Source: Sinosporangium album (lineage in GTDB: Bacteria > Actinomycetota > Actinomycetes > Streptosporangiales > Streptosporangiaceae). From it: a stretch of 64,000 bases of DNA. The notes under the pieces were generated by a model. That model was given only the letters and a program-made list of their open reading frames with translations. It was not told the origin of the DNA and made no database searches. The position numbers and the translations under genes are program-made. Every line of letters starts with the position of its first letter. Within the stretch, counting starts at the first letter, position 1. The stretch covers positions 1 through 64,000 of the forward strand of contig NZ_FNCN01000030.1 in assembly GCF_900100605.1 (NCBI RefSeq), in the 5' to 3' direction. Below, piece by piece: positions 1 through 64,000 of this stretch.

Positions 1-101
1 ACGTTCACGCAGTTCAGAGCTGTACTTCCTCGGTGGTGCCATAGCTCCTCACCCTTCCAGGTTCAGGAGCCTCCAACCAACCCGGGGTGATCCACCTACC
101 T

Positions 102-351
102 GCACCGGCCCTTCGCGGCCGGTGAGCATCGAAACCAGGTCGCCTGCCGGGAGGGTGGGACCCAGCCGCACCAGCACCGGCTCTTTGCGACCGGTGAACA
201 TCGCAACGACTGCGGCAACCAGCTTGCCCGGTGGGCAGAGCAGGCAGCACGGGCCCTTTACGGCGGGTGAGTATCGCAATTCCCGCATCGAGGAGCGAGC
301 CTTGCACACAATCGCTCAGCGTCGGCCCTTCGCGGCCCGACCATTAGGTCG
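102..351 (+). CRISPR. Degenerate CRISPR-like array remnant (3 diverged repeats plus a half repeat)
   Basis: Three related 34-base units lie at 102-135, 174-207 and 247-280. A fourth, whose right half has diverged, starts at 319. Unit starts are 72, 73 and 72 bases apart, so the unrelated spacers are 38, 39 and 38 bases. Units share a CGGCCCTTCGCGGCCGGT-like core that folds as a hairpin in the first copy, and end in ATCGAAAC, ATCGCAAC or ATCGCAAT, the 3' handle typical of many CRISPR repeats. Copies differ from each other at many positions and the last one is broken, which points to a decayed trailer end. No cas gene or clear leader is visible in the window. Confidence 0.6.
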
Positions 352-693
352 AAGGTCTCAGCCGGGGAGAGGGGTGTGTAGTTCGACACGACACCGTAGG
401 GGAACCGTGCTGTAGACACTTATATCGACTCAACTCTGCATGTCATACTGATGAGGGCGCGCTCCTAGGCTGGATAATCTCGACCTTCTGTCTAGGTGAG
501 AGGAATGCGAAGCCGTTGTAAAAGGTAAATGCGGGAACAGGGAGTTGCTGAGCAGGGATTCTTCGTTGCCCAGTCGCGAGACTTCCGCAGTGCGTCGCGG
601 GTCTACCTTCTATCTCTCACAGGCACCTAGTCCATGTGGCTGCTGTGCCGACATCTATTCGAGGTGTTATCGCCGACGGCAAAGATTTTAAGT
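352..693. other. Intergenic stretch without a supportable gene
   Basis: This stretch is more AT-rich than the flanking chromosome. I see no coding frame with actinobacterial third-position bias, no tRNA and no strong hairpin. It carries the leader of the hydrolase gene at 708, whose GAGGAG ribosome binding site lies at about 694-699. The first 101 bases of the window are likewise without a recognisable gene. Confidence 0.4.
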
Positions 694-707
694 GAGGAGA
701 TTTAGGT

Positions 708-1529
708 GTGAGTGCAGAAAGCCAAGAAATTGCCATTTCTACCCTCGATGGACTCTTCCTCTCTGGGGCCTTGGTTGTTCCTTCTGGCTTGCCCAGCGAA
801 ATCGTGGTCCTTGTGCATGGAGGTGGCGTAACCCGTGAGGAGGGCGGGTTCTTTACGCGCATTGCAGAAGCTCTGTGCAGTGCCGGTATCGCCAGTCTGC
901 GCTATGACTTGCGAGGCCATGGTGCTAGTCAAGGACTTATGGAAGAGGCGACACTATCTGCACATCTCAACGACATTCGTGCTGCAATAGAGTACGCCCG
1001 TCGGGAACTCGAGGTGAGCGCACTGCATCTACTCGGGGCAAGTTTCGGTGGTGGTCTGGTGGCGTATTATGCAGCTAAACGTCCTGGTGAACTGGAGCGG
1101 TTGGTGCTCTTGAATCCGCAGTTGGACTACAAGAATCGCTATATCGATCAGAAATCACACTGGCAGAACGATCGGCTGGCAGTGCCGGCGGCTGAGCTAC
1201 TGCGGAGTCAGGGTCATATCCATCACTCCTCGACTGTGAAACATGGTAGAGCAATACTCAATGAGGTCTTCTGGATTCGCCCCTGCGAGGTAATCGAGGA
1301 AATTGAAGCGCCGACGTTGATCGTCCATGGAACAAGAGACACCTTCGTGTCCGTCGATGGATCGCTGGAGGCGGCTAGGCGTCTCAGATCGGAATCGCGG
1401 TTGATAACGATCGACGGCGCCCAGCATGGCTTTGCTATCGACAAAGATCCCGCGTACAGAGATCCTCAGACGCAGGAATGGCAAAAGTTTGTGATCGAGA
1501 ATATTGTTGATTGGATCAATCGGCGCTAG
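708..1529 (+). CDS. Alpha/beta-hydrolase (serine hydrolase, S33-like)
   Basis: A 273-residue cytosolic hydrolase with the alpha/beta-hydrolase fold. Visible motifs in order are HGGG (37-40, oxyanion hole), GASFGG with nucleophile Ser112, HGTRD with acid Asp211, and GAQHGF with His240; the triad is complete. The GTG start is supported by GAGGAG eight bases upstream. Substrate is unknown; related proteins are esterases or peptide/lipid hydrolases. Codon third positions are less GC-rich than in the housekeeping genes, which suggests transfer. Its 3' end overlaps the convergent regulator gene by 14 bases. Confidence 0.85.
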   Translation: MSAESQEIAISTLDGLFLSGALVVPSGLPSEIVVLVHGGGVTREEGGFFTRIAEALCSAGIASLRYDLRGHGASQGLMEEATLSAHLNDIRAAIEYARRELEVSALHLLGASFGGGLVAYYAAKRPGELERLVLLNPQLDYKNRYIDQKSHWQNDRLAVPAAELLRSQGHIHHSSTVKHGRAILNEVFWIRPCEVIEEIEAPTLIVHGTRDTFVSVDGSLEAARRLRSESRLITIDGAQHGFAIDKDPAYRDPQTQEWQKFVIENIVDWINRR

Positions 1530-2973
1530 GTCGCTTGACGTGCAATTTCATCGCTGTGCGCAGGTCGCGGGGGGCGGGTCGCGACTCCCATGGCGCCAGC
1601 GCTTTGACCGCGCGTCGTAGTTCACGCGCAGTGCGCTCGGACTTGATGGCTGTCGCGATGTACAGGGCGGCCACACCTTCTTGGGCAGCATCATCGGGTT
1701 CGCCGCTCAGCGCGAGCGCAACTGCTCGGCGGGCGCGAAAATATGCTTCATCGCGCCAGGAGAGCGTGCCGCTTTCCAATACCTTGTTGAAAAGGTCGGC
1801 GGCCTGATATGGTTTTCCGGCCTCGATAAAGCAGCTCGCCGTGCGAAGCAGGAACGTATTCTCGTCGTAATAAGAGCCGAGTTTGGGTTCCCCGTTATCG
1901 ACGGTGGAGTTGAGTATGCTTCGAGCTTGGTCAAGAGTTCTCTCGATAACGGTGAATGACTCACCGAGCATGGCGTGACCCCGTGCTTCTTGCTGGAGCA
2001 CCTCAACGAGGACTTTCGGTGGAAGCTGCCAAGGTCCGTACCGCGCCGCTTGAGCAAAGGCAAGAGTCCGCACGGCATCTCGTTCCTCGTATGCCATCTG
2101 GGATTTCTTGAGCAGTACATAGCCCTGCATCGGTAGGTTTCCGGCTTCCTGTGCGAACTCGGTAGCCCTGTCCAGCCAGTATTGAGCAGCGTTGGAATCC
2201 TGGAGGTCGCGGTAGAGCCAGGCAGCGAACTCTGCGCCGTCTGCTCCAGCTACAAGCAGCCTTCGCCTTGTCTCCTCTTTCCTGAGGTCTCTGGCATGAG
2301 TTTGGATCACTTCAAGGACCGACAAGGTTGAGGGAAGGGCCTGCACAGCTCCCAGGCGGCCATCCGCAGATTTACAGCGGTCGAGTTGTCGATGGATAAG
2401 CGCAACGGCTGAGCTGTCGAAGTAGCGAGGCTCGCTCACGGCCTCGGCGAGGCGCCGTTGATCGATCTGATCGTTTGTTCCGTTGCGTTCTTCGATTGTT
2501 TCAGTCAGGTGATGTGTCGAGCTTGCATGCATCGAAATTTGGGAACTGGGCCGCTGTGACGGCTGGTTGGAGTCCAGGCTGCGGTGGTCGATCAGGTTGA
2601 TCTCTCCACGGGCTGAATCAGAGTAGAGGCCATACTCTGTGTCGGTTAGGAGCCGTCTCCCAGTCGTCTTGTAGATGCGGGCAAGCATATCCAGCGCAGC
2701 CGCGCTTGGACGGCGCCCACTCTCGGGGCTCGGCCAACGTTCGAACTGATAGATCCTTGATTTGACCATGGTGGGCTCACCCGTGGTGAGGGTATTCCAA
2801 CGATCGGCTACGTCCTGATGGCTCAGCCCGTGGGCTTTGCGAAAAGCGACACGCGGCCCTATGCCTGGCTCATCTACGTGGAAGACGCCGGCGATCTGCT
2901 CCCATGTGAACCCCCTACGCCGAAGCTCGTCCGCACGCTGTGCAGCTTCGCGTCGTTTCATGCTCTTCTGCAT
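1516..2973 (-). CDS. XRE-type helix-turn-helix regulator with TPR-like C-terminal half
   Basis: A 485-residue protein. The N-terminal ~110 residues look like the split helix-turn-helix domain of actinobacterial XRE regulators (segments around RGFTWEQIAGVF and LSHQDVADRWN). The remaining residues are helical and repeat-like (for example LYRDLQDSNAAQYWLDRA, ADLFNKVLESG), as in TPR-bearing regulators of this class. Such proteins often control morphological or secondary-metabolite genes, but no target is evident here. The GC content is modest, like the neighbouring hydrolase. It probably acts in the cytosol as a DNA-binding protein; the ligand, if any, is unknown. Confidence 0.75.
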   Translation of the reverse strand: MQKSMKRREAAQRADELRRRGFTWEQIAGVFHVDEPGIGPRVAFRKAHGLSHQDVADRWNTLTTGEPTMVKSRIYQFERWPSPESGRRPSAAALDMLARIYKTTGRRLLTDTEYGLYSDSARGEINLIDHRSLDSNQPSQRPSSQISMHASSTHHLTETIEERNGTNDQIDQRRLAEAVSEPRYFDSSAVALIHRQLDRCKSADGRLGAVQALPSTLSVLEVIQTHARDLRKEETRRRLLVAGADGAEFAAWLYRDLQDSNAAQYWLDRATEFAQEAGNLPMQGYVLLKKSQMAYEERDAVRTLAFAQAARYGPWQLPPKVLVEVLQQEARGHAMLGESFTVIERTLDQARSILNSTVDNGEPKLGSYYDENTFLLRTASCFIEAGKPYQAADLFNKVLESGTLSWRDEAYFRARRAVALALSGEPDDAAQEGVAALYIATAIKSERTARELRRAVKALAPWESRPAPRDLRTAMKLHVKRPSAD

Positions 2974-3048
2974 CGTTTGCCTTCGCCCGATGTTGGGGTG
3001 GTAGCTGATCGATCCGATCGTAACCCGATATCCGAGTGATCAGGAATG

Positions 3049-3132
3049 GTTAACCAGTTGTCGCTGACATTGTTAACCTCTTCATCCCGTCAGCGGAGTA
3101 TACGCAGGTCAGAGCCGTATAAAGCTGTTAAC
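3049..3132. promoter_or_regulatory. Three GTTAAC motifs between divergent genes
   Basis: GTTAAC occurs at 3049, 3072 and 3127, the first inside the palindrome GGTTAACC. The cluster lies between the XRE regulator (reverse) and the small gene at 3254 (forward), an expected place for a regulator binding site. This is inference only. Confidence 0.3.
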
Positions 3133-3253
3133 TAGTGCGGAAGTCTTTTCGGTGGAACGCCTTCGGCATGCTGGAGACAGGTGGTGCTCTTGAGTGGGAT
3201 GCCGCACTGGGCGCCCTCTGCTGTTAGTTATCTCCCCCGAAAGGAATAGGGCC

Positions 3254-3463
3254 ATGAGGAACGGTGAAGGACCCTCGAAGGAAGCCCAGACGCAGCGGTC
3301 CACACATGAGTGGGTAGGAGAAGATGCTCGTTCTGACCGGGCTGCTCCGCGTCCTCGGTTCATGTGTTGGAGGGTAGAGGTCGCAGCCGATAAGGCTCGG
3401 CGTGCTGAGGAAGGCCGTCGGAGGGATCTGGCGATGTTCCGCCGGATGCGCTCGCAGGGGTAG
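3254..3463 (+). CDS. Small basic hypothetical protein (69 aa)
   Basis: The ATG at 3254 is preceded by AAGGAATAGG, a good ribosome binding site, and the frame runs to 3463. The product is rich in Arg, Glu and Ala (ending DLAMFRRMRSQG) and has no recognisable domain or membrane segment. A near-perfect hairpin follows. It sits first in a rightward run of accessory genes after the XRE regulator. I do not recognise the family; the frame could be spurious, but the start signal and downstream hairpin favour a real gene. Confidence 0.45.
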   Translation: MRNGEGPSKEAQTQRSTHEWVGEDARSDRAAPRPRFMCWRVEVAADKARRAEEGRRRDLAMFRRMRSQG

Positions 3464-3526
3464 CTGTCCAGTTCGATAAGTTGCGCGCTCCTCATGGACG
3501 CAAGTCGCGGCGGCCATATGGACCCA

Positions 3527-3555
3527 GGGGCGGAACCTTGGGAAGGTCCCGCCCC
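3527..3555 (+). terminator. Hairpin after the small gene at 3254
   Basis: Arms 3527-3539 and 3543-3555 pair over 13 positions with one mismatch and a GGG loop. There is no U-tract, as is common in actinomycetes. Confidence 0.5.
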
Positions 3556-3616
3556 CTGCTCGCCTCTGTTTCCTGCTCCGATGCTTGCCGTCGGCCGAGT
3601 GAAAGCGCCCTGAACT

Positions 3617-3943
3617 GTGGAAGTGTCTGCGAGTGACTTGGTCTGGCTGGTTTATGCCGTGGGGACCGCCGTGGCCGGTTGGGTTATGTTCAGGCAGTTG
3701 AAGCGCCTCGCGGATAGGGGCGGGGATTCGGGGTGTGATTGTTGCCAGGAGCGGTCGCATTCGCTGGAGCGAGTGTTCTTGGTGGTGAGCGCGGGTCCTC
3801 CGATGTCGGTGCTGGCGGCTCTGATGTTCCTGGCCGTGGGGGCACTGTGGCCGCTGATCCTGGTCCACCTGCTGTACTGGCGGCTCTTCCAGCCGCGCCG
3901 GGGTGGAGGGTGCGGATGCTGTTTGGAGAAGTTGCTCCACTGA
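3617..3943 (+). CDS. Small membrane protein with two cysteine clusters
   Basis: A 108-residue protein with an N-terminal hydrophobic segment (WLVYAVGTAVAGWVMF) and a second hydrophobic stretch around residues 60-90. CDCC in the middle loop and CGCC near the C-terminus are striking and could bind metal or be acylated. The start is GTG at 3617 or 3623; the ribosome binding site is weak. No family is recognised. It lies between two other accessory genes on the same strand. Confidence 0.5.
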   Translation: MEVSASDLVWLVYAVGTAVAGWVMFRQLKRLADRGGDSGCDCCQERSHSLERVFLVVSAGPPMSVLAALMFLAVGALWPLILVHLLYWRLFQPRRGGGCGCCLEKLLH

Positions 3944-4179
3944 GCGCGGTGGATGCGCCGCTGCTTCTCGCGTGTCAGGGAACGGCGTCAGGCGAGTTCC
4001 GAGAGCGTAGGCGGGCCTTCCCGTTTCCCGGTGTTCGGGGCGCGTAGTCGGCAACGGACGGCTGTTGCCCTCCTTTACCGCTGACGCCCCGCCGCGCAAG
4101 TACAAAGGCCGGGGCCACAAGGTGTCCCGTACGGCTGGCCCTGTCTGTCAGTCCATCGATCGAAAGGAATCGTTGTCCT

Positions 4180-4863
4180 ATGTACATTCCGCGGGTTTCT
4201 GTACCGGACGTGCGGTTGCGTGCTGCTGGGGGCCGCAGTGGGCCGTACCGGACGGGTGACGCGCTGCATGATTTCTGGTCGGGGTGGAGTTGGGATCTGG
4301 CCGGGGCGGTGGCGTCGACCGGGTCTCTGCCGTACGGGGCGGTCCTGGTGGGGGTTGGGGGGCGGCGGAACGCGGTGTTCGCCGCGCTGCTGGCGATGCA
4401 TGGGGACTGCGCGGGGGTCGTTCTGGACTTCGACGGGAGCCGGGACGTGATCGAGCGGCAGTTGGAGCTGGAGGGGGTGGCGCAGCGGTGCGATGTCGTG
4501 TCGGCCGGGGAGCGGCTGGTGGTGCCGGTGGCGCCGTTCTATCTGGTGGCGGAGCTGCCCAAGCGGTTGCCGGAGCCGGACACGGTGGGGATCGTCGGGG
4601 CGGTGGGTGCGGCTGTTCCGCTGGGTGGGCGGTTGGTGGTACTGGATACGGTGCTGGATGAGCTGGGGCCGGGGGAGGAGCACGATTTCGATGGGCAGCC
4701 TCCGCCGCCGGAGGAGCGGTGGTGGATGCCTTCGCGCTATGAGGGGCTGCTGCATCCGCTGGGGTTGCGCACCAGGGCGATGTGGACGTTGGAGAGCGGG
4801 ATTTCGCTGCTGGAGTTCGAGAGGTCGTCGTCGCCGGCTGCCGCGGTCGTGGTCGCGGGTTGA
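4180..4863 (+). CDS. Degenerate O-methyltransferase-like protein
   Basis: A 227-residue protein resembling the catalytic half of SAM-dependent O-methyltransferases. FDGSRDVIERQLELEGVAQR followed by CDVVSAGERLVVP matches the 'DLP-vi ... gl-dR-efv-GDff' region of that family, and GGRLVVLDTVLDE matches the later strand. The usual glycine-rich SAM motif is replaced by GVGGRRNAVF and the N-terminal dimerisation domain is missing, so catalysis is doubtful. GAAAGGA precedes the ATG. It may be a repurposed or decaying methyltransferase. Confidence 0.5.
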   Translation: MYIPRVSVPDVRLRAAGGRSGPYRTGDALHDFWSGWSWDLAGAVASTGSLPYGAVLVGVGGRRNAVFAALLAMHGDCAGVVLDFDGSRDVIERQLELEGVAQRCDVVSAGERLVVPVAPFYLVAELPKRLPEPDTVGIVGAVGAAVPLGGRLVVLDTVLDELGPGEEHDFDGQPPPPEERWWMPSRYEGLLHPLGLRTRAMWTLESGISLLEFERSSSPAAAVVVAG

Positions 4864-5174
4864 ATCAGGGTGCTGTTGTGGTTCTCGTTGTTCGGGTGGC
4901 GGAGCGGAGCGGGCGTGGGTAGCGTTTGCAGTGCCTTGATGTGAGCACGACACATCTGGGTGCGGAGAACCCGGGCGGCACCTCGCCGCTTGCCTGGGTT
5001 TGACCCTCCACTCCGCTTTCTCGCCGCTCGCGCGCATCAATCGGTTGGCCGGCTCACTCCGGCTACCGCTTGCCGAGCCGGGTCGGTTCGCCGCAGCAGC
5101 GGGTGACTTCCCGGGTGCTCGTCGACATACACCTCACCACGCTCGAATAGCGATCACAGCCGATCATGGCAGGC
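4864..5174. other. Intergenic stretch, nothing recognised
   Basis: No frame here shows a start signal together with coding bias. It separates the methyltransferase-like gene from the convergent CU044_5270 gene. Confidence 0.4.
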
Positions 5175-5197
5175 AGGCGGGCCGGTAAGGCCCGCCT
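5175..5197. terminator. Perfect 9-bp hairpin between convergent genes
   Basis: AGGCGGGCC (5175-5183) pairs exactly with GGCCCGCCT (5189-5197) around GGTAA. On the forward strand it is followed by TTC. It lies between convergent genes and could serve both. Confidence 0.6.
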
Positions 5198-5217
5198 TTC
5201 GTCCGCTGAGCGCAGGC

Positions 5218-6171
5218 TCAGACGCAGTTTTCCGGCTTCAGTGACTTGGACCAGGCCGGGAGTACATCGGTGATCTGCAGGCGGGTCACGGACCAGAGTT
5301 CACGCCCTTGCCCCGGCACGAGTTCCTGACCGCCCAAGAACACGTAGGAGGTCTTGTCGAAGATGAGGGATTCGCGGCCCTGGTTGTCCACCCGGGTCAC
5401 AGCAACGCCCGATTTGCCGGTGGCGTCCTTGAGCTCTTCCATCTCGATACCCGGCAGGGCCGCAGCGATCTTGAAGATGGCCGCCTGCTGCTTGGGCGGG
5501 ACCGGGCTGCCGAGAACGTCGCGGACGCCGTACCAAGTCCGAGTTGCGGCGTCCTTGCCGGGGTACATCTCGTTACCGCGTTCGGCCAGCTTGTGCCGGA
5601 GCTGCTCCTGGTCGGTCGGCCACCCGCGGAGGTCGGCGTAGGAGGGACCGCTACGGACGCCGGTGGGGCCTGGGCCGGGACACCGGGTCAGGAGCTCCTT
5701 GTATTCGCGGTCCTGGGGGCGGGACTTCGACGGCTTGTGCCAGAGGAGTTCCGGGCGGGAGCCGTCGACGGACTCCCAGACCTCGCCCGTTATGTGGCGC
5801 GGACCGACGTTGGGAACCCCCTTCTCGCTACGCGTCTCCGCGATCCGCTCATAGTGGAGGTACTGGTCGTCGCGGGGTTCCGGCCACGGGGTGGTGGTCG
5901 CGGCCTCGGCCGCCAGCCTCAGGACCTCGGCGGCGCTCACCGGCGCGGAGAAGTTGACCGTCTGGACGGCGATCACTCCTGCGGTCGTCGCCGCGACCAG
6001 GCCGCCTGCCAGCATCAGACGCCACAGGCCGACCGCCCGGCCCCGAGGCCGCTGCTTCATGCGAGCTTCGGCTAGGAGGGCGGCACGGGCGGGGGCGAGG
6101 CGATCCGCCGTGGGGTGCGGCTTGTCGGCGAACAAGTCGCGGAGTTCGGTCAGGTCGGTCAGGTCGTTCAT
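5218..6171 (-). CDS. CU044_5270-family membrane protein, probable partner of the adjacent ECF sigma factor
   Basis: A 317-residue protein with a cytoplasmic N-terminus of about 45 residues, one membrane helix (LWRLMLAGGLVAATTAGVIA) and a long extracytoplasmic C-terminal domain. This is the architecture of the actinobacterial CU044_5270 family, which is regularly encoded after an ECF sigma factor. Its start overlaps the sigma gene stop by four bases (ATGA), so translation is coupled. By position it is the likely anti-sigma or sensory partner; no zinc-binding anti-sigma motif is visible in the cytoplasmic part, so the mechanism is open. Confidence 0.75.
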   Translation of the reverse strand: MNDLTDLTELRDLFADKPHPTADRLAPARAALLAEARMKQRPRGRAVGLWRLMLAGGLVAATTAGVIAVQTVNFSAPVSAAEVLRLAAEAATTTPWPEPRDDQYLHYERIAETRSEKGVPNVGPRHITGEVWESVDGSRPELLWHKPSKSRPQDREYKELLTRCPGPGPTGVRSGPSYADLRGWPTDQEQLRHKLAERGNEMYPGKDAATRTWYGVRDVLGSPVPPKQQAAIFKIAAALPGIEMEELKDATGKSGVAVTRVDNQGRESLIFDKTSYVFLGGQELVPGQGRELWSVTRLQITDVLPAWSKSLKPENCV

Positions 6172-6746
6172 GAGGTCTGCTCCATCGTGGGGTCGGTACT
6201 GCCGAGGGCGTCGCGGACGACGGCCCGCGCGCGGTTGAGGCGGGAACGGACTGTTCCGATCGGGATCGACAGGGCGCCTGCGACCTCCTCGTAGGTGAGG
6301 TCGGCCCAGGCCACGAGTAAGAGGACATCGCGGTCGCGGGCCTTCAGCGAGGCGAGCGCCTGGGCGAGAGGGCGGCGTACGGCATGCGCACTCGCCCGCT
6401 CAAGAGCTTGTTCCGCGGCGTCGTCGGCTTCGGGAAGCACGCCCACTTTCGAGTACGCCTTGTAGCGGTGCATCTCGGCGCGCTGATACCGGCGGATGAA
6501 ATTGGTCGTGATGCCGTACAACCAGGGGAGGGCCTCCGGACGGGCGGTGTCGTAGTCGCGGCGCAGCCTGAACGCGGCGAGGAACGTCTCGAAGACGACG
6601 TCGTCGGCCGTGTCATCGCCAAGCCGGCGGGCCACATAACGGTGGATGTGTCCTGCGTGCCTGTCGAACAGCAAGGCGAAATCCTCGGGATCTCGCCACG
6701 ACCGTTCGATCAGGACGGCGTCAGACAGGGTCGTACTGAGCGGCAT
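6168..6746 (-). CDS. ECF RNA polymerase sigma factor
   Basis: An ECF (sigma-70 family) factor of 192 residues. Region 2 is LFDRHAGHIHRYVARRLGDD ... FETFLAAFRLRR, and region 4 is DRDVLLLVAWADLTYEEVAGALSIPIGTVRSRLNRAR, a clear -35 recognition helix-turn-helix. I choose the ATG at 6746 because GGAAGG lies ten bases upstream; a GTG at 6785 would put that site inside the gene. It is followed with a four-base overlap by its membrane partner, so the pair forms one operon, probably self-regulated. Confidence 0.88.
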   Translation of the reverse strand: MPLSTTLSDAVLIERSWRDPEDFALLFDRHAGHIHRYVARRLGDDTADDVVFETFLAAFRLRRDYDTARPEALPWLYGITTNFIRRYQRAEMHRYKAYSKVGVLPEADDAAEQALERASAHAVRRPLAQALASLKARDRDVLLLVAWADLTYEEVAGALSIPIGTVRSRLNRARAVVRDALGSTDPTMEQTS

Positions 6747-6990
6747 GTTGTCGGGCCTTCCCAAGTGGTGTCGCCCGTCTTTCACACGAGTCGGGAAACA
6801 AGTTCACGGGACGACGCCGACCGCCCGGCAGGCTCGGGGTGAAGGCCAAGAGCGCACGCCAAGATCCGCCGCCTCCCCACGGCCCCCGCTACGGGAGCAG
6901 TCCCGGCAGGCCGTGACACGAGATGGATCATCGGGAATCGGTGACGGCGGGAGTGTCCACCGTGTCATCCCTCGGTCGGCCGTCTAGAAG

Positions 6991-7374
6991 GTGCTGGATG
7001 CCGACGGTACTGTTGAACCCGTGTCCACCTCGCATCGCGATGGCGAGGCGCTGATCCCTCGCCCGCCGCTGACAACGGCTGCTTTGCGAGTCGCGGTGGC
7101 TCAGATCGCACCGGCCTATCTAGGCCAGTTCGTTGACCATCTCGATCAGACGACAGAGCAGGCCGCGCGGCAGAGCACCGTGGCGCCCCTACAGGGGTTC
7201 TTGGAGCAATGGGGCGAGTTCGTGGCGATCCACCGCCATCCCGCCAGAGCCGCACGCCTGCGAGAGCTGGAGAAGCAGGTGGCCGCTGTCACCGACCGAG
7301 ACGCGTTGAGGGTGGTCTTGGCCGAGATCAGGGAGCTCACCGCTCTCGCGCGTCGTGAAGCCGCCGGTGAGTGA
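6991..7374 (+). CDS. DUF6247-like small protein, probable antitoxin of a toxin-antitoxin pair
   Basis: A 127-residue protein whose core (AYLGQFVDHLDQTTEQAARQ ... LQGFLEQWGEFVAIHRHPAR) resembles DUF6247 proteins of actinomycetes. Those often precede a RelE/ParE-like toxin, as here. The N-terminus is uncertain: GTG at 6991 or GTG at 7021, neither with a good ribosome binding site. The downstream toxin-like gene overlaps its stop, so the two are coupled. Role as antitoxin is inferred from family and neighbour. Confidence 0.55.
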   Translation: MLDADGTVEPVSTSHRDGEALIPRPPLTTAALRVAVAQIAPAYLGQFVDHLDQTTEQAARQSTVAPLQGFLEQWGEFVAIHRHPARAARLRELEKQVAAVTDRDALRVVLAEIRELTALARREAAGE

Positions 7375-7630
7375 CATCTGGGCCTGGGAGTACGATCCAG
7401 ACGAAAGGCATGTCGTTTCGGGACCCCCGGTCGTGGTCGTCACGGAGGTTGAGCGGCTGGCTGAACAGCTCGTGATTCTTGGAAGGGACGCAGCTAACGC
7501 GGGCCGGGGGCCGCTACACGGGGGAGGGCTGCGAACGCTTGATCTCTTCGGGGGGCGGGGCTTTCTGCACTTCATCGTCGCCGACCATCTGCGCTTGGTG
7601 CTGATCGTTCGCGTCACCTGGCTGGATTGA
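7367..7630 (+). CDS. RelE/ParE-like toxin candidate
   Basis: An 87-residue protein starting at GTG 7367, inside the end of the preceding gene (GTGAGTGA). WAWEYDPDERHV at the start, GGGLRTLDLFGGRG in the middle and LVLIVRVTWLD at the end match small RelE-fold proteins of actinomycetes. Such toxins cleave mRNA at the ribosome or act on gyrase. I cannot assign catalytic residues with certainty. The overlap with the DUF6247-like gene suggests a type II module. Confidence 0.5.
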   Translation: MSDIWAWEYDPDERHVVSGPPVVVVTEVERLAEQLVILGRDAANAGRGPLHGGGLRTLDLFGGRGFLHFIVADHLRLVLIVRVTWLD

Positions 7631-7763
7631 GGCAACCTGGACGTCGGTTGAGTCGGAGTTGTGCGTGCAGGATCTCCCGCTTGGCCGCTGCCGCGCAGGC
7701 GCGGGTATTCGCTGAGTACGTCGGTCAGGACGGCGGGTTGCGGAGTAGCCAAGAGACACACTG

Positions 7764-8298
7764 GTGGTTCGACGTCGGCGACGGCAACACCTGGTGGCGC
7801 TGTCCAGCCCGCACTGGTGGGAACGGCTGCCTCAGATGCGGCCTTTTCGCACAGTGCCGGCTAGCCACCCGGAGTTGAGCAGCAGAGTCGACACGTTGAT
7901 CGGGTTCGACTTTTCGGCTTCAAGGCGGGACTTGCAGCAAGTCCTGATCGTGGACTTGCTGATGCCGCTGGTGGAGGCAACCCGTAGCTGCGTCTTCGAC
8001 CGTACTGTCTTTGATGAGGCATACGAGCGGATGGAAACGGGTCTCCTCGCGGAGAATGTTTGATAGATGCAAGGTAGTGCCACTATCCGGCTTCGACATG
8101 GCGCTGCACCCTCAGGTCGACCTGGAGAACGGCTTGGTCATTCGGCTTATGACCGACGCCGAACTGTCAGCGGCTGCGCAGGTCGGTCTGCCGGATCAGG
8201 AGACCTTGGGGACGCTGAGCCGTTCGGTGTCGCGGATGCATCAGTGTGCTGTGGTCAAGGTGACCACTTCCGAGGGCGTTCCCAGAGGTCTGACCTGA
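7764..8298 (+). pseudogene. Frameshifted remnant of an unidentified gene
   Basis: Two overlapping frames each look partly coding. One (7764-8063) includes LIVDLLMPLVEATRSCVFDR. The other (8011-8298) continues with VDLENGLVIRLMTDAELSAA and ends at 8298. Together they read like one longer protein broken by a frameshift around 8020-8080. The family is not recognised with confidence. It lies between the toxin-like gene and tRNA-Lys, in a region that looks like a remnant mobile or accessory insert. Confidence 0.35.
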
Positions 8299-8430
8299 AG
8301 AACGGCGACTAAGAAATCTTGCCGTGTGCCCGGTTTGTGCCCGCGAGCAGCCAGTGAGCAACAACTTGGCGAGACCTGGGCCCTTCAAGGACCCCGGGTA
8401 CGTGTTTTCGCAGGTCATGTAGGGTGTGGG

Positions 8431-8506
8431 TGGTAGGCCGCCCGGGACTCGAACCCGGAACCTATGGATTAAAAGTCCACAGCTCTGCCAATTGAGCTAA
8501 CGGCCC
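8431..8506 (-). tRNA. tRNA-Lys (TTT)
   Basis: A complete cloverleaf reads on the reverse strand: acceptor GGGCCGT, D-arm TAGCTCAATTGGCAGAGCT, anticodon loop CTTTTAA giving anticodon TTT, T-arm CCGGGTTCGAGTCCCGG, and an encoded CCA end at 8431-8433. Confidence 0.95.
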
Positions 8507-8675
8507 TTGCTATACGCAGGGTACAGCGGTTACCGAGTGCTACGCACCGGAGATCCGCCTGATCACGATAACGTACTGTGACCGGTGGGCGGGACGGGAT
8601 TCGGGGTGGCTTGTTGGGCCCGGGAGGCGATGGGGTTGGTCTCCCGGGCTTTCGTGTGTGAATGGGTGGCCTGGG

Positions 8676-8934
8676 CTACTGGGTGGTCGGGGTGGGGCGG
8701 TGGCGGGGGCCGTAAGTGGCTTTGCGGAGGAGCCATTCGATGGGGCCGTAGCGGTGGTTGGCGGTCCGCCAGAGGCTGAGGCGGAGCTGGATGAGGTAGA
8801 TGGCCGCGGCGAGGGCGAGCCAGGTGAGCCGGTGGGCGAGGCGGAGGATTGTGGCGGCGTAGCCCATGGCGAGGAGGGGCGAGGCGATGATGGCGGTGCC
8901 GGTGACAGCGTGTTTGGGGAGGACGTCGGTTCAT
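8676..8934 (-). pseudogene. C-terminal remnant of a DUF418-type membrane protein
   Basis: On the reverse strand an open frame after a stop at about 8934 reads HAVTGTAIIASPLLAMGYAA, a long hydrophobic stretch, then LRLSLWRTANHRYGPIEWLL before ending at 8676. The GPxEWLxRxxTYG ending is characteristic of DUF418 proteins, whose full length is about 350-400 residues. Here only some 85 residues remain and no start is available, so this is a truncated relic. Longer overlapping frames on either strand lack such signatures. Confidence 0.5.
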
Positions 8935-9113
8935 TGGCCGAGGTTGAGGGTGCCATTGGGCGCGGGAGAGCAGCGGGGCGTATTGACGGCTTGCTACTTA
9001 TGTCGGCACGGCACAGCCCCGGCCGGGGCCGGTGGGGGTGTGCGGCACCGCGGCTGTCGCTGAGGTGCCGCAGAGTCCGACCTCTTCGGGCGCACGCCGT
9101 ACGGGGTCGCCCA

Positions 9114-9172
9114 GCGCAAAAAGGTCGAGCGCAAAAAGGCCGAGCGCGAAGGGGCCGAGCGCAAAGAGTCGA
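9114..9172. repeat. 15-bp tandem repeat, four copies
   Basis: GCGCAAAAAGGTCGA (9114) is followed by near copies at 9129, 9144 and 9159, the last one base shorter. The repeat sits just downstream of the acyl-CoA dehydrogenase terminator. Confidence 0.8.
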
Positions 9173-9192
9173 GCGTGAAAGGGCGTCAAGGG

Positions 9193-9222
9193 AAGGTCCC
9201 CGTGCGCTCGCACGGGGACCTT
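9193..9222 (-). terminator. Terminator of the glutaryl-CoA dehydrogenase gene
   Basis: A perfect 14-bp stem: AAGGTCCCCGTGCG (9193-9206) pairs with 9209-9222. It starts 14 bases after the stop codon on the reverse strand. Confidence 0.8.
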
Positions 9223-9235
9223 GCTCTTCCACCGA

Positions 9236-10393
9236 TCAGCGGTAGGCGGCGAGCCCGGTGAGGGCCTCGCCGAGGACAAGGGTGTGGATTTCCTGGGTGC
9301 CCTCGTAGGTGAGGACTGATTCCAGGTTGTTCATGTGGCGGATGACGGGGTATTCGAGGGTGATTCCGTTGCCGCCGAGGATGCTGCGGGCTTGGCGGGC
9401 GATGTCGAGTGCGGCCCGGACGTTGGCGAGTTTGCCGAAGCTGATCTGCCGCGGCGTGATCGTGCCGGCGTCTTTGAGCTGGCCGAGGTGGAGGGCGGTG
9501 AGGTGGGACTGGCCGAGGCCGACGGCCATCCAGGCGAGCTTCTCCTGGGTAAGCTGGAACGCTCCGATCGGTTTGCCAAACTGCGTGCGCGAGGTGGAAT
9601 AGTCGACCGCCGACTCCAGGCATGCCCGGGCGGCGCCGACGACGCCCCACAGGATGCCGAAACGGGCCTCGGAAAGGCAGGACAGCGGGCCCTTGAGGCC
9701 TTTCACGCCGGGAAGTACGGCGGAAGCCGGCAGTCTGACGTCGTCGAAATAGAGCGAGGACGTGACGGAGGCCCTCAGCGACATTTTGCGGTGGATCTCC
9801 GGCGCGGTGAAGCCGGGCGTGTCAGTCGGCACGACGAAGCCGCGGACGCCCTCGTCGGTCTGGGCCCATACGACGGCGACGTCGGCGATGGAGCCGTTGG
9901 TGATCCACATTTTCGAGCCGTTGAGGATCCAGTCGCCTGAGGGGTCGCGTTTGGCGTGGGTCCGCATGCCTCCGGGGTCGGAGCCGTGGTCGGGTTCGGT
10001 GAGGCCGAAGCAGCCGATGGCGTCGCCGGCGGCCATGCGGGGGAGCCATTCCTCTTTCTGCTCGTCGGTTCCGTACTTCCAAATGGGGAACATGGCGAGC
10101 GATCCCTGCACGGAGACGAAGGAGCGCAGGCCGGAGTCGCCGGCTTCGAGCTCGCGGCAGGCCACGCCGTATGAGACGGCGTCGAGCCCGGCGCAGCCGT
10201 ACCCTTCGAGGTGCATGCCGAGGACGCCGAGTTCGCCGAGGGCCGGGGCGAGCTCTTTGACGGGGAATGTCGCTTCTTCAAACCAGTCGGCCACGTCGGG
10301 GAGGATGCGGTCGGCAACGAACTCTTTGACGGTGTCGCGGATCAGGCGCTGCTCGTCAGACAGCTGGTCGTCGATACGTAGCAGGTCGTCCAT
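9236..10393 (-). CDS. gcdH: Glutaryl-CoA dehydrogenase-like acyl-CoA dehydrogenase
   Basis: An FAD enzyme of 385 residues that oxidises an acyl-CoA; it is closest in sequence feel to glutaryl-CoA dehydrogenase (lysine/tryptophan breakdown). Typical segments are GDSGLRSFVSVQGSLAMFPI, the FAD/substrate loop CFGLTEPDHGSDPGGM, KMWITNGSIADV, and the C-terminal ARSILGGNGITLEY ... YEGTQEIHTLVLG. The catalytic Glu is expected in YEGT. ATG 10393 is chosen because GAGGAGAGG precedes it. A strong terminator follows. The gene appears monocistronic and is divergent from the PspC gene. Confidence 0.85.
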   Translation of the reverse strand: MDDLLRIDDQLSDEQRLIRDTVKEFVADRILPDVADWFEEATFPVKELAPALGELGVLGMHLEGYGCAGLDAVSYGVACRELEAGDSGLRSFVSVQGSLAMFPIWKYGTDEQKEEWLPRMAAGDAIGCFGLTEPDHGSDPGGMRTHAKRDPSGDWILNGSKMWITNGSIADVAVVWAQTDEGVRGFVVPTDTPGFTAPEIHRKMSLRASVTSSLYFDDVRLPASAVLPGVKGLKGPLSCLSEARFGILWGVVGAARACLESAVDYSTSRTQFGKPIGAFQLTQEKLAWMAVGLGQSHLTALHLGQLKDAGTITPRQISFGKLANVRAALDIARQARSILGGNGITLEYPVIRHMNNLESVLTYEGTQEIHTLVLGEALTGLAAYR

Positions 10394-10559
10394 GGGGGTG
10401 TTTCCTCTCCTCCAGCCGCCATTGGCCTCTGTCAGGGTATTCCTGGTCGAATGGCGGGGTGCCCCCAGGGTTGGGCCAGGGGAAATCCCGATGTACTCAT
10501 GAGTCCTATGACGGCAATCTGGCCATATGAGCGACATCAACCTTCAAGGTGGCCATGGT

Positions 10560-11030
10560 GTGAAGAAGCTGAGCCGTAGCCAGGATGGACGCATCATCGC
10601 GGGCGTGTGCTCGGGTATCGGCAGGTTCCTCGGTGTCGATGCGAACATCGTGCGTTTCGCGATGGCGGCGGCGACCCTCTTCGGAGGCCTCGGCGTGGGC
10701 GCCTACGTCGTCGGCTGGCTGCTCCTACCCGACGAGACCCAGCGCGCCTCGATCCTCCAGGACCTGGTCGACAGGCACAAGAACGGCGCCGCACCCTGGC
10801 AGCAGAACAAGGCCGGCGATTCCCCCGCCTGGGGGACGGAACCCCCGCGCTATGACAGCGCAGACCAGTTCCGGCCTACCGGCGCTTACGGCGACGTGCG
10901 TACCGACTCCATGTCCACCCCGGGAGCGTACGGCGCGGCGCAGCCGTCCCGGACGCCCCAGCAGCCCCAGGTGCCCGCACAGGGGCCGGACGCCGGGGCT
11001 GCCGACTCCTCGAACCCCCGCGCCTTCTGA
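10560..11030 (+). CDS. PspC-domain membrane protein
   Basis: The N-terminal ~60 residues form a PspC domain: KKLSRSQDGRIIAGVCSGIG, then FLGVDANIVRFAMAAATLFG and GAYVVGWLLLPDE, with one or two membrane helices. The remaining ~90 residues are Pro/Ala/Gln-rich and probably disordered. Start GTG 10560 has AGGTGG seven bases upstream and fits the family start; an ATG at 10527 in the same frame is the alternative. PspC proteins sense envelope stress in other bacteria; the role here is inferred. Confidence 0.85.
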   Translation: MKKLSRSQDGRIIAGVCSGIGRFLGVDANIVRFAMAAATLFGGLGVGAYVVGWLLLPDETQRASILQDLVDRHKNGAAPWQQNKAGDSPAWGTEPPRYDSADQFRPTGAYGDVRTDSMSTPGAYGAAQPSRTPQQPQVPAQGPDAGAADSSNPRAF

Positions 11031-11111
11031 GAGGCGGAGCCGGGCCCCGAAGGGCCGACGACCGCCTGAGGGGAGGCGGGGGTAGGACACGACAGGACAG
11101 AGCGGGGCGGG

Positions 11112-12410
11112 TTAGGACGAGGTGGACGCCTCCGCCCGGACCTTGGCGATGATCCCGTCGCGGGACTCGGTCCACAGGAGCGCGAGCAGCGTCGCCGACA
11201 GCAGGCCGGCGATGCCGGCCAGGGCCACCACGGCCTCGGGTCCGAGCTTCTGCGCGGCCGCGCCGCCGATCAGGATGCCGACGCCCTGGACCGCGAGCAG
11301 GCCGGAATGGACGAGGCCGAACGCCTGGCCCCGCCGTTCCGGGGGGACGCACTGCACGAAAGCGGCATTGGCGGCGAGCTGGTAGGCGCCCCCGATGCCG
11401 GACAGGATCCAGAGGAAGAGCACGATGACCAGCGGTGGCCGTACGGCGCACGCGATCAAAGGGGCGCACGTGAGCATGGCCATCCACCCCATCGCACGTA
11501 AACGTCCCGACGGCGAGACGAACCGCGCGAACAAGAACGCACCGATCACCGTGCCGGTGGGCATCGCGGCCATGAGCAGACCAGTGATCACCGCCACGGG
11601 AAGGCCGCTGCCGGTCAAGGTGGCGGCGTACGGCGCGGCGATGCCCTCCGGGAGCACGTAAAAGCCGCACAGCCACGCGAACATCACCAGCGTGCGCAAC
11701 CGCCTGTCGCCGAAGACCAGCCGCGCGCCCGCCCGAGCCGTCGCCCACATGCCGGGGCTCTTGCCGGGAGGCGCCGGCGTGGCGCGGCGCCGTACGCCGG
11801 CGACGATGATCAGTGCGGAGGCGATGAACGTGGCGGAGTCCAGTGCCAGCGCGCGGTACGGCCCGAGGCCCGCGATGACCGCGCCCCCTACGGCGAAGCC
11901 CAGCATCTGGACGGCCTGGTTGGTCATGTTCTGGAGGGCGGAGCCCGCGACATAGCGGTCACCACTCAAGATCTCCGGCAGCAGCGCGGCCCGCGCGGCC
12001 GAGAAGGGCGCGCTGAGCAGCACCACGCAGAAGACCAGGACGCACAGTGCCCAGAAGGGCACCCCCGGGATGGCCATGACCGCCACGAGCAGGGCCCGGA
12101 TCACGTCGCAGACGAGCATGACCCGGCGCCTCGGGTAGCGGTCGGCGAGCCCCGCGAGCAGGGGCCCGCCCATGATCGGCGGAAGGTAGGTCAGGGCATA
12201 GACCGCCGCGGTGGCCAGGGGGGACTGGGTGCGGCCGTAGACGAGCACGGCCAAGGCGACCTGCGCGAGCTGGTCGCCGAGTAGGGACAGGCACTGGCCG
12301 AACCAGAGGGCTCGGAACTCACCGTTGGCGATGACTTCGCTATAGGTGGCTTGACTCTCGGGCAGACGGCGGTGCCTCCCGGGAAGTCTGCCGGGCTTTG
12401 TGGCCGCCAT
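11112..12410 (-). CDS. MFS exporter
   Basis: A 432-residue major facilitator protein with about 12 hydrophobic segments. The loop between helices 2 and 3 reads LADRYPRRRVMLVCDVIRAL, typical of the MFS_3 (enterobactin-exporter-like) branch, with a symmetrical break near the middle. The ATG at 12410 is preceded by GCGGAG. Substrate cannot be inferred; drugs or siderophores are usual for the branch. It stands alone, convergent with the PspC gene. Confidence 0.85.
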   Translation of the reverse strand: MAATKPGRLPGRHRRLPESQATYSEVIANGEFRALWFGQCLSLLGDQLAQVALAVLVYGRTQSPLATAAVYALTYLPPIMGGPLLAGLADRYPRRRVMLVCDVIRALLVAVMAIPGVPFWALCVLVFCVVLLSAPFSAARAALLPEILSGDRYVAGSALQNMTNQAVQMLGFAVGGAVIAGLGPYRALALDSATFIASALIIVAGVRRRATPAPPGKSPGMWATARAGARLVFGDRRLRTLVMFAWLCGFYVLPEGIAAPYAATLTGSGLPVAVITGLLMAAMPTGTVIGAFLFARFVSPSGRLRAMGWMAMLTCAPLIACAVRPPLVIVLFLWILSGIGGAYQLAANAAFVQCVPPERRGQAFGLVHSGLLAVQGVGILIGGAAAQKLGPEAVVALAGIAGLLSATLLALLWTESRDGIIAKVRAEASTSS

Positions 12411-12783
12411 AGGACTCCGCTGACCTTGCAGGCGAACCTGACTAAGAGTGTTCGGTATGTAACCTACGGTGCCCGCTGGCGGCTCACCGCGCAACCCGAT
12501 GCCGCCAAGCTCCTGCAAACTGTGATCGCTGATCATGATACGTCGGGAAAAGTGGGGCATCACAGCGCCAAAAGAGGTTACTCCATGTTTAGCGGGAAAT
12601 TCTCATAGTGACCGAAGTGGACGTAGAGACTAAAAGTTGATCACCGTGGCGTGGGATGAAAAGTCGGTCGCCGAGCGCTGTGTGATCAGTGACGGGGACC
12701 TCGCCGGGCAGGGCCTCGGCGAGACGGACACCCGCTCACAGGACGGGTTCTGTGTCCGGGAAGCGGACGTAGGGGGGCGCAGA

Positions 12784-13140
12784 ATGAGGACTGTGGACAT
12801 GACGCGCATGGAGTTCGAAGCCCTGGTGAGCGAGGCTCTCGACCTCATCCCCCCAGAGCTCGCGCGTGCCATGGACAACGTCGCGGTGTTCGTGGAGGAC
12901 GAGCCGCCGTCGGGCGACCCGCACCTCCTCGGGCTCTACGAGGGCGTGGCACTCACCGAGCGCGGCGACACGTACGCCGGATTCCTCCCCGACCGGATCA
13001 CGATCTACATGGGCCCGACGCTGCGTATCTGCGAGACCCGCGAGGACGTCGTCGAGGAAGTGGCCATAACCGTCGTCCATGAAATCGGCCACCATTTCGG
13101 CATCTCAGATGAGCGGCTGCACGAGCTGGGCTGGGGCTGA
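12784..13140 (+). CDS. Zincin-like metallopeptidase family protein
   Basis: A short actinobacterial metallopeptidase-family protein of 118 residues. EVAITVVHEIGHHFGISDER contains the zinc site HEIGHHFGI (HExxH plus a third ligand). IPPELARAMDNVAVFVEDEP at the start and RITIYMGPTLRIC in the middle are conserved in this family. GGGGGG precedes the ATG at 12784; the ATG at 12799, with GAGGA upstream, is equally possible. The physiological substrate is unknown. Confidence 0.85.
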   Translation: MRTVDMTRMEFEALVSEALDLIPPELARAMDNVAVFVEDEPPSGDPHLLGLYEGVALTERGDTYAGFLPDRITIYMGPTLRICETREDVVEEVAITVVHEIGHHFGISDERLHELGWG

Positions 13141-13498
13141 CTGTTCCCGCGTGCGGCGCTCACGGCCCGCCCCGCACCGTCCTGGGGCGTTCAGGAATTT
13201 CCTACCGCCAAATCTCCCCGTTGACCAGGCGAAATACCGGCTTACCCAGCGCTGTTAGGAAAAACTCGGTCTACCACCTCACTGCGTCTCCTTCATGAGT
13301 GGGTAGTGACTCCGTCAAAGAACGGCGCGAGAGGAACTCGGGAGTCATTCTGGCCGTGCATGAGTTGGGAGCGAGCCCGCCCATCCTCCGGCCCTGGGCC
13401 GGTGGGCCGCGTCGCGCGCCACGTGTGCGGCCTGGTGGGCCACGGCTCGCACTCTCGGTCCGCGACCTGGATGGAAGCCGCTCACTCGGGGGACATAC
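13141..13498. other. Intergenic leader region of the metallophosphoesterase gene
   Basis: No coding frame is convincing. TTGACC at about 13220 could be a -35 box, but no good -10 box is evident. The last bases carry GGGGGAC, the ribosome binding site of the next gene. Confidence 0.3.
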
Positions 13499-15118
13499 AT
13501 GGACTTCACGCACCTGAGATCCCTGGTCCGCTCCGGGGCCACCGGCACGGCGGCCCTTCTGCGGCGTGCGGGCGGGACGGTTGTCGTGAAAACCCTGCTG
13601 ATCGTCGTTGTCGCCCTGGCGGGGGCCTGGCTCGCCCTGTCGGTGGGGGCGAGCGTGCGCACCCCCGTGGGGCCGGCCGAGATCGGCATGAGCCTCCAGC
13701 CCGCCACGCGGGGGGAGACCGTCGTCGACGTCCATCCCCTCGGCAAACTGCTCTTCGACACCCACGACGCGCCCGTACGGCTGCGCATCACCCTGGAGAA
13801 CATCGACCAGGACCAGGCCAAGTCCATGATCGAAGATCCGCGGCTCGCGGATCGGCTGCCCGGCATCATCGAGGAGAACCTCGGGGTGGGTTTGCGGGCT
13901 CTTGCCCTACAGGCCGCGCTCTGGTCGCTGGCCGGTGCCGTACTGGCGGCCTTGGTGGTCTTCCGCCGTCTCTGGGCGGTGCTGACCGGCTTCGTGGCCA
14001 CGCTTGTGGCCATCGCGGCCATTGGGGTGGGGGTGTTTGTAACGTTCCGACCGGAATCGGTGGTTGAGCCCCGCTACACGGGCCTCATCGCGGGAGCGCC
14101 CTCCCTCGTCGGCAGCGCGGAGTCGATCGTCACCCGCTTCGAGTCCTACCGCCTGCAACTCGCCAAACTCGTGACGAACGTCTCCAAGCTGTACGACACG
14201 GTCTCGGCGCTTCCCGTCTATGACGCGGACCCGGCGACCATCCGCGTCCTCCACATCTCCGACATCCACCTCAACCCCATCGCCTGGAGCCTCGTCCGCT
14301 CCATCACCGGCCAGTTCAAGATCGACGTGATCGTCGACACCGGCGACCTCACCGACCACGGCACCCGGGCCGAGGACAAGTTCGTCGAGGAGATCGGAAA
14401 GCTGGACGTTCCGTACGTCTTCGTGCGCGGCAACCACGACTCCAAGGCCACCGAACGCGCGGTCGCCAAGCAGAAGAACGCGATCGTGCTCGACGGCAAG
14501 AGCGCCGTCGTCGGCGGGCTCAAGATCTACGGCCTGGGCGATCCGAGGTTCACGCCCGACAAGTCCGTCGTCGTCGACACCCGCCTGGAATGGCTGCACG
14601 AGCTCGGCCGCACCCATGCCGTACGGTCGGCCGCCGACAAAGCCGACCTCGTCGCCGTGCACGACCCCACCGTCGGCAGGGGTTTCTCCGGGACCGTCCC
14701 CATGGTCCTCGCCGGCCACGCCCACAGGCGCAGCACCGAGGTCCTGCCCACCGGCACCCGCGTCCTCGTCCAAGGCTCGACCGGCGGTGCCGGCCTGCGC
14801 GCCCTCGAACACGAGGAGCCCACCCCCGTCCAGGCGTCCGTCCTGTACTTCAACCAGGAGACCCGCAGGCTTCAGGCCTGGGACGACATCACCCTCGGGG
14901 GCCTCGGCGAGCAGTGGGTTCAGATCCAAAGGCACGTGGAGAGCCAACCTGCGCGTACAATTTCCCAGGAGCCAACGCAGAGCCCGTCTCCAGCGGGAAA
15001 GGCGTCTGGCGCCGCGACGCCTCCGAAGGGCAAACCGCTTTGGCATCAAGGGCAAACGTCCCCTATGCTTCAGAGGTCTCCAACGGAAGACGTCACGGAA
15101 CAGGAATCACTCTCCTGA
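13499..15118 (+). CDS. Membrane-anchored metallophosphoesterase
   Basis: A 539-residue protein. An N-terminal helix (VVVKTLLIVVVALAGAWLAL) and two more helices around residues 140-185 place it in the membrane. The calcineurin-like phosphoesterase domain follows: DIHLN (D-x-H), GDLTDHG, RGNHDS and GHAHRRS, all five metal-binding blocks intact. The last ~55 residues are a low-complexity Gln/Pro/Ser tail, which also contains the promoter of the tRNA operon, and tRNA-Glu starts at the base after the stop codon. Substrate unknown. Confidence 0.85.
   Translation: MDFTHLRSLVRSGATGTAALLRRAGGTVVVKTLLIVVVALAGAWLALSVGASVRTPVGPAEIGMSLQPATRGETVVDVHPLGKLLFDTHDAPVRLRITLENIDQDQAKSMIEDPRLADRLPGIIEENLGVGLRALALQAALWSLAGAVLAALVVFRRLWAVLTGFVATLVAIAAIGVGVFVTFRPESVVEPRYTGLIAGAPSLVGSAESIVTRFESYRLQLAKLVTNVSKLYDTVSALPVYDADPATIRVLHISDIHLNPIAWSLVRSITGQFKIDVIVDTGDLTDHGTRAEDKFVEEIGKLDVPYVFVRGNHDSKATERAVAKQKNAIVLDGKSAVVGGLKIYGLGDPRFTPDKSVVVDTRLEWLHELGRTHAVRSAADKADLVAVHDPTVGRGFSGTVPMVLAGHAHRRSTEVLPTGTRVLVQGSTGGAGLRALEHEEPTPVQASVLYFNQETRRLQAWDDITLGGLGEQWVQIQRHVESQPARTISQEPTQSPSPAGKASGAATPPKGKPLWHQGQTSPMLQRSPTEDVTEQESLS
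15040..15069 (+). promoter_or_regulatory. Promoter of the tRNA Glu-Asp-Phe operon, inside the upstream coding region
   Basis: TTGGCA (15040-15045) and TATGCT (15064-15069), 18 bases apart, fit a sigma-70-type promoter 50 bases before tRNA-Glu. Both boxes lie in the 3' end of the metallophosphoesterase gene. Confidence 0.6.
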
Positions 15119-15191
15119 GCCCCCATCGTCTAGCGGCCTAGGACACCGCCCTTTCAAGGCGGCGGCACGGGTTCGAATCCCGTTGGGGGCA
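15119..15191 (+). tRNA. tRNA-Glu (TTC)
   Basis: Acceptor GCCCCCA pairs with TGGGGGC. The anticodon loop CTTTCAA gives TTC and the T-arm is ACGGGTTCGAATCCCGT. The first base follows the preceding stop codon directly. CCA is not encoded. Confidence 0.95.
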
Positions 15192-15314
15192 CCGGTGAGC
15201 AACAGCTCGCCAGAACGAAGGAAGGTCAAAAGGACCTCCGGAAGACTGGTAAGCTAAGCAAGCCGAAACAAACGGCCGAAAGGCCGGGGCAAACGATCGG
15301 AAGATCTAAAGCAA

Positions 15315-15389
15315 GGTCCTGTAGAGCAGTTTGGAGTGCTCGCCACCCTGTCAAGGTGGAGGTCGCGGGTTCAAGTCCCGTCAGGACCG
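15315..15389 (+). tRNA. tRNA-Asp (GTC)
   Basis: Acceptor GGTCCTG pairs with CAGGACC. The anticodon loop CTGTCAA gives GTC and the T-arm is GCGGGTTCAAGTCCCGT. It is the second tRNA of the operon. Confidence 0.95.
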
Positions 15390-15409
15390 CTCACGGCGAA
15401 AGCCGACAA

Positions 15410-15486
15410 GGTCAGGTAGCTCAGTCGGTACGAGCGTCCGCCTGAAAAGCGGAAGGTCGGCGGTTCGACCCCGCCCCTGACCACCA
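15410..15486 (+). tRNA. tRNA-Phe (GAA)
   Basis: Acceptor GGTCAGG pairs with CCTGACC. The anticodon loop CTGAAAA gives GAA, and CCA is encoded at 15484-15486. It is the last tRNA of the operon. Confidence 0.95.
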
Positions 15487-15505
15487 TCATCTGATGCGCA
15501 ACGCT

Positions 15506-15535
15506 GCCCCGGACGATTCTCGTTCGGGGCTTTTT
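15506..15535 (+). terminator. Terminator of the tRNA operon
   Basis: GCCCCGGACGA pairs with TCGTTCGGGGC around TTC and is followed by TTTTT (15531-15535), the clearest U-tract terminator of the window. Confidence 0.85.
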
Positions 15536-15675
15536 CGTGTGAGTGATGGCAACGGCGTCGCCGTGGCAAGCTGCTACACGTGTGGTCACTCCTATGGCCG
15601 GTGGCGAAGGACCCGGATCAGGGCACGGTGTTGCCGAGGGCGCTTCGGACCGTTCGCGCCGTCAATACCGCCACA

Positions 15676-16470
15676 ATGACCGAGCTGCTGCATGAAACCT
15701 CAGGTTCCGCCAAACCGCAGGCCACCGAATTCATGGCCGCGCACCTCGCTCCACGGGGAACCCACTATGTGATCCCCTGGCCGCGCAGGTCGTGGGAAGT
15801 GCCTGCCGAGGGCTGTTTCTCCGCCGCCATGATGCTCATGATGAACGACGGTGCGCTCATCATGAGCGGACTTCGCAGGTCTGTTCCCCTACTGCGTTTC
15901 CAGGAACTGCCCAGGAAGCTGTCACGGTGGGAGGAGCATCGGATAGCGCGGAGTGCGAGCCGCGTACGGCGGGACTTCCATCTGTGGTCCCGTGATCACC
16001 GGCATGACCACAGTTGTAAACATCCGCGCTGCATTGAGGAACGCGAAGGCCACTGTTCCTGCTTCATCTTGTGGGAAGACAGGAGGGCGGTGCCTGACCG
16101 TCCCGCAGGGCTGGAACGGGGTTCGGCGCAGGAGGCTATAAGGGTCTTGATGGCCAAGGGGTTCATTGACATCCGAGCCCTCAGCCACCTTGTGAAGAAA
16201 GCGTTGGCCGACGGGGACATGGACACTGCGCTGGGGCACCTGGAGCGCATGCGCATGATCGCCAATGTATGCCACAACCTTCCGGGAGACTTCCAGCCCC
16301 GGAGGTCCAAGGTCCGTGAGCGGAAAGCCATCGAGAGTCTCCGGTTCCTGCTGCGGGAACTCGATCCTGGTGATCGTGCTGCTCAGTGGGTCGCGGGACA
16401 GTTGGAAGATCGGGGATTCGACTATGTTCGTGTTCTTCAAGATCGGATCAAGTGGAAGCAGCCTCGGTAG
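15676..16470 (+). CDS. Hypothetical protein with a Cys/His cluster
   Basis: A 264-residue protein starting at ATG 15676 (an upstream in-frame start at 15580 is possible; neither has a good ribosome binding site). Around residues 110-135 it reads HRHDHSCKHPRCIEE then GHCSC, a dense Cys/His cluster that could hold zinc. The C-terminal third is helical and charged. No family is recognised. GC content is lower than in the housekeeping genes and the gene directly follows a tRNA operon, both consistent with acquisition by transfer. Confidence 0.55.
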   Translation: MTELLHETSGSAKPQATEFMAAHLAPRGTHYVIPWPRRSWEVPAEGCFSAAMMLMMNDGALIMSGLRRSVPLLRFQELPRKLSRWEEHRIARSASRVRRDFHLWSRDHRHDHSCKHPRCIEEREGHCSCFILWEDRRAVPDRPAGLERGSAQEAIRVLMAKGFIDIRALSHLVKKALADGDMDTALGHLERMRMIANVCHNLPGDFQPRRSKVRERKAIESLRFLLRELDPGDRAAQWVAGQLEDRGFDYVRVLQDRIKWKQPR

Positions 16471-16582
16471 CGGCGTCAACGCATATCGATCCGGCCGGGC
16501 GGTGGTCGATCGTGCGGAGCGATGCGAGGGCGTGCGGTGGAGTTAGGGGAGCTGAACGCCGTGATCGGCTACATTCGTCGAC

Positions 16583-16858
16583 ATGGCGACGTATCTGCCG
16601 GAGTCAGACCGGACAACCCGCCCAATTCCCCTCACGGGCCAAGAGGAGGTGCAGTTCCTTTTGAATATGTCCCAGTTTGTGAGTCAGGAATTGCTGGCCA
16701 AGGGGACGTTCCGTATCTCGTCCGGCACTGAGGACCACAAGCGGCGGTTCATGGCCGTGGCGAGCCGGGTGGGCGAACTGCTCCAGCGCAAGGTCACCTG
16801 CTACGTGGACAGCCGCGAGATCGTGATCACCCTGGAGGCCGAGCGCCCCGCGCGCTGA
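16583..16858 (+). CDS. Small hypothetical protein
   Basis: A 91-residue soluble protein (LTGQEEVQFLLNMSQFVSQE ... LQRKVTCYVDSREIVITLEA). No family is recognised. The ATG lacks a clear ribosome binding site. It lies on the same strand as the Cys/His-cluster gene and may share its transcript. The 180 bases after it hold no supportable gene. Confidence 0.5.
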   Translation: MATYLPESDRTTRPIPLTGQEEVQFLLNMSQFVSQELLAKGTFRISSGTEDHKRRFMAVASRVGELLQRKVTCYVDSREIVITLEAERPAR

Positions 16859-17036
16859 AGGCGGTCGGCCACGATCGCGGTGACCGCGCTGCCCACCTCG
16901 GAAGCCGCCGCAGAGCGGGTCAACACCGCCCTCGACACGACCCTCTGCGCCCAGACGTAGGCCCGCCCCTTCTTCAAGGCGGTGCCGTACCGGACCGATC
17001 GGGTGATTCTGGCCGTGTCGGCGCGGGATGTCGCGG

Positions 17037-18581
17037 TCAATGGCGGTGCGTACGGCCGGCGCCTGCGGCCATCGCGATGAGGGTACGGCCCGGCTGCCGG
17101 GCCGTACCCTCATCGGGTCGTACGGTCATCCGGGCTGCATGGTCATCGGGCTGTACGGTCACGGCAGTTAGCGCCTCCGTCGCGGTCTGGTAGTCGTCGA
17201 CGGCCTTGCCGAGACGCGCCAGCTTCTGGGTGAAGGTCACGGGGAACAGGCCGGGCTCGGTCGGCGGCCGGTTCGCGTCGACGTATTGGGTGCCGAGGTT
17301 GGTGAGGGCGACGACGATGTAGTGCCTGCCCGCCTTGCCCGGCAGCGACTTCACGATGCCGGCGTCGGCGCCCGAGTTGCCCACCCAGCCGGTCTTGTGG
17401 GAGAAGGTCACCTCGGCGTCGGCTTCGCAGGGACGCACGTCGCGGCCGAACCGGTTGCCGGCGACGGTGACGGTCCCGTCGTCGCCGACCCAGCGCGGCG
17501 GCACTCGGTGCGGGATGCCGGGCACTGGATCGCCGCACCGGTTGGCCGTGGACAGCATGTCGTTCCACCCCTGGTCGGCGAGGTGGTTCTTGAACACCTG
17601 GCGCGAGGCCGGGCTCAGCACGGCGGAGGTCACCCGGGTGCCGTCGGGCGCGTTCCAGGCATTGCCGGGCAACCCGTTGATCAGAACGAGTAGCTTGGCG
17701 GTGTCCAGCGAGGTCATGGTGACCGGGTTGGACCAGCGTCCGCCGGTGGCGGGGTTGGTGTTCTTGAGCTGGAGGGTCTCCAGTCCGAGGCTCTGGAAGG
17801 TCTGGTTCAGCTCGTTCACGGCCCCCTTGTCGTGGAGGAGCTTGATCAGGGCGCAGGTGGCCGGGTTGTCGGAGGTGGTCAGTGCCGCCTCCAGGTAGTC
17901 GCCGACGGTGTCGCTGGTGTTGCCCCGGCACAGCGAGTTGCTCTCTGTGGGCCGGTAGTCGTAGGTGTCGGTCAGCGCGATCGTGCCCTTGTCCACCAGG
18001 CGCAGCACGCCGAAGCCGACCATCAGCTTCAGGACGGAGGCCGGGTAGGGCGACATGAAGTCGATGGGCGCCTGTTCACGGCCGGGGACGATGTCGATGG
18101 TGCCCCTGCCCTGGTTGGCATACCAGCCTTTGTCGTCCCACTGGCGCCAGCGGACGGCGGTCGTGCGGTAGTCGCGGTCCACGGGGACGGCGATGCCGTT
18201 CGGGTGCTGCGGGCTCATCAGCACCGTGCCGGACGCCAACGGCCTGCCGTGCCGGTCGAGCTCCAGGACGGTCACGTCGAGCTGCGGCTGCTGCACGATC
18301 GGCTTGGGGGCGGACGCAGCGAACAACCGGGCATATGCCTCGGGCGTCCTGGCCATCTTCTCCTCGACGTTCGCAAGCCGGGCAGCCTGGACGGAGCCGC
18401 GCGGCGCGAGGTCAAGCACCTCGTGGAAACGTGCGTCGTTCATGGCCTGCTGGAGGAAACGGGCGACGCGGTCGCTGGGGCCCTTGGCTTGCGCCTGTGC
18501 GGGCACAGCCGCCAGGCCCAGGAAGAGGATGCCGGCGGCGGCCCCCGCGGCGGCGGCGCGGCTCTTCTGCGTGAGGGACAT
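17037..18581 (-). CDS. Secreted class A beta-lactamase-like serine hydrolase
   Basis: A 514-residue exported protein. Signal peptide: SRAAAAGAAAGILFLGLAAV then PAQAQA. The penicillin-binding fold is marked by SVLK (nucleophile Ser182, Lys185), TSDNPAT (SDN motif) and SHKTGWVG (KTG motif). It probably acts on cell-wall peptides or beta-lactams outside the cell. It is longer than a typical class A beta-lactamase (about 290), with an N-terminal extension of some 130 residues. The last ~35 codons contain a 19-bp perfect hairpin and short internal repeats, so the reading frame seems to run through its own terminator. Confidence 0.8.
   Translation of the reverse strand: MSLTQKSRAAAAGAAAGILFLGLAAVPAQAQAKGPSDRVARFLQQAMNDARFHEVLDLAPRGSVQAARLANVEEKMARTPEAYARLFAASAPKPIVQQPQLDVTVLELDRHGRPLASGTVLMSPQHPNGIAVPVDRDYRTTAVRWRQWDDKGWYANQGRGTIDIVPGREQAPIDFMSPYPASVLKLMVGFGVLRLVDKGTIALTDTYDYRPTESNSLCRGNTSDTVGDYLEAALTTSDNPATCALIKLLHDKGAVNELNQTFQSLGLETLQLKNTNPATGGRWSNPVTMTSLDTAKLLVLINGLPGNAWNAPDGTRVTSAVLSPASRQVFKNHLADQGWNDMLSTANRCGDPVPGIPHRVPPRWVGDDGTVTVAGNRFGRDVRPCEADAEVTFSHKTGWVGNSGADAGIVKSLPGKAGRHYIVVALTNLGTQYVDANRPPTEPGLFPVTFTQKLARLGKAVDDYQTATEALTAVTVQPDDHAARMTVRPDEGTARQPGRTLIAMAAGAGRTHRH
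17075..17115 (-). terminator. 19-bp perfect hairpin inside the 3' end of the serine hydrolase gene
   Basis: Arms 17075-17093 and 17097-17115 are exact complements around CTG. On the reverse strand the stop codon lies 35 bases further on. There is no U-tract. Confidence 0.6.
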
Positions 18582-18629
18582 GGAGAAAACCCTAGTGAAC
18601 GATCTTGCGCGGCTTCGCGCTTAGCAGCG

Positions 18630-19367
18630 TCACGTCGTCTTTTCTTCGGTCGTGGCCCTCCGGGCGCGTCCGTATTCGGCCAGGGTGTGGAAGGCGGCTT
18701 TGGGTTCCCACGGCAGCCCCGGATAGGTCGTCCCTGTACGGCCGTGCTCCAGGATCTTGACGATGCCGAAGCTGGCGGTGTCGAAGTCTCGTCCGGGCTC
18801 TGAGGAGGTCGGCAGGTCGCGGCGGGCGAACGTGTTGACGAAGGCCGTGTCCGTGCCCTCCTCGTCGTAGATGCCGAGAAGCTCGCGCACGTATTTGGCT
18901 TGTTCTTCTTCGTCCCGCGTGACGGTTGTGGTCAGGCGGGGGCGGGCGCGCTCGTCCCATTCGATGATGGAATCGCCGCGTCCGCCCAGTTCGGCGGCTC
19001 CGCGGTGGGTGGTGCAGCCGAACTCGGTGACGGCGAACGGCTTGCTCTGGGAGGTCTGCGCGCGCAGACCCTCACGGAAGGTGTGCGCGGTGGTCGCGTC
19101 GCGGTATCCGGCGTCGGTGGCGATCATGTCGAATGGAGCCCAGTCCACGCCTTCGAAGGGCAGGGACGCGTAGCTGATCGGACCGCCGAATCGCTCGCGC
19201 ACCTCCGTGGCGGTCCGGGCGAGGAAGGTGTTGACGCGGGCGTGCAGTTCGGGGAGCGCGGCGCGCAGCCGAGCGGGCTCCGCCATCAGGCCGAGCCGCT
19301 CCTCCAGGCTCTCACCGGGCAAGAAGCCGCTGGTGAACAAGCTGATCTCGGAGTCGGTGAGGAACAT
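18630..19367 (-). pseudogene. 5'-truncated TIM-barrel protein of the 'abortive infection'-annotated actinobacterial family
   Basis: The 245 residues match the C-terminal two thirds of a glycoside-hydrolase-like barrel family often labelled abortive infection protein in actinomycetes: MFLTDSEISLFTSGFLPGES, FGGPISYASLPFEGVDW, PFDMIATDAGYRD, KPFAVTEFGCTTHRGA, and the C-terminal DTAFVNTFARRDLP. Full-length members are about 360 residues, so the first ~120 residues (beta strands 1-3 of the barrel) are missing. The sequence upstream is unrelated (GroEL fragment). The frame itself is intact, so a truncated product could still be made. Confidence 0.6.
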
Positions 19368-19436
19368 GACGCGTGTCCCTCCCCGGCGTAGCCGTTCGGC
19401 GGGGCTCCGTGTGTGGTTGCGGGGGAGGGGTGTAGC

Positions 19437-19575
19437 TCTTCTCGGTGTCGTCGGCGCCGTCCACGACGGTGGTCTTGTCCGTGGTCATGACCACTCTGTG
19501 GGCGTGGCCCAGCAGGTCGAGGGTGGCGGTCCCCGCGCTTGAAGCGACTGTACCCATAAATTGCGTGTTACGCAT
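19437..19575 (-). pseudogene. GroEL fragment
   Basis: The reverse-strand frame reads ATLDLLGHAHRVVMTTDKTT then VVDGADDTE. This matches the well-known GroEL stretch '[26 protein letters not shown]' after the apical domain. About 30 residues are recognisable; flanking residues are not GroEL. It is a short relic of a chaperonin gene, fused to unrelated sequence. Confidence 0.6.
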
Positions 19576-19594
19576 CTAGTGCGTAACACGCAAT
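19560..19594. promoter_or_regulatory. Double palindromic operator
   Basis: Arms 19560-19574 and 19580-19594 are exact 15-base complements around TCTAG. Each arm itself contains the 13-base palindrome TGCGTGTTACGCA (or its complement), so two regulator dimers could bind side by side. This looks like a TetR/MarR-type operator left from a lost gene. Confidence 0.55.
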
Positions 19595-19667
19595 ATCGGC
19601 CCCGCTGGCTCACCGACCGCATGCTCGCTTAACAGATTGCTCAGGGAGACCGGATGCCCCGACCCGC

Positions 19668-19800
19668 TGGTCGTACGGCCTCGGCCTGATGAAGTTCAAG
19701 CTGAGCTGCGGTGGCCGCGCGTGGGGCCACCGCGGCGACATCCCCGGCTACGAGACCCGTAACGGCATCACGGAGGATGGCCCACTCCTCGGGCGACCAA
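19668..19800 (+). pseudogene. C-terminal fragment of a class C beta-lactamase / DD-carboxypeptidase-like serine hydrolase
   Basis: The forward frame reads WSYGLGLMKFKLSCGGRAWG then HRGDIPGYETRNGITEDG. This is the YGLG ... CG ... GHxGxxPGY block near the third catalytic motif of that family. No other part of the gene is present, and the frame then passes into unrelated sequence before 19908. Confidence 0.6.
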
Positions 19801-19907
19801 AGGCAGTAACCGTCCTCTGGTTCAGCGTGTCGTGGAGAACTCGGCATGATCCGGCGTGTGTCCCACTCCTCTGTGAAGGTGTGACGGCCAGGCACTACTC
19901 TGGCGAT

Positions 19908-20520
19908 ATGGCTCCCTGGGACAGCACAGAACGCGCCGCGATGGTGGCGCTGCTGCGCTGCACTCCTCTGGAGAAGGCTCAGCATGATCTCGTGCAGCGG
20001 ATCACCGAAGAGGGCTCTGCTCTGGCGTTGCTCGATGAGCGACTGGGGCCCAGCAACCTGTTCGGTGATCCTGTGTAAGACGCCCTCAACGAGGCGTCCC
20101 AAGCGGTCGATGCTTGGGAGCGGGAGGGGATTTCCGTCCTCACTATGGGGGACGAAGGTTATCCACACCGTCTATCCGACGTATTCGACCGGCCGCCGTT
20201 GTTGTTCGCTCGGGGAGAGCATGTGGCCGACGATCAGGGAATCGCGGTAGTGGGTTCCCGCTCAGTGTCGAACCACGGTCGACATCTCGCCGGGGAGCTG
20301 GCTGAGCGGCTGGTCAAGCGGAACCTTTCTGTGGTGTCCGGACTGGCGGCCGGGGTCGACACCGCCGCGCACCAGGCGGCGATACGAGCCGGAGGGCGTA
20401 CGGTTGCCGTGATCGGGACGGGGATCAAGGTGGCTTATCCTCCGGCGAACCGTGACCTCCACCGGGAGGTCGCGGAGCACGGTGCGGTTCTTTCCCAGTT
20501 CTGGCCCGACAAGGGACCGG
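19908..20520 (+). pseudogene. dprA-like gene broken by a stop codon and a frameshift
   Basis: From ATG 19908 one frame encodes a short N-terminal part (MAPWDSTERAAMVALLRCTP), meets TAA at 20076, and continues in the same frame into the DprA/Smf Rossmann core: IAVVGSRSVSNHGRHLAGEL, LSVVSGLAAGVDTAAHQAAI, AGGRTVAVIGTGIKVAYPPAN. This is the GSRxxS-yG and SGxAxGiDxxAH signature of the DNA-processing protein family. The match stops after HGAVLSQFWPDKGP near 20515, where the sequence switches to a phosphoribosyltransferase in another frame. Known DprA binds single-stranded DNA; this copy is inactive. Confidence 0.7.
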
Positions 20521-20728
20521 ATAAAAGACACCTGGGTTCAGGGTGGCCACGCGCAGTCCGCTGCCGCGACGATTCTCCGCGCCGGAGCGGCAGAAGTGAC
20601 GGTTGTTGTAATCGCTCGGAGACTCAGGTCCGATGGCACGCAGTATTCGGATTTTTGGGGAATGCTCGGCCGCCTGGGAATACACGCTTGAAATCTGCCC
20701 TGTCACCGGGAGTTCTTGCCCACGGTGA
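20521..20728 (+). pseudogene. Fragment of a phosphoribosyltransferase
   Basis: In the frame shifted relative to dprA the sequence reads IKDTWVQGGHAQSAAATILR and AAEVTVVVIARRL, matching the 'DDTW-TG-hAqSAA' PRPP-binding region of actinobacterial phosphoribosyltransferases. Around 20665 a further frameshift leads to EICPVTGSSCPR and a stop at 20728, matching the CPxTGGxCP tail of the same family. It has lost its N-terminal half. A neighbouring dprA and PRTase pair is common in actinomycetes; here both partners are decayed. Confidence 0.5.
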
Positions 20729-20857
20729 CCAGAGCTCGCTGCGGCGGCTTGCCGTACGGCATGGCCACGGCTCGTGCCTCCCACGCGCGCACGAAACCGT
20801 GTCGTCGTTGCCTTGCCGGCGCGGCCAGCCGAACGCGGGATCACGCCTCCGGCCGAA

Positions 20858-21202
20858 CTAAGCGCCGCCGCTGTGGCCGTACACCGTGTCGCCGCACGGT
20901 AGGGGGAACGCCCGCAAGCCCAGCCCGTAGCCCATGCCGGAGCCCGCGTCGTGAAGGGTGCGCATCTGCTTGATTGCCGTCTGGCTGGTCAGTTTGCCGC
21001 CGAGTAAGGCGTCAAGGAACGTCACCACGTCGGCTGTGGTCGAGACCATCTCGCTGGCGCCGAACTCCAACGACGGGTTCATCCTGGTCACGTCCACCAT
21101 CACGCTGCCGATGCGGAAGTAGCCCCGGGCGTCGGCGGGGATCTGGGTGGGCGCGAGGGTGGTGAAGGCAGGCGCGAGCGCCAGGGACTTCGTGACGACC
21201 AT
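20858..21202 (-). pseudogene. Internal fragment of a serine hydrolase (beta-lactamase class C family)
   Basis: The 114 residues include SLEFGASEMVSTTADVVTFL then DALLGGKLTS and end MGYGLGLRAFPLPCGDTVYG HSGGA. The 'sa-dl-rf--all-G-ll' segment and the YGLGL ... CG ... GHSGG block are diagnostic. The N-terminal part with the SxxK nucleophile and the C-terminus are missing. It is a separate relic from the one at 19668, on the opposite strand. Confidence 0.65.
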
Positions 21203-21388
21203 GCTGATCGCGTGGGCGACTCCATGGGGGCGGGGCCGTGCGTTGGGCCGCGTGGTCGTCTGGGAGGCAACAGGTCACAGGTGGCTGTGGGCAGGTCGAA
21301 GGGGACCGCTCGATAGTGGCTGTCGAGCTAGTCTGGTCATCCTCCATTTCGGGGGTGTTGGCGAGTAAAGCTCATTAGGGGTGCGTTT

Positions 21389-21871
21389 GTGGGAGGCCGA
21401 GTAGAGTACGGCAAGGCGAGCAGGGTGACCGGTGAGCTCGCCAAGTTCGGAGTTGTCGGCGCGATCGCTTTTATCATCAGCGTGCCAGGGGCCAATGTTT
21501 TCAGATATGTGCTTGATTTCGGACCGCTGACCTCGGTGGTCGTGGCGACGTTGATCGGAACCGCTTTCGCGTTTCTTGCCAACCGTTTTTGGACATGGCG
21601 TCACGCTGAGCGTTCCGGCCTCGCGCAGGAGTTTTTCCTGTTCGTCGTCTTCAACGCCATCGCGCTGCTCATGCAATTGTTGTGCGTGGGCTTCACGGAG
21701 TATACGCTGAAGTTGAGTAATCCTATCGCCCTCAATGTGGCGAACCTGGCCGGTGTGGGGCTGGGCACGCTTTTCCGCTTCTGGTCCTATAAGAAATGGG
21801 TGTTTCGTGCCCCGGCGGCGACCGGCGTGAGACCTGAAAGGGAAAAGGCATCGGTCGGCCCTCCGAAGTGA
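21389..21871 (+). CDS. GtrA-family membrane protein
   Basis: A 160-residue protein with four hydrophobic segments typical of GtrA: ELAKFGVVGAIAFIISVPGA near the start, TAFAFLANRFWTW as the conserved loop, and GTLFRFWSYKKWVF near the end. GtrA proteins are linked to polyprenyl-linked sugar transfer across the membrane. The start is GTG 21389 with AGGGG upstream. It stands alone between the pseudogene region and an SDR remnant. Confidence 0.85.
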   Translation: MGGRVEYGKASRVTGELAKFGVVGAIAFIISVPGANVFRYVLDFGPLTSVVVATLIGTAFAFLANRFWTWRHAERSGLAQEFFLFVVFNAIALLMQLLCVGFTEYTLKLSNPIALNVANLAGVGLGTLFRFWSYKKWVFRAPAATGVRPEREKASVGPPK

Positions 21872-21932
21872 AGGCTGGAGATGATGAGGAGCCGCCAGGG
21901 CATGTCGGGTCGGCGGGGTGCGAGCGTCGGCC

Positions 21933-21998
21933 ATGGCCTATCTGCTGTCGGAGGACGCGGGCTTCATCGACAGGGCGGCGGTGCCGGTGGACGGCGTG
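21933..21998 (+). pseudogene. C-terminal scrap of a short-chain dehydrogenase
   Basis: The forward frame reads MAYLLSEDAGFIDRAAVPVD, matching the 'wLLSdeAgfvtGa-lpVDGG' end of SDR oxidoreductases. Only about 22 residues remain. Confidence 0.45.
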
Positions 21999-22028
21999 GG
22001 TCGGTGCCGGTGAGGGATCCGAGGAACG

Positions 22029-23462
22029 CTAGGTCGAGCGGGGAAAGGTGAGGGTGAGGCCGGCGAGGACGGCGAGGGTGCCGAGGAAAGGCGCGAAACC
22101 GGGGCTGAAGCCCACGACGGTGAGGGTCAGGATGCCGGCGCCGATCAGGAGGGTGGCGGCGGCGACGGCGGGTAAGCCGGGCTTGCCGTACGGCAGCGCC
22201 AGGGGGCGCTCGAACCGCGTGAACCAGCGCAGCAGCGGCCACAGGATGAGGCCGAGGGCCGTCAGCCAGAGGGGCAACCCCGCGAACCACCAGCCGCTCC
22301 AGGGGGTGGGGGTGGCGATGCCGAAGCCGATGACGACGACGCCGGTGACGACGGCGAGCGCGGTCATATGCCAGAGGTAGATGGTCATCATGCGGGGGGC
22401 CGCCCAGGCGGCGAGGGCGGCGACGCGGGGCGTGGCGGCCTGGCGGACGATGAACGGGCGGAGCGCGAGGGCGAGGCCGATCTGGCCGAAGGCGACCGCG
22501 AGAAGGGCGAGGGTGGGCGGCGCCATGTTGGAGATGGCCGCGCCGGGCATGCCGACCATGCTGGCGGGATAGGGGCCGAAGGCCACGAGGAGGGCGGCCG
22601 TGCCGAACCCGGAGAGCGCCATGGCCCACGGGCGGTGGCCGGTGCGGCGCAGGCGGCCCTCGGCGTAACGCAGGCCGAGCTGATGGACGGCGAGCCAGAC
22701 GAAGACGATGTTGGCGTAGCCGAGGGCTTCGACGCCGCTGCTGAAGCGCACCACGTCGGTCACGATGGCTCCGGCGACCAGGGCGACGATCACGCGGGCG
22801 CCGTGGCGCCGGTCGGCTTCGAACATGAGCGGCGTCAGGGTCACGGCGACGAGGTAGACGGCGAGGAACCAGAGAAGCTGCCCGGCGAGGCGCGCGGCGG
22901 TCGTGACGGGCTGCTCGGGGAGGCCCGCGGCGAGCAGGATGTGGGGGAGCGGCAGCCAGACGGCCGCGAGGGGCAGCAGCGGCCAGGCGAGCCGGCGCAG
23001 GCGGGCCGCCAGCCAGGCGGGGCCGCCGTCGGCCGCGCCGCGCCGCCAGGCGATGGCGTTGGCGGCGCCGCCGGCGAAGAAGACGATCGGCATGACCTGG
23101 CCGATCCAGGTGATCACGAAGGTGCCGGGGGAGGAGAACGCGTTGCCCGTGCCGATCCTGTCGCCGGAGAAGGCGAGCACGGGCATGGTCCAGTGCTGGA
23201 GCACGACGAGGGCCATGCCGAAGATGCGCAGGAGGTCGATGAACGGGTCCCGCCCTCCGCGCGGACCTTCGTCGGAGCCCGGACGCCCGGGGTGCCCCCG
23301 GAGGGGCACCGGTACGGCGGAGGCCGGGAAGGACACCACGGCGGAAGCGGCGCGGTCGGCGTCGCGGCCCGTGGGGGATCGCGTGGCGTCGTCCAGACGC
23401 GTGGCCGTGTCCGTCGGTGTGGCGGTGTCCAGATGCGTAGCGGTGTTCAGGAGGGTGGGCAT
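22029..23462 (-). CDS. Acyltransferase-3-type integral membrane protein
   Basis: A 477-residue protein. After a Thr/Asp/Ala-rich N-terminus with TATHLDTATPTDTATRLDDA repeats, the motif RDPFIDLLRIFGMALVVLQHW opens a set of about ten membrane helices. This is the pattern of acyltransferase family 3 proteins, where the early Arg/His residues face the active site. Members O-acylate sugars or cell-envelope polymers. The ATG 23462 lacks a strong ribosome binding site; an upstream frame extension to 23621 is less likely. It is divergent from the two-component system. Confidence 0.75.
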   Translation of the reverse strand: MPTLLNTATHLDTATPTDTATRLDDATRSPTGRDADRAASAVVSFPASAVPVPLRGHPGRPGSDEGPRGGRDPFIDLLRIFGMALVVLQHWTMPVLAFSGDRIGTGNAFSSPGTFVITWIGQVMPIVFFAGGAANAIAWRRGAADGGPAWLAARLRRLAWPLLPLAAVWLPLPHILLAAGLPEQPVTTAARLAGQLLWFLAVYLVAVTLTPLMFEADRRHGARVIVALVAGAIVTDVVRFSSGVEALGYANIVFVWLAVHQLGLRYAEGRLRRTGHRPWAMALSGFGTAALLVAFGPYPASMVGMPGAAISNMAPPTLALLAVAFGQIGLALALRPFIVRQAATPRVAALAAWAAPRMMTIYLWHMTALAVVTGVVVIGFGIATPTPWSGWWFAGLPLWLTALGLILWPLLRWFTRFERPLALPYGKPGLPAVAAATLLIGAGILTLTVVGFSPGFAPFLGTLAVLAGLTLTFPRST

Positions 23463-23543
23463 GCCTTCGAGGGTTTCAAGGTGCCCCGGCGTGGCGCAGT
23501 GAAGCGGGCACGTCTCTTCATGGTGTGACCGCCTCACCCCCCT

Positions 23544-23591
23544 GGGTAGGGCTGGCACTACCAAGCCGTTGGGTGGGGCTGGCACTACCAA
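23544..23591. repeat. Two 21-bp direct repeats in the divergent promoter region
   Basis: GGGTAGGGCTGGCACTACCA-A (23544-23564) and GGGTGGGGCTGGCACTACCA-A (23571-23591) differ at one base and are 27 bases apart start to start. They lie between the acyltransferase and sensor kinase genes and each contains TGGCACTACCA. They could be regulator sites. Confidence 0.6.
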
Positions 23592-23648
23592 CGACACGCC
23601 GGTTGGCCGGGTCGTGGGCAAGGCTTGCGACTCTCTACCTTGGGGGAC

Positions 23649-24896
23649 ATGAAGTCGCTGCTTCGCCGCACCCTGATCGACAGCCGCTACCTGATCGTCC
23701 GCTTCCCCATGGCGATCGTGGGCTTCGCCCTCTTTTTAGTCGGCGTCGCGGCCGGTTTCCCGATGGCCCTTTTCTACATCGGGATCCCCGTGCTCGGGGT
23801 GACGCTGCTCGCGGCGAGGGCGTGTGCGGACGCCGAGCGCCGGTGGCTCCCCGAGGTGCTGGGCCGACCCGTGCCCCGTCCCGCATACGCGCCGCCTCCT
23901 GCGGGGGCGAAGTGGTTTCGCAGGATGGCCAACCCGCTGACCAGAGGGCAGTTCTGGATGGACCTGCTGTGGACGCTGGTCAACTTCCCCGTGTCGTTGC
24001 TGACGTTCCTCCTGACCTTGATCTGGTGGGCGATATCCGCCGCGGCCCTGTTCTATCCGCTCTTCGGGTGGTATCTGGCGTCGCTTCCGGAGGGCAAGGG
24101 AATCCTCGAACTGCTGGGCATCAGCGACAGCGTCGCGGCGGAAGTCGGCTTCAACACCCTGCTCGGCTTGATCTTCATGGCGTCCACGCCGTTCGTCATC
24201 CGGGGGCTGGCTCTCATGCAGGCCGGGCTCGGCCGGGCCATGCTGTCGGGCAACGCCGACCTGCGCCAGCGCATCGACGACCTGGCCGAAGGCCGCCGCG
24301 CCGCCGTCTCCGCCGAGGCCAACGCGCTGCGCAAGCTGGAGCGCGACATCCACGACGGTCCGCAGCAGCGCCTCGTGCACCTGGCGATGGAGCTGTCCCG
24401 CGTGCAGCGCCAGCTCAAGAAGGATCCCGCGGCGGCCGAATCCACGCTCGGCGCCGCCATCACCGCGACGCGAGAGACCCTCGACGAGCTCCGCGCCCTG
24501 TCGCGCGGCATCGCCCCGCCGATCCTGTCCGACCGCGGCCTGCCCGCGGCCCTGGCCGCCCTCGCCGGCCGCTGCACCGTCCCCGTCGAGCTCGACATCC
24601 AGACCGTCGAGCGCTTCCCCGCGGCGATCGAGAACGCCGTCTACTTCGTGGCGGCCGAATCCCTGACCAACATCGCCAAGCACAGCCGCGCCGAGATGGC
24701 CGCGGTCAGCCTCTCCAGGACCGGGGACGGACTGCTGCTGACGATCGGTGATGATGGTGTGGGCGGCGCACACGTCGCCAAGGGACACGGCCTGTCCGGT
24801 CTGGCCGACCGGCTCCGCGCGGTGGACGGCGAGTTCGCCGTCCAGTCGCCCGTCGGAGGGCCGACGATGGTCATCGCGGAGGTGCCGTGCGGATAG
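23649..24896 (+). CDS. Sensor histidine kinase (NarL/DesK type)
   Basis: A 415-residue kinase. The N-terminal half has about four to five membrane helices (MAIVGFALFLVGVAAGFPMA; a second group around residues 110-200) and no large sensor domain, so it may sense a membrane or lipid signal. The HisKA_3 box is LRKLERDIHDGPQQRLVHLA with the phosphoacceptor His, and the ATPase has ENAVYFVAAESLTNIAKHS and GDDGVGG. TTGGGGGAC precedes ATG 23649. It overlaps the response regulator gene by ten bases. Confidence 0.9.
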   Translation: MKSLLRRTLIDSRYLIVRFPMAIVGFALFLVGVAAGFPMALFYIGIPVLGVTLLAARACADAERRWLPEVLGRPVPRPAYAPPPAGAKWFRRMANPLTRGQFWMDLLWTLVNFPVSLLTFLLTLIWWAISAAALFYPLFGWYLASLPEGKGILELLGISDSVAAEVGFNTLLGLIFMASTPFVIRGLALMQAGLGRAMLSGNADLRQRIDDLAEGRRAAVSAEANALRKLERDIHDGPQQRLVHLAMELSRVQRQLKKDPAAAESTLGAAITATRETLDELRALSRGIAPPILSDRGLPAALAALAGRCTVPVELDIQTVERFPAAIENAVYFVAAESLTNIAKHSRAEMAAVSLSRTGDGLLLTIGDDGVGGAHVAKGHGLSGLADRLRAVDGEFAVQSPVGGPTMVIAEVPCG

Positions 24897-25534
24897 TTGT
24901 GGCCGACGACGCCGTGCTCATTCGAGCCGGACTCATCAGCCTGCTCGAAGAGTTCGGCCACGAGGTGGTGGCGGCGGTGGGCGACGGGAAAAGCCTCGTT
25001 CAGGCCATCGTCGAACATCGCCCTGATGTGTCGGTCGTCGACGTCCGCATGCCTCCCTCCTTCACCGACGAGGGCCTGCGCGCCGCTGTCGAAGTGCGCG
25101 GCCTCGTGCCCGGCGCCCCGGTGCTGATCCTCTCGCAATACGTCGAGGTGTCCTACGCCGACGATCTCCTCGCCGACGCTCGCGGCTCGGTGGGCTACCT
25201 GCTCAAAGACCGCGTCGTGGACGTCGACGAGTTCCTCGACGGGCTGCGGAGGGTCGCCTTGGGGGGCACGGTCTTCGATCCCCAGGTGGTGTCCCAACTG
25301 ATGGTGCGACGACGTAAGAACGACCCCTTGGCCATGCTCACCCCGCGCGAGCGGGAAGTGCTCGGCCTCATGGCCGAAGGCAAGTCCAACCAGGCGATCG
25401 GCCGCCAACTCGTCATCAGCGACGGCGCTGTGGAAAAGCACATCCGCAGCATTTTCTCCAAGCTCGACCTCCACGCCGACGACTCCGACCAGCATCGCCG
25501 CGTCCTCGCCGTGCTCGCCTACCTGCGCTCCTGA
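24887..25534 (+). CDS. NarL/LuxR-type response regulator
   Basis: A 215-residue partner of the upstream kinase. The receiver domain has VVADDAVLIRAG (acidic pair), SVVDVRMPP with the phosphoacceptor Asp, and GYLLKDRV with the conserved Lys. The C-terminal LuxR helix-turn-helix is LTPREREVLGLMAEGKSNQAIGRQLVIS. The GTG start lies within the kinase stop region. Targets may include the divergent acyltransferase, given the direct repeats in between; this is inference. Confidence 0.92.
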   Translation: MRIVVADDAVLIRAGLISLLEEFGHEVVAAVGDGKSLVQAIVEHRPDVSVVDVRMPPSFTDEGLRAAVEVRGLVPGAPVLILSQYVEVSYADDLLADARGSVGYLLKDRVVDVDEFLDGLRRVALGGTVFDPQVVSQLMVRRRKNDPLAMLTPREREVLGLMAEGKSNQAIGRQLVISDGAVEKHIRSIFSKLDLHADDSDQHRRVLAVLAYLRS

Positions 25535-25588
25535 CCGCCCGACCGCTCCCCTCCGCACGTCGAGCAGGCGTACGGCAGCGGGCGTGTC

Positions 25589-25618
25589 CAGACGCGACCA
25601 GACGCGACCAGACGCGAC
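25589..25618. repeat. Three tandem copies of CAGACGCGAC
   Basis: Exact 10-bp units start at 25589, 25599 and 25609, about 55 bases after the response regulator stop. Confidence 0.85.
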
Positions 25619-25819
25619 CGCCAGTCGCCTACCGAGGCGCAACGGCGGCCCTGCGCGCAGGTCACGTGGATGTCGCCCCGGCACACCGGCCACTCAGGGC
25701 GTTCTCGGGTAGCCCGGCTCCGGGGCGCGGAGTTGGTGAACGGCCGGAGCCGTTCGCCCGGGCCGGTCGTTTGCCGGTCGCTTGCCGGTCTCACCGCGGT
25801 CGCAGGGCCGGGCGGTGGG

Positions 25820-26704
25820 TCAGGTGAGTGATGCGCGGTCGAGCCAGAAGTCGAGCAGGGCGCTGTCGCCGAGCACTTCGACGCGGCTGTCGGTCGGCGG
25901 CATCCGGCGGTAGCAGACGAGCAGCAGATAGCTCAGGGGGCCGCGCAGAGTGACGCTCGCCGTCGTGTGGCTGCGGCGCCAGCTGAAGCCCTTGGAGTAG
26001 AGCTCGATGAGCCATTCGGGGAAGAGGTCGGGGGAGTCGTCCGTGCCGTGAAGGTGGATGGAGCTGTCGGGGCCGCCGCGTAGTTCGGCCATGCGGGGGT
26101 TGGCGCCGATGACGCCGGGGTCGCCGAGCATCTCCAGCAGCTCGTCGATGGCGTCGACCGCCACCTCGGGGGCGACGGAGAAGTCGGCGCCCACCGTGAT
26201 CGCGGTGTCGGCGCGGTGGACGACCAGGTCGTGGGTGGCCCGGCGGGCGAGGTAGTCGGTGCGGGCGGTGAACCCCCACACGTAGGCCTGCTCGTCGGGA
26301 CCTGTGGCGCGCAACACGGACGCGCACTGCGCCGCCGACTCCGCGAGCCACGCGGCGGCCTCATGCGCGGACCGGGTGACCGCCTCGCCCGTGGCCCCGG
26401 GGGCTCCGCTTATGGCTCCGCCGGCCGTAAAGCCGCCGGCCTCACCGGTAAAGCGGTCAGTCCCACCGGTAACGTCGGCGGCCTCGCCTGTGGGGGCGCT
26501 GACGTCGTCGACGGGTTGCCCTGTGCGCACGGCGGCCTCGATCACGCGCAGGTTGCCGCCGACGTGGCCGACGAGATCGCCCAGCCGCCAGTCAGGGCAC
26601 GTCGGCACGGGCACCGCGAGATCGGCGCCGGAGAGAAGCCCGGCGAGCATGCCGGCCTGCGCCACGAGCTCGTCGCAGTAACGCTCGTGCCCCAGAAGAG
26701 CCAC
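25820..26704 (-). CDS. Maleylpyruvate isomerase / DinB-fold family protein
   Basis: The protein begins with the mycothiol maleylpyruvate isomerase N-terminal fold: ERYCDELVAQAGMLAGLLSG, VPVPTCPDWRLGDLVGHVGG (the conserved cpdW ... lv-Hv block with a metal-binding His), then ATHDLVVHRADTAI with a second His. A Gly/Thr/Ala repeat stretch (VTGGTDRFTGEAGG) sits in the middle. The C-terminal part resembles the accompanying sterol-carrier-like domain. Start GTG 26704 has GAGG about ten bases upstream; GTG 26713 is an alternative. Probably a mycothiol-dependent enzyme of unknown substrate. Confidence 0.75.
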   Translation of the reverse strand: MALLGHERYCDELVAQAGMLAGLLSGADLAVPVPTCPDWRLGDLVGHVGGNLRVIEAAVRTGQPVDDVSAPTGEAADVTGGTDRFTGEAGGFTAGGAISGAPGATGEAVTRSAHEAAAWLAESAAQCASVLRATGPDEQAYVWGFTARTDYLARRATHDLVVHRADTAITVGADFSVAPEVAVDAIDELLEMLGDPGVIGANPRMAELRGGPDSSIHLHGTDDSPDLFPEWLIELYSKGFSWRRSHTTASVTLRGPLSYLLLVCYRRMPPTDSRVEVLGDSALLDFWLDRASLT

Positions 26705-26832
26705 ACTCTTCACCCCCTCTTCCACCCTACTACCGGCCCCGTTCACACGTTCGAATCCAAGCCGCGTGTCGACGCGCACCCAAAGCGCGCGACACGCACA
26801 AAGACAGGCGCAAAGAGGGTGTGAAGGTGAAA

Positions 26833-26868
26833 GGCACGGCGATGCCGCCGTACTGATGCCGCCGTGCC
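26833..26868 (-). terminator. Hairpin after the GH19 chitinase
   Basis: GGCACGGCG (26833-26841) pairs with CGCCGTGCC (26860-26868), just downstream of the chitinase stop on the reverse strand. Confidence 0.6.
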
Positions 26869-26884
26869 CTTCGTCAGCCGTAGA

Positions 26885-28003
26885 TCAGCAGGTCAGGTTG
26901 CTGCCCGGCGTGGTGCCGACGAGCTGGGTGAAGCGCTGGTAGGAGTTGACGCGGCTCTGCACCTGGGCGGGGTTGCGGCCGTTGCATTCGAGGGCGCCGT
27001 TGATGCTGCGGATGGTCTCGCCGAAACCTCGGCTGTTGACCATGGCGTCGTGGGCGGTCATGGTGCCGGGGCCGTTCTGGGTGTTCCAGTACCACAGGGC
27101 GGTCTTCCAGGCGACGGCGGGATCACGCTCGACGAGGAAGGGGTCGGCGAGGAGGTTGATGCCCAGGGCGTCACCGGCGGCCTTGTAGTTGAAGTTCCAG
27201 CTCAACTGGATGGGGCCTCGGCCGTAGTAGGCGGCCTGGCCGGCGGGGCAGCCGTACGGCTGGTTGGCGTCGCAGTAGTGGGGGTAGTTGGCGGTGTTCT
27301 GCTCCACGATGTGGACGAGGCCGCCCGTCTCGTGGTTGATGTTGGCGAGGAAGGCGGAGAATTCCTGCTTCTTGATGGTTTCGCTACCGGTGTTGGCGAA
27401 CGCCGGGTAGGCGCTGAGGGCGTCGGTGAGGCCCTTGTAGGTGTAGAACGAGTTCCTGTTCGGGAACATCTGGTTGAACTGCGCCTCGGAGGGGACGAAG
27501 CGTCCGGTCGGGTCCGAGGGGCTAGGGGTGGGGGTCGGCGACGGGCTGGGCTGCGGGTTGTCGTTGCAGACGTAGGGCTCCCAGTACCACGTGCTGACGA
27601 TCGGGTCGTAGCCCGGGTTCTCGTGCTTGGCGCGGTACTGCCGGTTGTTGGGGCGGTAGGTGACGATGCTGCCGGCCGCGTAAGTGCGTCCCGCCTCCCA
27701 GTCGGGGGCGGCCGGACAGGTGGGGTCGGGGCCGGGGCCGCCGGGGCCGCCGCCGCAGGCGCCCTGGTCCTGCCAGACGTTCGACGAGCCGGGGGTCTCG
27801 TTCTGGGTCCACCACTTGGCGAGCCAGTTCTTGCCGTTGTGGGAGGCGGTCTTGCCGCCGGTGTAAACGGCGGACGCGCTCCACGGTGCGGCGCATTCGG
27901 CGGCTGCGGAGGCCGTGGCGGTGACGGAAAGCGGTATACCGACCGCTACCGCGCCTGCGGCTGCGACGGCGGCGAGGGACACCCTCATGCGGGTCCTCAA
28001 CAC
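26885..28003 (-). CDS. Secreted GH19 chitinase with two chitin-binding modules
   Basis: A 372-residue exported enzyme that hydrolyses chitin. Signal peptide MRVSLAAVAAAGAVAVGIPL then ASA. Two CBM5/12-type modules follow (AAPWSASAVYTGGKTASHNG ... WLAKWWTQNETPG and WEAGRTYAAGSIVTYRPNNR ... YWEPYV), then a Pro/Ser/Thr linker and a GH19 domain with FLANINHETGGL (catalytic Glu), YYGRGPIQLSWNFNY and GFGETIRSINGALEC. GTG 28003 has GAAGGAG eight bases upstream. A DasR-type site lies 84 bases upstream of the start, so induction by GlcNAc or chitin is likely. Confidence 0.92.
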   Translation of the reverse strand: MLRTRMRVSLAAVAAAGAVAVGIPLSVTATASAAAECAAPWSASAVYTGGKTASHNGKNWLAKWWTQNETPGSSNVWQDQGACGGGPGGPGPDPTCPAAPDWEAGRTYAAGSIVTYRPNNRQYRAKHENPGYDPIVSTWYWEPYVCNDNPQPSPSPTPTPSPSDPTGRFVPSEAQFNQMFPNRNSFYTYKGLTDALSAYPAFANTGSETIKKQEFSAFLANINHETGGLVHIVEQNTANYPHYCDANQPYGCPAGQAAYYGRGPIQLSWNFNYKAAGDALGINLLADPFLVERDPAVAWKTALWYWNTQNGPGTMTAHDAMVNSRGFGETIRSINGALECNGRNPAQVQSRVNSYQRFTQLVGTTPGSNLTC

Positions 28004-28086
28004 TGGGATCACTCCTTCAGGCGGCGTGTGAAACCGCGGGATCGACGGTCGGACCGATCTGTGGTGGAGACGGCCAATGAATCGGA

Positions 28087-28102
28087 ATTGGTCTATACCA
28101 GT
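28087..28102. promoter_or_regulatory. DasR-type responsive element (dre) upstream of the chitinase
   Basis: ATTGGTCTATACCAGT agrees at 13 of 16 positions with the published Streptomyces dre ACTGGTCTAGACCACT and is itself near-palindromic. DasR represses chitin and GlcNAc utilisation genes. Confidence 0.7.
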
Positions 28103-28288
28103 CAAGACAAGAGGGGCTTAAGTCTTTTTAAGGGTCTTAATGTGTGGTGTGTGCGGGTTCACGCACGCGACCCGCCGACGAGCCCCCAACGACACCCATG
28201 ACCCGGAGACCCCGCGCTGACCGCGCTGACGACCGCGCTGACGCCGCCGAACGTTAACCCCCGTCGCCAGGGCCGCGGCCGTGCCCGC

Positions 28289-28320
28289 GCGGCTTCTCAC
28301 CCTCTGGGGTGAGAAGCCGC
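28289..28320. promoter_or_regulatory. 18-bp palindrome, site 1 (exosortase operon), within an extended dyad
   Basis: CTCACCCTCTGGGGTGAG (28296-28313) lies 84 bases upstream of the exosortase start. Flanking bases extend the dyad to 13-bp arms (28289-28301 and 28308-28320). Related sites lie upstream of the LPFTG gene and the LuxR gene. Confidence 0.65.
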
Positions 28321-28396
28321 GTCGGGGCCACCCGCCCGCCCCACCTCTGACGGCTACTTTGCGTAGTCATCCGTGGTCCTAGGTCTTGGGGGATTC

Positions 28397-29005
28397 ATGA
28401 TCACGCAGACCCTGAGAGGAATACGACAAGCACGCAACAAGGACGATCCACCTGACGTCGAGCGGCAAAGCGGCCTGCCGTACCGCATCCTTCTCACCGT
28501 GATGCTGGCCGCCCTGCTGGGCTTCGCCCTCGGCGTGGATGAACGGCTGCGCGGCTGGGAGGCGTATATCGCGAGCTATGTCGTCGCGGTGGCCGCACGC
28601 ACCGAAACCGGGTTCAACATCGTTCACGCCGTCGTGTCGTTCGACCGTGAGACGGGTGAGGCGAAGGGCCTCCAGATCACGCCCGAGTGTACGGCGGCGT
28701 TCCTGGTCATCCCGCTGATCGTGGTCACGGCCCTGATCGTGTGGCTGCGCCGTAAGGTGAGCGTCTGGCCGATGCTGGCGCTGCTCGCCGCGGTGGTGCT
28801 GCTGGCCCTCACCGACCAGGCCCGCATCCTCACCGTCGTGCTCCTCATCAAGGGGCTCGGCTTCGAGCCCGGCTACTACTGGGGGCACACCATGGTCGGC
28901 ACGGTCATCAGCGTGTTCGGCATCGGCTGCACCCTTGTCGTATACACCGTGCTCGCCGTCCGCAGAGGCGGGTCCGCTCAGGTGGGGGCGGTGAGCGTCC
29001 CATGA
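28397..29005 (+). CDS. Exosortase/archaeosortase-like transpeptidase
   Basis: A 202-residue integral membrane protein with about five helices. It shows the exosortase catalytic set: Cys98 in LQITPECTAAFLVIPL, Arg143 in LTDQARILTVVLL, and His164 in YYWGHTMVG. Such enzymes cleave a C-terminal sorting signal (motif + helix + basic tail) and transfer the protein to an unknown acceptor. TTGGGGGATTC supports the ATG at 28397. Its stop overlaps the GT2 start by four bases. The pairing recalls XrtG with its associated glycosyltransferase in Firmicutes; the subfamily here is not recognised. The likely substrate is the LPFTG protein at 30529. Confidence 0.75.
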   Translation: MITQTLRGIRQARNKDDPPDVERQSGLPYRILLTVMLAALLGFALGVDERLRGWEAYIASYVVAVAARTETGFNIVHAVVSFDRETGEAKGLQITPECTAAFLVIPLIVVTALIVWLRRKVSVWPMLALLAAVVLLALTDQARILTVVLLIKGLGFEPGYYWGHTMVGTVISVFGIGCTLVVYTVLAVRRGGSAQVGAVSVP

Positions 29006-30381
29006 CGGGTGGCCTCGGCCACGCGCTCGGCCTGACCCAGGCTTTCGCGCTGTTGCTCAGCGTCACCTTCCTCCTCTATGTGCTCACGATCCTGCGCCCC
29101 TATGTCAGGCAGCGGCCGGATCCGGCAGGGAACGGCGACGACTTCGAGTGGCACCTGTTCATCCCGTGCCGCGACGAGGAGGTGGTCATCGGAGCGACAC
29201 TGCGCTATCTCCGCTCGACCTTCCCGAAGGCGCACCTGTGGGTCGTGGACGACGACTCCGAGGACGCCACCGCCCGTATCGCCGGGGCACTAGCTGATCA
29301 CGACCCCTTCGTCCACCTCGTACGGCGACGCCGCCCCGAGGCCAGGGTCGGCAAGGGCAGCGCGCTCAACACCGCCTACCGCGCGCTGGACGACTGGCTC
29401 GGCCCGGAGGCCGACCGCAGGCGGCATATCGTGTGCGTGCTCGACGCCGACGGGCGTCCCGCGGCGAACATGCTGCGCGTGTGCGCGGGTCCCCGGTTGT
29501 TCGGCGACGAGTCGATCGGCGCGGTGCAGATCGCCGTGTGGATGATCAACCGCCATGACCGCCGGCCGTGTGCGGACGGCGGGTGGTGGCGCAACCTGAT
29601 CGGCCGCACGCTGATCCGGATGCAGGACCTGGAGTTCCGGGGGGCGATCTCCGCGATCCAGCTCAGCCGCCGCAAGAGCGGCACGGTCGCGATGGGTGAC
29701 AACGGCCAGCTCACCCGCCTGTCGGCGCTCGACAAGATCGGCGGGGAGGGGCGCGCCCCGTGGGGCGGCTCCCTGCTGGAGGACTTCGAGCTCGGCGTCC
29801 ACCTTCTGCTGGCGGGGGAGCGCAACGAGTACACGCCGGACACCTGGGTGGAGCAGGAGGGGCTGTGGTCGTTCCGGCGGCTCATCACGCAGCGCACCCG
29901 CTGGGGCCAGGGCACGATGCAGTGCGCGAAGTACCTCCCCGACGTGTGGAGGTCGCGGCACTTCAGCGGACTCGGGGCTCTTGAGGTGCTCTACTACCTG
30001 TCCCAGCCGTGGCTGCGGCTGCTCGGCACGCTCATCTACCCGATTCCCCTGGTGCTGCTCTGCGTGAAGATCGTGAACGACCCCGCGGACATGGCCGGAT
30101 GGCTGCTGCAAGGCGGGTGGATCCTGTTCGCGATCTACGCGGCGTTCGGCGTCCTGCCGCTCCTCGTGTGGGGACCGCTCTATTGGTGGAAATGCGAGCC
30201 GGGCATCGGCTTCTGGCGAGGCCTCGCCTACGGCTTCGTCTACGCCGTCTACATCTGCAACTTCTCCATCACGTCCTGGCGCGCCTTCTTCCGCGTCGTG
30301 CGCAGAAGGGACGGCTGGGCGAAGACCCGGCGCACCAGCGAGGCGCATACGCGCGGACGCCCGGTGGCCAGCGAGACCTGA
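29002..30381 (+). CDS. Processive GT2 membrane glycosyltransferase
   Basis: A 459-residue glycosyltransferase. An N-terminal helix is followed by the GT2 domain: HLFIPCRDEEVVIG, WVVDDDSED (first Asp motif), VCVLDADGRP (metal-binding DxD), LLEDFELGVHLLLAG (catalytic acid) and QRTRWGQGTMQ (the Q-x-x-R-W motif of processive enzymes). Three to four C-terminal helices could form an export channel. The ATGA overlap with the exosortase gene means coupled translation. By context it may build or attach a glycan to the exosortase substrate. An 18-bp tandem repeat and a strong terminator follow. Confidence 0.88.
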   Translation: MTGGLGHALGLTQAFALLLSVTFLLYVLTILRPYVRQRPDPAGNGDDFEWHLFIPCRDEEVVIGATLRYLRSTFPKAHLWVVDDDSEDATARIAGALADHDPFVHLVRRRRPEARVGKGSALNTAYRALDDWLGPEADRRRHIVCVLDADGRPAANMLRVCAGPRLFGDESIGAVQIAVWMINRHDRRPCADGGWWRNLIGRTLIRMQDLEFRGAISAIQLSRRKSGTVAMGDNGQLTRLSALDKIGGEGRAPWGGSLLEDFELGVHLLLAGERNEYTPDTWVEQEGLWSFRRLITQRTRWGQGTMQCAKYLPDVWRSRHFSGLGALEVLYYLSQPWLRLLGTLIYPIPLVLLCVKIVNDPADMAGWLLQGGWILFAIYAAFGVLPLLVWGPLYWWKCEPGIGFWRGLAYGFVYAVYICNFSITSWRAFFRVVRRRDGWAKTRRTSEAHTRGRPVASET

Positions 30382-30383
30382 CC

Positions 30384-30437
30384 CTAGCGGTGCGACGGGC
30401 ACTAGCGGTGCCACGGACCCTAGCGGTGCGACGGGCG
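30384..30437. repeat. Three tandem 18-bp units after the glycosyltransferase stop
   Basis: CTAGCGGTGCGACGGGCA (30384), CTAGCGGTGCCACGGACC (30402) and CTAGCGGTGCGACGGGCG (30420) fill the space between stop codon and terminator. Confidence 0.85.
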
Positions 30438-30438
30438 C

Positions 30439-30478
30439 GAGAGGGGCCCGGACGTCTGCCGACGTCCGGGCCCCTCTC
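30439..30478 (+). terminator. Terminator of the exosortase-GT2 operon
   Basis: A perfect 18-bp stem: 30439-30456 pairs with 30461-30478 around TGCC. No U-tract. It also lies just downstream of the convergent LPFTG gene and may serve both. Confidence 0.85.
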
Positions 30479-30528
30479 CTCACTCATCCGTCCGAAGGTA
30501 TCCGTAGGCCCCGTGTGGGGAGCCTCCC

Positions 30529-30744
30529 TCAGGACGACCGCCGCAGCCTGACCATACGGATGATCAGCCGACCGCTCAGGATGAGCGTGACACTCAGCGC
30601 GATGCCGAACATCACCGGAAAACCGGTGAAAGGCAGCTCGGGACCCCAGCTCCCTACGCTCGCCGCCCCTCCGGCCCCTTCGCCCACCCCGATCACCTTG
30701 GTGGTGCTGCCGACTGCACCGTGTCCATGGCCATAGATGCGCAC
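30529..30744 (-). CDS. 71-residue LPFTG surface-anchor protein, probable exosortase substrate
   Basis: The product has a Gly-rich soluble N-terminus of 36 residues (MRIYGHGHGAVGSTTKVIGV and on), then GPELPFTG (LPFTG at 37-41), a membrane helix (FPVMFGIALSVTLILSG) and a basic tail (RLIIRMVRLRRSS). That tripartite C-terminus is the sorting-signal layout used by sortases and exosortases. There is no N-terminal signal peptide, so the helix itself must direct insertion with the N-terminus outside. The start is GTG 30744 directly after a hairpin, without a Shine-Dalgarno sequence. No sortase gene is in the window; the nearby exosortase is the natural partner. Confidence 0.65.
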   Translation of the reverse strand: MRIYGHGHGAVGSTTKVIGVGEGAGGAASVGSWGPELPFTGFPVMFGIALSVTLILSGRLIIRMVRLRRSS

Positions 30745-30764
30745 CTCATTTCAGCGAAAATGAG
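30745..30764 (-). promoter_or_regulatory. Hairpin abutting the LPFTG gene start codon
   Basis: On the reverse strand CTCATTT pairs with AAATGAG, and the GTG start follows at once. It could control translation or mark a leaderless start. Confidence 0.45.
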
Positions 30765-30817
30765 TTCGCCCCCACGGTTACACGGCGTTTTGTCACCAGC
30801 CGTGCGCCGCACACGCA

Positions 30818-30835
30818 GTCACCCCGCAGGGTGAG
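30818..30835. promoter_or_regulatory. 18-bp palindrome, site 2 (LPFTG gene)
   Basis: On the gene's strand it reads CTCACCCTGCGGGGTGAC, 73 bases upstream of the LPFTG start, and matches the sites at 28296, 31794 and 31825. Confidence 0.6.
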
Positions 30836-31008
30836 GGGAAGGCGAAGTCCGCGGGCTGTTCCCCGTGTCCCAGCAGCCACCCGCACGCCTGTACGGCACG
30901 GGCCGCCGCATGGCCGTCGCCGTATGCGCAGGCTCCCGCCGTACGGCACCGCGGAGCTCAGGCGCCGTCCAGAAAATCGATATGGGGGTACATGCCGCTG
31001 AGGGGCCG

Positions 31009-31719
31009 TCAGGGGGTGCGGCGCGGGCCGGGCACTTCGTGTGGCCGCGTACTCAGGACCAGGGCGATGGCATGCGCCCTATCCCGGGCGCCTATCTTGC
31101 GGAGGATCGCCTTGATATGGCTTTTCACCGTGTCGTGTGCGATGCACAGCCGTCCGGCGATCGTGCGGTTGTCCAGCCCGAGTACCACTTCCTCCAGCAC
31201 CTCGCACTCGCGCGGGCTCAGACCGAACCGGTCCTGGTGGTTCTCCCATGACGACGTACGGCACCGCCCGATGCGGTCGTCCAGAACCCGTCGCCCCGCC
31301 CGCACGCTCTGCAGGTGGAACACCAGGTCCTCCGGCGGTGAGGTCTTCAGCAGATAGCCGGAGGCCCCGGCGTCCAGCGCCGACCGTGCCAGCAGCGGGT
31401 CGTCGCGAGAGGTGAGGATGACCGGCAAGGTGCGCGGACTCGCCGCCCTGGTCCAATCGCACAGTTCGAGCCCGTTGCTCCCGGCGATGTCCACCTCGCA
31501 CAGCAGGATGTCGGGCTTCGTCTTCAGGATGACGTTGCGTGCCTCCGGTACCGCCGACGCGGAGCCGACCAGATCGAACCTCGGTGTCCGGGAGAACACC
31601 GCACGGAGAGCCAGGTGAATCAGCTTGGCCTCGTCGGCGATGACGATCCGGCACTCGGAATTCCGTGTGTCGGCGCGTGAGTCCGCGGTATACGTGGCAC
31701 CGCGTGAGTTCTCGGCCAT
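31009..31719 (-). CDS. LuxR/NarL-type response regulator of the exosortase module
   Basis: A 236-residue regulator. The receiver domain has IVIADEAKLIHLALRAVFS, ILLCEVDIAGSNGLEL with the phosphoacceptor Asp, and GASGYLLKTSPPEDL with the conserved Lys. The C-terminal LuxR helix-turn-helix is LSPRECEVLEEVVLGLDNRT then IAGRLCIAHDTVKSHI. GGAAAGGGGGTC precedes ATG 31719. No kinase gene is adjacent, so it is an orphan. Two copies of the 18-bp palindrome lie upstream of its own gene and single copies upstream of the exosortase operon and the LPFTG gene. It is the obvious candidate to bind them, with autoregulation. Confidence 0.88.
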   Translation of the reverse strand: MAENSRGATYTADSRADTRNSECRIVIADEAKLIHLALRAVFSRTPRFDLVGSASAVPEARNVILKTKPDILLCEVDIAGSNGLELCDWTRAASPRTLPVILTSRDDPLLARSALDAGASGYLLKTSPPEDLVFHLQSVRAGRRVLDDRIGRCRTSSWENHQDRFGLSPRECEVLEEVVLGLDNRTIAGRLCIAHDTVKSHIKAILRKIGARDRAHAIALVLSTRPHEVPGPRRTP

Positions 31720-31793
31720 GACCCCCCTTTCCGGCTCGTGAAGCAATTAGGTGATCAATGTAGTCGCGTGCAACCGTGAGGTTCCGCGACACA

Positions 31794-31842
31794 CTCACCC
31801 CCTGGGGTGATTAACCCGCCTTGACTCACCCTATGGAGTGAG
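31794..31842. promoter_or_regulatory. 18-bp palindromes, sites 3 and 4 (LuxR gene)
   Basis: CTCACCCCCTGGGGTGAT (31794-31811) and CTCACCCTATGGAGTGAG (31825-31842) start 31 bases apart, three helical turns, 75 and 106 bases upstream of the LuxR start. They could also affect pyrD, which starts at 31952. Confidence 0.65.
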
Positions 31843-31951
31843 GCAGTGGGGCAAATGACATTTCAGCAGCTCAGAGCTCTCCAACCTCCCCGATGGACAG
31901 GTGTTGTTCGGGCTCGGCGGCCCGCTACTCCCTCCGGTAGCCTGAACGGCG

Positions 31952-33040
31952 ATGTATAGATTCGTGTTCACGCTGGTCCTCGGCCGCCTCGACCCCGAGG
32001 GGGTGCACCACGCGACGGTCCGCGGGCTCGCCCTGCTGTCCCGGGCGCCGCTCGCCAAGCGGCTGCTCCACCGCCGGCTCGCCCCCCGCGACCCGGCTCT
32101 GCGCGTCGAGGCGTTCGGAGTGCATTTCCCCGGGCCGCTCGGCCTGGCCGCCGGCTTCGACAAGGACGCCGCGTGCGCCGAGGGGCTCGCCGCCTTCGGG
32201 TTCGGGCATGTCGAGGTGGGCACGATCACGGCGCACGCCCAGCCGGGCAACGCGCGCCCGCGCCTGTTCCGGCTGATGCGCGAACGGGCCCTCATCAACC
32301 GCATGGGCTTCAACAACAGCGGTGCGCAGGCCGCCGCCCGGCGGCTGCGCAGGCCGCGCGGGGTGCCCGTCGTCGTCGGTGTGAACATCGGCAAGACCAA
32401 GGTGGTGCCGGAGTCCGAGGCGGTCCACGACTATGTGGCGAGCGCCAAGGAGCTCGCCCCGCTCGCCGACTACCTGGTGGTCAACGTGAGCTCGCCCAAC
32501 ACTCCGGGCCTGCGCGACCTGCAGGCCGTGGAGCTGCTGCGCCCGCTGCTCGTCGCGGTGAAGGAGGTCGCCGACGGCACGCCGCGGCGCACCCCGCTCC
32601 TGGTGAAGATCGCCCCTGACCTGTCCGACGAGGACATCGACGCCGTCGCCGATCTCGCGCTCGACCTCGGCCTTGACGGCATCATCGCCACCAACACCAC
32701 CGTCAGCCGGGCCGGGGTGTCGAGCACCGAGACCGGCGGCCTCTCCGGACGCCCGCTGAAGGCGCGTTCGCTGGCCGTGCTGCGCCGGCTGCGGGCGCGC
32801 GTGGACGACCGCATCACCCTGGTGTCGGCCGGCGGGGTGGAGGACGTGGACGACGTCTGGGAGCGTCTCCTCGCCGGGGCCACGCTGGTGCAGGGCTACA
32901 CGGGCATGATCTACAACGGCCCGCTCTGGGCCTCCCGCATCCACCGGCAGCTCTCCCGGCGCCTGCGCCTGCGCGGCATCACCTCGATCGGGGAGGTCGT
33001 CGGCCGCACCGCTCCGCAGGCGGATACCCTGGGTGGGTAA
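31952..33040 (+). CDS. pyrD: Dihydroorotate dehydrogenase (quinone), class 2
   Basis: A 362-residue membrane-associated flavoenzyme that oxidises dihydroorotate to orotate in pyrimidine synthesis. Family blocks: [75 protein letters not shown] (catalytic Ser region), [11 protein letters not shown] and [12 protein letters not shown]. The N-terminal helix and length fit class 2 enzymes that donate electrons to quinone. The start lacks a strong ribosome binding site. The copper chaperone gene follows 24 bases downstream. Confidence 0.95.
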
Positions 33041-33064
33041 GTTTCGGATGCCAGGGAGAGTCCC

Positions 33065-33268
33065 ATGAGTGTGGCCACATACACCGTCAGCGGCATGACC
33101 TGCGGTCACTGCGTCAGCTCCGTGACCGAGGAGGTCGGTGAGGTCCCCGGCGTCACCGGCGTCGAGGTCGACCTGGCCACCGGCCGCGTCGACGTGACGA
33201 GCGACGGCCCGGTCGACGACGGCGCGGTCCGCGCCGCCATCAAGGAGGCCGGCTACCAGGTCGCCTGA
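33065..33268 (+). CDS. copZ: Heavy-metal-associated (CopZ-like) copper chaperone
   Basis: A 67-residue HMA-domain protein with YTVSGMTCGHCVSSVTEEVG; the two Cys of GMTCGHC bind Cu(I). The rest fits the ferredoxin-like HMA fold (VPGVTGVEVDLATGRVDVTS ... AAIKEAGYQV). It probably delivers copper to a P-type ATPase encoded elsewhere. GGGAGAG precedes the ATG. It may be cotranscribed with pyrD, an arrangement without an obvious functional link. Confidence 0.9.
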   Translation: MSVATYTVSGMTCGHCVSSVTEEVGEVPGVTGVEVDLATGRVDVTSDGPVDDGAVRAAIKEAGYQVA

Positions 33269-33291
33269 GGTTTCGGGCAGACGGGACAACG

Positions 33292-33328
33292 CAGTGGGCC
33301 GGCCCCGGGTTCCGGGACCGGCCCACTG
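33292..33328. terminator. Bidirectional terminator between copZ and the GH18 chitinase
   Basis: A long stem of CAGTGGGCCGG pairing with CCGGCCCACTG (33292-33302 and 33318-33328), with an inner CCGG/CCGG pair. Both flanking genes end here. Confidence 0.75.
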
Positions 33329-33364
33329 TTATCGATGCCGCAGCGTGTGACGCTGCTGGTTCAT

Positions 33365-35392
33365 CTACTTCTTGGCGGCCTTCTTGGCGCTCGCCTTCTG
33401 CGCGGCCGCGCCGCCCTTCATGGCGGTGATGAGCTCGCCGTTGGCGGTGTCACCGCTCAGCTCCCAGAAGAAGGAGCCGCCGAGACCCTCGCCCTTGGCG
33501 TAGGTCATCTTGCCGGCGATGGTGGCCGGGGTGTCGTAGCCCCACCACTGGTTGTTGCACTTGGCGTAAGCCGTACCACCGATGGTGCCGGTCGAGGGGC
33601 AGCGGTCCTTGAGAATCTTGTAGTCCTCGAAGCCGGGCTCGTAGGTGCCGGGAGCGGCATCGGTGGCGGTGCCGCCAGGCGCGTCCTGGGTGACGCCGGT
33701 CCAGCCGCGGCCGTAGAAGCCGATGCCGAGGAGCAGCTTGTTGGCCGGGACGCCCTTGGTCTTCAGCTTCTGGATCGCGGTGTCGGAGTCGAAGCCGGCG
33801 ATCGGCTGGCGGTCGTAGGGCCTCAGCGGCGAGTGCGGGGCCGTCGGGCCCTGCTTCGCCCAGGCGCCGAAGAAGTCGTAGGTCATGACGTTGTACCAGT
33901 CGACGTACTGCGACGCGCCTCCGTAGTCGGCGGCGTCGATCTTGCCACCGGGAGTGCCGTCAGCCGTGATGGCGGCGGTCACGAGGTTGTTCTGGCCGAA
34001 CTTGGCGCGCACGGCCTGCATCAGGTTCTTGAACGAGGCCGGGCCGCTGGTGTCACAGATCAGACCGCAGGCGTTGGGGTATTCCCAGTCGATGTCGATG
34101 CCATCGAAGACGTCCGCCCAGCGGGGGTCCTCAACCAGGTTGTAGCAGGACTCGGCGAAGGCGGTCGCGTTGCGCGAGGCGGCACCGAAGTTGTTGGACC
34201 AGGTCCAACCGCCCACGGAGAACAGGACCTTCAGGTTCGGGTGCTTCGCCTTGAGCTTGCGGAGCTGGTTGAAGTTGCCGCGCAGGGGCTGGTCCCAGGT
34301 GTCGGCGACCCCGTCGACGCTCTCGGCGGCGGTGTAGGCCTTCTCGTAGTCGGCCCAGCTATCGCCGATGATGCAGCGGCCGTCGGCGGACACGTTGGCG
34401 AAGGCGTAGTTGATGTGGGTCAGCTTCGCCGCGGAGCCACTCGTGTCAATGTTCTTGACGTGGTAGTTCCGCTGGTAGATGCCCCAGTTGACGAAGTAGC
34501 CCATGAGCTTGTCGCCGGGAGGGGGCGGCGGGCCGTCGTTGGTGCGCACGGTCACCGGGTCGCTCGGGTCGGAGCTGTTGCCCGCGGCGTCCTTCGCCTT
34601 GACGGTGAAGGTGTACTCCGTGTTGGGGGTCAGGCCGGTCACCTTGTGGGTGGTGCCGGTCGCCGTCGCGATGGGCGTGGTGCCGGTGCCGCGGAAGATG
34701 TCGTAGCCGGTGACGCCGACGTTGTCGGTCGAGGCGTTCCAGGCCAGGTCGACGGTGGTGGTGGACTTGCCGGTGGACCGCAGGTTGCCCGGCTTGCTCG
34801 GGGCCGTCGGGTCGTTGGTGCCGTCCTGGTCGGTCTTGACGATCAGCGGTCCAGCCGCCGCTGAGGCGTTGCCGGCCGCGTCCTTCGCCTTGACGGTGAA
34901 GGTGTACTCCGTGTTGGCGGTCAGGCCGGTCACCTTGTAGGTGGTGCCGGTGGTGACCGTCGCGATCGGGGTGGTGCCGGTGCCGCGGTAGATCTCGTAG
35001 CCGGTGACGCCGACGTTGTCGGTCGAGGCGTTCCAGGCCAGGTCGATCGTGGTGCTGGTCTTGGCCGTGGACCGGAAGTTGCCCGGCACCGAGGGTGCGG
35101 TCGGGTCGTTGGGACCGCCGCCGTCGACGACCTTCCACAGGGCCGGCACGTTGGAGGGCTCCCAGCCGACCAGCGAGGTGTGGTTCTGCCGGCACTCGTA
35201 CTCGACACCGTTGTAGGTCACGCGGGTGCCCACGGTGTAGGCGGTGTTCGGCGCCCAGGGGGCGGCCGCGGCCATGACGCTCTTGACACCCGTCATCGCG
35301 AACGCGGTGCTGGGGGTGAGTGCGGCCGCGGTGAGTGGCATCGCCAGCACCGCCGTCGCCGCGACGAACTGCTTGAGAGTTCTACGCTTCAT
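33365..35392 (-). CDS. Secreted GH18 chitinase with CBM and two FnIII domains
   Basis: A 675-residue exported chitinase. Signal peptide (QFVAATAVLAMPLTAAALTP ... AFA), a CBM5/12-type module (WAPNTAYTVGTRVTYNGVEY), two nearly identical fibronectin type III domains (each with TTIDLAWNAS or TTVDLAWNAS TDNVGVTGY), then the GH18 barrel with VLFSVGGWTWSNNF and DGIDIDWEYP, catalytic Glu437. The C-terminal KKAAKK tail is unusual. The FnIII DNA repeats are very similar, hinting at recent duplication. GGAG/AGGA precedes the ATG. A candidate operator lies about 60 bases upstream. Confidence 0.93.
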   Translation of the reverse strand: MKRRTLKQFVAATAVLAMPLTAAALTPSTAFAMTGVKSVMAAAAPWAPNTAYTVGTRVTYNGVEYECRQNHTSLVGWEPSNVPALWKVVDGGGPNDPTAPSVPGNFRSTAKTSTTIDLAWNASTDNVGVTGYEIYRGTGTTPIATVTTGTTYKVTGLTANTEYTFTVKAKDAAGNASAAAGPLIVKTDQDGTNDPTAPSKPGNLRSTGKSTTTVDLAWNASTDNVGVTGYDIFRGTGTTPIATATGTTHKVTGLTPNTEYTFTVKAKDAAGNSSDPSDPVTVRTNDGPPPPPGDKLMGYFVNWGIYQRNYHVKNIDTSGSAAKLTHINYAFANVSADGRCIIGDSWADYEKAYTAAESVDGVADTWDQPLRGNFNQLRKLKAKHPNLKVLFSVGGWTWSNNFGAASRNATAFAESCYNLVEDPRWADVFDGIDIDWEYPNACGLICDTSGPASFKNLMQAVRAKFGQNNLVTAAITADGTPGGKIDAADYGGASQYVDWYNVMTYDFFGAWAKQGPTAPHSPLRPYDRQPIAGFDSDTAIQKLKTKGVPANKLLLGIGFYGRGWTGVTQDAPGGTATDAAPGTYEPGFEDYKILKDRCPSTGTIGGTAYAKCNNQWWGYDTPATIAGKMTYAKGEGLGGSFFWELSGDTANGELITAMKGGAAAQKASAKKAAKK

Positions 35393-35452
35393 GTGTCCTG
35401 CTCCGACATCCTGTATCGGGGGGTGGATGGGGGGTGGGAGCTCGTAACTATT

Positions 35453-35465
35453 AGGAAGGTTTCCT
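35453..35465. promoter_or_regulatory. Candidate operator upstream of the GH18 chitinase
   Basis: AGGAAGGTTTCCT is an inverted repeat (5-bp arms) in TTAGGAAGGTTTCCTGTC. A related TAAGAAAGTTTCAG lies at about 35617. No dre-like site is visible here. Confidence 0.4.
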
Positions 35466-35666
35466 GTCTATTTCGAGGAGAACTTAACCTTAGGCTGCCG
35501 GATCGGTCAACGATGAAGGGCCGGAACGGGCGCAACCATAAAGACCCTCGGACCAGCACGACAGGCCGACTCAACCCCTGAAATGGGGCTTTGTCAGTCA
35601 GACCCGAAAGTCGCCCTAAGAAAGTTTCAGCTCCCCTTAAGGCTCTCGTAGCCCCCCGGACACATG

Positions 35667-35699
35667 TACGGCGGAGCCCGAAGACCGGGCCCCGCCGTA
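35667..35699 (-). terminator. Terminator of the hexosaminidase gene
   Basis: TACGGCGGAGCCCG (35667-35680) pairs with CGGGCCCCGCCGTA (35686-35699) with one mismatch, 28 bases after the stop on the reverse strand. Confidence 0.7.
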
Positions 35700-35726
35700 T
35701 CCGCGTGTGCGGCGTGCGTCACATGC

Positions 35727-37349
35727 TTACATGCTCGGACGCGTGGAGTCGGCGTCCAGCGTCATCTTCTCCAGCCGCGCCATGACGTCCTGGATGTCGA
35801 TCACGCCCGGCCGGTGCCTGCGCCGCCCCGCCCCGCCCCGCTGCCACGGGTGCGGACCCGCGAGCGGGCGGTATTCCACACCCATGGCATCCAGCCTCGC
35901 CAGATGCCCCACCAGGCGCTCCCGGAAGTCCGGCTGCCGACCCGACCAGGCGATCTCCGCCAAGGCTGCGCCACGCGGCCACGCCCGATAGTCGAGCGTG
36001 CGGGCGTCGGGGATCCGCTCACTCCACAACTGGAACTGCGTACCGGCGATCCGCCCGAGCTCCTCCTCCGACCAGTCCTCCGGCGCGGGCTCGTAGGCCA
36101 CGACGTCGTCCACCGTGATCGTCTCGCCGATGCCGAGCGGCTCCGCCTCGGACCCCGCCTCGATGTAGTCGAAGTAGGTCGGGAACACCGGCGTCTGCAC
36201 CACCTCGTGCCCTGCCGCCGCCACCCGGCGGGCCACACCGGTGCCGCGCCACGGCATCACGACCGTGTCGTCCCGCAGCATGCCGCTCACGAACGCCTCG
36301 TCCCACACCACCGCGCGGCTGCCGCGCTCGGCGAGGGCGTCGGCGAGCCGCCGCAGGAACCACGCGTGGAGGTCGCCCGCGCTCTCCAGCCCGAGCGTAC
36401 GGCCGAAGGCCATGATCTCCTCGGACGCCACCCAGTCGTCCAGCACGCACTCGTCCCCGCCGATGTGCACGTACGGCGTGGGCCCGAGCGCCTCCAGCAG
36501 CTCGTCGAAGATCGTGATGAGGAAGTCGATCGTTGCGGGCAGCGGCGACAGGATGGCGGGGGAGATGCCCCACCGGCCGAGGACGGCGTAGTCTCCGGCC
36601 TTCGCGCCGAACGCCGGGTAGGCCGCCAGGATGGCCGAGGCGTGGCCCGGCACGTCTATCTCGGGCACGACCACGACCCCGCGGGCCCTCGCGTAGGCTC
36701 CGATCTCCGCCAGGTCCGCCAGCGTGTAGTAGCCGCCGTGGGGGACCTCGTCGTAGGTCAGCTCCTCGCCGTAGTGGCTGCTCGCCGTACGCGGACGGTG
36801 CGACCCCACCTCGTGCAGCAGCGGGTAGGCGCGGCTCTCGATCCGCCATCCCTGGTCGTCGACAAGGTGCAGGTGGAGCCGGTTGAGCTTGTGCGCGGCC
36901 ATGTTGTCGATCATGCGGAGCACTTCGCGCTTGGGCTGGAAGTGGCGGGACACGTCCAGGTGCACGCCTCGCCACCTGAACCGGGGGGCGTCCTCGATCC
37001 GCACGTGCGGGACGGTCCACCGGACGCCAGGCAGCGGGCTCGTCCGATAGGCCGCCGCAGGCAGGAGCTGGCGCAGCGTCTGGGCCGCGTAGAACGCTCC
37101 AGAGCGGTCTCCCGCCTCGATGCGCACGCCGTTCGCGTCGACCGTCAACGTGTACGCCTCCGGGCCGAGCTCCACGGCGAGAGACACGTCGATCGTGCCG
37201 GCCTCACCCGGCCGGGGGTCGAGTACGGCGAGCGCCAGCCGTACCGCGTCGACCAGGTCGGCCGGTCCCGAGACCGGGGGGGTGAGGGCAAGTTCGTAGG
37301 ATCCCTGCTCGGAGTGCACGACACGCGGGCGCGGCAGCAGATCAGTCAT
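35727..37349 (-). CDS. GH20 beta-N-acetylhexosaminidase
   Basis: A 540-residue glycosidase that releases GlcNAc from chito-oligosaccharides. The N-terminal GH20b-type domain is followed by the barrel: FRWRGVHLDVSRHFQPKREV, KLNRLHLHLVDDQGWRIES, GVVVVPEIDVPGHASAILAA and PYVHIGGDECVLDDW, with the catalytic Asp-Glu pair in GGDE. No signal peptide is seen, so it probably works in the cytosol on imported oligomers. ATG 37349 has no ribosome binding site; the transcript may be leaderless. It belongs functionally with the two secreted chitinases. Confidence 0.9.
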   Translation of the reverse strand: MTDLLPRPRVVHSEQGSYELALTPPVSGPADLVDAVRLALAVLDPRPGEAGTIDVSLAVELGPEAYTLTVDANGVRIEAGDRSGAFYAAQTLRQLLPAAAYRTSPLPGVRWTVPHVRIEDAPRFRWRGVHLDVSRHFQPKREVLRMIDNMAAHKLNRLHLHLVDDQGWRIESRAYPLLHEVGSHRPRTASSHYGEELTYDEVPHGGYYTLADLAEIGAYARARGVVVVPEIDVPGHASAILAAYPAFGAKAGDYAVLGRWGISPAILSPLPATIDFLITIFDELLEALGPTPYVHIGGDECVLDDWVASEEIMAFGRTLGLESAGDLHAWFLRRLADALAERGSRAVVWDEAFVSGMLRDDTVVMPWRGTGVARRVAAAGHEVVQTPVFPTYFDYIEAGSEAEPLGIGETITVDDVVAYEPAPEDWSEEELGRIAGTQFQLWSERIPDARTLDYRAWPRGAALAEIAWSGRQPDFRERLVGHLARLDAMGVEYRPLAGPHPWQRGGAGRRRHRPGVIDIQDVMARLEKMTLDADSTRPSM

Positions 37350-37529
37350 GGATAAAGCATGCCAAATGACAGTCTGTTTCCCCCGGTTTCGCCCAGTTTC
37401 ATTACGTTCCAAATCCCGGCCGGGTGCTGATTCCGATCCCTGACCAGCGCCAATGCCCCTCGACGAGGTGAGGCCTGAACGCGCGCCCATGGACACGGTC
37501 TCGCTCGATATATGAGACCAGCTCGTCCG

Positions 37530-38405
37530 TTACTTGAGATAGTTTTGTATGCCGTTGGCCAAAGACTCCGCCAGCTTCTGCCGGAACGCCGCGGACTGGA
37601 ACTTGGCCGCATCACCCGGGTTCTTCATATTGCCCGCCTCGAAGAGCACCTTCGGCACGGTCGACAGGTTGAGTCCGCCGATGTCGCTGCGGAAGCTGAG
37701 GGCGTCCGCCCCGATGTAGGTGGAGTAGGGGAGCCCGGTGCCCTTCCGTACGGCGTCGCGCACGTCGATGCCGAGCCGCTTGGACTTGCCGACCACAGGG
37801 TCGACCGGCCCGTTGATCTTCTTCGGCAGGATCACGTGGAAGCCCTTGTTGGACGGCGCCGAGCCGTCGGCATGCACCGACAGCACCGCGTCGGCCTTGG
37901 CGGCGTTGCCGATCGCCGCCCGCTTGGTGATGCACGGGCCGACGCCGTTGTTGCCCTCGCGGGTCAGGGTGACCTTCGCCCCCTTCGCCTCAAGGATCTT
38001 GGCCAGGCGCTGCGACACATCCCAGTTGAAGGCCGGCTCGGTGTAGCCGCTCGCCGTCTCGGTGCCTGTCGTGTCGCAGGCCTTCTTCTGCGTGATCACG
38101 TTCACCTGGCGGTTGATGACATCGGGATGGCGGTAGTTGGCGCCGTTGTGCCCGGGATCCACCACCACGATCTTGCCGGCGAGCGGCCGCTGCCGCATGG
38201 TTCCCCCGGAGGCCGACGTCTGTCCCGATGTCTGTGTCTGTCCTGATGTCTGCGCTGTGCCCTGGGCCGCCGGGGCGACGGCGGCGTGTGCCGGTCCGCC
38301 GGTCCGCACCTCCTGGGCGGCGGCGCCACTGGTGCCGCAGGCGGTGGTGGCCAGCCCCAGAGCCAGGATGCCTGTTGTCGCAAGTGCTCGGCCGATCACG
38401 TGCAT
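37530..38405 (-). CDS. Lipoprotein N-acetylmuramoyl-L-alanine amidase (amidase_3)
   Basis: A 291-residue exported protein. The signal ends in a lipobox LATTACGTSG, so the Cys is probably lipidated. After a Gln/Thr/Ser-rich linker (TSGQTQTSGQTSASGG) comes an amidase_3 domain: IVVVDPGHNGANYRHPDV (first zinc His), GYTEPAFNWDVSQRLAKILE (Glu), AVLSVHADGSAPSNKGFHV (second His) and KVLFEAGNMKNPGDAAKF (catalytic Glu). It cleaves the amide between MurNAc and L-Ala. GAGGGGG precedes ATG 38405. A 10-bp inverted repeat lies in the leader. Confidence 0.9.
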   Translation of the reverse strand: MHVIGRALATTGILALGLATTACGTSGAAAQEVRTGGPAHAAVAPAAQGTAQTSGQTQTSGQTSASGGTMRQRPLAGKIVVVDPGHNGANYRHPDVINRQVNVITQKKACDTTGTETASGYTEPAFNWDVSQRLAKILEAKGAKVTLTREGNNGVGPCITKRAAIGNAAKADAVLSVHADGSAPSNKGFHVILPKKINGPVDPVVGKSKRLGIDVRDAVRKGTGLPYSTYIGADALSFRSDIGGLNLSTVPKVLFEAGNMKNPGDAAKFQSAAFRQKLAESLANGIQNYLK

Positions 38406-38427
38406 CCCCCTCGGTTGGAAACATGCG

Positions 38428-38452
38428 GTTCGTCCTGGCGTGCAGGACGAAC
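38428..38452. promoter_or_regulatory. 10-bp perfect inverted repeat in the amidase leader
   Basis: GTTCGTCCTG (38428-38437) pairs with CAGGACGAAC (38443-38452) around GCGTG, 23 bases before the amidase start. It could be an operator or an RNA hairpin. Confidence 0.5.
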
Positions 38453-38501
38453 ACACACATCCAACCTTACGGAAGTCCGCGGAGCCGGGTTTCAGGTCTT
38501 G

Positions 38502-38750
38502 TCACCAGATGTGCTCGCCGACGTCCTGCCTGGCGAGCAGCGCAGCCAGTTCCCTCGCGTCCTCGGCGTCCAGCCCCAGCACCACCCGGGGGCGGCCCCA
38601 CGGGTGGTCGATCGAATGCGCCACGTAACTGGCCACGGATTCCGCGCTGCTCTCGCCGCTCCCGCCGCGGGCGGCACGCCAGTGTGCCCAGCCACGCTGG
38701 AGTTCGGCGGCGGCGCGCTGGGCGCAGGACACGAGTTCTGGATCGCGCAT
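38502..38750 (-). CDS. Small conserved hypothetical protein
   Basis: An 82-residue soluble protein (MRDPELVSCAQRAAAELQRG, VASYVAHSIDHPWGRPRVVL, GLDAEDARELAALLARQD). The 'YV-HS-d-PWG-PRVV-Gl-aedA-eLA-LL' pattern recurs in small actinobacterial proteins of unknown function. It ends 45 bases before the amidase leader on the same strand. No membrane segment. Confidence 0.6.
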   Translation of the reverse strand: MRDPELVSCAQRAAAELQRGWAHWRAARGGSGESSAESVASYVAHSIDHPWGRPRVVLGLDAEDARELAALLARQDVGEHIW

Positions 38751-38760
38751 GACTGTTGCT

Positions 38761-38807
38761 CCCGTCTCAGGTCATGACGGCCCGAGTCAACACCAGCCTG
38801 AGACGGG
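38761..38807 (-). terminator. Inverted repeat between the LacI gene and the small hypothetical gene
   Basis: CCCGTCTCAGG (38761-38771) pairs exactly with CCTGAGACGGG (38797-38807) across a 25-base loop. It may terminate the LacI transcript or be an operator for the gene at 38502. Confidence 0.45.
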
Positions 38808-38866
38808 TCTTTCAGAGCTTGACCCAGCTTTGGCCAGGTCTTAGCCCATCAGTAGCGCGCGTCAGA

Positions 38867-39961
38867 TCACTGCGGGACGGCACCCGTGCTTCGCCGTACG
38901 ATGAGCTGCGGGGTCACCTGCCGCAGCCTGGCGACCTTGGCCGGATCGCCGATGCGGTCGCTGAGCAGGGCGGCGGCCGAACGCCCCATGGAGCGGCGGG
39001 GCTGGTCCACGGTGGTGAGCGAGATGTGGTGAACCGCCGAGAGATGGGTGTTGTCGTAGCCGACCACGGAGAGGTCCTCCGGGACCGACAGCCCGAGCTC
39101 GGTGGCCGCCGTCAGCACACCGAGGGCCACCACGTCGTTCGCGGCGAAGATCGCGGTCGGCCTGGGGTCGCGCGCGAGCAGCGCGAGCGCCGCCCGCCGC
39201 CCGCCCTCCTCGCTGAAGTCGCCGTGCTCGACCATGATGTACGGCGCGAGCGCGTGCCTGCGCATCGCCACCAGGTAGCCCTCGCACCGGAAGCGCGCCG
39301 CCGAGGAGCGGGCACCCTCGATGTGGGCGATGCGCCGGTGGCCGAGTTCGACTAGGTGGTCAACGGCGAGGCGGGCGCCGAGCTGGTCGTCGTCCACCAC
39401 GATGTCGACGCTGTCCAGCTCGATGTCACGTTCCCCTACGACGACCGTGGGCGTGTAGGACGTGGCCTCGATCAAGGTTTCGCTGGTGGGGGCGATCCCG
39501 AGGAGCACAAGGCCGTCGACCCGCAGTTCGAGGAACGCCTCGACGGCTTCGTCCTCGAACGCCGGGTCCCACTGGCTGTTGCCGATCAGCAGCCGGAGTC
39601 CGTCGCCGTGCAGGCTCTCCTGCAGGCCGTCCAGGAACTCCGCGTAGAAGGGGTTATGCAGGTCGGCCACAAGCGCTCCGACGAGATGGGTTCGTCCCTC
39701 GACCAGGCTGCGGGCGACGGCGTTGGGACGGTAACCAAGCTCCCGGGCGGCCGTAAGCACCGCTTGACGGCGGTGCTCACTGACGTGTGGGGACCCGCGC
39801 AGCACTAAGGAGACCAGCGATTTGGAGACGCCGGCTCGTTCGGCCACGTTGCGAATGGTGGGGCGCGGTCGTGGGCCGAAGCCGTCAGACGTCACAGGAG
39901 CGGCACGCTCTTGGCCATCTCGAGCGCGCGGTGCTGTGGTGTTGACTGGCGGTCCTGACAT
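38867..39961 (-). CDS. LacI-family transcriptional regulator
   Basis: A 364-residue repressor. The N-terminal helix-turn-helix is TIRNVAERAGVSKSLVSLVL, followed by the hinge ELGYRPNAVARSLVEG and a periplasmic-binding-like sugar-sensing domain (LVADLHNPFYAEFLDGLQES, DGLVLLGIAPT, HRRIAHIEGARSSAARFRCE, GYLVAMRRHALAPY, TAIFAANDVVALGVLTAATE, VVGYDNTHLSAVHHISLTTV). GGGGGAG precedes ATG 39961. Target sugar unknown; it is near chitin and wall-degradation genes but no operator match was found. Confidence 0.9.
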   Translation of the reverse strand: MSGPPVNTTAPRARDGQERAAPVTSDGFGPRPRPTIRNVAERAGVSKSLVSLVLRGSPHVSEHRRQAVLTAARELGYRPNAVARSLVEGRTHLVGALVADLHNPFYAEFLDGLQESLHGDGLRLLIGNSQWDPAFEDEAVEAFLELRVDGLVLLGIAPTSETLIEATSYTPTVVVGERDIELDSVDIVVDDDQLGARLAVDHLVELGHRRIAHIEGARSSAARFRCEGYLVAMRRHALAPYIMVEHGDFSEEGGRRAALALLARDPRPTAIFAANDVVALGVLTAATELGLSVPEDLSVVGYDNTHLSAVHHISLTTVDQPRRSMGRSAAALLSDRIGDPAKVARLRQVTPQLIVRRSTGAVPQ

Positions 39962-40569
39962 GAGTCTCCCCCGCGATGTGTGGATGGGCACCTGTCACAC
40001 CAAACGATCGAGTTCGGCACAGGGTACGGCCAGGTGCCAGAGAAGCCGGGTTTTTCGGCGACCCTGACCCCTGTTCGGGGTGCCCGCCGCGGGATGGCGA
40101 CGTCGGGAATCGGCGCCGGGAGACGGCGCGAGCCGTACCGCGAAAGCGTGATCGACTCAGCGTTCGCCGGCACGGCGGTGGCGCCGGTCTCCCGTATGTC
40201 AGAGGGTTGAATATGGGGACGCCAGGCCGCCGACCTGGGAAGAGTGCGGGGGGTTCGATGAGGGGCGCGCTCGTGGTCGGGCTGTGGGGCGGCCTGCTGC
40301 GGCGCTGTGGGAGCGTTCCTGTGAAAGGCCCGTGGAGGGGGCTGGGAACGGCGGATGAGAGAGGCGAATCAGTTCGCCGGGCCAAATATTAGAGTTTTTC
40401 CATCTTTCGGGCTTGAGGGGAAGGATGGCGCCGGGCGGGCGGCGCCAACTCCCCGTCTCTGCGGTGTGATGGGCTGTCGTCACGCCGGTGGACCATGGGG
40501 CGCGCGGCCGGTTGACACCGGCGCCCCCAAGTCCACCTGAACCCCCCTAGGCCCGTGACGACCTCGATC
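39962..40569. other. Long intergenic region, nothing convincing
   Basis: Several overlapping frames exist on both strands (for example 39976-40392 forward), but none combines a start signal with coding bias or a recognisable motif. No tRNA, strong hairpin or tandem repeat was seen. Confidence 0.4.
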
Positions 40570-40773
40570 TCACTCCGAGCGCTGCTGCGGAATGCCCGCG
40601 AGCAGAGCGCGCACCTCGGTCTCCCGGTAGCGTCGGTGACCGCCGAGGGTGCGGATGGACGTCAACTTGCCCGCCTTGGCCCACCGCGTAACGGTCTTGG
40701 GGTCGACGCGGAACATGGTGGCGACCTCAGCCGGTGTGAGCAGTGGCTCGGCCTCGGGTGTACGAGCTGACAT
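40570..40773 (-). CDS. bldC: Developmental regulator BldC (MerR-type DNA-binding domain)
   Basis: A 67-residue protein consisting of a single winged helix-turn-helix: LLTPAEVATMFRVDPKTVTR then WAKAGKLTSIRTLGGHRRYR and ETEVRALL. This is the highly conserved BldC of sporulating actinomycetes, which binds DNA cooperatively as head-to-tail oligomers to control the vegetative-to-aerial switch. GGAGAGG precedes the ATG. The nearby valine dehydrogenase and purM/purF genes reproduce the Streptomyces neighbourhood, which supports the assignment. Confidence 0.95.
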   Translation of the reverse strand: MSARTPEAEPLLTPAEVATMFRVDPKTVTRWAKAGKLTSIRTLGGHRRYRETEVRALLAGIPQQRSE

Positions 40774-41096
40774 TTGTGCGGCCTCTCCTCCGTGTGGACC
40801 GCTAAAGCGATCCTGCGACTACCATTGCGCTTGTCACGGATGTCCCCTTATGGCCCTGTGCGTGCGGCTTTTCCGGACCATATGCGGCATCACCCGATGT
40901 GACCATACAGCCACGCAGAGCGATTGGCGAGCCCCTTCTTGGGCTCAACTCCCTGCCTACGCGGCGTTGTCACGCTCGGTGATTCTAGCGACACGTTTCG
41001 TGGTATCGCAGTGAAAACGGCAAACTACTCAGTTCGCAGATGCGCGATGTGTCATCGCCTGACCCGCCGATGCAGGTCAGAACGTTTCTTTGGTGC
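40774..41096. other. bldC upstream region
   Basis: This lower-GC stretch of 323 bases precedes bldC on its strand and probably holds its promoters. I see no gene and no confident promoter boxes. Confidence 0.4.
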
Positions 41097-41966
41097 TCAG
41101 TTGGCTGATTCCAGGATCTGGATTGACCTCCACCGGAGGATCACCCTCTGATACATGGCGAAGGCAAGTTCTTCCTGACCAGTGTCCAAACCCGTGAGAG
41201 CGGCGGCCAGCTCGGCCACCGACTGATCCGAACGCAGGGCCTCGTCGTCCATCAGGTGGACCAGCCCGCCGTAATCCAGCTCAACCAGCGAGTGAGGGTG
41301 GAACTCCTCCAGCCAGCGCGCCACATCCTCCACCTCGGCGACCCTGGCGACCTCGCCCACATGCCTGCGGGTCACCTGCAGGGCACGGGCCACGCGCCGC
41401 CGCGCTTGCGACATCGACGTGACGTAGATCAGGTTGCGGGTCGGCGTCATGGTGGTCGCGCCGTCGTGCTGCTCGCCCTGGCTCCCGAGGACAAGCCACC
41501 TCTCGGCGCCGTCGAACGGGGTGAACCACGAGGTCGGCACGTGCCAAGTCGAGGTACGGATGTTCGTGCGCAGCGCGGAGGCGTCGCCTCCCCGCTTGAA
41601 TCCGTCGAAGTCGTCGGCCGTCTGCTCGGCCACCGACTGCGGCACGAGCCGGTTCATCAGCTTGGAGGGCGTGCTGCCGCGCAACTTGGAGAACGCCAGC
41701 CACGAGCGCAGCCTGCTCTGCCACGGGCACACGTAGAGCACGTTGTCCACACGCCGCAGGTAGGCGTTCGGGCTCTCCTCGCGCGGGGCCGGCACGGGGG
41801 GAAGGCTCAGCATCCGCCGTACGGACTCGCCGTGCTCGACCCGTAACGCGCCGGCGCGCCGGGGACGGTCGGTGGAGTCCGCATAGGCTGACCACGATTG
41901 CCGCTGAGGCTCCGGGAACGCGCTCAGCGGCTCATAGACGCGAAGGTACGCGGCGTAGGGCAGCAC
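41097..41966 (-). CDS. Conserved actinobacterial hypothetical protein next to bldC
   Basis: A 289-residue soluble protein. Conserved-looking segments are [20 protein letters not shown] at the start, [40 protein letters not shown], and [20 protein letters not shown] near the end. A protein of this kind sits between bldC and valine dehydrogenase in Streptomyces as well. Function unknown; no catalytic motif is obvious. The start is GTG 41966 without a clear ribosome binding site; it is divergent from vdh. Confidence 0.75.
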
Positions 41967-42082
41967 GAACGCATCGTGTCATGAAGAACCCCATGCTGTC
42001 CGGTATCGCCACTCAGCATGTCGCTACGCTGGAGGCGATCTCCGCCGCGAAGGAGCGGCGGGCCGGACCAGGAGTCACCACC

Positions 42083-43186
42083 GTGACCAACGTCTTTGGG
42101 CCCTCCCACAAGGATGTCAGCCCTGAAAGCGGCCAATCGCGCCACGAGCAGGTCGTCTTCTGCTCTGACGAGCAGAGCGGCCTTCGAGCCATCATCGCCA
42201 TCTACAACACCACCCTCGGCCCCGCGCTCGGAGGCACGAGGTTCTACCCCTACGCGAGCGAGCAGGAGGCCCTGGCCGACGTGCTCAACCTCTCGCGGGC
42301 CATGGCCTACAAGAACGCCCTCGCGGGACTCGACCACGGCGGCGGCAAGGCCGTCATCATCGGCGACCCCGCGACGGACAAGAACGAGGCCCTCCTGCGG
42401 GCCTTCGGCAGATTCGTCGAATCCCTCAGCGGGAGATACATCACCGCCTGCGACGTGGGCACCTACAGCGAGGACATGGACCTCATGTCCCGTGAGAGCC
42501 GCTTCGTCACCGGCCGTACGGTGGCCAACGGCGGTGCGGGCGATTCCTCCGTGCTCACCGCCTTCGGCGTGTTCCAGGGCATGAGGGCCGCTGCCGAGCA
42601 CGCCTGGGGCGCCCCCACGCTCCACGGGCGCAGGGTCGGCGTCGAGGGGGTCGGCAAGGTGGGCCACCGCCTCGTCGACCACCTGATCGAGGATGGCGCG
42701 GAGGTTGTGATCTGCGACGTCGACGAGCGGGCCGTGGAACGGGTCAAAACCCGCCACCCCGGCGTCGAGGTGGTCGCGGACAAGGGCGCTCTGACCAGGG
42801 CCGACATCGATGTCTACGCTCCTTGCGCGCTGGGCGGCGCGCTGGACGACGAGACCGTGGGCCGGCTCGCCGCGAAGATCGTCTGCGGCGGTGCCAACAA
42901 CCAGCTCGCCCACCTCGGGGTGGAGAAGCAGCTCGCCGAGCGCGGCATCCTGTACGCCCCCGACTACCTGGTCAACTCCGGCGGCGTCATCCAGGTCGCC
43001 GACGAGCTCCACGGGTTCTCCATGGAGCGGGCGAGGGACCGGGCCACGCGGATCTACGACACCGCCCTCAAGATCTTCGGCCTCGCCGAGGAGGAGGGGG
43101 TGGCCCCGGCGGTCGCAGCGGATAAGCTGGCAGAGCGCAGAATGTCGGAGGTCGGGCGAATTCGGGGCATTTGGCTGGGCCGGTGA
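42083..43186 (+). CDS. vdh: Valine/leucine (Glu/Leu/Phe/Val) dehydrogenase
   Basis: A 367-residue NAD-dependent enzyme that deaminates branched-chain amino acids to 2-oxoacids. Blocks: [40 protein letters not shown] (the substrate-binding and catalytic lysines), [40 protein letters not shown] (NAD-binding glycines) and [23 protein letters not shown] 42083 is chosen because AGGAG lies eight bases upstream and the length then fits Streptomyces Vdh. In actinomycetes it supplies branched-chain acyl precursors, in keeping with the E1/E2 operon at 54242. Confidence 0.93.
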
Positions 43187-43338
43187 CCCCCCACTCCCAT
43201 ACGACGTACCGAGCTGAGCGCAAAACAGGTACGGTAATAGGCGAACGAGAAGCTGACGCCTGAAGTCAGGCGGCGTCAGTGTGTGATGCGTCAGCGACGA
43301 GGGGTCGAGCTACGACCCCGCATGAGGGGGTCGAGCCG

Positions 43339-43572
43339 ATGGGGCGCGGCCGAGCCAAGGCCAAGCAGGTGAAGGTTGCCCGCCAGTTGAAGTACAACAG
43401 TGGCGGCACCGATCTCGAACGTCTGCGTGAGGAGCTCGGAGTCGGTCATGACTCCACCCACGACGACGACGCTTACAACGAGCTCGCCGAGCGTTACGCC
43501 GATTACGCCGACGATGGAGGCGATGGCGGCGATGAGGACTACCCGGAGCACGGGAAGTCCGGTCGGCGTTAG
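43339..43572 (+). CDS. DUF3073 small protein
   Basis: A 77-residue protein beginning MGRGRAKAKQVKVARQLKYN, the signature of DUF3073, with an acidic C-terminus (YADDGGDGGDEDYPEHGKSG). It is conserved in actinomycetes, function unknown; the basic start suggests nucleic-acid contact. GGGGGTCGAG precedes the ATG. Confidence 0.92.
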   Translation: MGRGRAKAKQVKVARQLKYNSGGTDLERLREELGVGHDSTHDDDAYNELAERYADYADDGGDGGDEDYPEHGKSGRR

Positions 43573-43700
43573 GGATTGTCATCCTTGTGAGGTGAGGAGA
43601 CACCCGGTGGTCAACCCGCCGGGTGTCTTCTCCGTCGGCGTCAAGGCGTCACTGGGCCGTCGGTCAGTGGATCGTCGGCCGGTGGGGCGTCGGCGTCATC

Positions 43701-43730
43701 GGCGTCAGTGAGCGTCAGTGAGCGTCAGTG
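43701..43730. repeat. Tandem 10-bp repeat near the purM 3' end
   Basis: GGCGTCAGTG, AGCGTCAGTG, AGCGTCAGTG follow each other at 43701-43730. More diverged GTCGG/GTCAG units surround them. Confidence 0.8.
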
Positions 43731-43757
43731 TCATCGGGCGTCGGTGGGTTCGCGTCA

Positions 43758-43786
43758 GTGGGTCCGCGCCCGCGGTGCGGACCCAC
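43758..43786 (-). terminator. Terminator of the purF-purM operon
   Basis: GTGGGTCCGC (43758-43767) pairs exactly with GCGGACCCAC (43777-43786), 11 bases past the purM stop on the reverse strand. Confidence 0.75.
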
Positions 43787-43797
43787 GCGCGGGCGGC

Positions 43798-44823
43798 TCA
43801 GCGATAGCTCGCGACGCCCTCTCCGGGCACGATCTCGCCCATCACCCAGGTGGGCAGGTTCCGTGCGGCCAGTGCGGCAAGGGCGGTGTCCACCGCGTCC
43901 GGGGCGACGACGGCGCAGAAGCCGACGCCGAGGTTGAACGTGTTGTCCATCTCGGCCTGCGGCACCTTCCCGTGGCCGGCGAGCACCTCGAAGATCGGTG
44001 GCGGCGTCCACGAGGAGCGGTCGAGAACGGCGTTCAGGTGGTCCGGCAGGGAACGCGAGAGGTTGTTCGCGATCCCCCCACCGGTGATGTGCGCATATGC
44101 GTGGACATCGACGGTCCGGGCGAGTTCGAGGCAGTCCAGGGAGTAGATCCTGGTCGGCTCAAGCAACTCCTCGCCGAGCGTGCGCGACAGCTCGGGGAGC
44201 TCGGCCGAAAGGCTCAGCTCCGCCGTACGCACGACGTGCCTGACCAGCGAGTAACCGTTGGAATGCACACCGGAGGAGGCCAGGCCGAGCACCACGTCGC
44301 CCTCGCGCACCCGGTGCGGGCCGAGCAGCCGGTCGGCCTCGACCACGCCGGTCGCGGCGCCCGCGAGGTCGTATTCGTCGGGGTCCATCGCGCCCGGGTG
44401 CTCGGCGGTCTCCCCGCCCACGAGCGCGCATCCGGCGAGCCGGCAGCCCTCGGCCACCCCGCCCACGATCTCGGCGACGCGCTCGGGGACGACCTTGCCG
44501 CACGCGACGTAGTCGGTCATGAACAGGGGCTCGGCCCCGCACACGACCAGGTCGTCCACCACCATGCCGACCAGGTCGATCCCGATCGTGTCGTGCTTCC
44601 CGAGGGCCTGGGCGATCATGACCTTGGTGCCCACACCGTCGGTGGAGCTCGCCAGGAGCGGGCGCCGGTAGCGAAGGAGCGCCGAGGCGTCGAACAGCCC
44701 CGCGAAACCGCTGGCCTCCGTCACCACCTCGGGCCGGGTCGCCCGCGCGACCTTCTCCTTCATCAACTCGACGGCCCGCTCACCCGCCTCGATGTCAACA
44801 CCGGCGGCGGCGTAGCTGGTCAT
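43798..44823 (-). CDS. purM: Phosphoribosylformylglycinamidine cyclo-ligase (AIR synthetase)
   Basis: A 341-residue ATP-dependent enzyme of purine synthesis that closes the imidazole ring (FGAM to AIR). Family blocks: YAAAGVDIEAGERAVELMKE, LLASSTDGVGTKVMIAQALG (ATP/metal loop), DLVGMVVDDLVVCGAEPLFM, TDYVACGKVVPE, ALVGGETAEHPG and AYAHITGGGIANNLSRSLPD. The ATG overlaps the purF stop by four bases, so the two are translationally coupled. Confidence 0.95.
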   Translation of the reverse strand: MTSYAAAGVDIEAGERAVELMKEKVARATRPEVVTEASGFAGLFDASALLRYRRPLLASSTDGVGTKVMIAQALGKHDTIGIDLVGMVVDDLVVCGAEPLFMTDYVACGKVVPERVAEIVGGVAEGCRLAGCALVGGETAEHPGAMDPDEYDLAGAATGVVEADRLLGPHRVREGDVVLGLASSGVHSNGYSLVRHVVRTAELSLSAELPELSRTLGEELLEPTRIYSLDCLELARTVDVHAYAHITGGGIANNLSRSLPDHLNAVLDRSSWTPPPIFEVLAGHGKVPQAEMDNTFNLGVGFCAVVAPDAVDTALAALAARNLPTWVMGEIVPGEGVASYR

Positions 44824-46253
44824 ACTTTGGCCTCCAGAACGTATTTGCCCACGTTGTCCTGATCAATGGGGATCGGGTAGGACCCGTTGAAGCAGGCCCG
44901 GCACAGCCGGTTCTCGGGGATCGTCGTGGCCTCGGTCAGCCCCTCCAGGGAGATGTACCCCAGGGAGTCGGCTCCGAGGGAGGCTCTGATCTCCTCGACG
45001 CTCAAGGAGCCGGCGATCAGCTCGGCCCGCGTGGCGAAGTCGATGCCGTAGAAGCACGGCCAGGCGACCGGGGGAGAGGAGATGCGGACGTGCACCTCGC
45101 GGGCGCCGGCCTCGCGCAGCATCCGCACGATGGCCCGCTGGGTATTGCCGCGCACGATCGAGTCGTCCACCACCACCAGCCGCTTGCCCGCGATCACCTC
45201 GCGCAGCGGGTTGAGCTTCAACCGGATGCCGAGCTGGCGGATCGTCTGCGACGGCTGGATGAAGGTGCGACCGACGTAGGAGTTCTTGACCAGGCCCTGG
45301 CCGTACGGGATGCCGCTTTCCTCGGCGTATCCGATGGCGGCGGGAGTGCCCGACTCGGGCGTCGGGATCACCAGGTCGGCCTCGACCGGGTGCTCCTTCG
45401 CCAGCCTGCGGCCCACCTCGACCCGGGTCACCTGCACGCCGCGGCCCGCGATCGTGGTGTCGGGACGCGCGAGGTACACGTATTCGAACAGGCAGCCCTT
45501 CGGCTCGGCCAGCGCGAACCTGCGCGACCGCACCCCGCGCTCGTCGACGCTGATCAGCTCGCCGGGCTCGATCTCGCGGACGAACGTCGCGCCCACGATG
45601 TCGAGCGCCGCCGTCTCCGACGCCACCACCCAGCCGCTCGACAGGCGGCCCAGCACCAGCGGGCGGACACCCTGCGGGTCGCGCGCGGCGTACAGCGTCT
45701 TCTCGTTCATGAACACGAGCGAGTACGCGCCCCGCACCTGCGGCAGCAGTTCGGCGGCGGCCTCCTCGACCGGTCGGCCGTCCCGCGCCAGCAGCGTCGT
45801 GAGGACCTCGGTGTCGGTCGTCGCCCGCGTGGTTCCCGGTTCGAGCCGGGCCGCCAGCTCGGGCGTGTTGATCAGGTTGCCGTTGTGCGCGAGCGCGAGC
45901 CCGCCCACATCGGTCGAGCTCAGCGTGGGCTGAGCGTTCTCCCAGACACTTGAACCGGTCGTGGAGTACCGGCAGTGGCCGATCGCGATGTGGCCGCGCA
46001 GCGTGCCCAGCACCGACTCATCGAAGACCTGGGCGACCAGCCCCATGTCCTTGTAGATGAGGATGCGTGATCCCTCGCTGACCGCTATGCCCGCGGACTC
46101 CTGGCCGCGGTGCTGCAGCGCATACAGCCCGTAGTAGGTGAGTTTGGAGACTTCCTCGCCCGGAGCCCACACTCCGAAGACGCCGCAGGCGTCTTTCGGT
46201 GAGCGGTCGTCAGGGTCCAGATCATGGCCCAGTCGGCCGTCGCCCTTAAGCAC
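44820..46253 (-). CDS. purF: Amidophosphoribosyltransferase
   Basis: The first enzyme of purine synthesis (PRPP + Gln to phosphoribosylamine). GTG 46253 gives MLKGDGRLGHDL, aligned with Streptomyces PurF; upstream ATG 46292 is an alternative. KDACGVFGVWAPG carries the Cys that becomes the N-terminal nucleophile of the glutaminase after propeptide removal. Further blocks: YGLYALQHRGQESAGIAVSE, HCRYSTTGSSVWENAQP, RLVVVDDSIVRGNTQRAIVR (PRPP-binding motif) and RLCRACFNGSYPIP. Cotranscribed with purM. Confidence 0.95.
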   Translation of the reverse strand: MLKGDGRLGHDLDPDDRSPKDACGVFGVWAPGEEVSKLTYYGLYALQHRGQESAGIAVSEGSRILIYKDMGLVAQVFDESVLGTLRGHIAIGHCRYSTTGSSVWENAQPTLSSTDVGGLALAHNGNLINTPELAARLEPGTTRATTDTEVLTTLLARDGRPVEEAAAELLPQVRGAYSLVFMNEKTLYAARDPQGVRPLVLGRLSSGWVVASETAALDIVGATFVREIEPGELISVDERGVRSRRFALAEPKGCLFEYVYLARPDTTIAGRGVQVTRVEVGRRLAKEHPVEADLVIPTPESGTPAAIGYAEESGIPYGQGLVKNSYVGRTFIQPSQTIRQLGIRLKLNPLREVIAGKRLVVVDDSIVRGNTQRAIVRMLREAGAREVHVRISSPPVAWPCFYGIDFATRAELIAGSLSVEEIRASLGADSLGYISLEGLTEATTIPENRLCRACFNGSYPIPIDQDNVGKYVLEAKV

Positions 46254-46315
46254 GTACTTCAGTCTAGGTCGGACTCTTCCGTGCTCGCACATCCGGGTCC
46301 CAGCGCTCCGTCTTG

Positions 46316-46510
46316 TCACACTCTGGACCAACCCTCGCCTTCGTTTTGCCGTGTCACAGCGGTTGGGGTCAGCCGTACGGGGGATCGTGGGTTAAGGATC
46401 TTCACCGCGTGCCGCGAGACGCCGTCCGGGCCCGGCTGGAACGCGCCCATCAGGTCGAAGTCGACCTTGAGCACACAGGGCGCCCCGGCCTCGGCCAGGT
46501 GCGAGAGCAC
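46316..46510 (-). pseudogene. Coding remnant upstream of purF
   Basis: The reverse-strand frame 46510-46316 shows strong G/C third-position bias over its first ~40 codons (LSHLAEAGAPCVLKVDFDLM ... GVSRHAVKILNPRS) and loses it afterwards. It looks like the surviving part of a gene that now runs into purF leader sequence. No family recognised. A duplicated GTGCTCTC motif precedes it. Confidence 0.25.
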
Positions 46511-46559
46511 CGTATGAGAGCACCGTGTCCGCCGCGCCGACAGGTCGGGAGACTCAGAC

Positions 46560-47915
46560 GTGAAAACGCCAGCGGATCAGCCGTGGAAGGGTCCACAGGG
46601 CCACGACTCCGGCGACGACACCGGTGCCTCTCGCGACGCCTGGAGCGCCGACCGGGAGCCCGAGGACTCCTCGGGGCCCGACGCCGAACGCGTCCGCACC
46701 GGTTCCTCGGACGCGCGCTCCTCGGACGCGCGCTCCTCGGACGCGCGCTCCTCGAACTCGCCGTGGTCCTTCCCCGACCGCGAACGGTCGCCCCGGGGCG
46801 ACGTCAAGGTGGCGGGCCACCGCATCGACGACACGCCGGGCTCCGCGCCGGCGTGGTGGGAGACGATCCCTGAGGGCGAAGGCGAGAAAACCATCGAGTT
46901 CGAACTCGACTTCGCCGAACAGCGGACCCACCCCCAGGCCGAGTCCCACCAGCCCCACCCCGCACCCGGCTCGACCCCCGCCGCCTATCCCGGATGGCGC
47001 AACGCCACCGAGACCATGCCATACGAGGTTCTCGTCGCCGGAGGCACCGCAGACATGCCGTCCACTTCCACTGGCCCATCCCGCTACGACCCGCCCACTG
47101 CGCGCGTCGGCCGCCACAGCGTCACGGGCCCCACCGAATCGCTCCACGGCCCGTACCACCTCGCCACCCCCACCGGCTCCCATGCCGCGCCGTACGGCAC
47201 CGGCCAGGTGGCCGACGGCCAGGCCGCGTCGGCCGCGGCCTCGACCGGCTCCAACGTCGCGGCGACACCCGCGCAGGCCGCCATGGGCCCCGCTGAGACC
47301 GTTCCAGGGGGCCGCGCGCCTGACAGGGCCGACGGCGGTTCCTCCGCCTCAGCGGGCGCCTCAGCGAGCCCGGCGAAGGGCTCCGCCGCCGCGGGCACCT
47401 CCGGCGGCGCCGACGTGCCCGGATCGCCGGTCGGCCCCGGTAGTCCAGGGGCACCAGGGGCACCAGGGGCACCAGGTGGACCCGGCTCGCCTGGAGCGCC
47501 GGGCGGGCCCGGGGGGCCCGGCGTGCCTCCGTATGGCGGCCCGCCCCCGTTCCCACCTCCGGCCGGCGGCTATCCCCAGGGCGGCCGGCCCCGGCAGGAA
47601 CCGGGCGGCGGTGGGCTCGCCACGGCGGCCCTCATCCTCGGCATCGCGAGCATCTTCCTGCTGCCGATCTTCGGCATCGGCGTGCTCTTCGCCGTCGTGG
47701 GCATAATCCTCGGCATCGTCGCGGCCACCAAGCGGGCGGGCAGGGGCCGCGCGATCGTCGGCATCATCCTCAGTGCCGTAACCCTCTGCCTCGCCATCGT
47801 CGGAGTGGTCTGGTTCACCACGACCTTCGGCGACTGCATGAACATGCCCACCCAGGATCTGATGCAGCGCTGCATCGAAAGCAAACTCGGCGGCCAGAGC
47901 CCCCCGGCCTCCTGA
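46560..47915 (+). CDS. DUF4190 membrane protein with long collagen-like disordered region
   Basis: A 451-residue protein. The first ~360 residues are low-complexity and probably disordered: a 15-bp DNA repeat gives SSDARSSDARSSDARSS, and a collagen-like stretch (GSPGAPGAPGAPGGPG ... GPGGPG) precedes a Pro-rich segment. The C-terminal part holds a DUF4190 domain with two helices (GGGLATAALILGIASIFLLP and AIVGIILSAVTLCLAIVGVV). CGGGAG precedes the GTG start. Function unknown; likely an envelope protein with a flexible cytoplasmic region. Confidence 0.75.
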   Translation: MKTPADQPWKGPQGHDSGDDTGASRDAWSADREPEDSSGPDAERVRTGSSDARSSDARSSDARSSNSPWSFPDRERSPRGDVKVAGHRIDDTPGSAPAWWETIPEGEGEKTIEFELDFAEQRTHPQAESHQPHPAPGSTPAAYPGWRNATETMPYEVLVAGGTADMPSTSTGPSRYDPPTARVGRHSVTGPTESLHGPYHLATPTGSHAAPYGTGQVADGQAASAAASTGSNVAATPAQAAMGPAETVPGGRAPDRADGGSSASAGASASPAKGSAAAGTSGGADVPGSPVGPGSPGAPGAPGAPGGPGSPGAPGGPGGPGVPPYGGPPPFPPPAGGYPQGGRPRQEPGGGGLATAALILGIASIFLLPIFGIGVLFAVVGIILGIVAATKRAGRGRAIVGIILSAVTLCLAIVGVVWFTTTFGDCMNMPTQDLMQRCIESKLGGQSPPAS

Positions 47916-47950
47916 CGCACCCGGACGGGGAGGTCCAGGGGCACCCCGGC

Positions 47951-47999
47951 CCACGGGCGCGTCTCAGTCCACGGGCACGCCTCAGTCCACGGGCACGTA
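47951..47999. repeat. 18-bp tandem repeat across the stop codon of the sterol-carrier-family gene
   Basis: CCACGGGCGCGTCTCAGT (47951), CCACGGGCACGCCTCAGT (47969) and a partial third copy at 47987. The stop codon at 47982-47984 lies inside the second unit. Confidence 0.8.
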
Positions 48000-48428
48000 G
48001 GGCGACAGGTCCGCTCGTGGCCCGCTCGCGCTCGTCGCCGGCCGTATGACCGCCTCGGCCCAGGTGAGGCGGCCCGTGGCCAGCTCGATCCATGTCCTCG
48101 GGGCCATCTCGATGACGTTGGGCGGCGTGCCCCGCGTGTGGCGGGGCCCCTCCACGCACTGCACGGCCGCATAAGGCGGCACACGCACCTCCACCGAGCG
48201 TCCCGGGGCGCGGAGCGCCAGCCGGTCAAGCAGGTGGCGCACCGTCAGCCGTACGGCGTCGCGCTCCGGGTCGGCTCCGCCGTCATAGGCGCGCGCCACC
48301 GCCGCGACCAGGGTGGCCAGCACGTGGTCAAGCCGATCGGGCCCGTCGTAGGGAGGTTCGTCCAACGCGATCAGCTGCGCGTCGAGAGCGGCGCGAACGG
48401 TGTCGAGGTCGAGTCTGCGGGGTGGCAC
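47982..48428 (-). CDS. Sterol carrier family (bacterial SCP-like) protein
   Basis: A 148-residue protein with RLDLDTVRAALDAQLIALDE at the start and the SCP-like core RSVEVRVPPYAAVQCVEGPR then HTRGTPPNVIEMAPRTWIEL ATGRLTWAEAV and SGPRADLSPYVPVD. This matches the sterol carrier family protein that lies near purF in other actinomycetes. It probably binds a lipid or hydrophobic ligand. GTG 48428 is preceded by AGGATGGG. Confidence 0.8.
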   Translation of the reverse strand: MPPRRLDLDTVRAALDAQLIALDEPPYDGPDRLDHVLATLVAAVARAYDGGADPERDAVRLTVRHLLDRLALRAPGRSVEVRVPPYAAVQCVEGPRHTRGTPPNVIEMAPRTWIELATGRLTWAEAVIRPATSASGPRADLSPYVPVD

Positions 48429-48539
48429 ACCCCCATCCTGCCGTCGTTCGCCGGGGGGCGCCCACACGGCCGGAACGGCACCGCCGTGGCCCCGTGCTGT
48501 GGTCGCCGCCACGGCCGGGCGCTGTGGCCGCAGCCGTGT

Positions 48540-48694
48540 TCAGCGGGCGCGGCGGCGCAGGCGGTCCAGGCCGTGGATGACGACGCGGCGGCCGGTCGTA
48601 GGTGGGCCGCCTCATCGGCGGTCAGCATTTCCAGGAAACCTCCTGCCTCCAAGGAGGGTTTCACCTGGTCGTCGTACGGATTCGCCGGCGTCAT
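48540..48694 (-). CDS. Small gene coupled to the cyclase, with an apparent frameshift
   Basis: The ATG at 48694 overlaps the cyclase stop by four bases (ATGA), a sign of coupled translation. It encodes MTPANPYDDQVKPSLEAGGF LEMLTADEAAHL; then coding bias switches frame near 48600 to read GRRVVIHGLDRLRRRAR and stop at 48540. Without the shift the frame runs to 48371 with poor codon usage and overlaps the next gene. Either a sequencing error or a real frameshift separates the two halves. Function unknown. Confidence 0.4.
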
Positions 48695-49503
48695 GTCAGG
48701 CTCGTAAGAACGTAGGCGTGCACGGGCTGGCTCTTCCCCTTTAAATGCAGGTCGCCGAGCGAACGTGCCGTGGCCGCGCCGCCGAGGAGGTCACGGGTGG
48801 TGGAGCCGATGACGACGGTGCCCGGTTCGGCGAGCGTTTGAAGCCGGGCGGCGACATCGACGCAGTCGCCCATGGCGTTGAAACTGCGGAGCTGAGGGCT
48901 GCCGATGTTGCCGACCAGGGCCGGTCCGGTGTTGATACCGACGCGAAATAGCGGCCATTCCAATTCTCGCAGCAGACCGGCCCGCTGCTCTTTCAGAACT
49001 TTGGCGGCGAACTGCTCGGCCGCGGCCTGCAGAGAAAGCGCCGCCCGGGCCGCGGCCCGGGCGTGGTCGGGCTGCCGTGCGGGAGCGTTGAACAGGGCGA
49101 GAAGGGCATCGCCGATAAACTGCACAATGGTTCCCCCATTGTCCAGAATGCAGGGCACGGCCGCCGTGTGATAGCGGTTCAGCATGTCGACCACCTCCCC
49201 GGAATAAACCTCTTCGGAGAACGAGGTGAATCCCTTCAGATCCGCGAACAACGCCGTCAATTCGACGAGTGAGCCGCCGAGTGCGGCCTGCGCGGGATCG
49301 GCGAGCAGTGACGCGGCGACATCCGGCGACATGTATTGCCGGAACAACGTCCCGAGCTCCTGATAGAGCCTCCCGTTCTCCAGCGAGATGGACATCTGGC
49401 CGGCGAGCGTCTCGGCCGGCGCCTCGTCGTGCGGCGTGCGCCCGACCGGCACCTCAAGCACCCCGGCGAGCTTGTCCTTCACCGCGGGCACGCGGAAGTT
49501 CAC
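48691..49503 (-). CDS. Adenylate/guanylate cyclase catalytic domain protein
   Basis: A 270-residue class III nucleotidyl cyclase. The C-terminal catalytic domain has LTALFADLKGFTSFSE (first metal Asp), GGTIVQFIGDALLALFNAPA (second metal Asp), FRVGINTGPALVGNIGSP and FNAMGDCVDVAARLQTLAEP, with GTVVIGSTTRDLLGG later. The first ~50 residues (KDKLAGVLEVPVGR ... LAGQMSISLENGRLYQEL) resemble only the end of a GAF domain, so the sensor part appears truncated. GGAAG lies upstream of GTG 49503. The gene directly follows purL's terminator; the reading frame is open far into purL, so the start is uncertain. Confidence 0.75.
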   Translation of the reverse strand: MNFRVPAVKDKLAGVLEVPVGRTPHDEAPAETLAGQMSISLENGRLYQELGTLFRQYMSPDVAASLLADPAQAALGGSLVELTALFADLKGFTSFSEEVYSGEVVDMLNRYHTAAVPCILDNGGTIVQFIGDALLALFNAPARQPDHARAAARAALSLQAAAEQFAAKVLKEQRAGLLRELEWPLFRVGINTGPALVGNIGSPQLRSFNAMGDCVDVAARLQTLAEPGTVVIGSTTRDLLGGAATARSLGDLHLKGKSQPVHAYVLTSLT

Positions 49504-49580
49504 GCACGGGACGACACGCTTCCGGCGTCGGGGCCGTGTCCGCGTCGGCGGTAGCCGTACCGGATCCTTAGAAAACACGC

Positions 49581-49608
49581 GAGGCGGCCGGGAGGTCCCG
49601 GCCGCCTC
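49581..49608 (-). terminator. Terminator of purL
   Basis: A perfect 12-bp stem GAGGCGGCCGGG (49581-49592) with CCCGGCCGCCTC (49597-49608), 17 bases after the purL stop on the reverse strand. Confidence 0.8.
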
Positions 49609-49625
49609 GGTAGGAGCGTCGGACG

Positions 49626-51881
49626 TCAGCCGAAGATCGCCGGCAGCGTCGCCTGGTGGGTCTGGCGGAGCTCGTCCACGGGGATCTCCAGCACGTCCTC
49701 CACGACGAGCGAGGCGCCGCCCGTCACGCCGAGGCCGTAGCAGGCCACGTCGTGCTTGTGGCACAGCTCCACGAACTCGGCGAACGCCTCGGGCTTGACG
49801 GCCGCGAGGGCGCGGGCGCTCGACTCGCTGAACAGGTCGACGAACGCGTCGTCGCCGGGCAGGGAGACCGTGCAGCCGACGCCTTGGGCGAGGCACGCCT
49901 CGGCGAGGGCGACGGCCAGGCCGCCGTCGGACAGGTCGTGGGCGCCGGTCAGCAGCCCGCGGGAGGCCGCGGCGGCCATGACCTTGGCGAGGGCCTGCTC
50001 GGCGGGCAGGTCGGCGGCGGGCGGTAGCCCCCCGAGGTGGTCGTGGGCGACCTGCGCCCATGCCGAGCCGCCGAACTCCTCGTGGGTCTCGCCGAGGAGC
50101 ACGACCCGCGCCCCTTCCTCGGTGAATCCGCTGCGGACCCGGGTGCCGACGTCGTCGAGGACGCCGAGCACGCCGACGACGGGCGTCGGGTGGACGGCGG
50201 CGGACCCCGTCTGGTTGTAGAAGGACACGTTGCCGCCCGTCACCGGCACGCCGAGCGCGCGGCAGGCGTCGGCGAGGCCCCGGGTGGCCTCGGCGAACTG
50301 CCACATGACCTCAGGGTCTTCGGGGGAGCCGAAGTTGAGGCAGTTGGTGACGGCGAGGGGCACCGCGCCGGTCATGGCGACGTTGCGGTATGCCTCGGCC
50401 AGGGCGAGCTGGGCCCCGGCGTAGGGGTCGAGCTTGGCGTAACGCCCGTTGCCGTCGGTGGCGAGGGCGATGCCCCGGTTGGTAGTGGTCGCGCCGGGCA
50501 TGATCTCGCCGATGCGCAGCACACCCGCGTCGGCGGGCTGGGCGAGCACGGTGTTGCCCCGCACGTAGCGGTCGTATTGCGAGGTCACCCACTCCTTGGA
50601 GGCGATGTTCGGCGAACCGAGCACCGAGAGCAGCGCCGCGCGCAGGTCGGAGGGGCGGGGGAGCATGGCGGGGTCGGCCGCGTTGAGCGCGGACTGGCCG
50701 GCGGGCTCGTGGAGCGGGCGCTCGTAGACGGGGCCCTCGTCGGCGGCGGTGCCGGGCGGGATGTCCACGATGGTCTCGCCGTGCCACGTCATGACCAGGC
50801 GGCCGGTGTCGGTGACCTCGCCGATCACGGTCACCGGGATGTCCCACTTGTTGCAGATGGCGGTGAACGCATCGATGTCGTCGGGCGTGACGACGGCCAT
50901 CATGCGCTCCTGGGACTCGCTCATCAGGATCTCCTCGGGCCGCAGCGTCGGGTCGCGCAGCGGGACGAGGTCGAGCCGGACGTCCATGCCGCCGGTGCCC
51001 TTGGCGGCGAGCTCGGTGGTGGCGCAGGACACGCCGGCCGCACCGAGGTCCTGGATGCCGACGACCACGTCGGCCTCGAACAGCTCCAGGCAGCACTCGA
51101 TCAGGAGCTTCTCCATGAACGGGTCGCCGACCTGGACGCTCGGGCGCTTGGCCTGCGACTCCTCCTCGAAGGTGGCGCTCGCGAGCACCGAGGCCCCGCC
51201 GATACCGTCGGGGCCGGTCAGCGCGCCGAACAGCACGACCTTGTTGCCGGGGCCGGGGGCGGTGGCCAGCTTGATCTTGTCCTTGCGCAGGAGGCCCACG
51301 CAGAGGGCGTTGACGAGCGGGTTGCCGATGTAGCAGGGGTCGAAGGCGACCTCTCCGCCGATGTTCGGCAGACCGAGGCAGTTGCCGTACGAGCTGATGC
51401 CCTCGACCACGCCGGGCAGCACCCTGCGGGTGTCGGGGGCGTCCGCGGCGCCGAAGCGCAGGGAGTCCATCACGGCGATGGGCCGCGCGCCCATGGACAT
51501 GATGTCGCGCACGATGCCGCCGACGCCGGTGGCCGCGCCTTGGTGGGGTTCGACGTAGGACGGGTGGTTATGCGACTCGATCTTGAACGTGGCGGCCCAG
51601 CCGTCGCCGATGTCCACGACGCCGGCGTTCTCCCCCATGCCGACGAGCAGGGCGTCGGACTTCGGGGCCTTGGTGCTGAACTGCCGCAGGTGCACCTTGG
51701 ACGACTTGTAGGAGCAGTGCTCGCTCCACATCACGCTGTAGATCGCGAGCTCCGACGAGGTCGGCCGACGGCCGAGGATCTCGCGGACCCTCGCGTATTC
51801 GTCGTCCTTCATGCCGAGCTCGGTGTACGGCTGGCGCTCGTCCGGCGTTTCGTGGGCGCGGCCGACGGTGTCGAGGGTCAT
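49626..51881 (-). CDS. purL: Phosphoribosylformylglycinamidine synthase subunit PurL
   Basis: A 751-residue small-type PurL, the synthetase subunit that converts FGAR to FGAM with ATP and ammonia from PurQ. Family blocks: [112 protein letters not shown] and [20 protein letters not shown]. Its ATG overlaps the purQ stop by four bases; with purQ and purS it forms the three-subunit FGAM synthase. Confidence 0.96.
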
Positions 51882-52558
51882 GCGTTCACCAGAGCCTTCA
51901 TGATGGAGGTGAAGAAGCCGAGGCCGTCGGTGCCGGGGGCGCCGGTGAGCTCTTCGACGGCGTGCTCGGGGTGAGGCATCAGGCCGATGACGTTGCCCGC
52001 CTCGTTGCGGATGCCGGCGATGTCGTTGAGGGAACCGTTGGGGTTGCCCACGTAGCGCAGCACCACCTGGCCGTTCGCCTCAAGCCCGGTGATGGTGGTC
52101 TCGTTCGCCACGAAGCGGCCCTCCCCGTGCTTGACCGGGATGACCACCTCCTGCCCCGGGGCGTAGTCCGAGGTCCACGGCGTGTCGACATTCTCGAAGC
52201 GGAGCTTCTGGTCGCGGCAAACGTAGTGCAGGCCGGCGTTGCGCGTGAGCGCGCCGGGCAGCAGGTGGGCTTCGCAGAGGATCTGGAAACCGTTGCAGGT
52301 GCCGAGGACGGGAAGGCCCGCCCGCGCGGCCGGGATCAGCTCCTCCATCAGCGGCGCGAACCTGGAGATCGCCCCGCAGCGCAGGTAGTCGCCGTAGGAG
52401 AAGCCGCCCGGCAGGAACACCGCGTCCACGCCCTTGAGGTCGTGGTCGGCGTGCCACAGAGGCACCGCCTCAGCCCCGGCGAGCCGTACGGCACGGGCCG
52501 CGTCTTGATCGTCAAGAGTCCCGGGAAACGTGACCACGCCTACCCGTGCACCACTCAT
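51878..52558 (-). CDS. purQ: Phosphoribosylformylglycinamidine synthase subunit PurQ (glutaminase)
   Basis: A 226-residue class I glutamine amidotransferase subunit that feeds ammonia to PurL. Blocks: [60 protein letters not shown] with nucleophile Cys in GTCNG, and [14 protein letters not shown] with the catalytic His and Glu. GGAGG lies ten bases upstream of ATG 52558. Coupled to purL by an ATGA overlap. Confidence 0.96.
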
Positions 52559-52846
52559 GCCTGTCGCCTCCACACGCGAGTTTCCCTTCACACGCGTACG
52601 CCGCGCCCATGCCTCACTCGACGGACAGGGGTCTGCGGCGGTACGCCTCAGGCTATCCGACCCTCGCCCACACGCTCGCAAGCGAGGTGCGCCGACGGTC
52701 CAACGAGCCGTGCCTCCGGCCGGAACATGCGAGAACGCTGAGGTCACAGGCCTGTCGCGTCGGCCTGGCTATGCGATTCCGCTCACGGAGTAAGGGGGAG
52801 GGCGCGCATACGCGCCGAACGAGGGGGGTTCCGGGGGAAGGAGGTG

Positions 52847-52896
52847 TTCAGAGGCGTTCGGAGGCGTTCGGAGGCGCTCGGAGGCGCTCAGAGGCG
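52847..52896. repeat. Five tandem 10-bp units ending at the RsbW-like gene stop
   Basis: TTCAGAGGCG, TTCGGAGGCG, TTCGGAGGCG, CTCGGAGGCG and CTCAGAGGCG run from 52847 to 52896; the stop codon starts at 52898. The rest of 52559-52846 holds no recognisable gene. Confidence 0.85.
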
Positions 52897-52897
52897 T

Positions 52898-53347
52898 TCA
52901 GACGGAGGCGAGGACGCGGTGGTCGGTCGCGGCGCGGAGGGTGGCGTCGTCGTCCCAGTCGAGGTGCTTGAGCAGCCGGACGGTGGTGCCGAGGCCGGGC
53001 GCGATGTCGAAGGAGATGTCGTCGACGACGGACTGCATGATCAGCAGGCCCCGGCCGTTCTCGGTGTCGCTCGGGGGGTAGTGCTCGGGCACGCGGGGCA
53101 GGCCGCTGCCGTTGTCGATGATGCGGACGTCACATCGGCCGTGCCCGATGGCGGCCACGACCTCGTAGCGGTTGGCGGGGCCGCCGTGCCGGACGGCGTT
53201 GGCGCAGGCTTCGGAAACGGCGAGGAGGATGTCGGCGGTGCAGTCCTCTGTCACGCCGAGTGAACGCAATGCGTCGCTCAAAACCCGGCGAACCATCGGA
53301 ATGCCCACCGCATCCCGTGGAAGTGCCAACGAGAACTCAAAGTCCAC
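52898..53347 (-). CDS. RsbW-like ATP-binding anti-sigma/kinase protein
   Basis: A 149-residue HATPase_c protein of the anti-sigma-factor serine kinase type. Visible motifs: ILLAVSEACANAVRHGG (N box), VRIIDNGSGLP (G1 box DxGxG) and TENGRGLLIMQSVVDDI (G2 box GRGL). Such proteins bind and phosphorylate anti-anti-sigma factors or act alone in actinomycetes. It is inserted between purS and purQ, which are usually adjacent. Start GTG 53347 follows GGGGAGGGG. Its partner is not in the window. Confidence 0.85.
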   Translation of the reverse strand: MDFEFSLALPRDAVGIPMVRRVLSDALRSLGVTEDCTADILLAVSEACANAVRHGGPANRYEVVAAIGHGRCDVRIIDNGSGLPRVPEHYPPSDTENGRGLLIMQSVVDDISFDIAPGLGTTVRLLKHLDWDDDATLRAATDHRVLASV

Positions 53348-53519
53348 CGGACCCCTCCCCGGCGCTGAACATCATCGTCGGAAGGTTTCCCCGTGGAATC
53401 AGGGCTAACCGCGAAATCACGTTGTTGTTATTCACTGTTGGCCGACCCGTGGCATTGTGACATGGGCTGAGCTGGCTTTACGCCGATATGCCGAGGTTTT
53501 CTCCACGGGATGAACCATC

Positions 53520-53765
53520 CTATTCCGCTACGCGGAGCGTGAAGTCCTCGATCACTGGATTGGCGAGCAGGGTCTCGGCCATCTTCCGGACCTCGGCCAG
53601 GGCGGCGTCGTCGGCGGGCCCTTCGAGATCGACTTCAAAGCGTTTGCCCTGCCGTACGGCTGAGACGCCCGCGAAGCCCAGACGGGGCAGTGCACGGGCA
53701 ATCGCCTGACCCTGAGGGTCGAGGATCTCAGGCTTGAGCATGACGTCCACGATGACGCGCGCCAC
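53520..53765 (-). CDS. purS: Phosphoribosylformylglycinamidine synthase subunit PurS
   Basis: An 81-residue subunit bridging PurL and PurQ. RVIVDVMLKPEILDPQGQAI and FAGVSAVRQGKRFEVDLEGP then ETLLANPVIEDFTLRV are diagnostic. AGGAGG precedes the GTG start. It is separated from purQ by the RsbW-like gene and about 170 bases on one side and 340 on the other, so it may have its own transcript. Confidence 0.95.
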   Translation of the reverse strand: MARVIVDVMLKPEILDPQGQAIARALPRLGFAGVSAVRQGKRFEVDLEGPADDAALAEVRKMAETLLANPVIEDFTLRVAE

Positions 53766-54241
53766 GGTCTTCCTCCTGATGGGGCGGGGGTTATCAGAGC
53801 CCGTACAGCCTAACGGGCGGGATGGGCCGCTCGTCCTTCACCCCTTGTGACGCTCCAAAGATCTACGGCAATGCCGTTGCGAGGTATGCAAGTGGCGGAA
53901 AACGTCCATTGTGGACCGTGACGAAGATCTGGCAAGACCGTTGTCCAGCCATACGACTTGAAGGGAAGAAATGCCTGGTAGGACTGAGATTCAGAGGGAT
54001 CGACCGTAGTCGTTATGGCTTGCCGTGAGACTGCCGGTGCGGTGTCGCCGTTCACGTCCACGCAGGTGGGCGGGCATGGCGGGAGAGTGGGGTAGCCGAT
54101 GGGGCTTGCGCTGGGTGGCGTGACGTCTGCCACGATGGTCGCAAAGTGCCCTGCCCCACACCAATCGGGCTGGGCACGCAAAACAGGCCTACGCGACGTG
54201 GCGACCCCACCGCCGTGGCCCAGAACGCACAGGAGTGGCAC
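53766..54241. other. Intergenic region between purS and the 2-oxoacid dehydrogenase operon
   Basis: This stretch is lower in GC from about 53850 to 54010 and probably holds divergent promoters for purS and the dehydrogenase operon. The 153-residue reverse frame (53810-54271) lacks codon bias and a start signal and is not called. No riboswitch or tRNA recognised. Confidence 0.4.
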
Positions 54242-55342
54242 GTGACAGCCGACGTCTCTCGCGGGGCGCAATCACCCCCAGAGCTCGTCCAGTTGCTCAC
54301 CCCCGAAGGGGAACGGATCGAGCATCCCGACTACGACATCGATTTGACCGCGGAGGAACTGAGGGGTCTCTACCGGGACCTCGTCCTCGTCCGGCGCATC
54401 GACCTCGAAGCCGTGGCGCTACAGCGCCAGGGCGAACTGGGGCTGTGGGCCTCCCTGCTCGGCCAGGAGGCCGCGCAGGTCGGTTCGGGCAGGGCACTGA
54501 CAGACGCGGACATGGCATTCCCCACCTACCGCGAACACGGTGTCGCGTGGTGCAGGAAGGTCGACCCGGTCCAGCTCCTCGGCATGTTCCGCGGAGTCAA
54601 CCACGGCGGCTGGGACCCCGTCGAGCACAACTTCCACCTCTACACGATCGTCATCGGCAGCCAGACTCTGCACGCGGTCGGCTACGCGATGGGCATTCAG
54701 CGAGACGGCGCCGAATCCGCCGCGATCGCCTACTTCGGCGACGGCGCGACGTCGCAAGGCGACGTCAACGAGGCATTTATCTGGGCCAGCGTGTTCAACG
54801 CCCCCGTCGTCTTCTTCTGCCAGAACAACCAGTGGGCCATCTCCGAGCCGCTGGAGAAGCAGACCCGCATCCCGCTGTACCGCAGGGCCGCGGGCTTCGG
54901 CTTCCCCGGCGTCCGCGTCGACGGCAACGACGTGCTGGCCTGCCTCGCGGTGACCCGCAAGGCCCTCGCCGACGCGCGGTCGGGCCAGGGGCCGTCCATG
55001 ATCGAAGCGTTCACCTACCGTATGGGCGCCCACACCACCTCCGACGACCCCACCCGCTACCGCGTGGCAGACGAGCTGGAGTCCTGGAAACTGAAGGACC
55101 CGATCGAGCGGGTCAAGGCATACCTTGCCAAGAGCGGCATCGCCGACCAGTCGTACTTCGACGCCATCGACGCCGAGGCCGACGAGCTCGGCCGGGATCT
55201 GCGGCGGCGCTGCCTGGCCATGCCCGACCCGCAGCCTATGGCGATGTTCGACCACGTATACGCGGAGCCCCACGCACTGGTGGCCGAGGAACGCGAGCAG
55301 TACGCCGCCTACCTCAACTCTTTCGAGGAGGGTGCGCGATGA
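54242..55342 (+). CDS. pdhA: 2-oxoacid dehydrogenase E1 alpha subunit (branched-chain or pyruvate)
   Basis: A 366-residue thiamine-diphosphate enzyme subunit. Blocks: LVRRIDLEAVALQRQGELGL, LGQEAAQVGSGRALTDADMA, SQTLHAVGYAMGIQRDGA, and the TPP motif AIAYFGDGATSQGDVNEAFI (GDG...). RMGAHTTSDDPTRYR matches the phosphorylation-loop region. GTG 54242 follows AGGAG. With E1 beta and E2 it forms a complex that decarboxylates 2-oxoacids; whether the substrate is pyruvate or branched-chain cannot be decided here, but the nearby valine dehydrogenase favours branched-chain use. Confidence 0.9.
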   Translation: MTADVSRGAQSPPELVQLLTPEGERIEHPDYDIDLTAEELRGLYRDLVLVRRIDLEAVALQRQGELGLWASLLGQEAAQVGSGRALTDADMAFPTYREHGVAWCRKVDPVQLLGMFRGVNHGGWDPVEHNFHLYTIVIGSQTLHAVGYAMGIQRDGAESAAIAYFGDGATSQGDVNEAFIWASVFNAPVVFFCQNNQWAISEPLEKQTRIPLYRRAAGFGFPGVRVDGNDVLACLAVTRKALADARSGQGPSMIEAFTYRMGAHTTSDDPTRYRVADELESWKLKDPIERVKAYLAKSGIADQSYFDAIDAEADELGRDLRRRCLAMPDPQPMAMFDHVYAEPHALVAEEREQYAAYLNSFEEGAR

Positions 55343-56322
55343 CCACGCTGACGCTGGCCAAAGCCATGAACCTGGGCCTGCGCAAGGCCATGGAGGACGA
55401 CCCGAAGGTCCTCATCATGGGCGAGGACATCGGCAAACTCGGCGGCGTGTTCCGCGTCACCGACGGCCTGCAGAAGGACTTCGGGGAAGACCGCGTCATC
55501 GACACCCCGCTCGCTGAGTCCGGCATCATCGGTACGGCGATCGGCCTCGCCATCCGCGGCTACCGGCCCGTCTGCGAGATCCAGTTCGACGGCTTCGTGT
55601 TCCCCGCGGCCGACCAGATCATCACGCAGCTCGCGAAGATGCCGCTGCGTTCCCTCGGAAAGCTCAAGCTCCCCGTCGTCGTGCGCATCCCCTGCGGCGG
55701 CGGCATCGGCGCCGTGGAACACCACAGCGAGTCCCCCGAGGCGTACTTCACCCACACCGCCGGTCTGCGCGTCGTCGCCTGCTCCAACCCCGTCGACGCC
55801 TACACCATGATCCAGCAGGCCGTACGCTCCGACGACCCCGTCATCTTCTTCGAGCCCAAGCGCCGCTACTGGGACAAGGCCGAGGTCGACACCTCCTCCG
55901 CGCCCGACACCTGGCACCCGTTCGACACCGGCAGGGTCGTACGGCAGGGCGCCGACCTGACCATGCTCGCCTACGGCCCGATGGTGAAGACCGCCCTCGA
56001 AGCCGCGAACGCGGCGGCCGAAGAGGGACGGAGCATCGAGGTCGTCGACCTGCGCTCCCTCAACCCGGTCGACATGCCGCTTGTCACCGAATCCGTAAGG
56101 AAGACCGGGCGCTGCGTGATCGTGCACGAGGCCCCCGTCTACAGCGGCCTCGGCGGCGAACTCGCCGCGCGTATCACCGAGCAGTGCTTTTACAACCTGG
56201 AGGCCCCCGTCCTTCGGGTCGGCGGCTTCTCCACGCCCTACCCGCCGTCGCGGCTGGAGGAGCATTACCTGCCCGACCTCGATCGTGTGCTCGACGCCGT
56301 CGATCGCGCGTTCGGCTACTGA
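55339..56322 (+). CDS. pdhB: 2-oxoacid dehydrogenase E1 beta subunit
   Basis: A 327-residue partner of E1 alpha, with MTTLTLAKAMNLGLRKAMED, VLIMGEDIGKLGGVFRVTDG, DTPLAESGIIGTAIGLAIRG, VVRIPCGGGIGAVEHHSESP and PVIFFEPKRRYWDKAEV; the C-terminal transketolase-type domain follows (VIVHEAPVYSGLGGELAARI). The ATG overlaps the E1 alpha stop by four bases. Confidence 0.93.
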   Translation: MTTLTLAKAMNLGLRKAMEDDPKVLIMGEDIGKLGGVFRVTDGLQKDFGEDRVIDTPLAESGIIGTAIGLAIRGYRPVCEIQFDGFVFPAADQIITQLAKMPLRSLGKLKLPVVVRIPCGGGIGAVEHHSESPEAYFTHTAGLRVVACSNPVDAYTMIQQAVRSDDPVIFFEPKRRYWDKAEVDTSSAPDTWHPFDTGRVVRQGADLTMLAYGPMVKTALEAANAAAEEGRSIEVVDLRSLNPVDMPLVTESVRKTGRCVIVHEAPVYSGLGGELAARITEQCFYNLEAPVLRVGGFSTPYPPSRLEEHYLPDLDRVLDAVDRAFGY

Positions 56323-56336
56323 GAGAGGGGAACTTG

Positions 56337-57743
56337 ATGCGACGCGAATTCAAGCTCCCCGACGTCGGCGAGGGCCTCACCGAGGCCGAGATCGTCCGCT
56401 GGCACGTCAAGGCCGGCGACGCCGTCAAGATCAACCAGACGATCGTGGAGATCGAGACGGCCAAGGCCGTGGTTGAGCTGCCCAGCCCCTTCGAGGGCGT
56501 GGTGGCCGAACTGATGGCCGAGGAAGGGCGGACGCTCGACGTCGGCGTCCCGATCATCGCCGTCGACACCGACGAGCCCGATGAGGCCGTCACGAGCAAC
56601 GGTACGGCCACGGCCCGCGAGGCCCTCGCCGACGACATGGTCCCGACCATCCCCGAGCCGCCGGCCAAGGCCGAGCGCACGCCCGTCCTGGTCGGCTACG
56701 GCGTCATGCCGTCCTCGTCCAAGCGGCGCCCGCGCAAGGGCGCCCCCGCGGCGGCACAGGCGGCCCCGGCGGCCCCGGCCGTTCAGGCCGCGCGGCCGGC
56801 ACCGGCGCCAGTGCCGGCTCCCGCCGTACGCGCCCCCGCACCGCGGACCGTGGAGGCCGGGCCGGTCGGCGCGGTCACCGTGCTCGCCAAGCCGCCCGTG
56901 CGCAAGCTGGCCAAGGACCTCGGTGTCGACCTCGCCACCGTCGTCGGCACCGGCCCGCACGGCTCCATCACCAGGGACGACGTCCACGCGGCCGTAGCCC
57001 CCGCCGCCGCCCCGGCGTTCGCGCCGCAGGCGGTCGTGTCCGGCGGGGAGGAGCGCATCCCCGTCAAGGGCGTGCGCAAGGCCACCGCGCAGGCCATGGT
57101 GGCCTCGGCGTTCACCGCGCCGCACGTCACCGAGTTCCTGCAGGTGGACGTCACCGAGACGATGGAGGCGGTGAAGCGGCTGCGCACGCTGCCGGACTTC
57201 GCCGAGGTCAAGGTGTCGCCGCTGCTGCTCGTGGCGAAGGCGCTGCTCGTCGCGGCGCGACGCTACCCCATGGTCAACTCCACGTGGGATGAGCAGAGCC
57301 AGGAGATCGTGGTCAAGCACTATGTGAACCTCGGCATCGCCGCGGCCACACCGCGTGGGCTGATTGTGCCCAACGTGAAGAACGCGCACGCGCTGTCGCT
57401 GCCGGACCTCGCGGCGGCCCTCGGCGCCCTTGTGGAGACCGCGCGCTCGGGGCGCACACAGCCCGCCGAGATGTCCGGCGGCACGATCACGATCACCAAC
57501 GTCGGCGTTTTCGGGGTCGACGCGGGCACCCCGATCCTCAACCCGGGCGAGTCGGCGATCTTGGCCTTCGGTCAGATCCGCGACCTGCCCTGGGTCGTGG
57601 ACGGGCAGATCGTGCCGCGCAAGGTGTGCACGCTCGCGCTGTCCTTCGACCACAGGATCGTGGACGGCGAGCTCGGGTCCCTGCTGCTCCGCGACGTCGG
57701 GGCCATGCTGGAAGACCCGCTGCGCATGCTGGCCTGGGGCTGA
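56337..57743 (+). CDS. pdhC: Dihydrolipoamide acyltransferase (E2)
   Basis: A 468-residue E2 core. Domain order: one lipoyl domain (EFKLPDVGEGLTEAEIVRWH; lipoylated Lys in EIETAKAVVELPSP), Ala/Pro-rich linkers, a peripheral-subunit-binding domain (VRKLAKDLGVDLATVVGTGP), and the catalytic acyltransferase domain ending CTLALSFDHRIVDGELGSLL with catalytic His and Asp in DHRxxDG. GAGAGAGGGG precedes the ATG. It completes the operon; no E3 gene is nearby, so lipoamide dehydrogenase is supplied from elsewhere. A perfect terminator follows. Confidence 0.94.
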   Translation: MRREFKLPDVGEGLTEAEIVRWHVKAGDAVKINQTIVEIETAKAVVELPSPFEGVVAELMAEEGRTLDVGVPIIAVDTDEPDEAVTSNGTATAREALADDMVPTIPEPPAKAERTPVLVGYGVMPSSSKRRPRKGAPAAAQAAPAAPAVQAARPAPAPVPAPAVRAPAPRTVEAGPVGAVTVLAKPPVRKLAKDLGVDLATVVGTGPHGSITRDDVHAAVAPAAAPAFAPQAVVSGGEERIPVKGVRKATAQAMVASAFTAPHVTEFLQVDVTETMEAVKRLRTLPDFAEVKVSPLLLVAKALLVAARRYPMVNSTWDEQSQEIVVKHYVNLGIAAATPRGLIVPNVKNAHALSLPDLAAALGALVETARSGRTQPAEMSGGTITITNVGVFGVDAGTPILNPGESAILAFGQIRDLPWVVDGQIVPRKVCTLALSFDHRIVDGELGSLLLRDVGAMLEDPLRMLAWG

Positions 57744-57758
57744 TCGGGTTCGAACGCC

Positions 57759-57794
57759 TACGGCCGGAGCCGGATGTCCCCGGCTCCGGCCGTA
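57759..57794 (+). terminator. Terminator of the E1-E2 operon
   Basis: A perfect 14-bp stem TACGGCCGGAGCCG (57759-57772) with CGGCTCCGGCCGTA (57781-57794), 15 bases after the E2 stop. Confidence 0.8.
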
Positions 57795-57835
57795 CGCTTT
57801 CACGCGAGGCCGCCCGGCCGTAGGGAAGGAGAGAG

Positions 57836-58135
57836 ATGTTCCGCCACGTGGTGCTGTTCACCTGGTCCGCGGACGCGACGGACGAGCAGAAGGCCGCCGT
57901 CCCCAGAAGGCTGGCCGAGCTGCCGGGCATCATCCCGCAGATCCGGAGCTATGTGCTGGGCCCCGACGCGGGCGTCAGCACGGACACCTGCGACTTCGCG
58001 GTGGTCGCCGACTTCGACTCGGCCGAGGACTTCCTGGCCTACCGCGACCACCCGGCGCACCAGGCCGTCATCGCCGAGAGCATCAAACCGATCCTCGCCG
58101 GACGCGCCGCCGTGCAGTACACCGTGGACGCATAG
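57836..58135 (+). CDS. Dabb (stress-responsive A/B barrel) domain protein
   Basis: A 99-residue single-domain protein: MFRHVVLFTWSADATDEQKA, LPGIIPQIRSYVLGPDAGVS, CDFAVVADFDSAEDFLAYRD HPAHQAVI. This is the Dabb fold, found in some small enzymes and stress proteins; function here unknown. AAGGAGAGAG precedes the ATG. Tandem 12-bp units begin at its stop codon. Confidence 0.88.
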   Translation: MFRHVVLFTWSADATDEQKAAVPRRLAELPGIIPQIRSYVLGPDAGVSTDTCDFAVVADFDSAEDFLAYRDHPAHQAVIAESIKPILAGRAAVQYTVDA

Positions 58136-58164
58136 TCGGACGCGTAGTCGGACGCGTAGTCGGA
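58129..58164. repeat. Three tandem 12-bp units over the Dabb gene stop codon
   Basis: CGCATAGTCGGA (58129), CGCGTAGTCGGA (58141) and CGCGTAGTCGGA (58153). Each unit contains TAG; the stop codon is in the first. Confidence 0.85.
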
Positions 58165-58185
58165 CACGCAGTGGTGGCAGTGAGA

Positions 58186-58216
58186 ACCGCCCGCCCCGGT
58201 CGCCGGGACGGGCGGT
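58186..58216. terminator. Hairpin between the convergent Dabb and acyl-CoA dehydrogenase genes
   Basis: ACCGCCCGCCCCGG pairs with CCGGGACGGGCGGT with one mismatch around TCG (58186-58216). It can serve both strands. Confidence 0.75.
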
Positions 58217-58238
58217 CATGTCGAGCCCTCTCGAAGGA

Positions 58239-60062
58239 CTAGAAGGACTCCTCTGGCAGCTCCATCAGCTCAAGGCCGGTGGAGAGGAGTATGCGCCGCT
58301 CCGCGGCGAGCCTGGGCAGCACGGTCTTGGCGAAGAACGACGCCGAGGCCACCTTCCCGCTGTAGAAGGCCCGGTCCTTCTCCGACGCGCTGAGCGCGTT
58401 GAGGGCCACCTCGGCCTGGCGCAGCAGCAGCCAACCGATCACCAGGTCGCCGAGGGCGAGCAGGAACCGGGTGGTGTTGAGGCCGACCTTGTAGATCTCC
58501 TTGGGGTTCTCCAGCGAGCCGAGCGCCCACCCGGCCATGGTGTCGCCCATGACCTTGAGATCGTCGGCCGCCTCGTTCAGCAGGACCCGCTCCTCCTTCA
58601 GCCGGCCGTTTCCGGCCTGGGAGTCGGCGAAGCCCTTGATCTCGGCCAGCAGTGTGCCGATCGCGGCGCCCTGGTTCCGCAGGATCTTGCGGAAGAACAG
58701 GTCCTGGCCCTGGATCGCGGTCGTGCCCTCGTAGAGGGAGTCGATCTTGGCGTCCCGGATGTACTGCTCGATCGGGTAATCCTGCAGATAGCCCGAACCG
58801 CCCAGGGTCTGGAGTGAACGCGTCAGCAGCTCGTAGGAACGCTCCGAGCCGACGCCCTTGACGAGCGGCAGCAGCAGGTCGTTCAGCGCCTCGGCCTTCT
58901 CGTCCCTGCGGCCCTCGGAGGCGGCCAGCAGCACCGAGTCCTGGAAACTGGCTGTGTAGAGGACCAGCGCCCGCATGCCCTCGGCGTACGCCTTCTGGAG
59001 CATGAGCTCGCGGCGGACGTCCGGGTGGTGGGTGATCGTCACCCTCGGGGCGGACTTGTCGGTCATCTGGCTCAGGTCCGCACCTTGGACGCGGGACTTG
59101 GCGTAGTCCAGCGCGTTCAGGTAACCAGTCGAAAGTGTGGCGATGGCCTTGGTGCCCACCATCATCCGAGCATGCTCGATGATCATGAACATCTGCTTGA
59201 TGCCCTCGTGCACGTCACCGATGAGCCAGCCGACGGCGGGCTCGTGGTCGCCGAACGTGAGCTCGCAGGTCGTGGAGACCTTGAGCCCCATTTTCTTCTC
59301 GACGTTGGTGACGTAGACGCCGTTGCGCTCTCCGAGCTCACCGGTTTCGAGGTCGACGTGGTACTTCGGCACCAGGAACATCGACAGTCCCTTGGTGCCC
59401 ACGCCCGCACCCTCGGGGCGGGCGAGCACCAGGTGGAAGATGTTCTCGGTGAGGTCGTGTTCAGCGCTGGTGATGAAGCGCTTGACGCCCTCGATGTGCC
59501 AGCTCCCGTCGGTCTGCTTGACCGCCTTCGTGCGGCCCGCGCCCACGTCCGAACCCGCGTCGGGCTCGGTCAGCACCATCGTGGCGCCCCAGCCGCGCTC
59601 GATCGCGATCTCGGCGAAGCGCTTCTGCTCGGCGGTGCCGATCTTCCACATCGTGTAGGCGAAGTTGGGGCCTCCGGCGTACATGTAGACGCCGGGGTTG
59701 GCGCCGAGCACCAGCTCGGCCGCGGCCCAGGCCAGGGTGCGCGGGACGCCCGCTCCGCCCAGGTCGGCGGGCAGGTCGAGATGGGCCCAACCGCCGTCCA
59801 TGAGGGCTTTGAAGGAACGCGCTACGCCCTTCGGCATCGTCACGGTGTGCGCCGCGGGGTCGTAGACCGGAGGCGTGCGGTCGCCTTCCTCGAAGGAATC
59901 GGCGAGTACTCCCGTCGCCAGCCGGTCGACCTCGTGGAGGATGCTCCTGGCCGTCTCCTCGTCCAGATCGGCGAACGGCCCGGTGCCGAGAAGTTCCTGG
60001 CGTCCGAGCACCTCGAAGAGGTTGAACTCCAGGTCGCGCACATTGCTCTTGTAGTGGCCCAT
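58239..60062 (-). CDS. FadE5-like long acyl-CoA dehydrogenase
   Basis: A 607-residue FAD enzyme of the long actinobacterial branch typified by mycobacterial FadE5. [20 protein letters not shown] is the typical start. The core has [80 protein letters not shown] and [15 protein letters not shown] (catalytic Glu region). The extra C-terminal ~150 residues form the added helical domain. GGAGC precedes the ATG. Two overlapping palindromes lie 42-66 bases upstream of the start and suggest control by a fatty-acid-type TetR repressor. Confidence 0.9.
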
Positions 60063-60103
60063 GGCTGCTCGCTCCTTGAACCCGGGGGTGTGTCAGCGAT
60101 ACG

Positions 60104-60128
60104 TACTGGCCAGTAACTGTACTAGTTA
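60104..60128. promoter_or_regulatory. Overlapping palindromes upstream of the FadE5-like gene
   Basis: TACTGGCCAGTA (60104-60115) is a perfect 12-bp palindrome. TAACT (60114-60118) and AGTTA (60124-60128) form a second dyad. Both lie where a repressor would control the gene at 60062. Confidence 0.55.
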
Positions 60129-60346
60129 TGCTACCCGCTGGTAACTATCCAAATCGTGCTCTCTCGCACACTCTGACCAGGGATAGGTTCAAGCAAAGAT
60201 CACTCGCGGGGCGGAAGCGAGAGAAGGTGCGCAGGTGAACGCGGAGGAGGCGACTCTCCGCGCTCCACGCCCACGCCCGCCGCGGCCTCGTCACGGTGTG
60301 ATGGGACATCTAGGTGCTACCGTGACGAAGGGGCTGTTACGCCTCT

Positions 60347-60388
60347 CCGGACGAGACGCGCCGTACCCGGTAAGCGAAGACGACGCAC
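60347..60388 (+). promoter_or_regulatory. Guanidine-III riboswitch (ykkC-III)
   Basis: The stretch begins CCGGACGAGACGCGCCGTAC, continues CCGGTAAGCGAAGACGACGC, and closely follows the guanidine-III consensus (CCGGACGAG..GCGCCGUACCCGGU......GACGRCGC). It sits about 40 bases before the guanidinium exporter gene, whose AGGGGG site at about 60416 is the likely expression platform. Confidence 0.8.
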
Positions 60389-60427
60389 TTCCTGTGTGCA
60401 GGTGGTCGAGTCTCGTAGGGGGATGGC

Positions 60428-60751
60428 ATGGCCTGGTTTGTTCTGATCGTCGCCGGACTGTTCGAGGTGGCGATGGCCTACTCGCTCAAGATGAGCGATG
60501 GCTTTTCGGAACTGTGGTGGAGCGTCGGCTTCTTCGTCTTCGCGGTGCTGAGCTTTGGGCTGCTCGCGTTCGCGCTCAAGTCCCTGGAGGTCGGTACGGC
60601 ATACGCCGTCTGGACCGGAATCGGCGCGGTGGGCACGGCCACGCTCGGCATCCTGCTGCTCAACGACAGCGTTTCCGTCGTGAAGATCATCTCGATCCTC
60701 GCCATCCTGGCGGGCGTCGTGGGCCTCAACCTCGCGGGAGGCGGCCACTGA
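60428..60751 (+). CDS. gdx: Guanidinium exporter (SMR family, Gdx/SugE-type)
   Basis: A 107-residue small multidrug resistance protein with four helices. MAWFVLIVAGLFEVAMAYSL holds the essential membrane Glu in helix 1. LLAFALKSLEVGTAYAVWTG IGAVGTATLGI is the conserved helix 3 and GTAYAVWTGIG motif of SugE/Gdx. The guanidine-III riboswitch upstream fits export of guanidinium by proton exchange as a dual-topology dimer. AGGGGG precedes the ATG. A hairpin follows. Confidence 0.92.
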   Translation: MAWFVLIVAGLFEVAMAYSLKMSDGFSELWWSVGFFVFAVLSFGLLAFALKSLEVGTAYAVWTGIGAVGTATLGILLLNDSVSVVKIISILAILAGVVGLNLAGGGH

Positions 60752-60766
60752 GCGGCGCACGGGCAT

Positions 60767-60800
60767 GCGCAGTTCGCCGGCGTCGGCCGCCGAACTGCGC
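60767..60800 (+). terminator. Terminator of gdx
   Basis: GCGCAGTTCG (60767-60776) pairs exactly with CGAACTGCGC (60791-60800), with further pairing inside the loop. Confidence 0.7.
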
Positions 60801-60852
60801 TGTCGGCGGCCCGCCGGCGGGGGCGGCACGTGGCGCCCCTTGAACACGGGGG

Positions 60853-61299
60853 TCAGCGTGTGGCGCGTCCTTTGAACACCGTGGTCAGCAGCCCCGCGAT
60901 CAGGTAGATGATCGCCCCGCCCCACAGGCCGTCCCAGGCCGAGCCGATCATGCCGTCGCCGTCCAGCACCAGGTTGAGCGGGTAAAGCAGGACCGCGGAG
61001 CCGATGCCCGGATAGAGTGCGAACCGCCAGGGGTTGCGCAGCGACCAGAGCCGGGCGTTCCGGGTGACGCGATCACTCACATCGGGCTTGGAGACCGCAC
61101 CCACCGTCGCTACGAGAGTGAACAGCGCGACGCCGAGGCTGAGCGCCCAGTGGAGATCCGCCGGACCCGGCAGAATCGCCCCTAGGCCGAAGCTCGTCGC
61201 CGCACCCGCCGCGCCGGTGATCGCCGCGGCCTTCCAAGGAGCCCCCCGCAGAGCCGCACCGGCCAGCGAGAACTCGTCACGTCGGGTCAGTTCGTTCAT
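60853..61299 (-). CDS. Hypothetical membrane protein
   Basis: A 148-residue protein with about four helices (AAAITGAAGAATSFGLGAIL, LHWALSLGVALFTLVATVGA, FALYPGIGSAVLLYPLNLVL, GAIIYLIAGLLTTVF). No family recognised. ATG 61299 is chosen with GGTGG upstream; an extension to 61371 is less likely. Its 3' end is partly duplicated: a diverged copy of the last ~30 bases lies just beyond the stop at about 60830-60855. Confidence 0.65.
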   Translation of the reverse strand: MNELTRRDEFSLAGAALRGAPWKAAAITGAAGAATSFGLGAILPGPADLHWALSLGVALFTLVATVGAVSKPDVSDRVTRNARLWSLRNPWRFALYPGIGSAVLLYPLNLVLDGDGMIGSAWDGLWGGAIIYLIAGLLTTVFKGRATR

Positions 61300-61392
61300 G
61301 ATTCCACCCTGCGTCTCCGACGCCCTGGAAGGCATCGGGGATAGACCCTGACGTCTCCCTGAAGTGGGCACTTGGGGGGAGACGCCGCAATT

Positions 61393-61440
61393 GTCACTTC
61401 AGCGGTCACTTCAGCGGTCACGTCGGCTGTCACGCCAGCG
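61393..61440. repeat. Four tandem 12-bp units across the molybdopterin oxidoreductase stop
   Basis: GTCACTTCAGCG (61393), GTCACTTCAGCG (61405), GTCACGTCGGCT (61417) and GTCACGCCAGCG (61429). The stop codon (61430-61432 on the reverse strand) is in the last unit. Confidence 0.85.
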
Positions 61441-63505
61441 GCGCGATCTCGATGCGGTTGTCATGGTAAAGCGGGCCGCGTCCCATGTCAGCGTCGCCCT
61501 CCTCCACCACCGCGTTGGGGTTCGCCCCGCCCTGGGTGAACTTGAGCCAGCGCCCCTTCTCACAGGCCGCGACGCCCGGCCGTACCCGGTCACTGATCTC
61601 GGCCTCGGCCTGGAACTCCCCGTGCTCGTTGAACACCCGCACCGGCTGCCCGTCGACAAGGCCGCGCCGTTCGGCGTCCTCGGCGCTGATGAGCACGCGA
61701 GGGTTCTTCGACCGCCGCCGCAGCTCGGGGTTGTTGCCGAAGATGGTGTTCAGGAAGTTGTGCGAAGCGGGCGTGATCAAGGTCAAGGGGTACGGCTTGC
61801 GCCCGCCCCGGCGCCCGCCTCGCCGGTCGTGGTCTTGCCGGTTGCTGCGCGAGGGGACATAGCCCGCGACACGGTCCAGACCATCGGACTCCGCCTGCTG
61901 GGAGGCGAACTCCAGCTTCCCGCTGGGAGTGGGGAACCCGTCGGCGAAGGGTTGGAAGGGCCGGGGGTGGTTCAGCCGGACCCAGCCCTCCTTGCGGAGG
62001 CGGTCGAGGGTGATGCCGGCCAGGGCGGGGTGGCCCGACGACAGGAGCTGTTCGGCGAGTTCCAGGTCGGAGTCGTAAAGCGAGGGCTCGGTCATGCCCA
62101 TGTGGCGGGCGAGGCGGCGGAAGGTCTCGGTGGTGGAGAGGCACTCGCCCAGGGGTTCGACGGCCGGCTCGTTCCAGGTGAGATACAGATGGCCGTAGCC
62201 GGTGTGCAGGTCGGCGTGCTCGATCTGCATGGTGGCCGGGAGCACGATGTCGGCGTAGTCCGCGGTGTCGGTGGGGAACTGCTCCATCACCACCGTGAAG
62301 AGGTCCTCGCGGAGCAGGCCGCGCCGGATCCGGTTCTGGTCGGACGTGCTGCCCATCGGGTTCGCCGCGTAGACCCAGAGGCATTTGACCGGGTTCTCGG
62401 TGTCTTCGAGGCCGTCGGCGAGCCGGGTCATGGTGAGCGTTCTGACCGGATGTGGGAGGAGATCGTCGCGACTGTCGATCTTCAGGGGGAAGTGGGCGCT
62501 TGTGGAGTAGGAGAGCCCGCCGCCGGGATAGCGCCAGTCGCCCGTGACGCCGGGGATGCAGGCGATCGTGCGCATTGCCGTACCGCCTCCGGCGTTGCGC
62601 TGGAGGCCCATCGTCGCGCGGATCGCGGTGGGCCGGGTGTGGGCGAGGCGGCGGCCGAGGGCGACGATGGACTCTTCGGGTAGTCCCGTGATCTCCGCGA
62701 CACGGGTCGGGGGATATTTCAGGATTTCTGCGTGGAACTCATCCCAGCCGAAGGTGTGGTTCGCGATGTACTCGCGGTCTTCGGCCCCCTCTGACACCAC
62801 CACGTGGAGCAGCCCCAGGGCGAGCGCCGCGTCGGTGCCCGGGCGGATCGGCAGATGCTCGTCGGCCTGATCCGCTGTGCGGGTGCGAATCGGGTCGATC
62901 GCCACCACGTGCGCCCCGGCGGCCCGGCCCTCCTGGATGAACTTCCACAGGTGGTGGCCACTGGTGAGCGTATTCGTCCCCCAGAGCAGGATCAGCCGAG
63001 CCGAGGCGAAATCCTCGGGATCCATCCCGGCCGAGGTGCCCTGCGTGTATTTCAGCCCGATGCTCCCGGCCCGAGAGCAGATGTTCATGTCGTGCCGGGA
63101 AGCACCGAGAACGTTCCAGAAGCGCCTGCCGGCCTCACCGGTCTCGCCCTGGATGTACCCCAGCGTGCCGGTGCCCTGATACGGCCAGATCGCCTCGCCG
63201 CCGTAGGTCTCCACGATCTCCGTCAACCGGGTGGAGATCTCGTTCAGCGCCTCTTCCCACGAGATCCGCTCGAACCTGCCCTCACCCTTCCGACCGGTAC
63301 GGCGAAGCGGATACAGGACGCGGTCCTCGGCCGCCGTGTGTTCCAGGTAGCGGTTGACCTTGACGCAGAGCGCTCCTCGGGTGAACGGGTGATCGGGGTT
63401 TCCACGCATTTTCACGGCGCGGCCGTCCTGGACGGTCACCACCCACGAGCACGTGTCCGGACAATCCAGCGGACAGGCTCCCAAAACCCGCAGTTCACCC
63501 GACAT
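61430..63505 (-). CDS. Molybdopterin-dependent oxidoreductase catalytic subunit
   Basis: A 691-residue protein of the DMSO-reductase/formate-dehydrogenase superfamily. N-terminal 4Fe-4S site: CPLDCPDTC ... TRGALC. Mo-bisPGD region: MNICSRAGSIGLKYTQGTS, where Ser or Cys near ICS may ligate Mo; LILLWGTNTLTSGHHLWKFI; NIFGNNPELRRR-type C-terminal binding. No Tat signal is seen, so it is probably cytosolic. An Arg/Gly insert (NRQDHDRRGGRRGGRKP) breaks the C-terminal domain. No electron-transfer subunit is adjacent. Substrate unknown. Confidence 0.85.
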   Translation of the reverse strand: MSGELRVLGACPLDCPDTCSWVVTVQDGRAVKMRGNPDHPFTRGALCVKVNRYLEHTAAEDRVLYPLRRTGRKGEGRFERISWEEALNEISTRLTEIVETYGGEAIWPYQGTGTLGYIQGETGEAGRRFWNVLGASRHDMNICSRAGSIGLKYTQGTSAGMDPEDFASARLILLWGTNTLTSGHHLWKFIQEGRAAGAHVVAIDPIRTRTADQADEHLPIRPGTDAALALGLLHVVVSEGAEDREYIANHTFGWDEFHAEILKYPPTRVAEITGLPEESIVALGRRLAHTRPTAIRATMGLQRNAGGGTAMRTIACIPGVTGDWRYPGGGLSYSTSAHFPLKIDSRDDLLPHPVRTLTMTRLADGLEDTENPVKCLWVYAANPMGSTSDQNRIRRGLLREDLFTVVMEQFPTDTADYADIVLPATMQIEHADLHTGYGHLYLTWNEPAVEPLGECLSTTETFRRLARHMGMTEPSLYDSDLELAEQLLSSGHPALAGITLDRLRKEGWVRLNHPRPFQPFADGFPTPSGKLEFASQQAESDGLDRVAGYVPSRSNRQDHDRRGGRRGGRKPYPLTLITPASHNFLNTIFGNNPELRRRSKNPRVLISAEDAERRGLVDGQPVRVFNEHGEFQAEAEISDRVRPGVAACEKGRWLKFTQGGANPNAVVEEGDADMGRGPLYHDNRIEIAPLA

Positions 63506-63524
63506 GTCGCCAAGATTACGCGGG

Positions 63525-64000
63525 TCACCCCGATTCCCGTGGTGCGGGGGCAGACGGGGTGGTGGACCGGGCGGCAGCGGTAGGCCACGCGAAGGTGGCG
63601 GTCACCGAGGCGATGGCGTCGGTGTTCACGTCAAGAGCGGTGTGGTTGATGTTGGACAGGTCATCACAGGCACGGTGGTAGCAGGAGTCGTAGGAGAGTC
63701 CCGCAGTACCTCCGAACAACGCCGCCTGGGCGGGCGTCTTCGGCGTTTCCCCTCCGGTGAACAGCCCGCCGGCCGGGATGCCGTACTCAATGAACGGGCC
63801 GTAGTCCGACCTGCCGGTGAAGTCCGTCCCCATGTGGGGAAGGCTTCGCTTCTCGTAGTACTTCTGGAAAGCCCGCTCGATCTCCGCCGACCCGGCGGGC
63901 CCCGGGCCCTGGCCCACCTTGTCGGAGTCGTCCCCGTCGTAGATGCCGTAGATGTAGTTCGGCGAGGCCACCATGTCGAAGTTGAGATAGAGCTTGATCT
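63525..64000 (-). CDS. M28-family aminopeptidase, C-terminal part (gene runs off the window)
   Basis: The frame is open to the window's right edge. It reads KLYLNFDMVASPNYIYGIYD, then FTGRSDYGPFIEYGIPAGGL FTGGETPKT and CYHRACDDLSNIN with the zinc His and Asp, as in the secreted Streptomyces-type M28 aminopeptidases. The N-terminal part with the first zinc ligands lies outside. The C-terminus is Ser/Thr/Ala/Pro-rich. Probably secreted. Confidence 0.85.
   Translation of the reverse strand, partial: IKLYLNFDMVASPNYIYGIYDGDDSDKVGQGPGPAGSAEIERAFQKYYEKRSLPHMGTDFTGRSDYGPFIEYGIPAGGLFTGGETPKTPAQAALFGGTAGLSYDSCYHRACDDLSNINHTALDVNTDAIASVTATFAWPTAAARSTTPSAPAPRESG

Follow-up and report, generated by a model that had tools for sequence, protein, structure and literature searches.

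Features at the Contig Edge

The window considered here, meaning the whole stretch of DNA that was analysed, comprises the first 64,000 bases of contig C43 (71,673 bases), from a genome of 7.06 Mb in 97 contigs. A short CRISPR array lies close to its left end, next to part of a putative insertion sequence. The features are as follows.

1 to 94, minus strand: IS3-like insertion sequence (putative), left end and first codons of orfA (ATG at 42-40); the contig ends inside the element
95 to 98, no strand: CCTA, 4 bases between the end of the insertion sequence and repeat 1
99 to 135, plus strand: repeat 1, exact 37-base consensus of the type I-C arrays of the genome, 37/37 to the units on contigs C52 and C87
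136 to 170, plus strand: spacer 1, 35 bases, no target found
171 to 207, plus strand: repeat 2, worn, 31/37, with the sister/ancestral alleles at positions 3 and 34
208 to 243, plus strand: spacer 2, 36 bases, no target found
244 to 280, plus strand: repeat 3, worn, 28/37, with the sister/ancestral alleles at positions 3 and 34
281 to 315, plus strand: spacer 3, 35 bases, no target found
316 to 337 (end approximate), plus strand: repeat 4, truncated, 18/22 of the 5' bases matching, 3' part lost

The units start at 99, 171, 244 and 316. These steps of 72, 73 and 72 bases agree with the period of 72-73 given in the first-pass annotation, which had divided each unit into a 34-base repeat and a spacer of 38-39 bases; the repeat is in fact 37 bases long and the spacers 35, 36 and 35. 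The ATCGMAAY 3' handle that it had pointed out is present in units 1-3 as ATCGAAAC, ATCGCAAC and ATCGCAAT. Its description of the copies as strongly diverged holds for copies 2-4, which match the 37-base repeat of the genome at 31, 28 and 20 positions, and not for copy 1, which is the exact consensus (37/37). The last repeat is broken, as had been noticed, with only the 5' 22 bases of unit 4 resembling the repeat.

Elsewhere in the window (64 kb outside 61-360, both strands) the best repeat score is 23, and scores of at least 20 occur at 0.1% of 127,328 positions. Units 1-3 are far above this chance level, and a chance origin for them was rejected on the score distribution. Unit 4 rests on its score and on its place in the series. 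Positions 99-135 match the Rfam family CRISPR-DR29 along their whole length at 21 bits, where the gathering score is 39. The three spacers are even in length, unique and without mutual similarity; their longest match in the other loci examined is at most 14 bases. An open frame (2-415, 137 aa) spans the units, as it might if they were a coding or other non-CRISPR tandem repeat, but the spacers share nothing, the repeat is exactly identical to arrays beside cas genes, and the steps are unequal, so that the step of 73 breaks the reading frame. The coding repeat was rejected on this spacing and identity, and the probability left to any non-CRISPR reading is negligible.

The Insertion Sequence

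The end of the element in the window recurs over 94-95 bases at 99-100% identity in three other places in the genome: C10:228-322, C78:1-94 and C14:1009-1102. The flanks of the copies differ directly beyond window base 94, giving a common boundary at four places including the window. On C10 the copy runs into an 89-codon piece of orfA that matches Pfam HTH_Tnp_1 (PF01527, E 6.9e-13), apparently the N-terminal part of an IS3-type orfA. With an orfA of the HTH_Tnp_1 kind beside a fixed element end, positions 1-94 would belong to the IS3 family; the name IS3-like rests on this orfA and on end features that we take to be of IS3 type.

Contigs C78 and C43 begin at the identical base of the element. 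Contig C43 presumably breaks there because multi-copy elements break assemblies. The array seems isolated because the IS3-like element stops 4 bases short of repeat 1 and the contig ends within it. The four bases CCTA (95-98) either close a spacer that the insertion interrupted or belong to a target duplication. What lies upstream of repeat 1 is the end of the element and not a leader. Leaders are present on C52 and C87, and the missing leader concerns the fragment in the window, not its parent array.

Cas Genes and Sister Arrays in the Same Genome

A search of the genome with window positions 90-420 gave 13 matches, found only on C43, C52 and C87 (40 of 47 candidates scored, E up to 0.001). 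An exact pattern covering 33 bases of the 37-base repeat was absent from the genome contig collection, which may not include this genome. On contig C87 (10,735 bases) an array lies at the high end and is followed on the same strand by cas3, cas5c, cas8c/csd1, cas7/csd2, cas4, cas1c and cas2. Most of these proteins exceed their NCBIfam cut-offs (given in parentheses): Csd1 at 235.8 bits (218.65), Cas5c at 153.1 (85), Csd2 at 310.7 (182.25), Cas1c at 419.8 (385), Cas2 at 56.8 (24.5) and Cas4 at 85.2 (65). For Cas3 the HD domain scores 61.9 bits (43.45) and the helicase core 88.5, the latter below the curated cut-off of 102.45, as it also was in a second search. Judged by these family matches, C87 carries a complete type I-C operon, beside an array whose repeat is identical to that of window unit 1. 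On C87, 10 full units have the unit 1 repeat (9 exact, 1 with a single change), and the last two units on the contig are worn.

On contig C52 a leader is followed by an array that runs off the contig end; the repeats of its six full units are all exact copies of window unit 1. Both C52 and C87 end in or near arrays. The leader on C52, with a cas2-like tail upstream (about 1214-1730), is near-identical to C87:1-552, where a leader likewise follows the cas2 tail, and would be a duplicated cas2-leader block that starts a second array. The other cas1 matches of the genome are on C6 and C59; together with cas3 matches they mark two further CRISPR-Cas loci (C6:19157-22176 and C59:101192-109167).

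The first-pass annotation had called the array one without cas genes. This is correct for contig C43, where no cas1 or cas3 match was found, and does not extend to the genome, where cas genes with the same repeat family are present as the type I-C operon on C87. Related repeats are likewise found both in this genome and in a sister genome, and with the coding repeat rejected neither of the two objections named in the first-pass annotation applies.

The Congener and Other Genomes

Sixty genomes, this one included, were searched for the repeat, and four gave matches, among them a congener (31 matches) and the genomes G002 and G020 (one match each). The congener, the only one among the matched genomes, is taken to be Sinosporangium siamense NBRC 109515 (NZ_BOOW01000049.1). 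Its type I-C locus uses the same 37-base repeat family, with steps of 71-75 bases in most units, and its cas proteins are 73-89% identical to those of C87 in the seven main frames. On its contig C49 (L017) a leader and about 49 units are followed by the cas operon, a second leader and 5 units. Arrays flanking cas8c on both sides are also found in G124, G012, G150 and G068. In the congener, as in the window, the last unit is worn. The congener differs in that its arrays are contiguous with the cas operon, and in that each of them ends in one worn unit (with a further fragment after the second array), whereas the window has three.

The first array of the congener locus (array A; C49, 5022-8501) changes repeat variant in blocks. 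Its units at 7047-7989 have the variant of the second array (array B), with another variant on either side, which looks like exchange between the two arrays.

Two small arrays of the congener also belong to this repeat family and show graded wear. One, of 5 units with a worn run of 4, is on its contig C44 (L018, 1-1900), at the contig end and near an array of a different repeat (GTTGCACCCGTCCCTGGTGG...). The other is a mini-array of 6-7 units, depending on the cut-off, on its contig C35 (about 108620-109092; L037/L019), in which a stem base pair has, by eye, gone from C-G in the consensus to T-A, with both sides changed.

Neither of these small arrays is on the contig of the I-C operon, and a search for cas1 in the congener gave matches on its C49, C52 and C62 only. 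They could be a model for the window: the array would then be a solitary mini-array without cas genes at a chromosomal site of its own, remnant of an old locus or moved there, decaying in place, with the insertion sequence incidental. Such an origin would change only the link between the window units and the cas-linked array. A comparison of window positions 360-4889 with the congener gave nothing at E 0.001 (40 of 305 candidates scored), while positions 9232-15487 map to a congener contig (also numbered C43) that has no repeat match. Both observations suit a separate site. Against this, repeat 1 is perfect and has the derived alleles of the strain, as fits a recently active array, and the repeat search of the genome revealed no other worn end for the array that starts after cas2. 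A solitary array is therefore considered unlikely, at roughly one chance in five.

Shared neighbours failed to link the window to the congener locus. The genes beside the window array have no proteins in common with the 20-kb CRISPR stretch of the congener. A match of the window at about 6.2-6.7 kb to congener C49, about 19 kb from its array, was rejected as a link, since the same segment matches five other congener contigs as well (66-78%) and is read as a common domain.

Wear Along the Array

A CRISPR array grows at its leader, where every new unit comes with a duplicate of the adjacent repeat, and its last units are the oldest. Among 18 arrays compared (2 from this genome, 4 from the congener and 12 from other genera), the terminal repeat has 4 or more mismatches in 15. 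By this cut-off the run of worn units at the end is 0 in 3 arrays, 1 in 9, 2 in 3, 3 in 2 and 4 in 1, which places the three worn units of the window at the high end of the range, but not alone there. A looser cut-off lengthens some runs by one unit. For C87 only the last two units were counted, an N preceding them; the first unit was used as consensus for the congener's C44, and the G130 consensus was in part a guess (best score 35). The count left out G152, a mosaic of worn units, as well as G149, G146 and the second G066 array, which runs off its stretch. The mosaic in G152 (contig C8, L058, about 10298-13200) is long, lies beside cas8c, has scores of 21-37 of 37 and is more worn than the other arrays of the repeat family that were examined.

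The folding of the copies changes along the window array. Repeat 1 forms an 8-bp hairpin (-17.1 kcal/mol). The hairpin of repeat 2 is weaker (-11.1 kcal/mol), with six outer and two inner pairs kept, and in repeat 3 (-8.6 kcal/mol) the consensus hairpin is gone and the fold is no better than those of shuffled sequences. A fall in hairpin energy over copies 1-3 is what loss of constraint predicts. Copy 4 folds at -14.5 kcal/mol through a different pairing; its energy does not continue the fall and counts against a decay series. Decay that preserves the hairpin was rejected on the folding of the copies. The base changes are also informative: 8 of the 11 changes in copies 2 and 3 from the form of the congener are G/C-to-A/T transitions, as expected with relaxed selection, and in the congener's C44 array the figure is 16 of 28.

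Degenerate guides are used by CreTA and by systems in which cas genes are autorepressed, and worn units might in principle be regulatory guides of this kind instead of debris. The hairpin pairs kept in copy 2 would suit such a role, as would degenerate units 5' of cas3 on C87, the first of which folds well (-15.6). However, the consensus hairpin is gone from copy 3, copy 4 is without the 3' handle, no leader is present on the window side of the insertion sequence, and positions 136-315 have no strong match in their own genome, the best other match (E 0.09) lying over repeat 2 and spacer 2. A regulatory role is thus very improbable.

No protospacer was found for spacers 1-3 in the phage, plasmid, IMG/VR and own-genome searches, so the comparison with phage and plasmid databases proposed in the first-pass annotation gave no target. 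Positions 99-352 matched nothing among 50,697 phage records. Among 72,556 plasmid records there were weak matches in 54, several of them over the repeats; the best E was 0.8 in the best 20 of the 54. The first 20 bases of each spacer had no match in IMG/VR, searched for exact matches only.

The gathering of mutations at the leader-distal end of arrays is described in the CRISPRDetect account (PMC4869251), where mutations and truncation concentrate in the last repeats, as they do in the window. Compared with that description nothing here is different in kind; what the window adds is a row of three worn units and a switch in the repeat allele. The available part of PMC4004331 does not treat repeat wear.

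Repeat Alleles at Positions 3 and 34

The alleles of copy 1 are T3 and A34, as in the other arrays of the strain. Copies 2 and 3 have A3 and C34, the alleles of S. siamense, and copy 4, its 3' part absent, has A at position 3. Fifteen stretches from other genera were read for these alleles, and the repeat 3' end could be seen in 14 arrays in 10 of them. Four stretches gave no array, and two rows, the second of G130 and that of G152, were incomplete. All 14 resolved arrays, from 10 genomes, end in ATCGCAAC, and C34 is therefore taken as ancestral. A3 is probably ancestral too, resting on the congener and on G149 and G152, whose repeats start CCAGCACC.

Either the worn units predate the allele change, or recombination brought them in from an array in which it never took place. 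The number of mismatches jumps from 0 to 6 between neighbouring copies 1 and 2, and this would fit either older age or an origin by recombination. On balance the worn end would be a dated record of allele replacement in the repeat (A to T at position 3, C to A at position 34), with the same type I-C machinery throughout and units from before the change surviving.

Origin of the Window Array

The feature is an ordinary one: a type I-C array seen at its trailer end, with an insertion sequence as its boundary. Very probably it is the worn end of an array whose cas genes are in the same genome. The repeat identity with cas-linked arrays and the worn copies 2-4 bear out the earlier description of a decayed array and a fossil trailer end. 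The units would be the oldest part, farthest from the leader, of a type I-C array in this Sinosporangium-like genome (Streptosporangiaceae). To judge from the wear, the oldest units have drifted by mutation without purifying selection, and they would retain repeat alleles older than the change in the repeat of this lineage. The putative IS3-like element ends 4 bases short of the last intact repeat and separates them from the sequence to the left.

It is also probable, at a lower level of confidence, that the array beginning behind cas2, at the low end of C87, ends in these units, and that the units give little or no working guide RNA. A worn end for the array before cas3 is already present on C87, and the window end is therefore assigned by parsimony to the array after cas2; with two leaders and two worn ends, the link is one of parsimony and not proof. 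The leaders of C52 and C87 are nearly the same, down to the cas2 tail, so either array could be the one that ends in the window. The far junction of the insertion sequence was not found: in the stretches examined around the 13 repeat matches, the end of the element adjoins a repeat only in the window.

A similar event is described for IS6110 in the CRISPR locus of Mycobacterium tuberculosis (PMC7708916), where an insertion sequence in or beside an array splits it, as in the window. Both the insertion sequence and the CRISPR locus are different in that case, and the window is known from one junction.

An array that lacks cas genes in one window is corrected here to the trailing piece of a system with its operon on another contig. 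The insertion sequence shows how an old array end can be severed from its leader. The retained older alleles are a small, usable example of CRISPR repeat change along a lineage, and if the worn end is indeed a dated record, repeat evolution could be time-ordered along one array.
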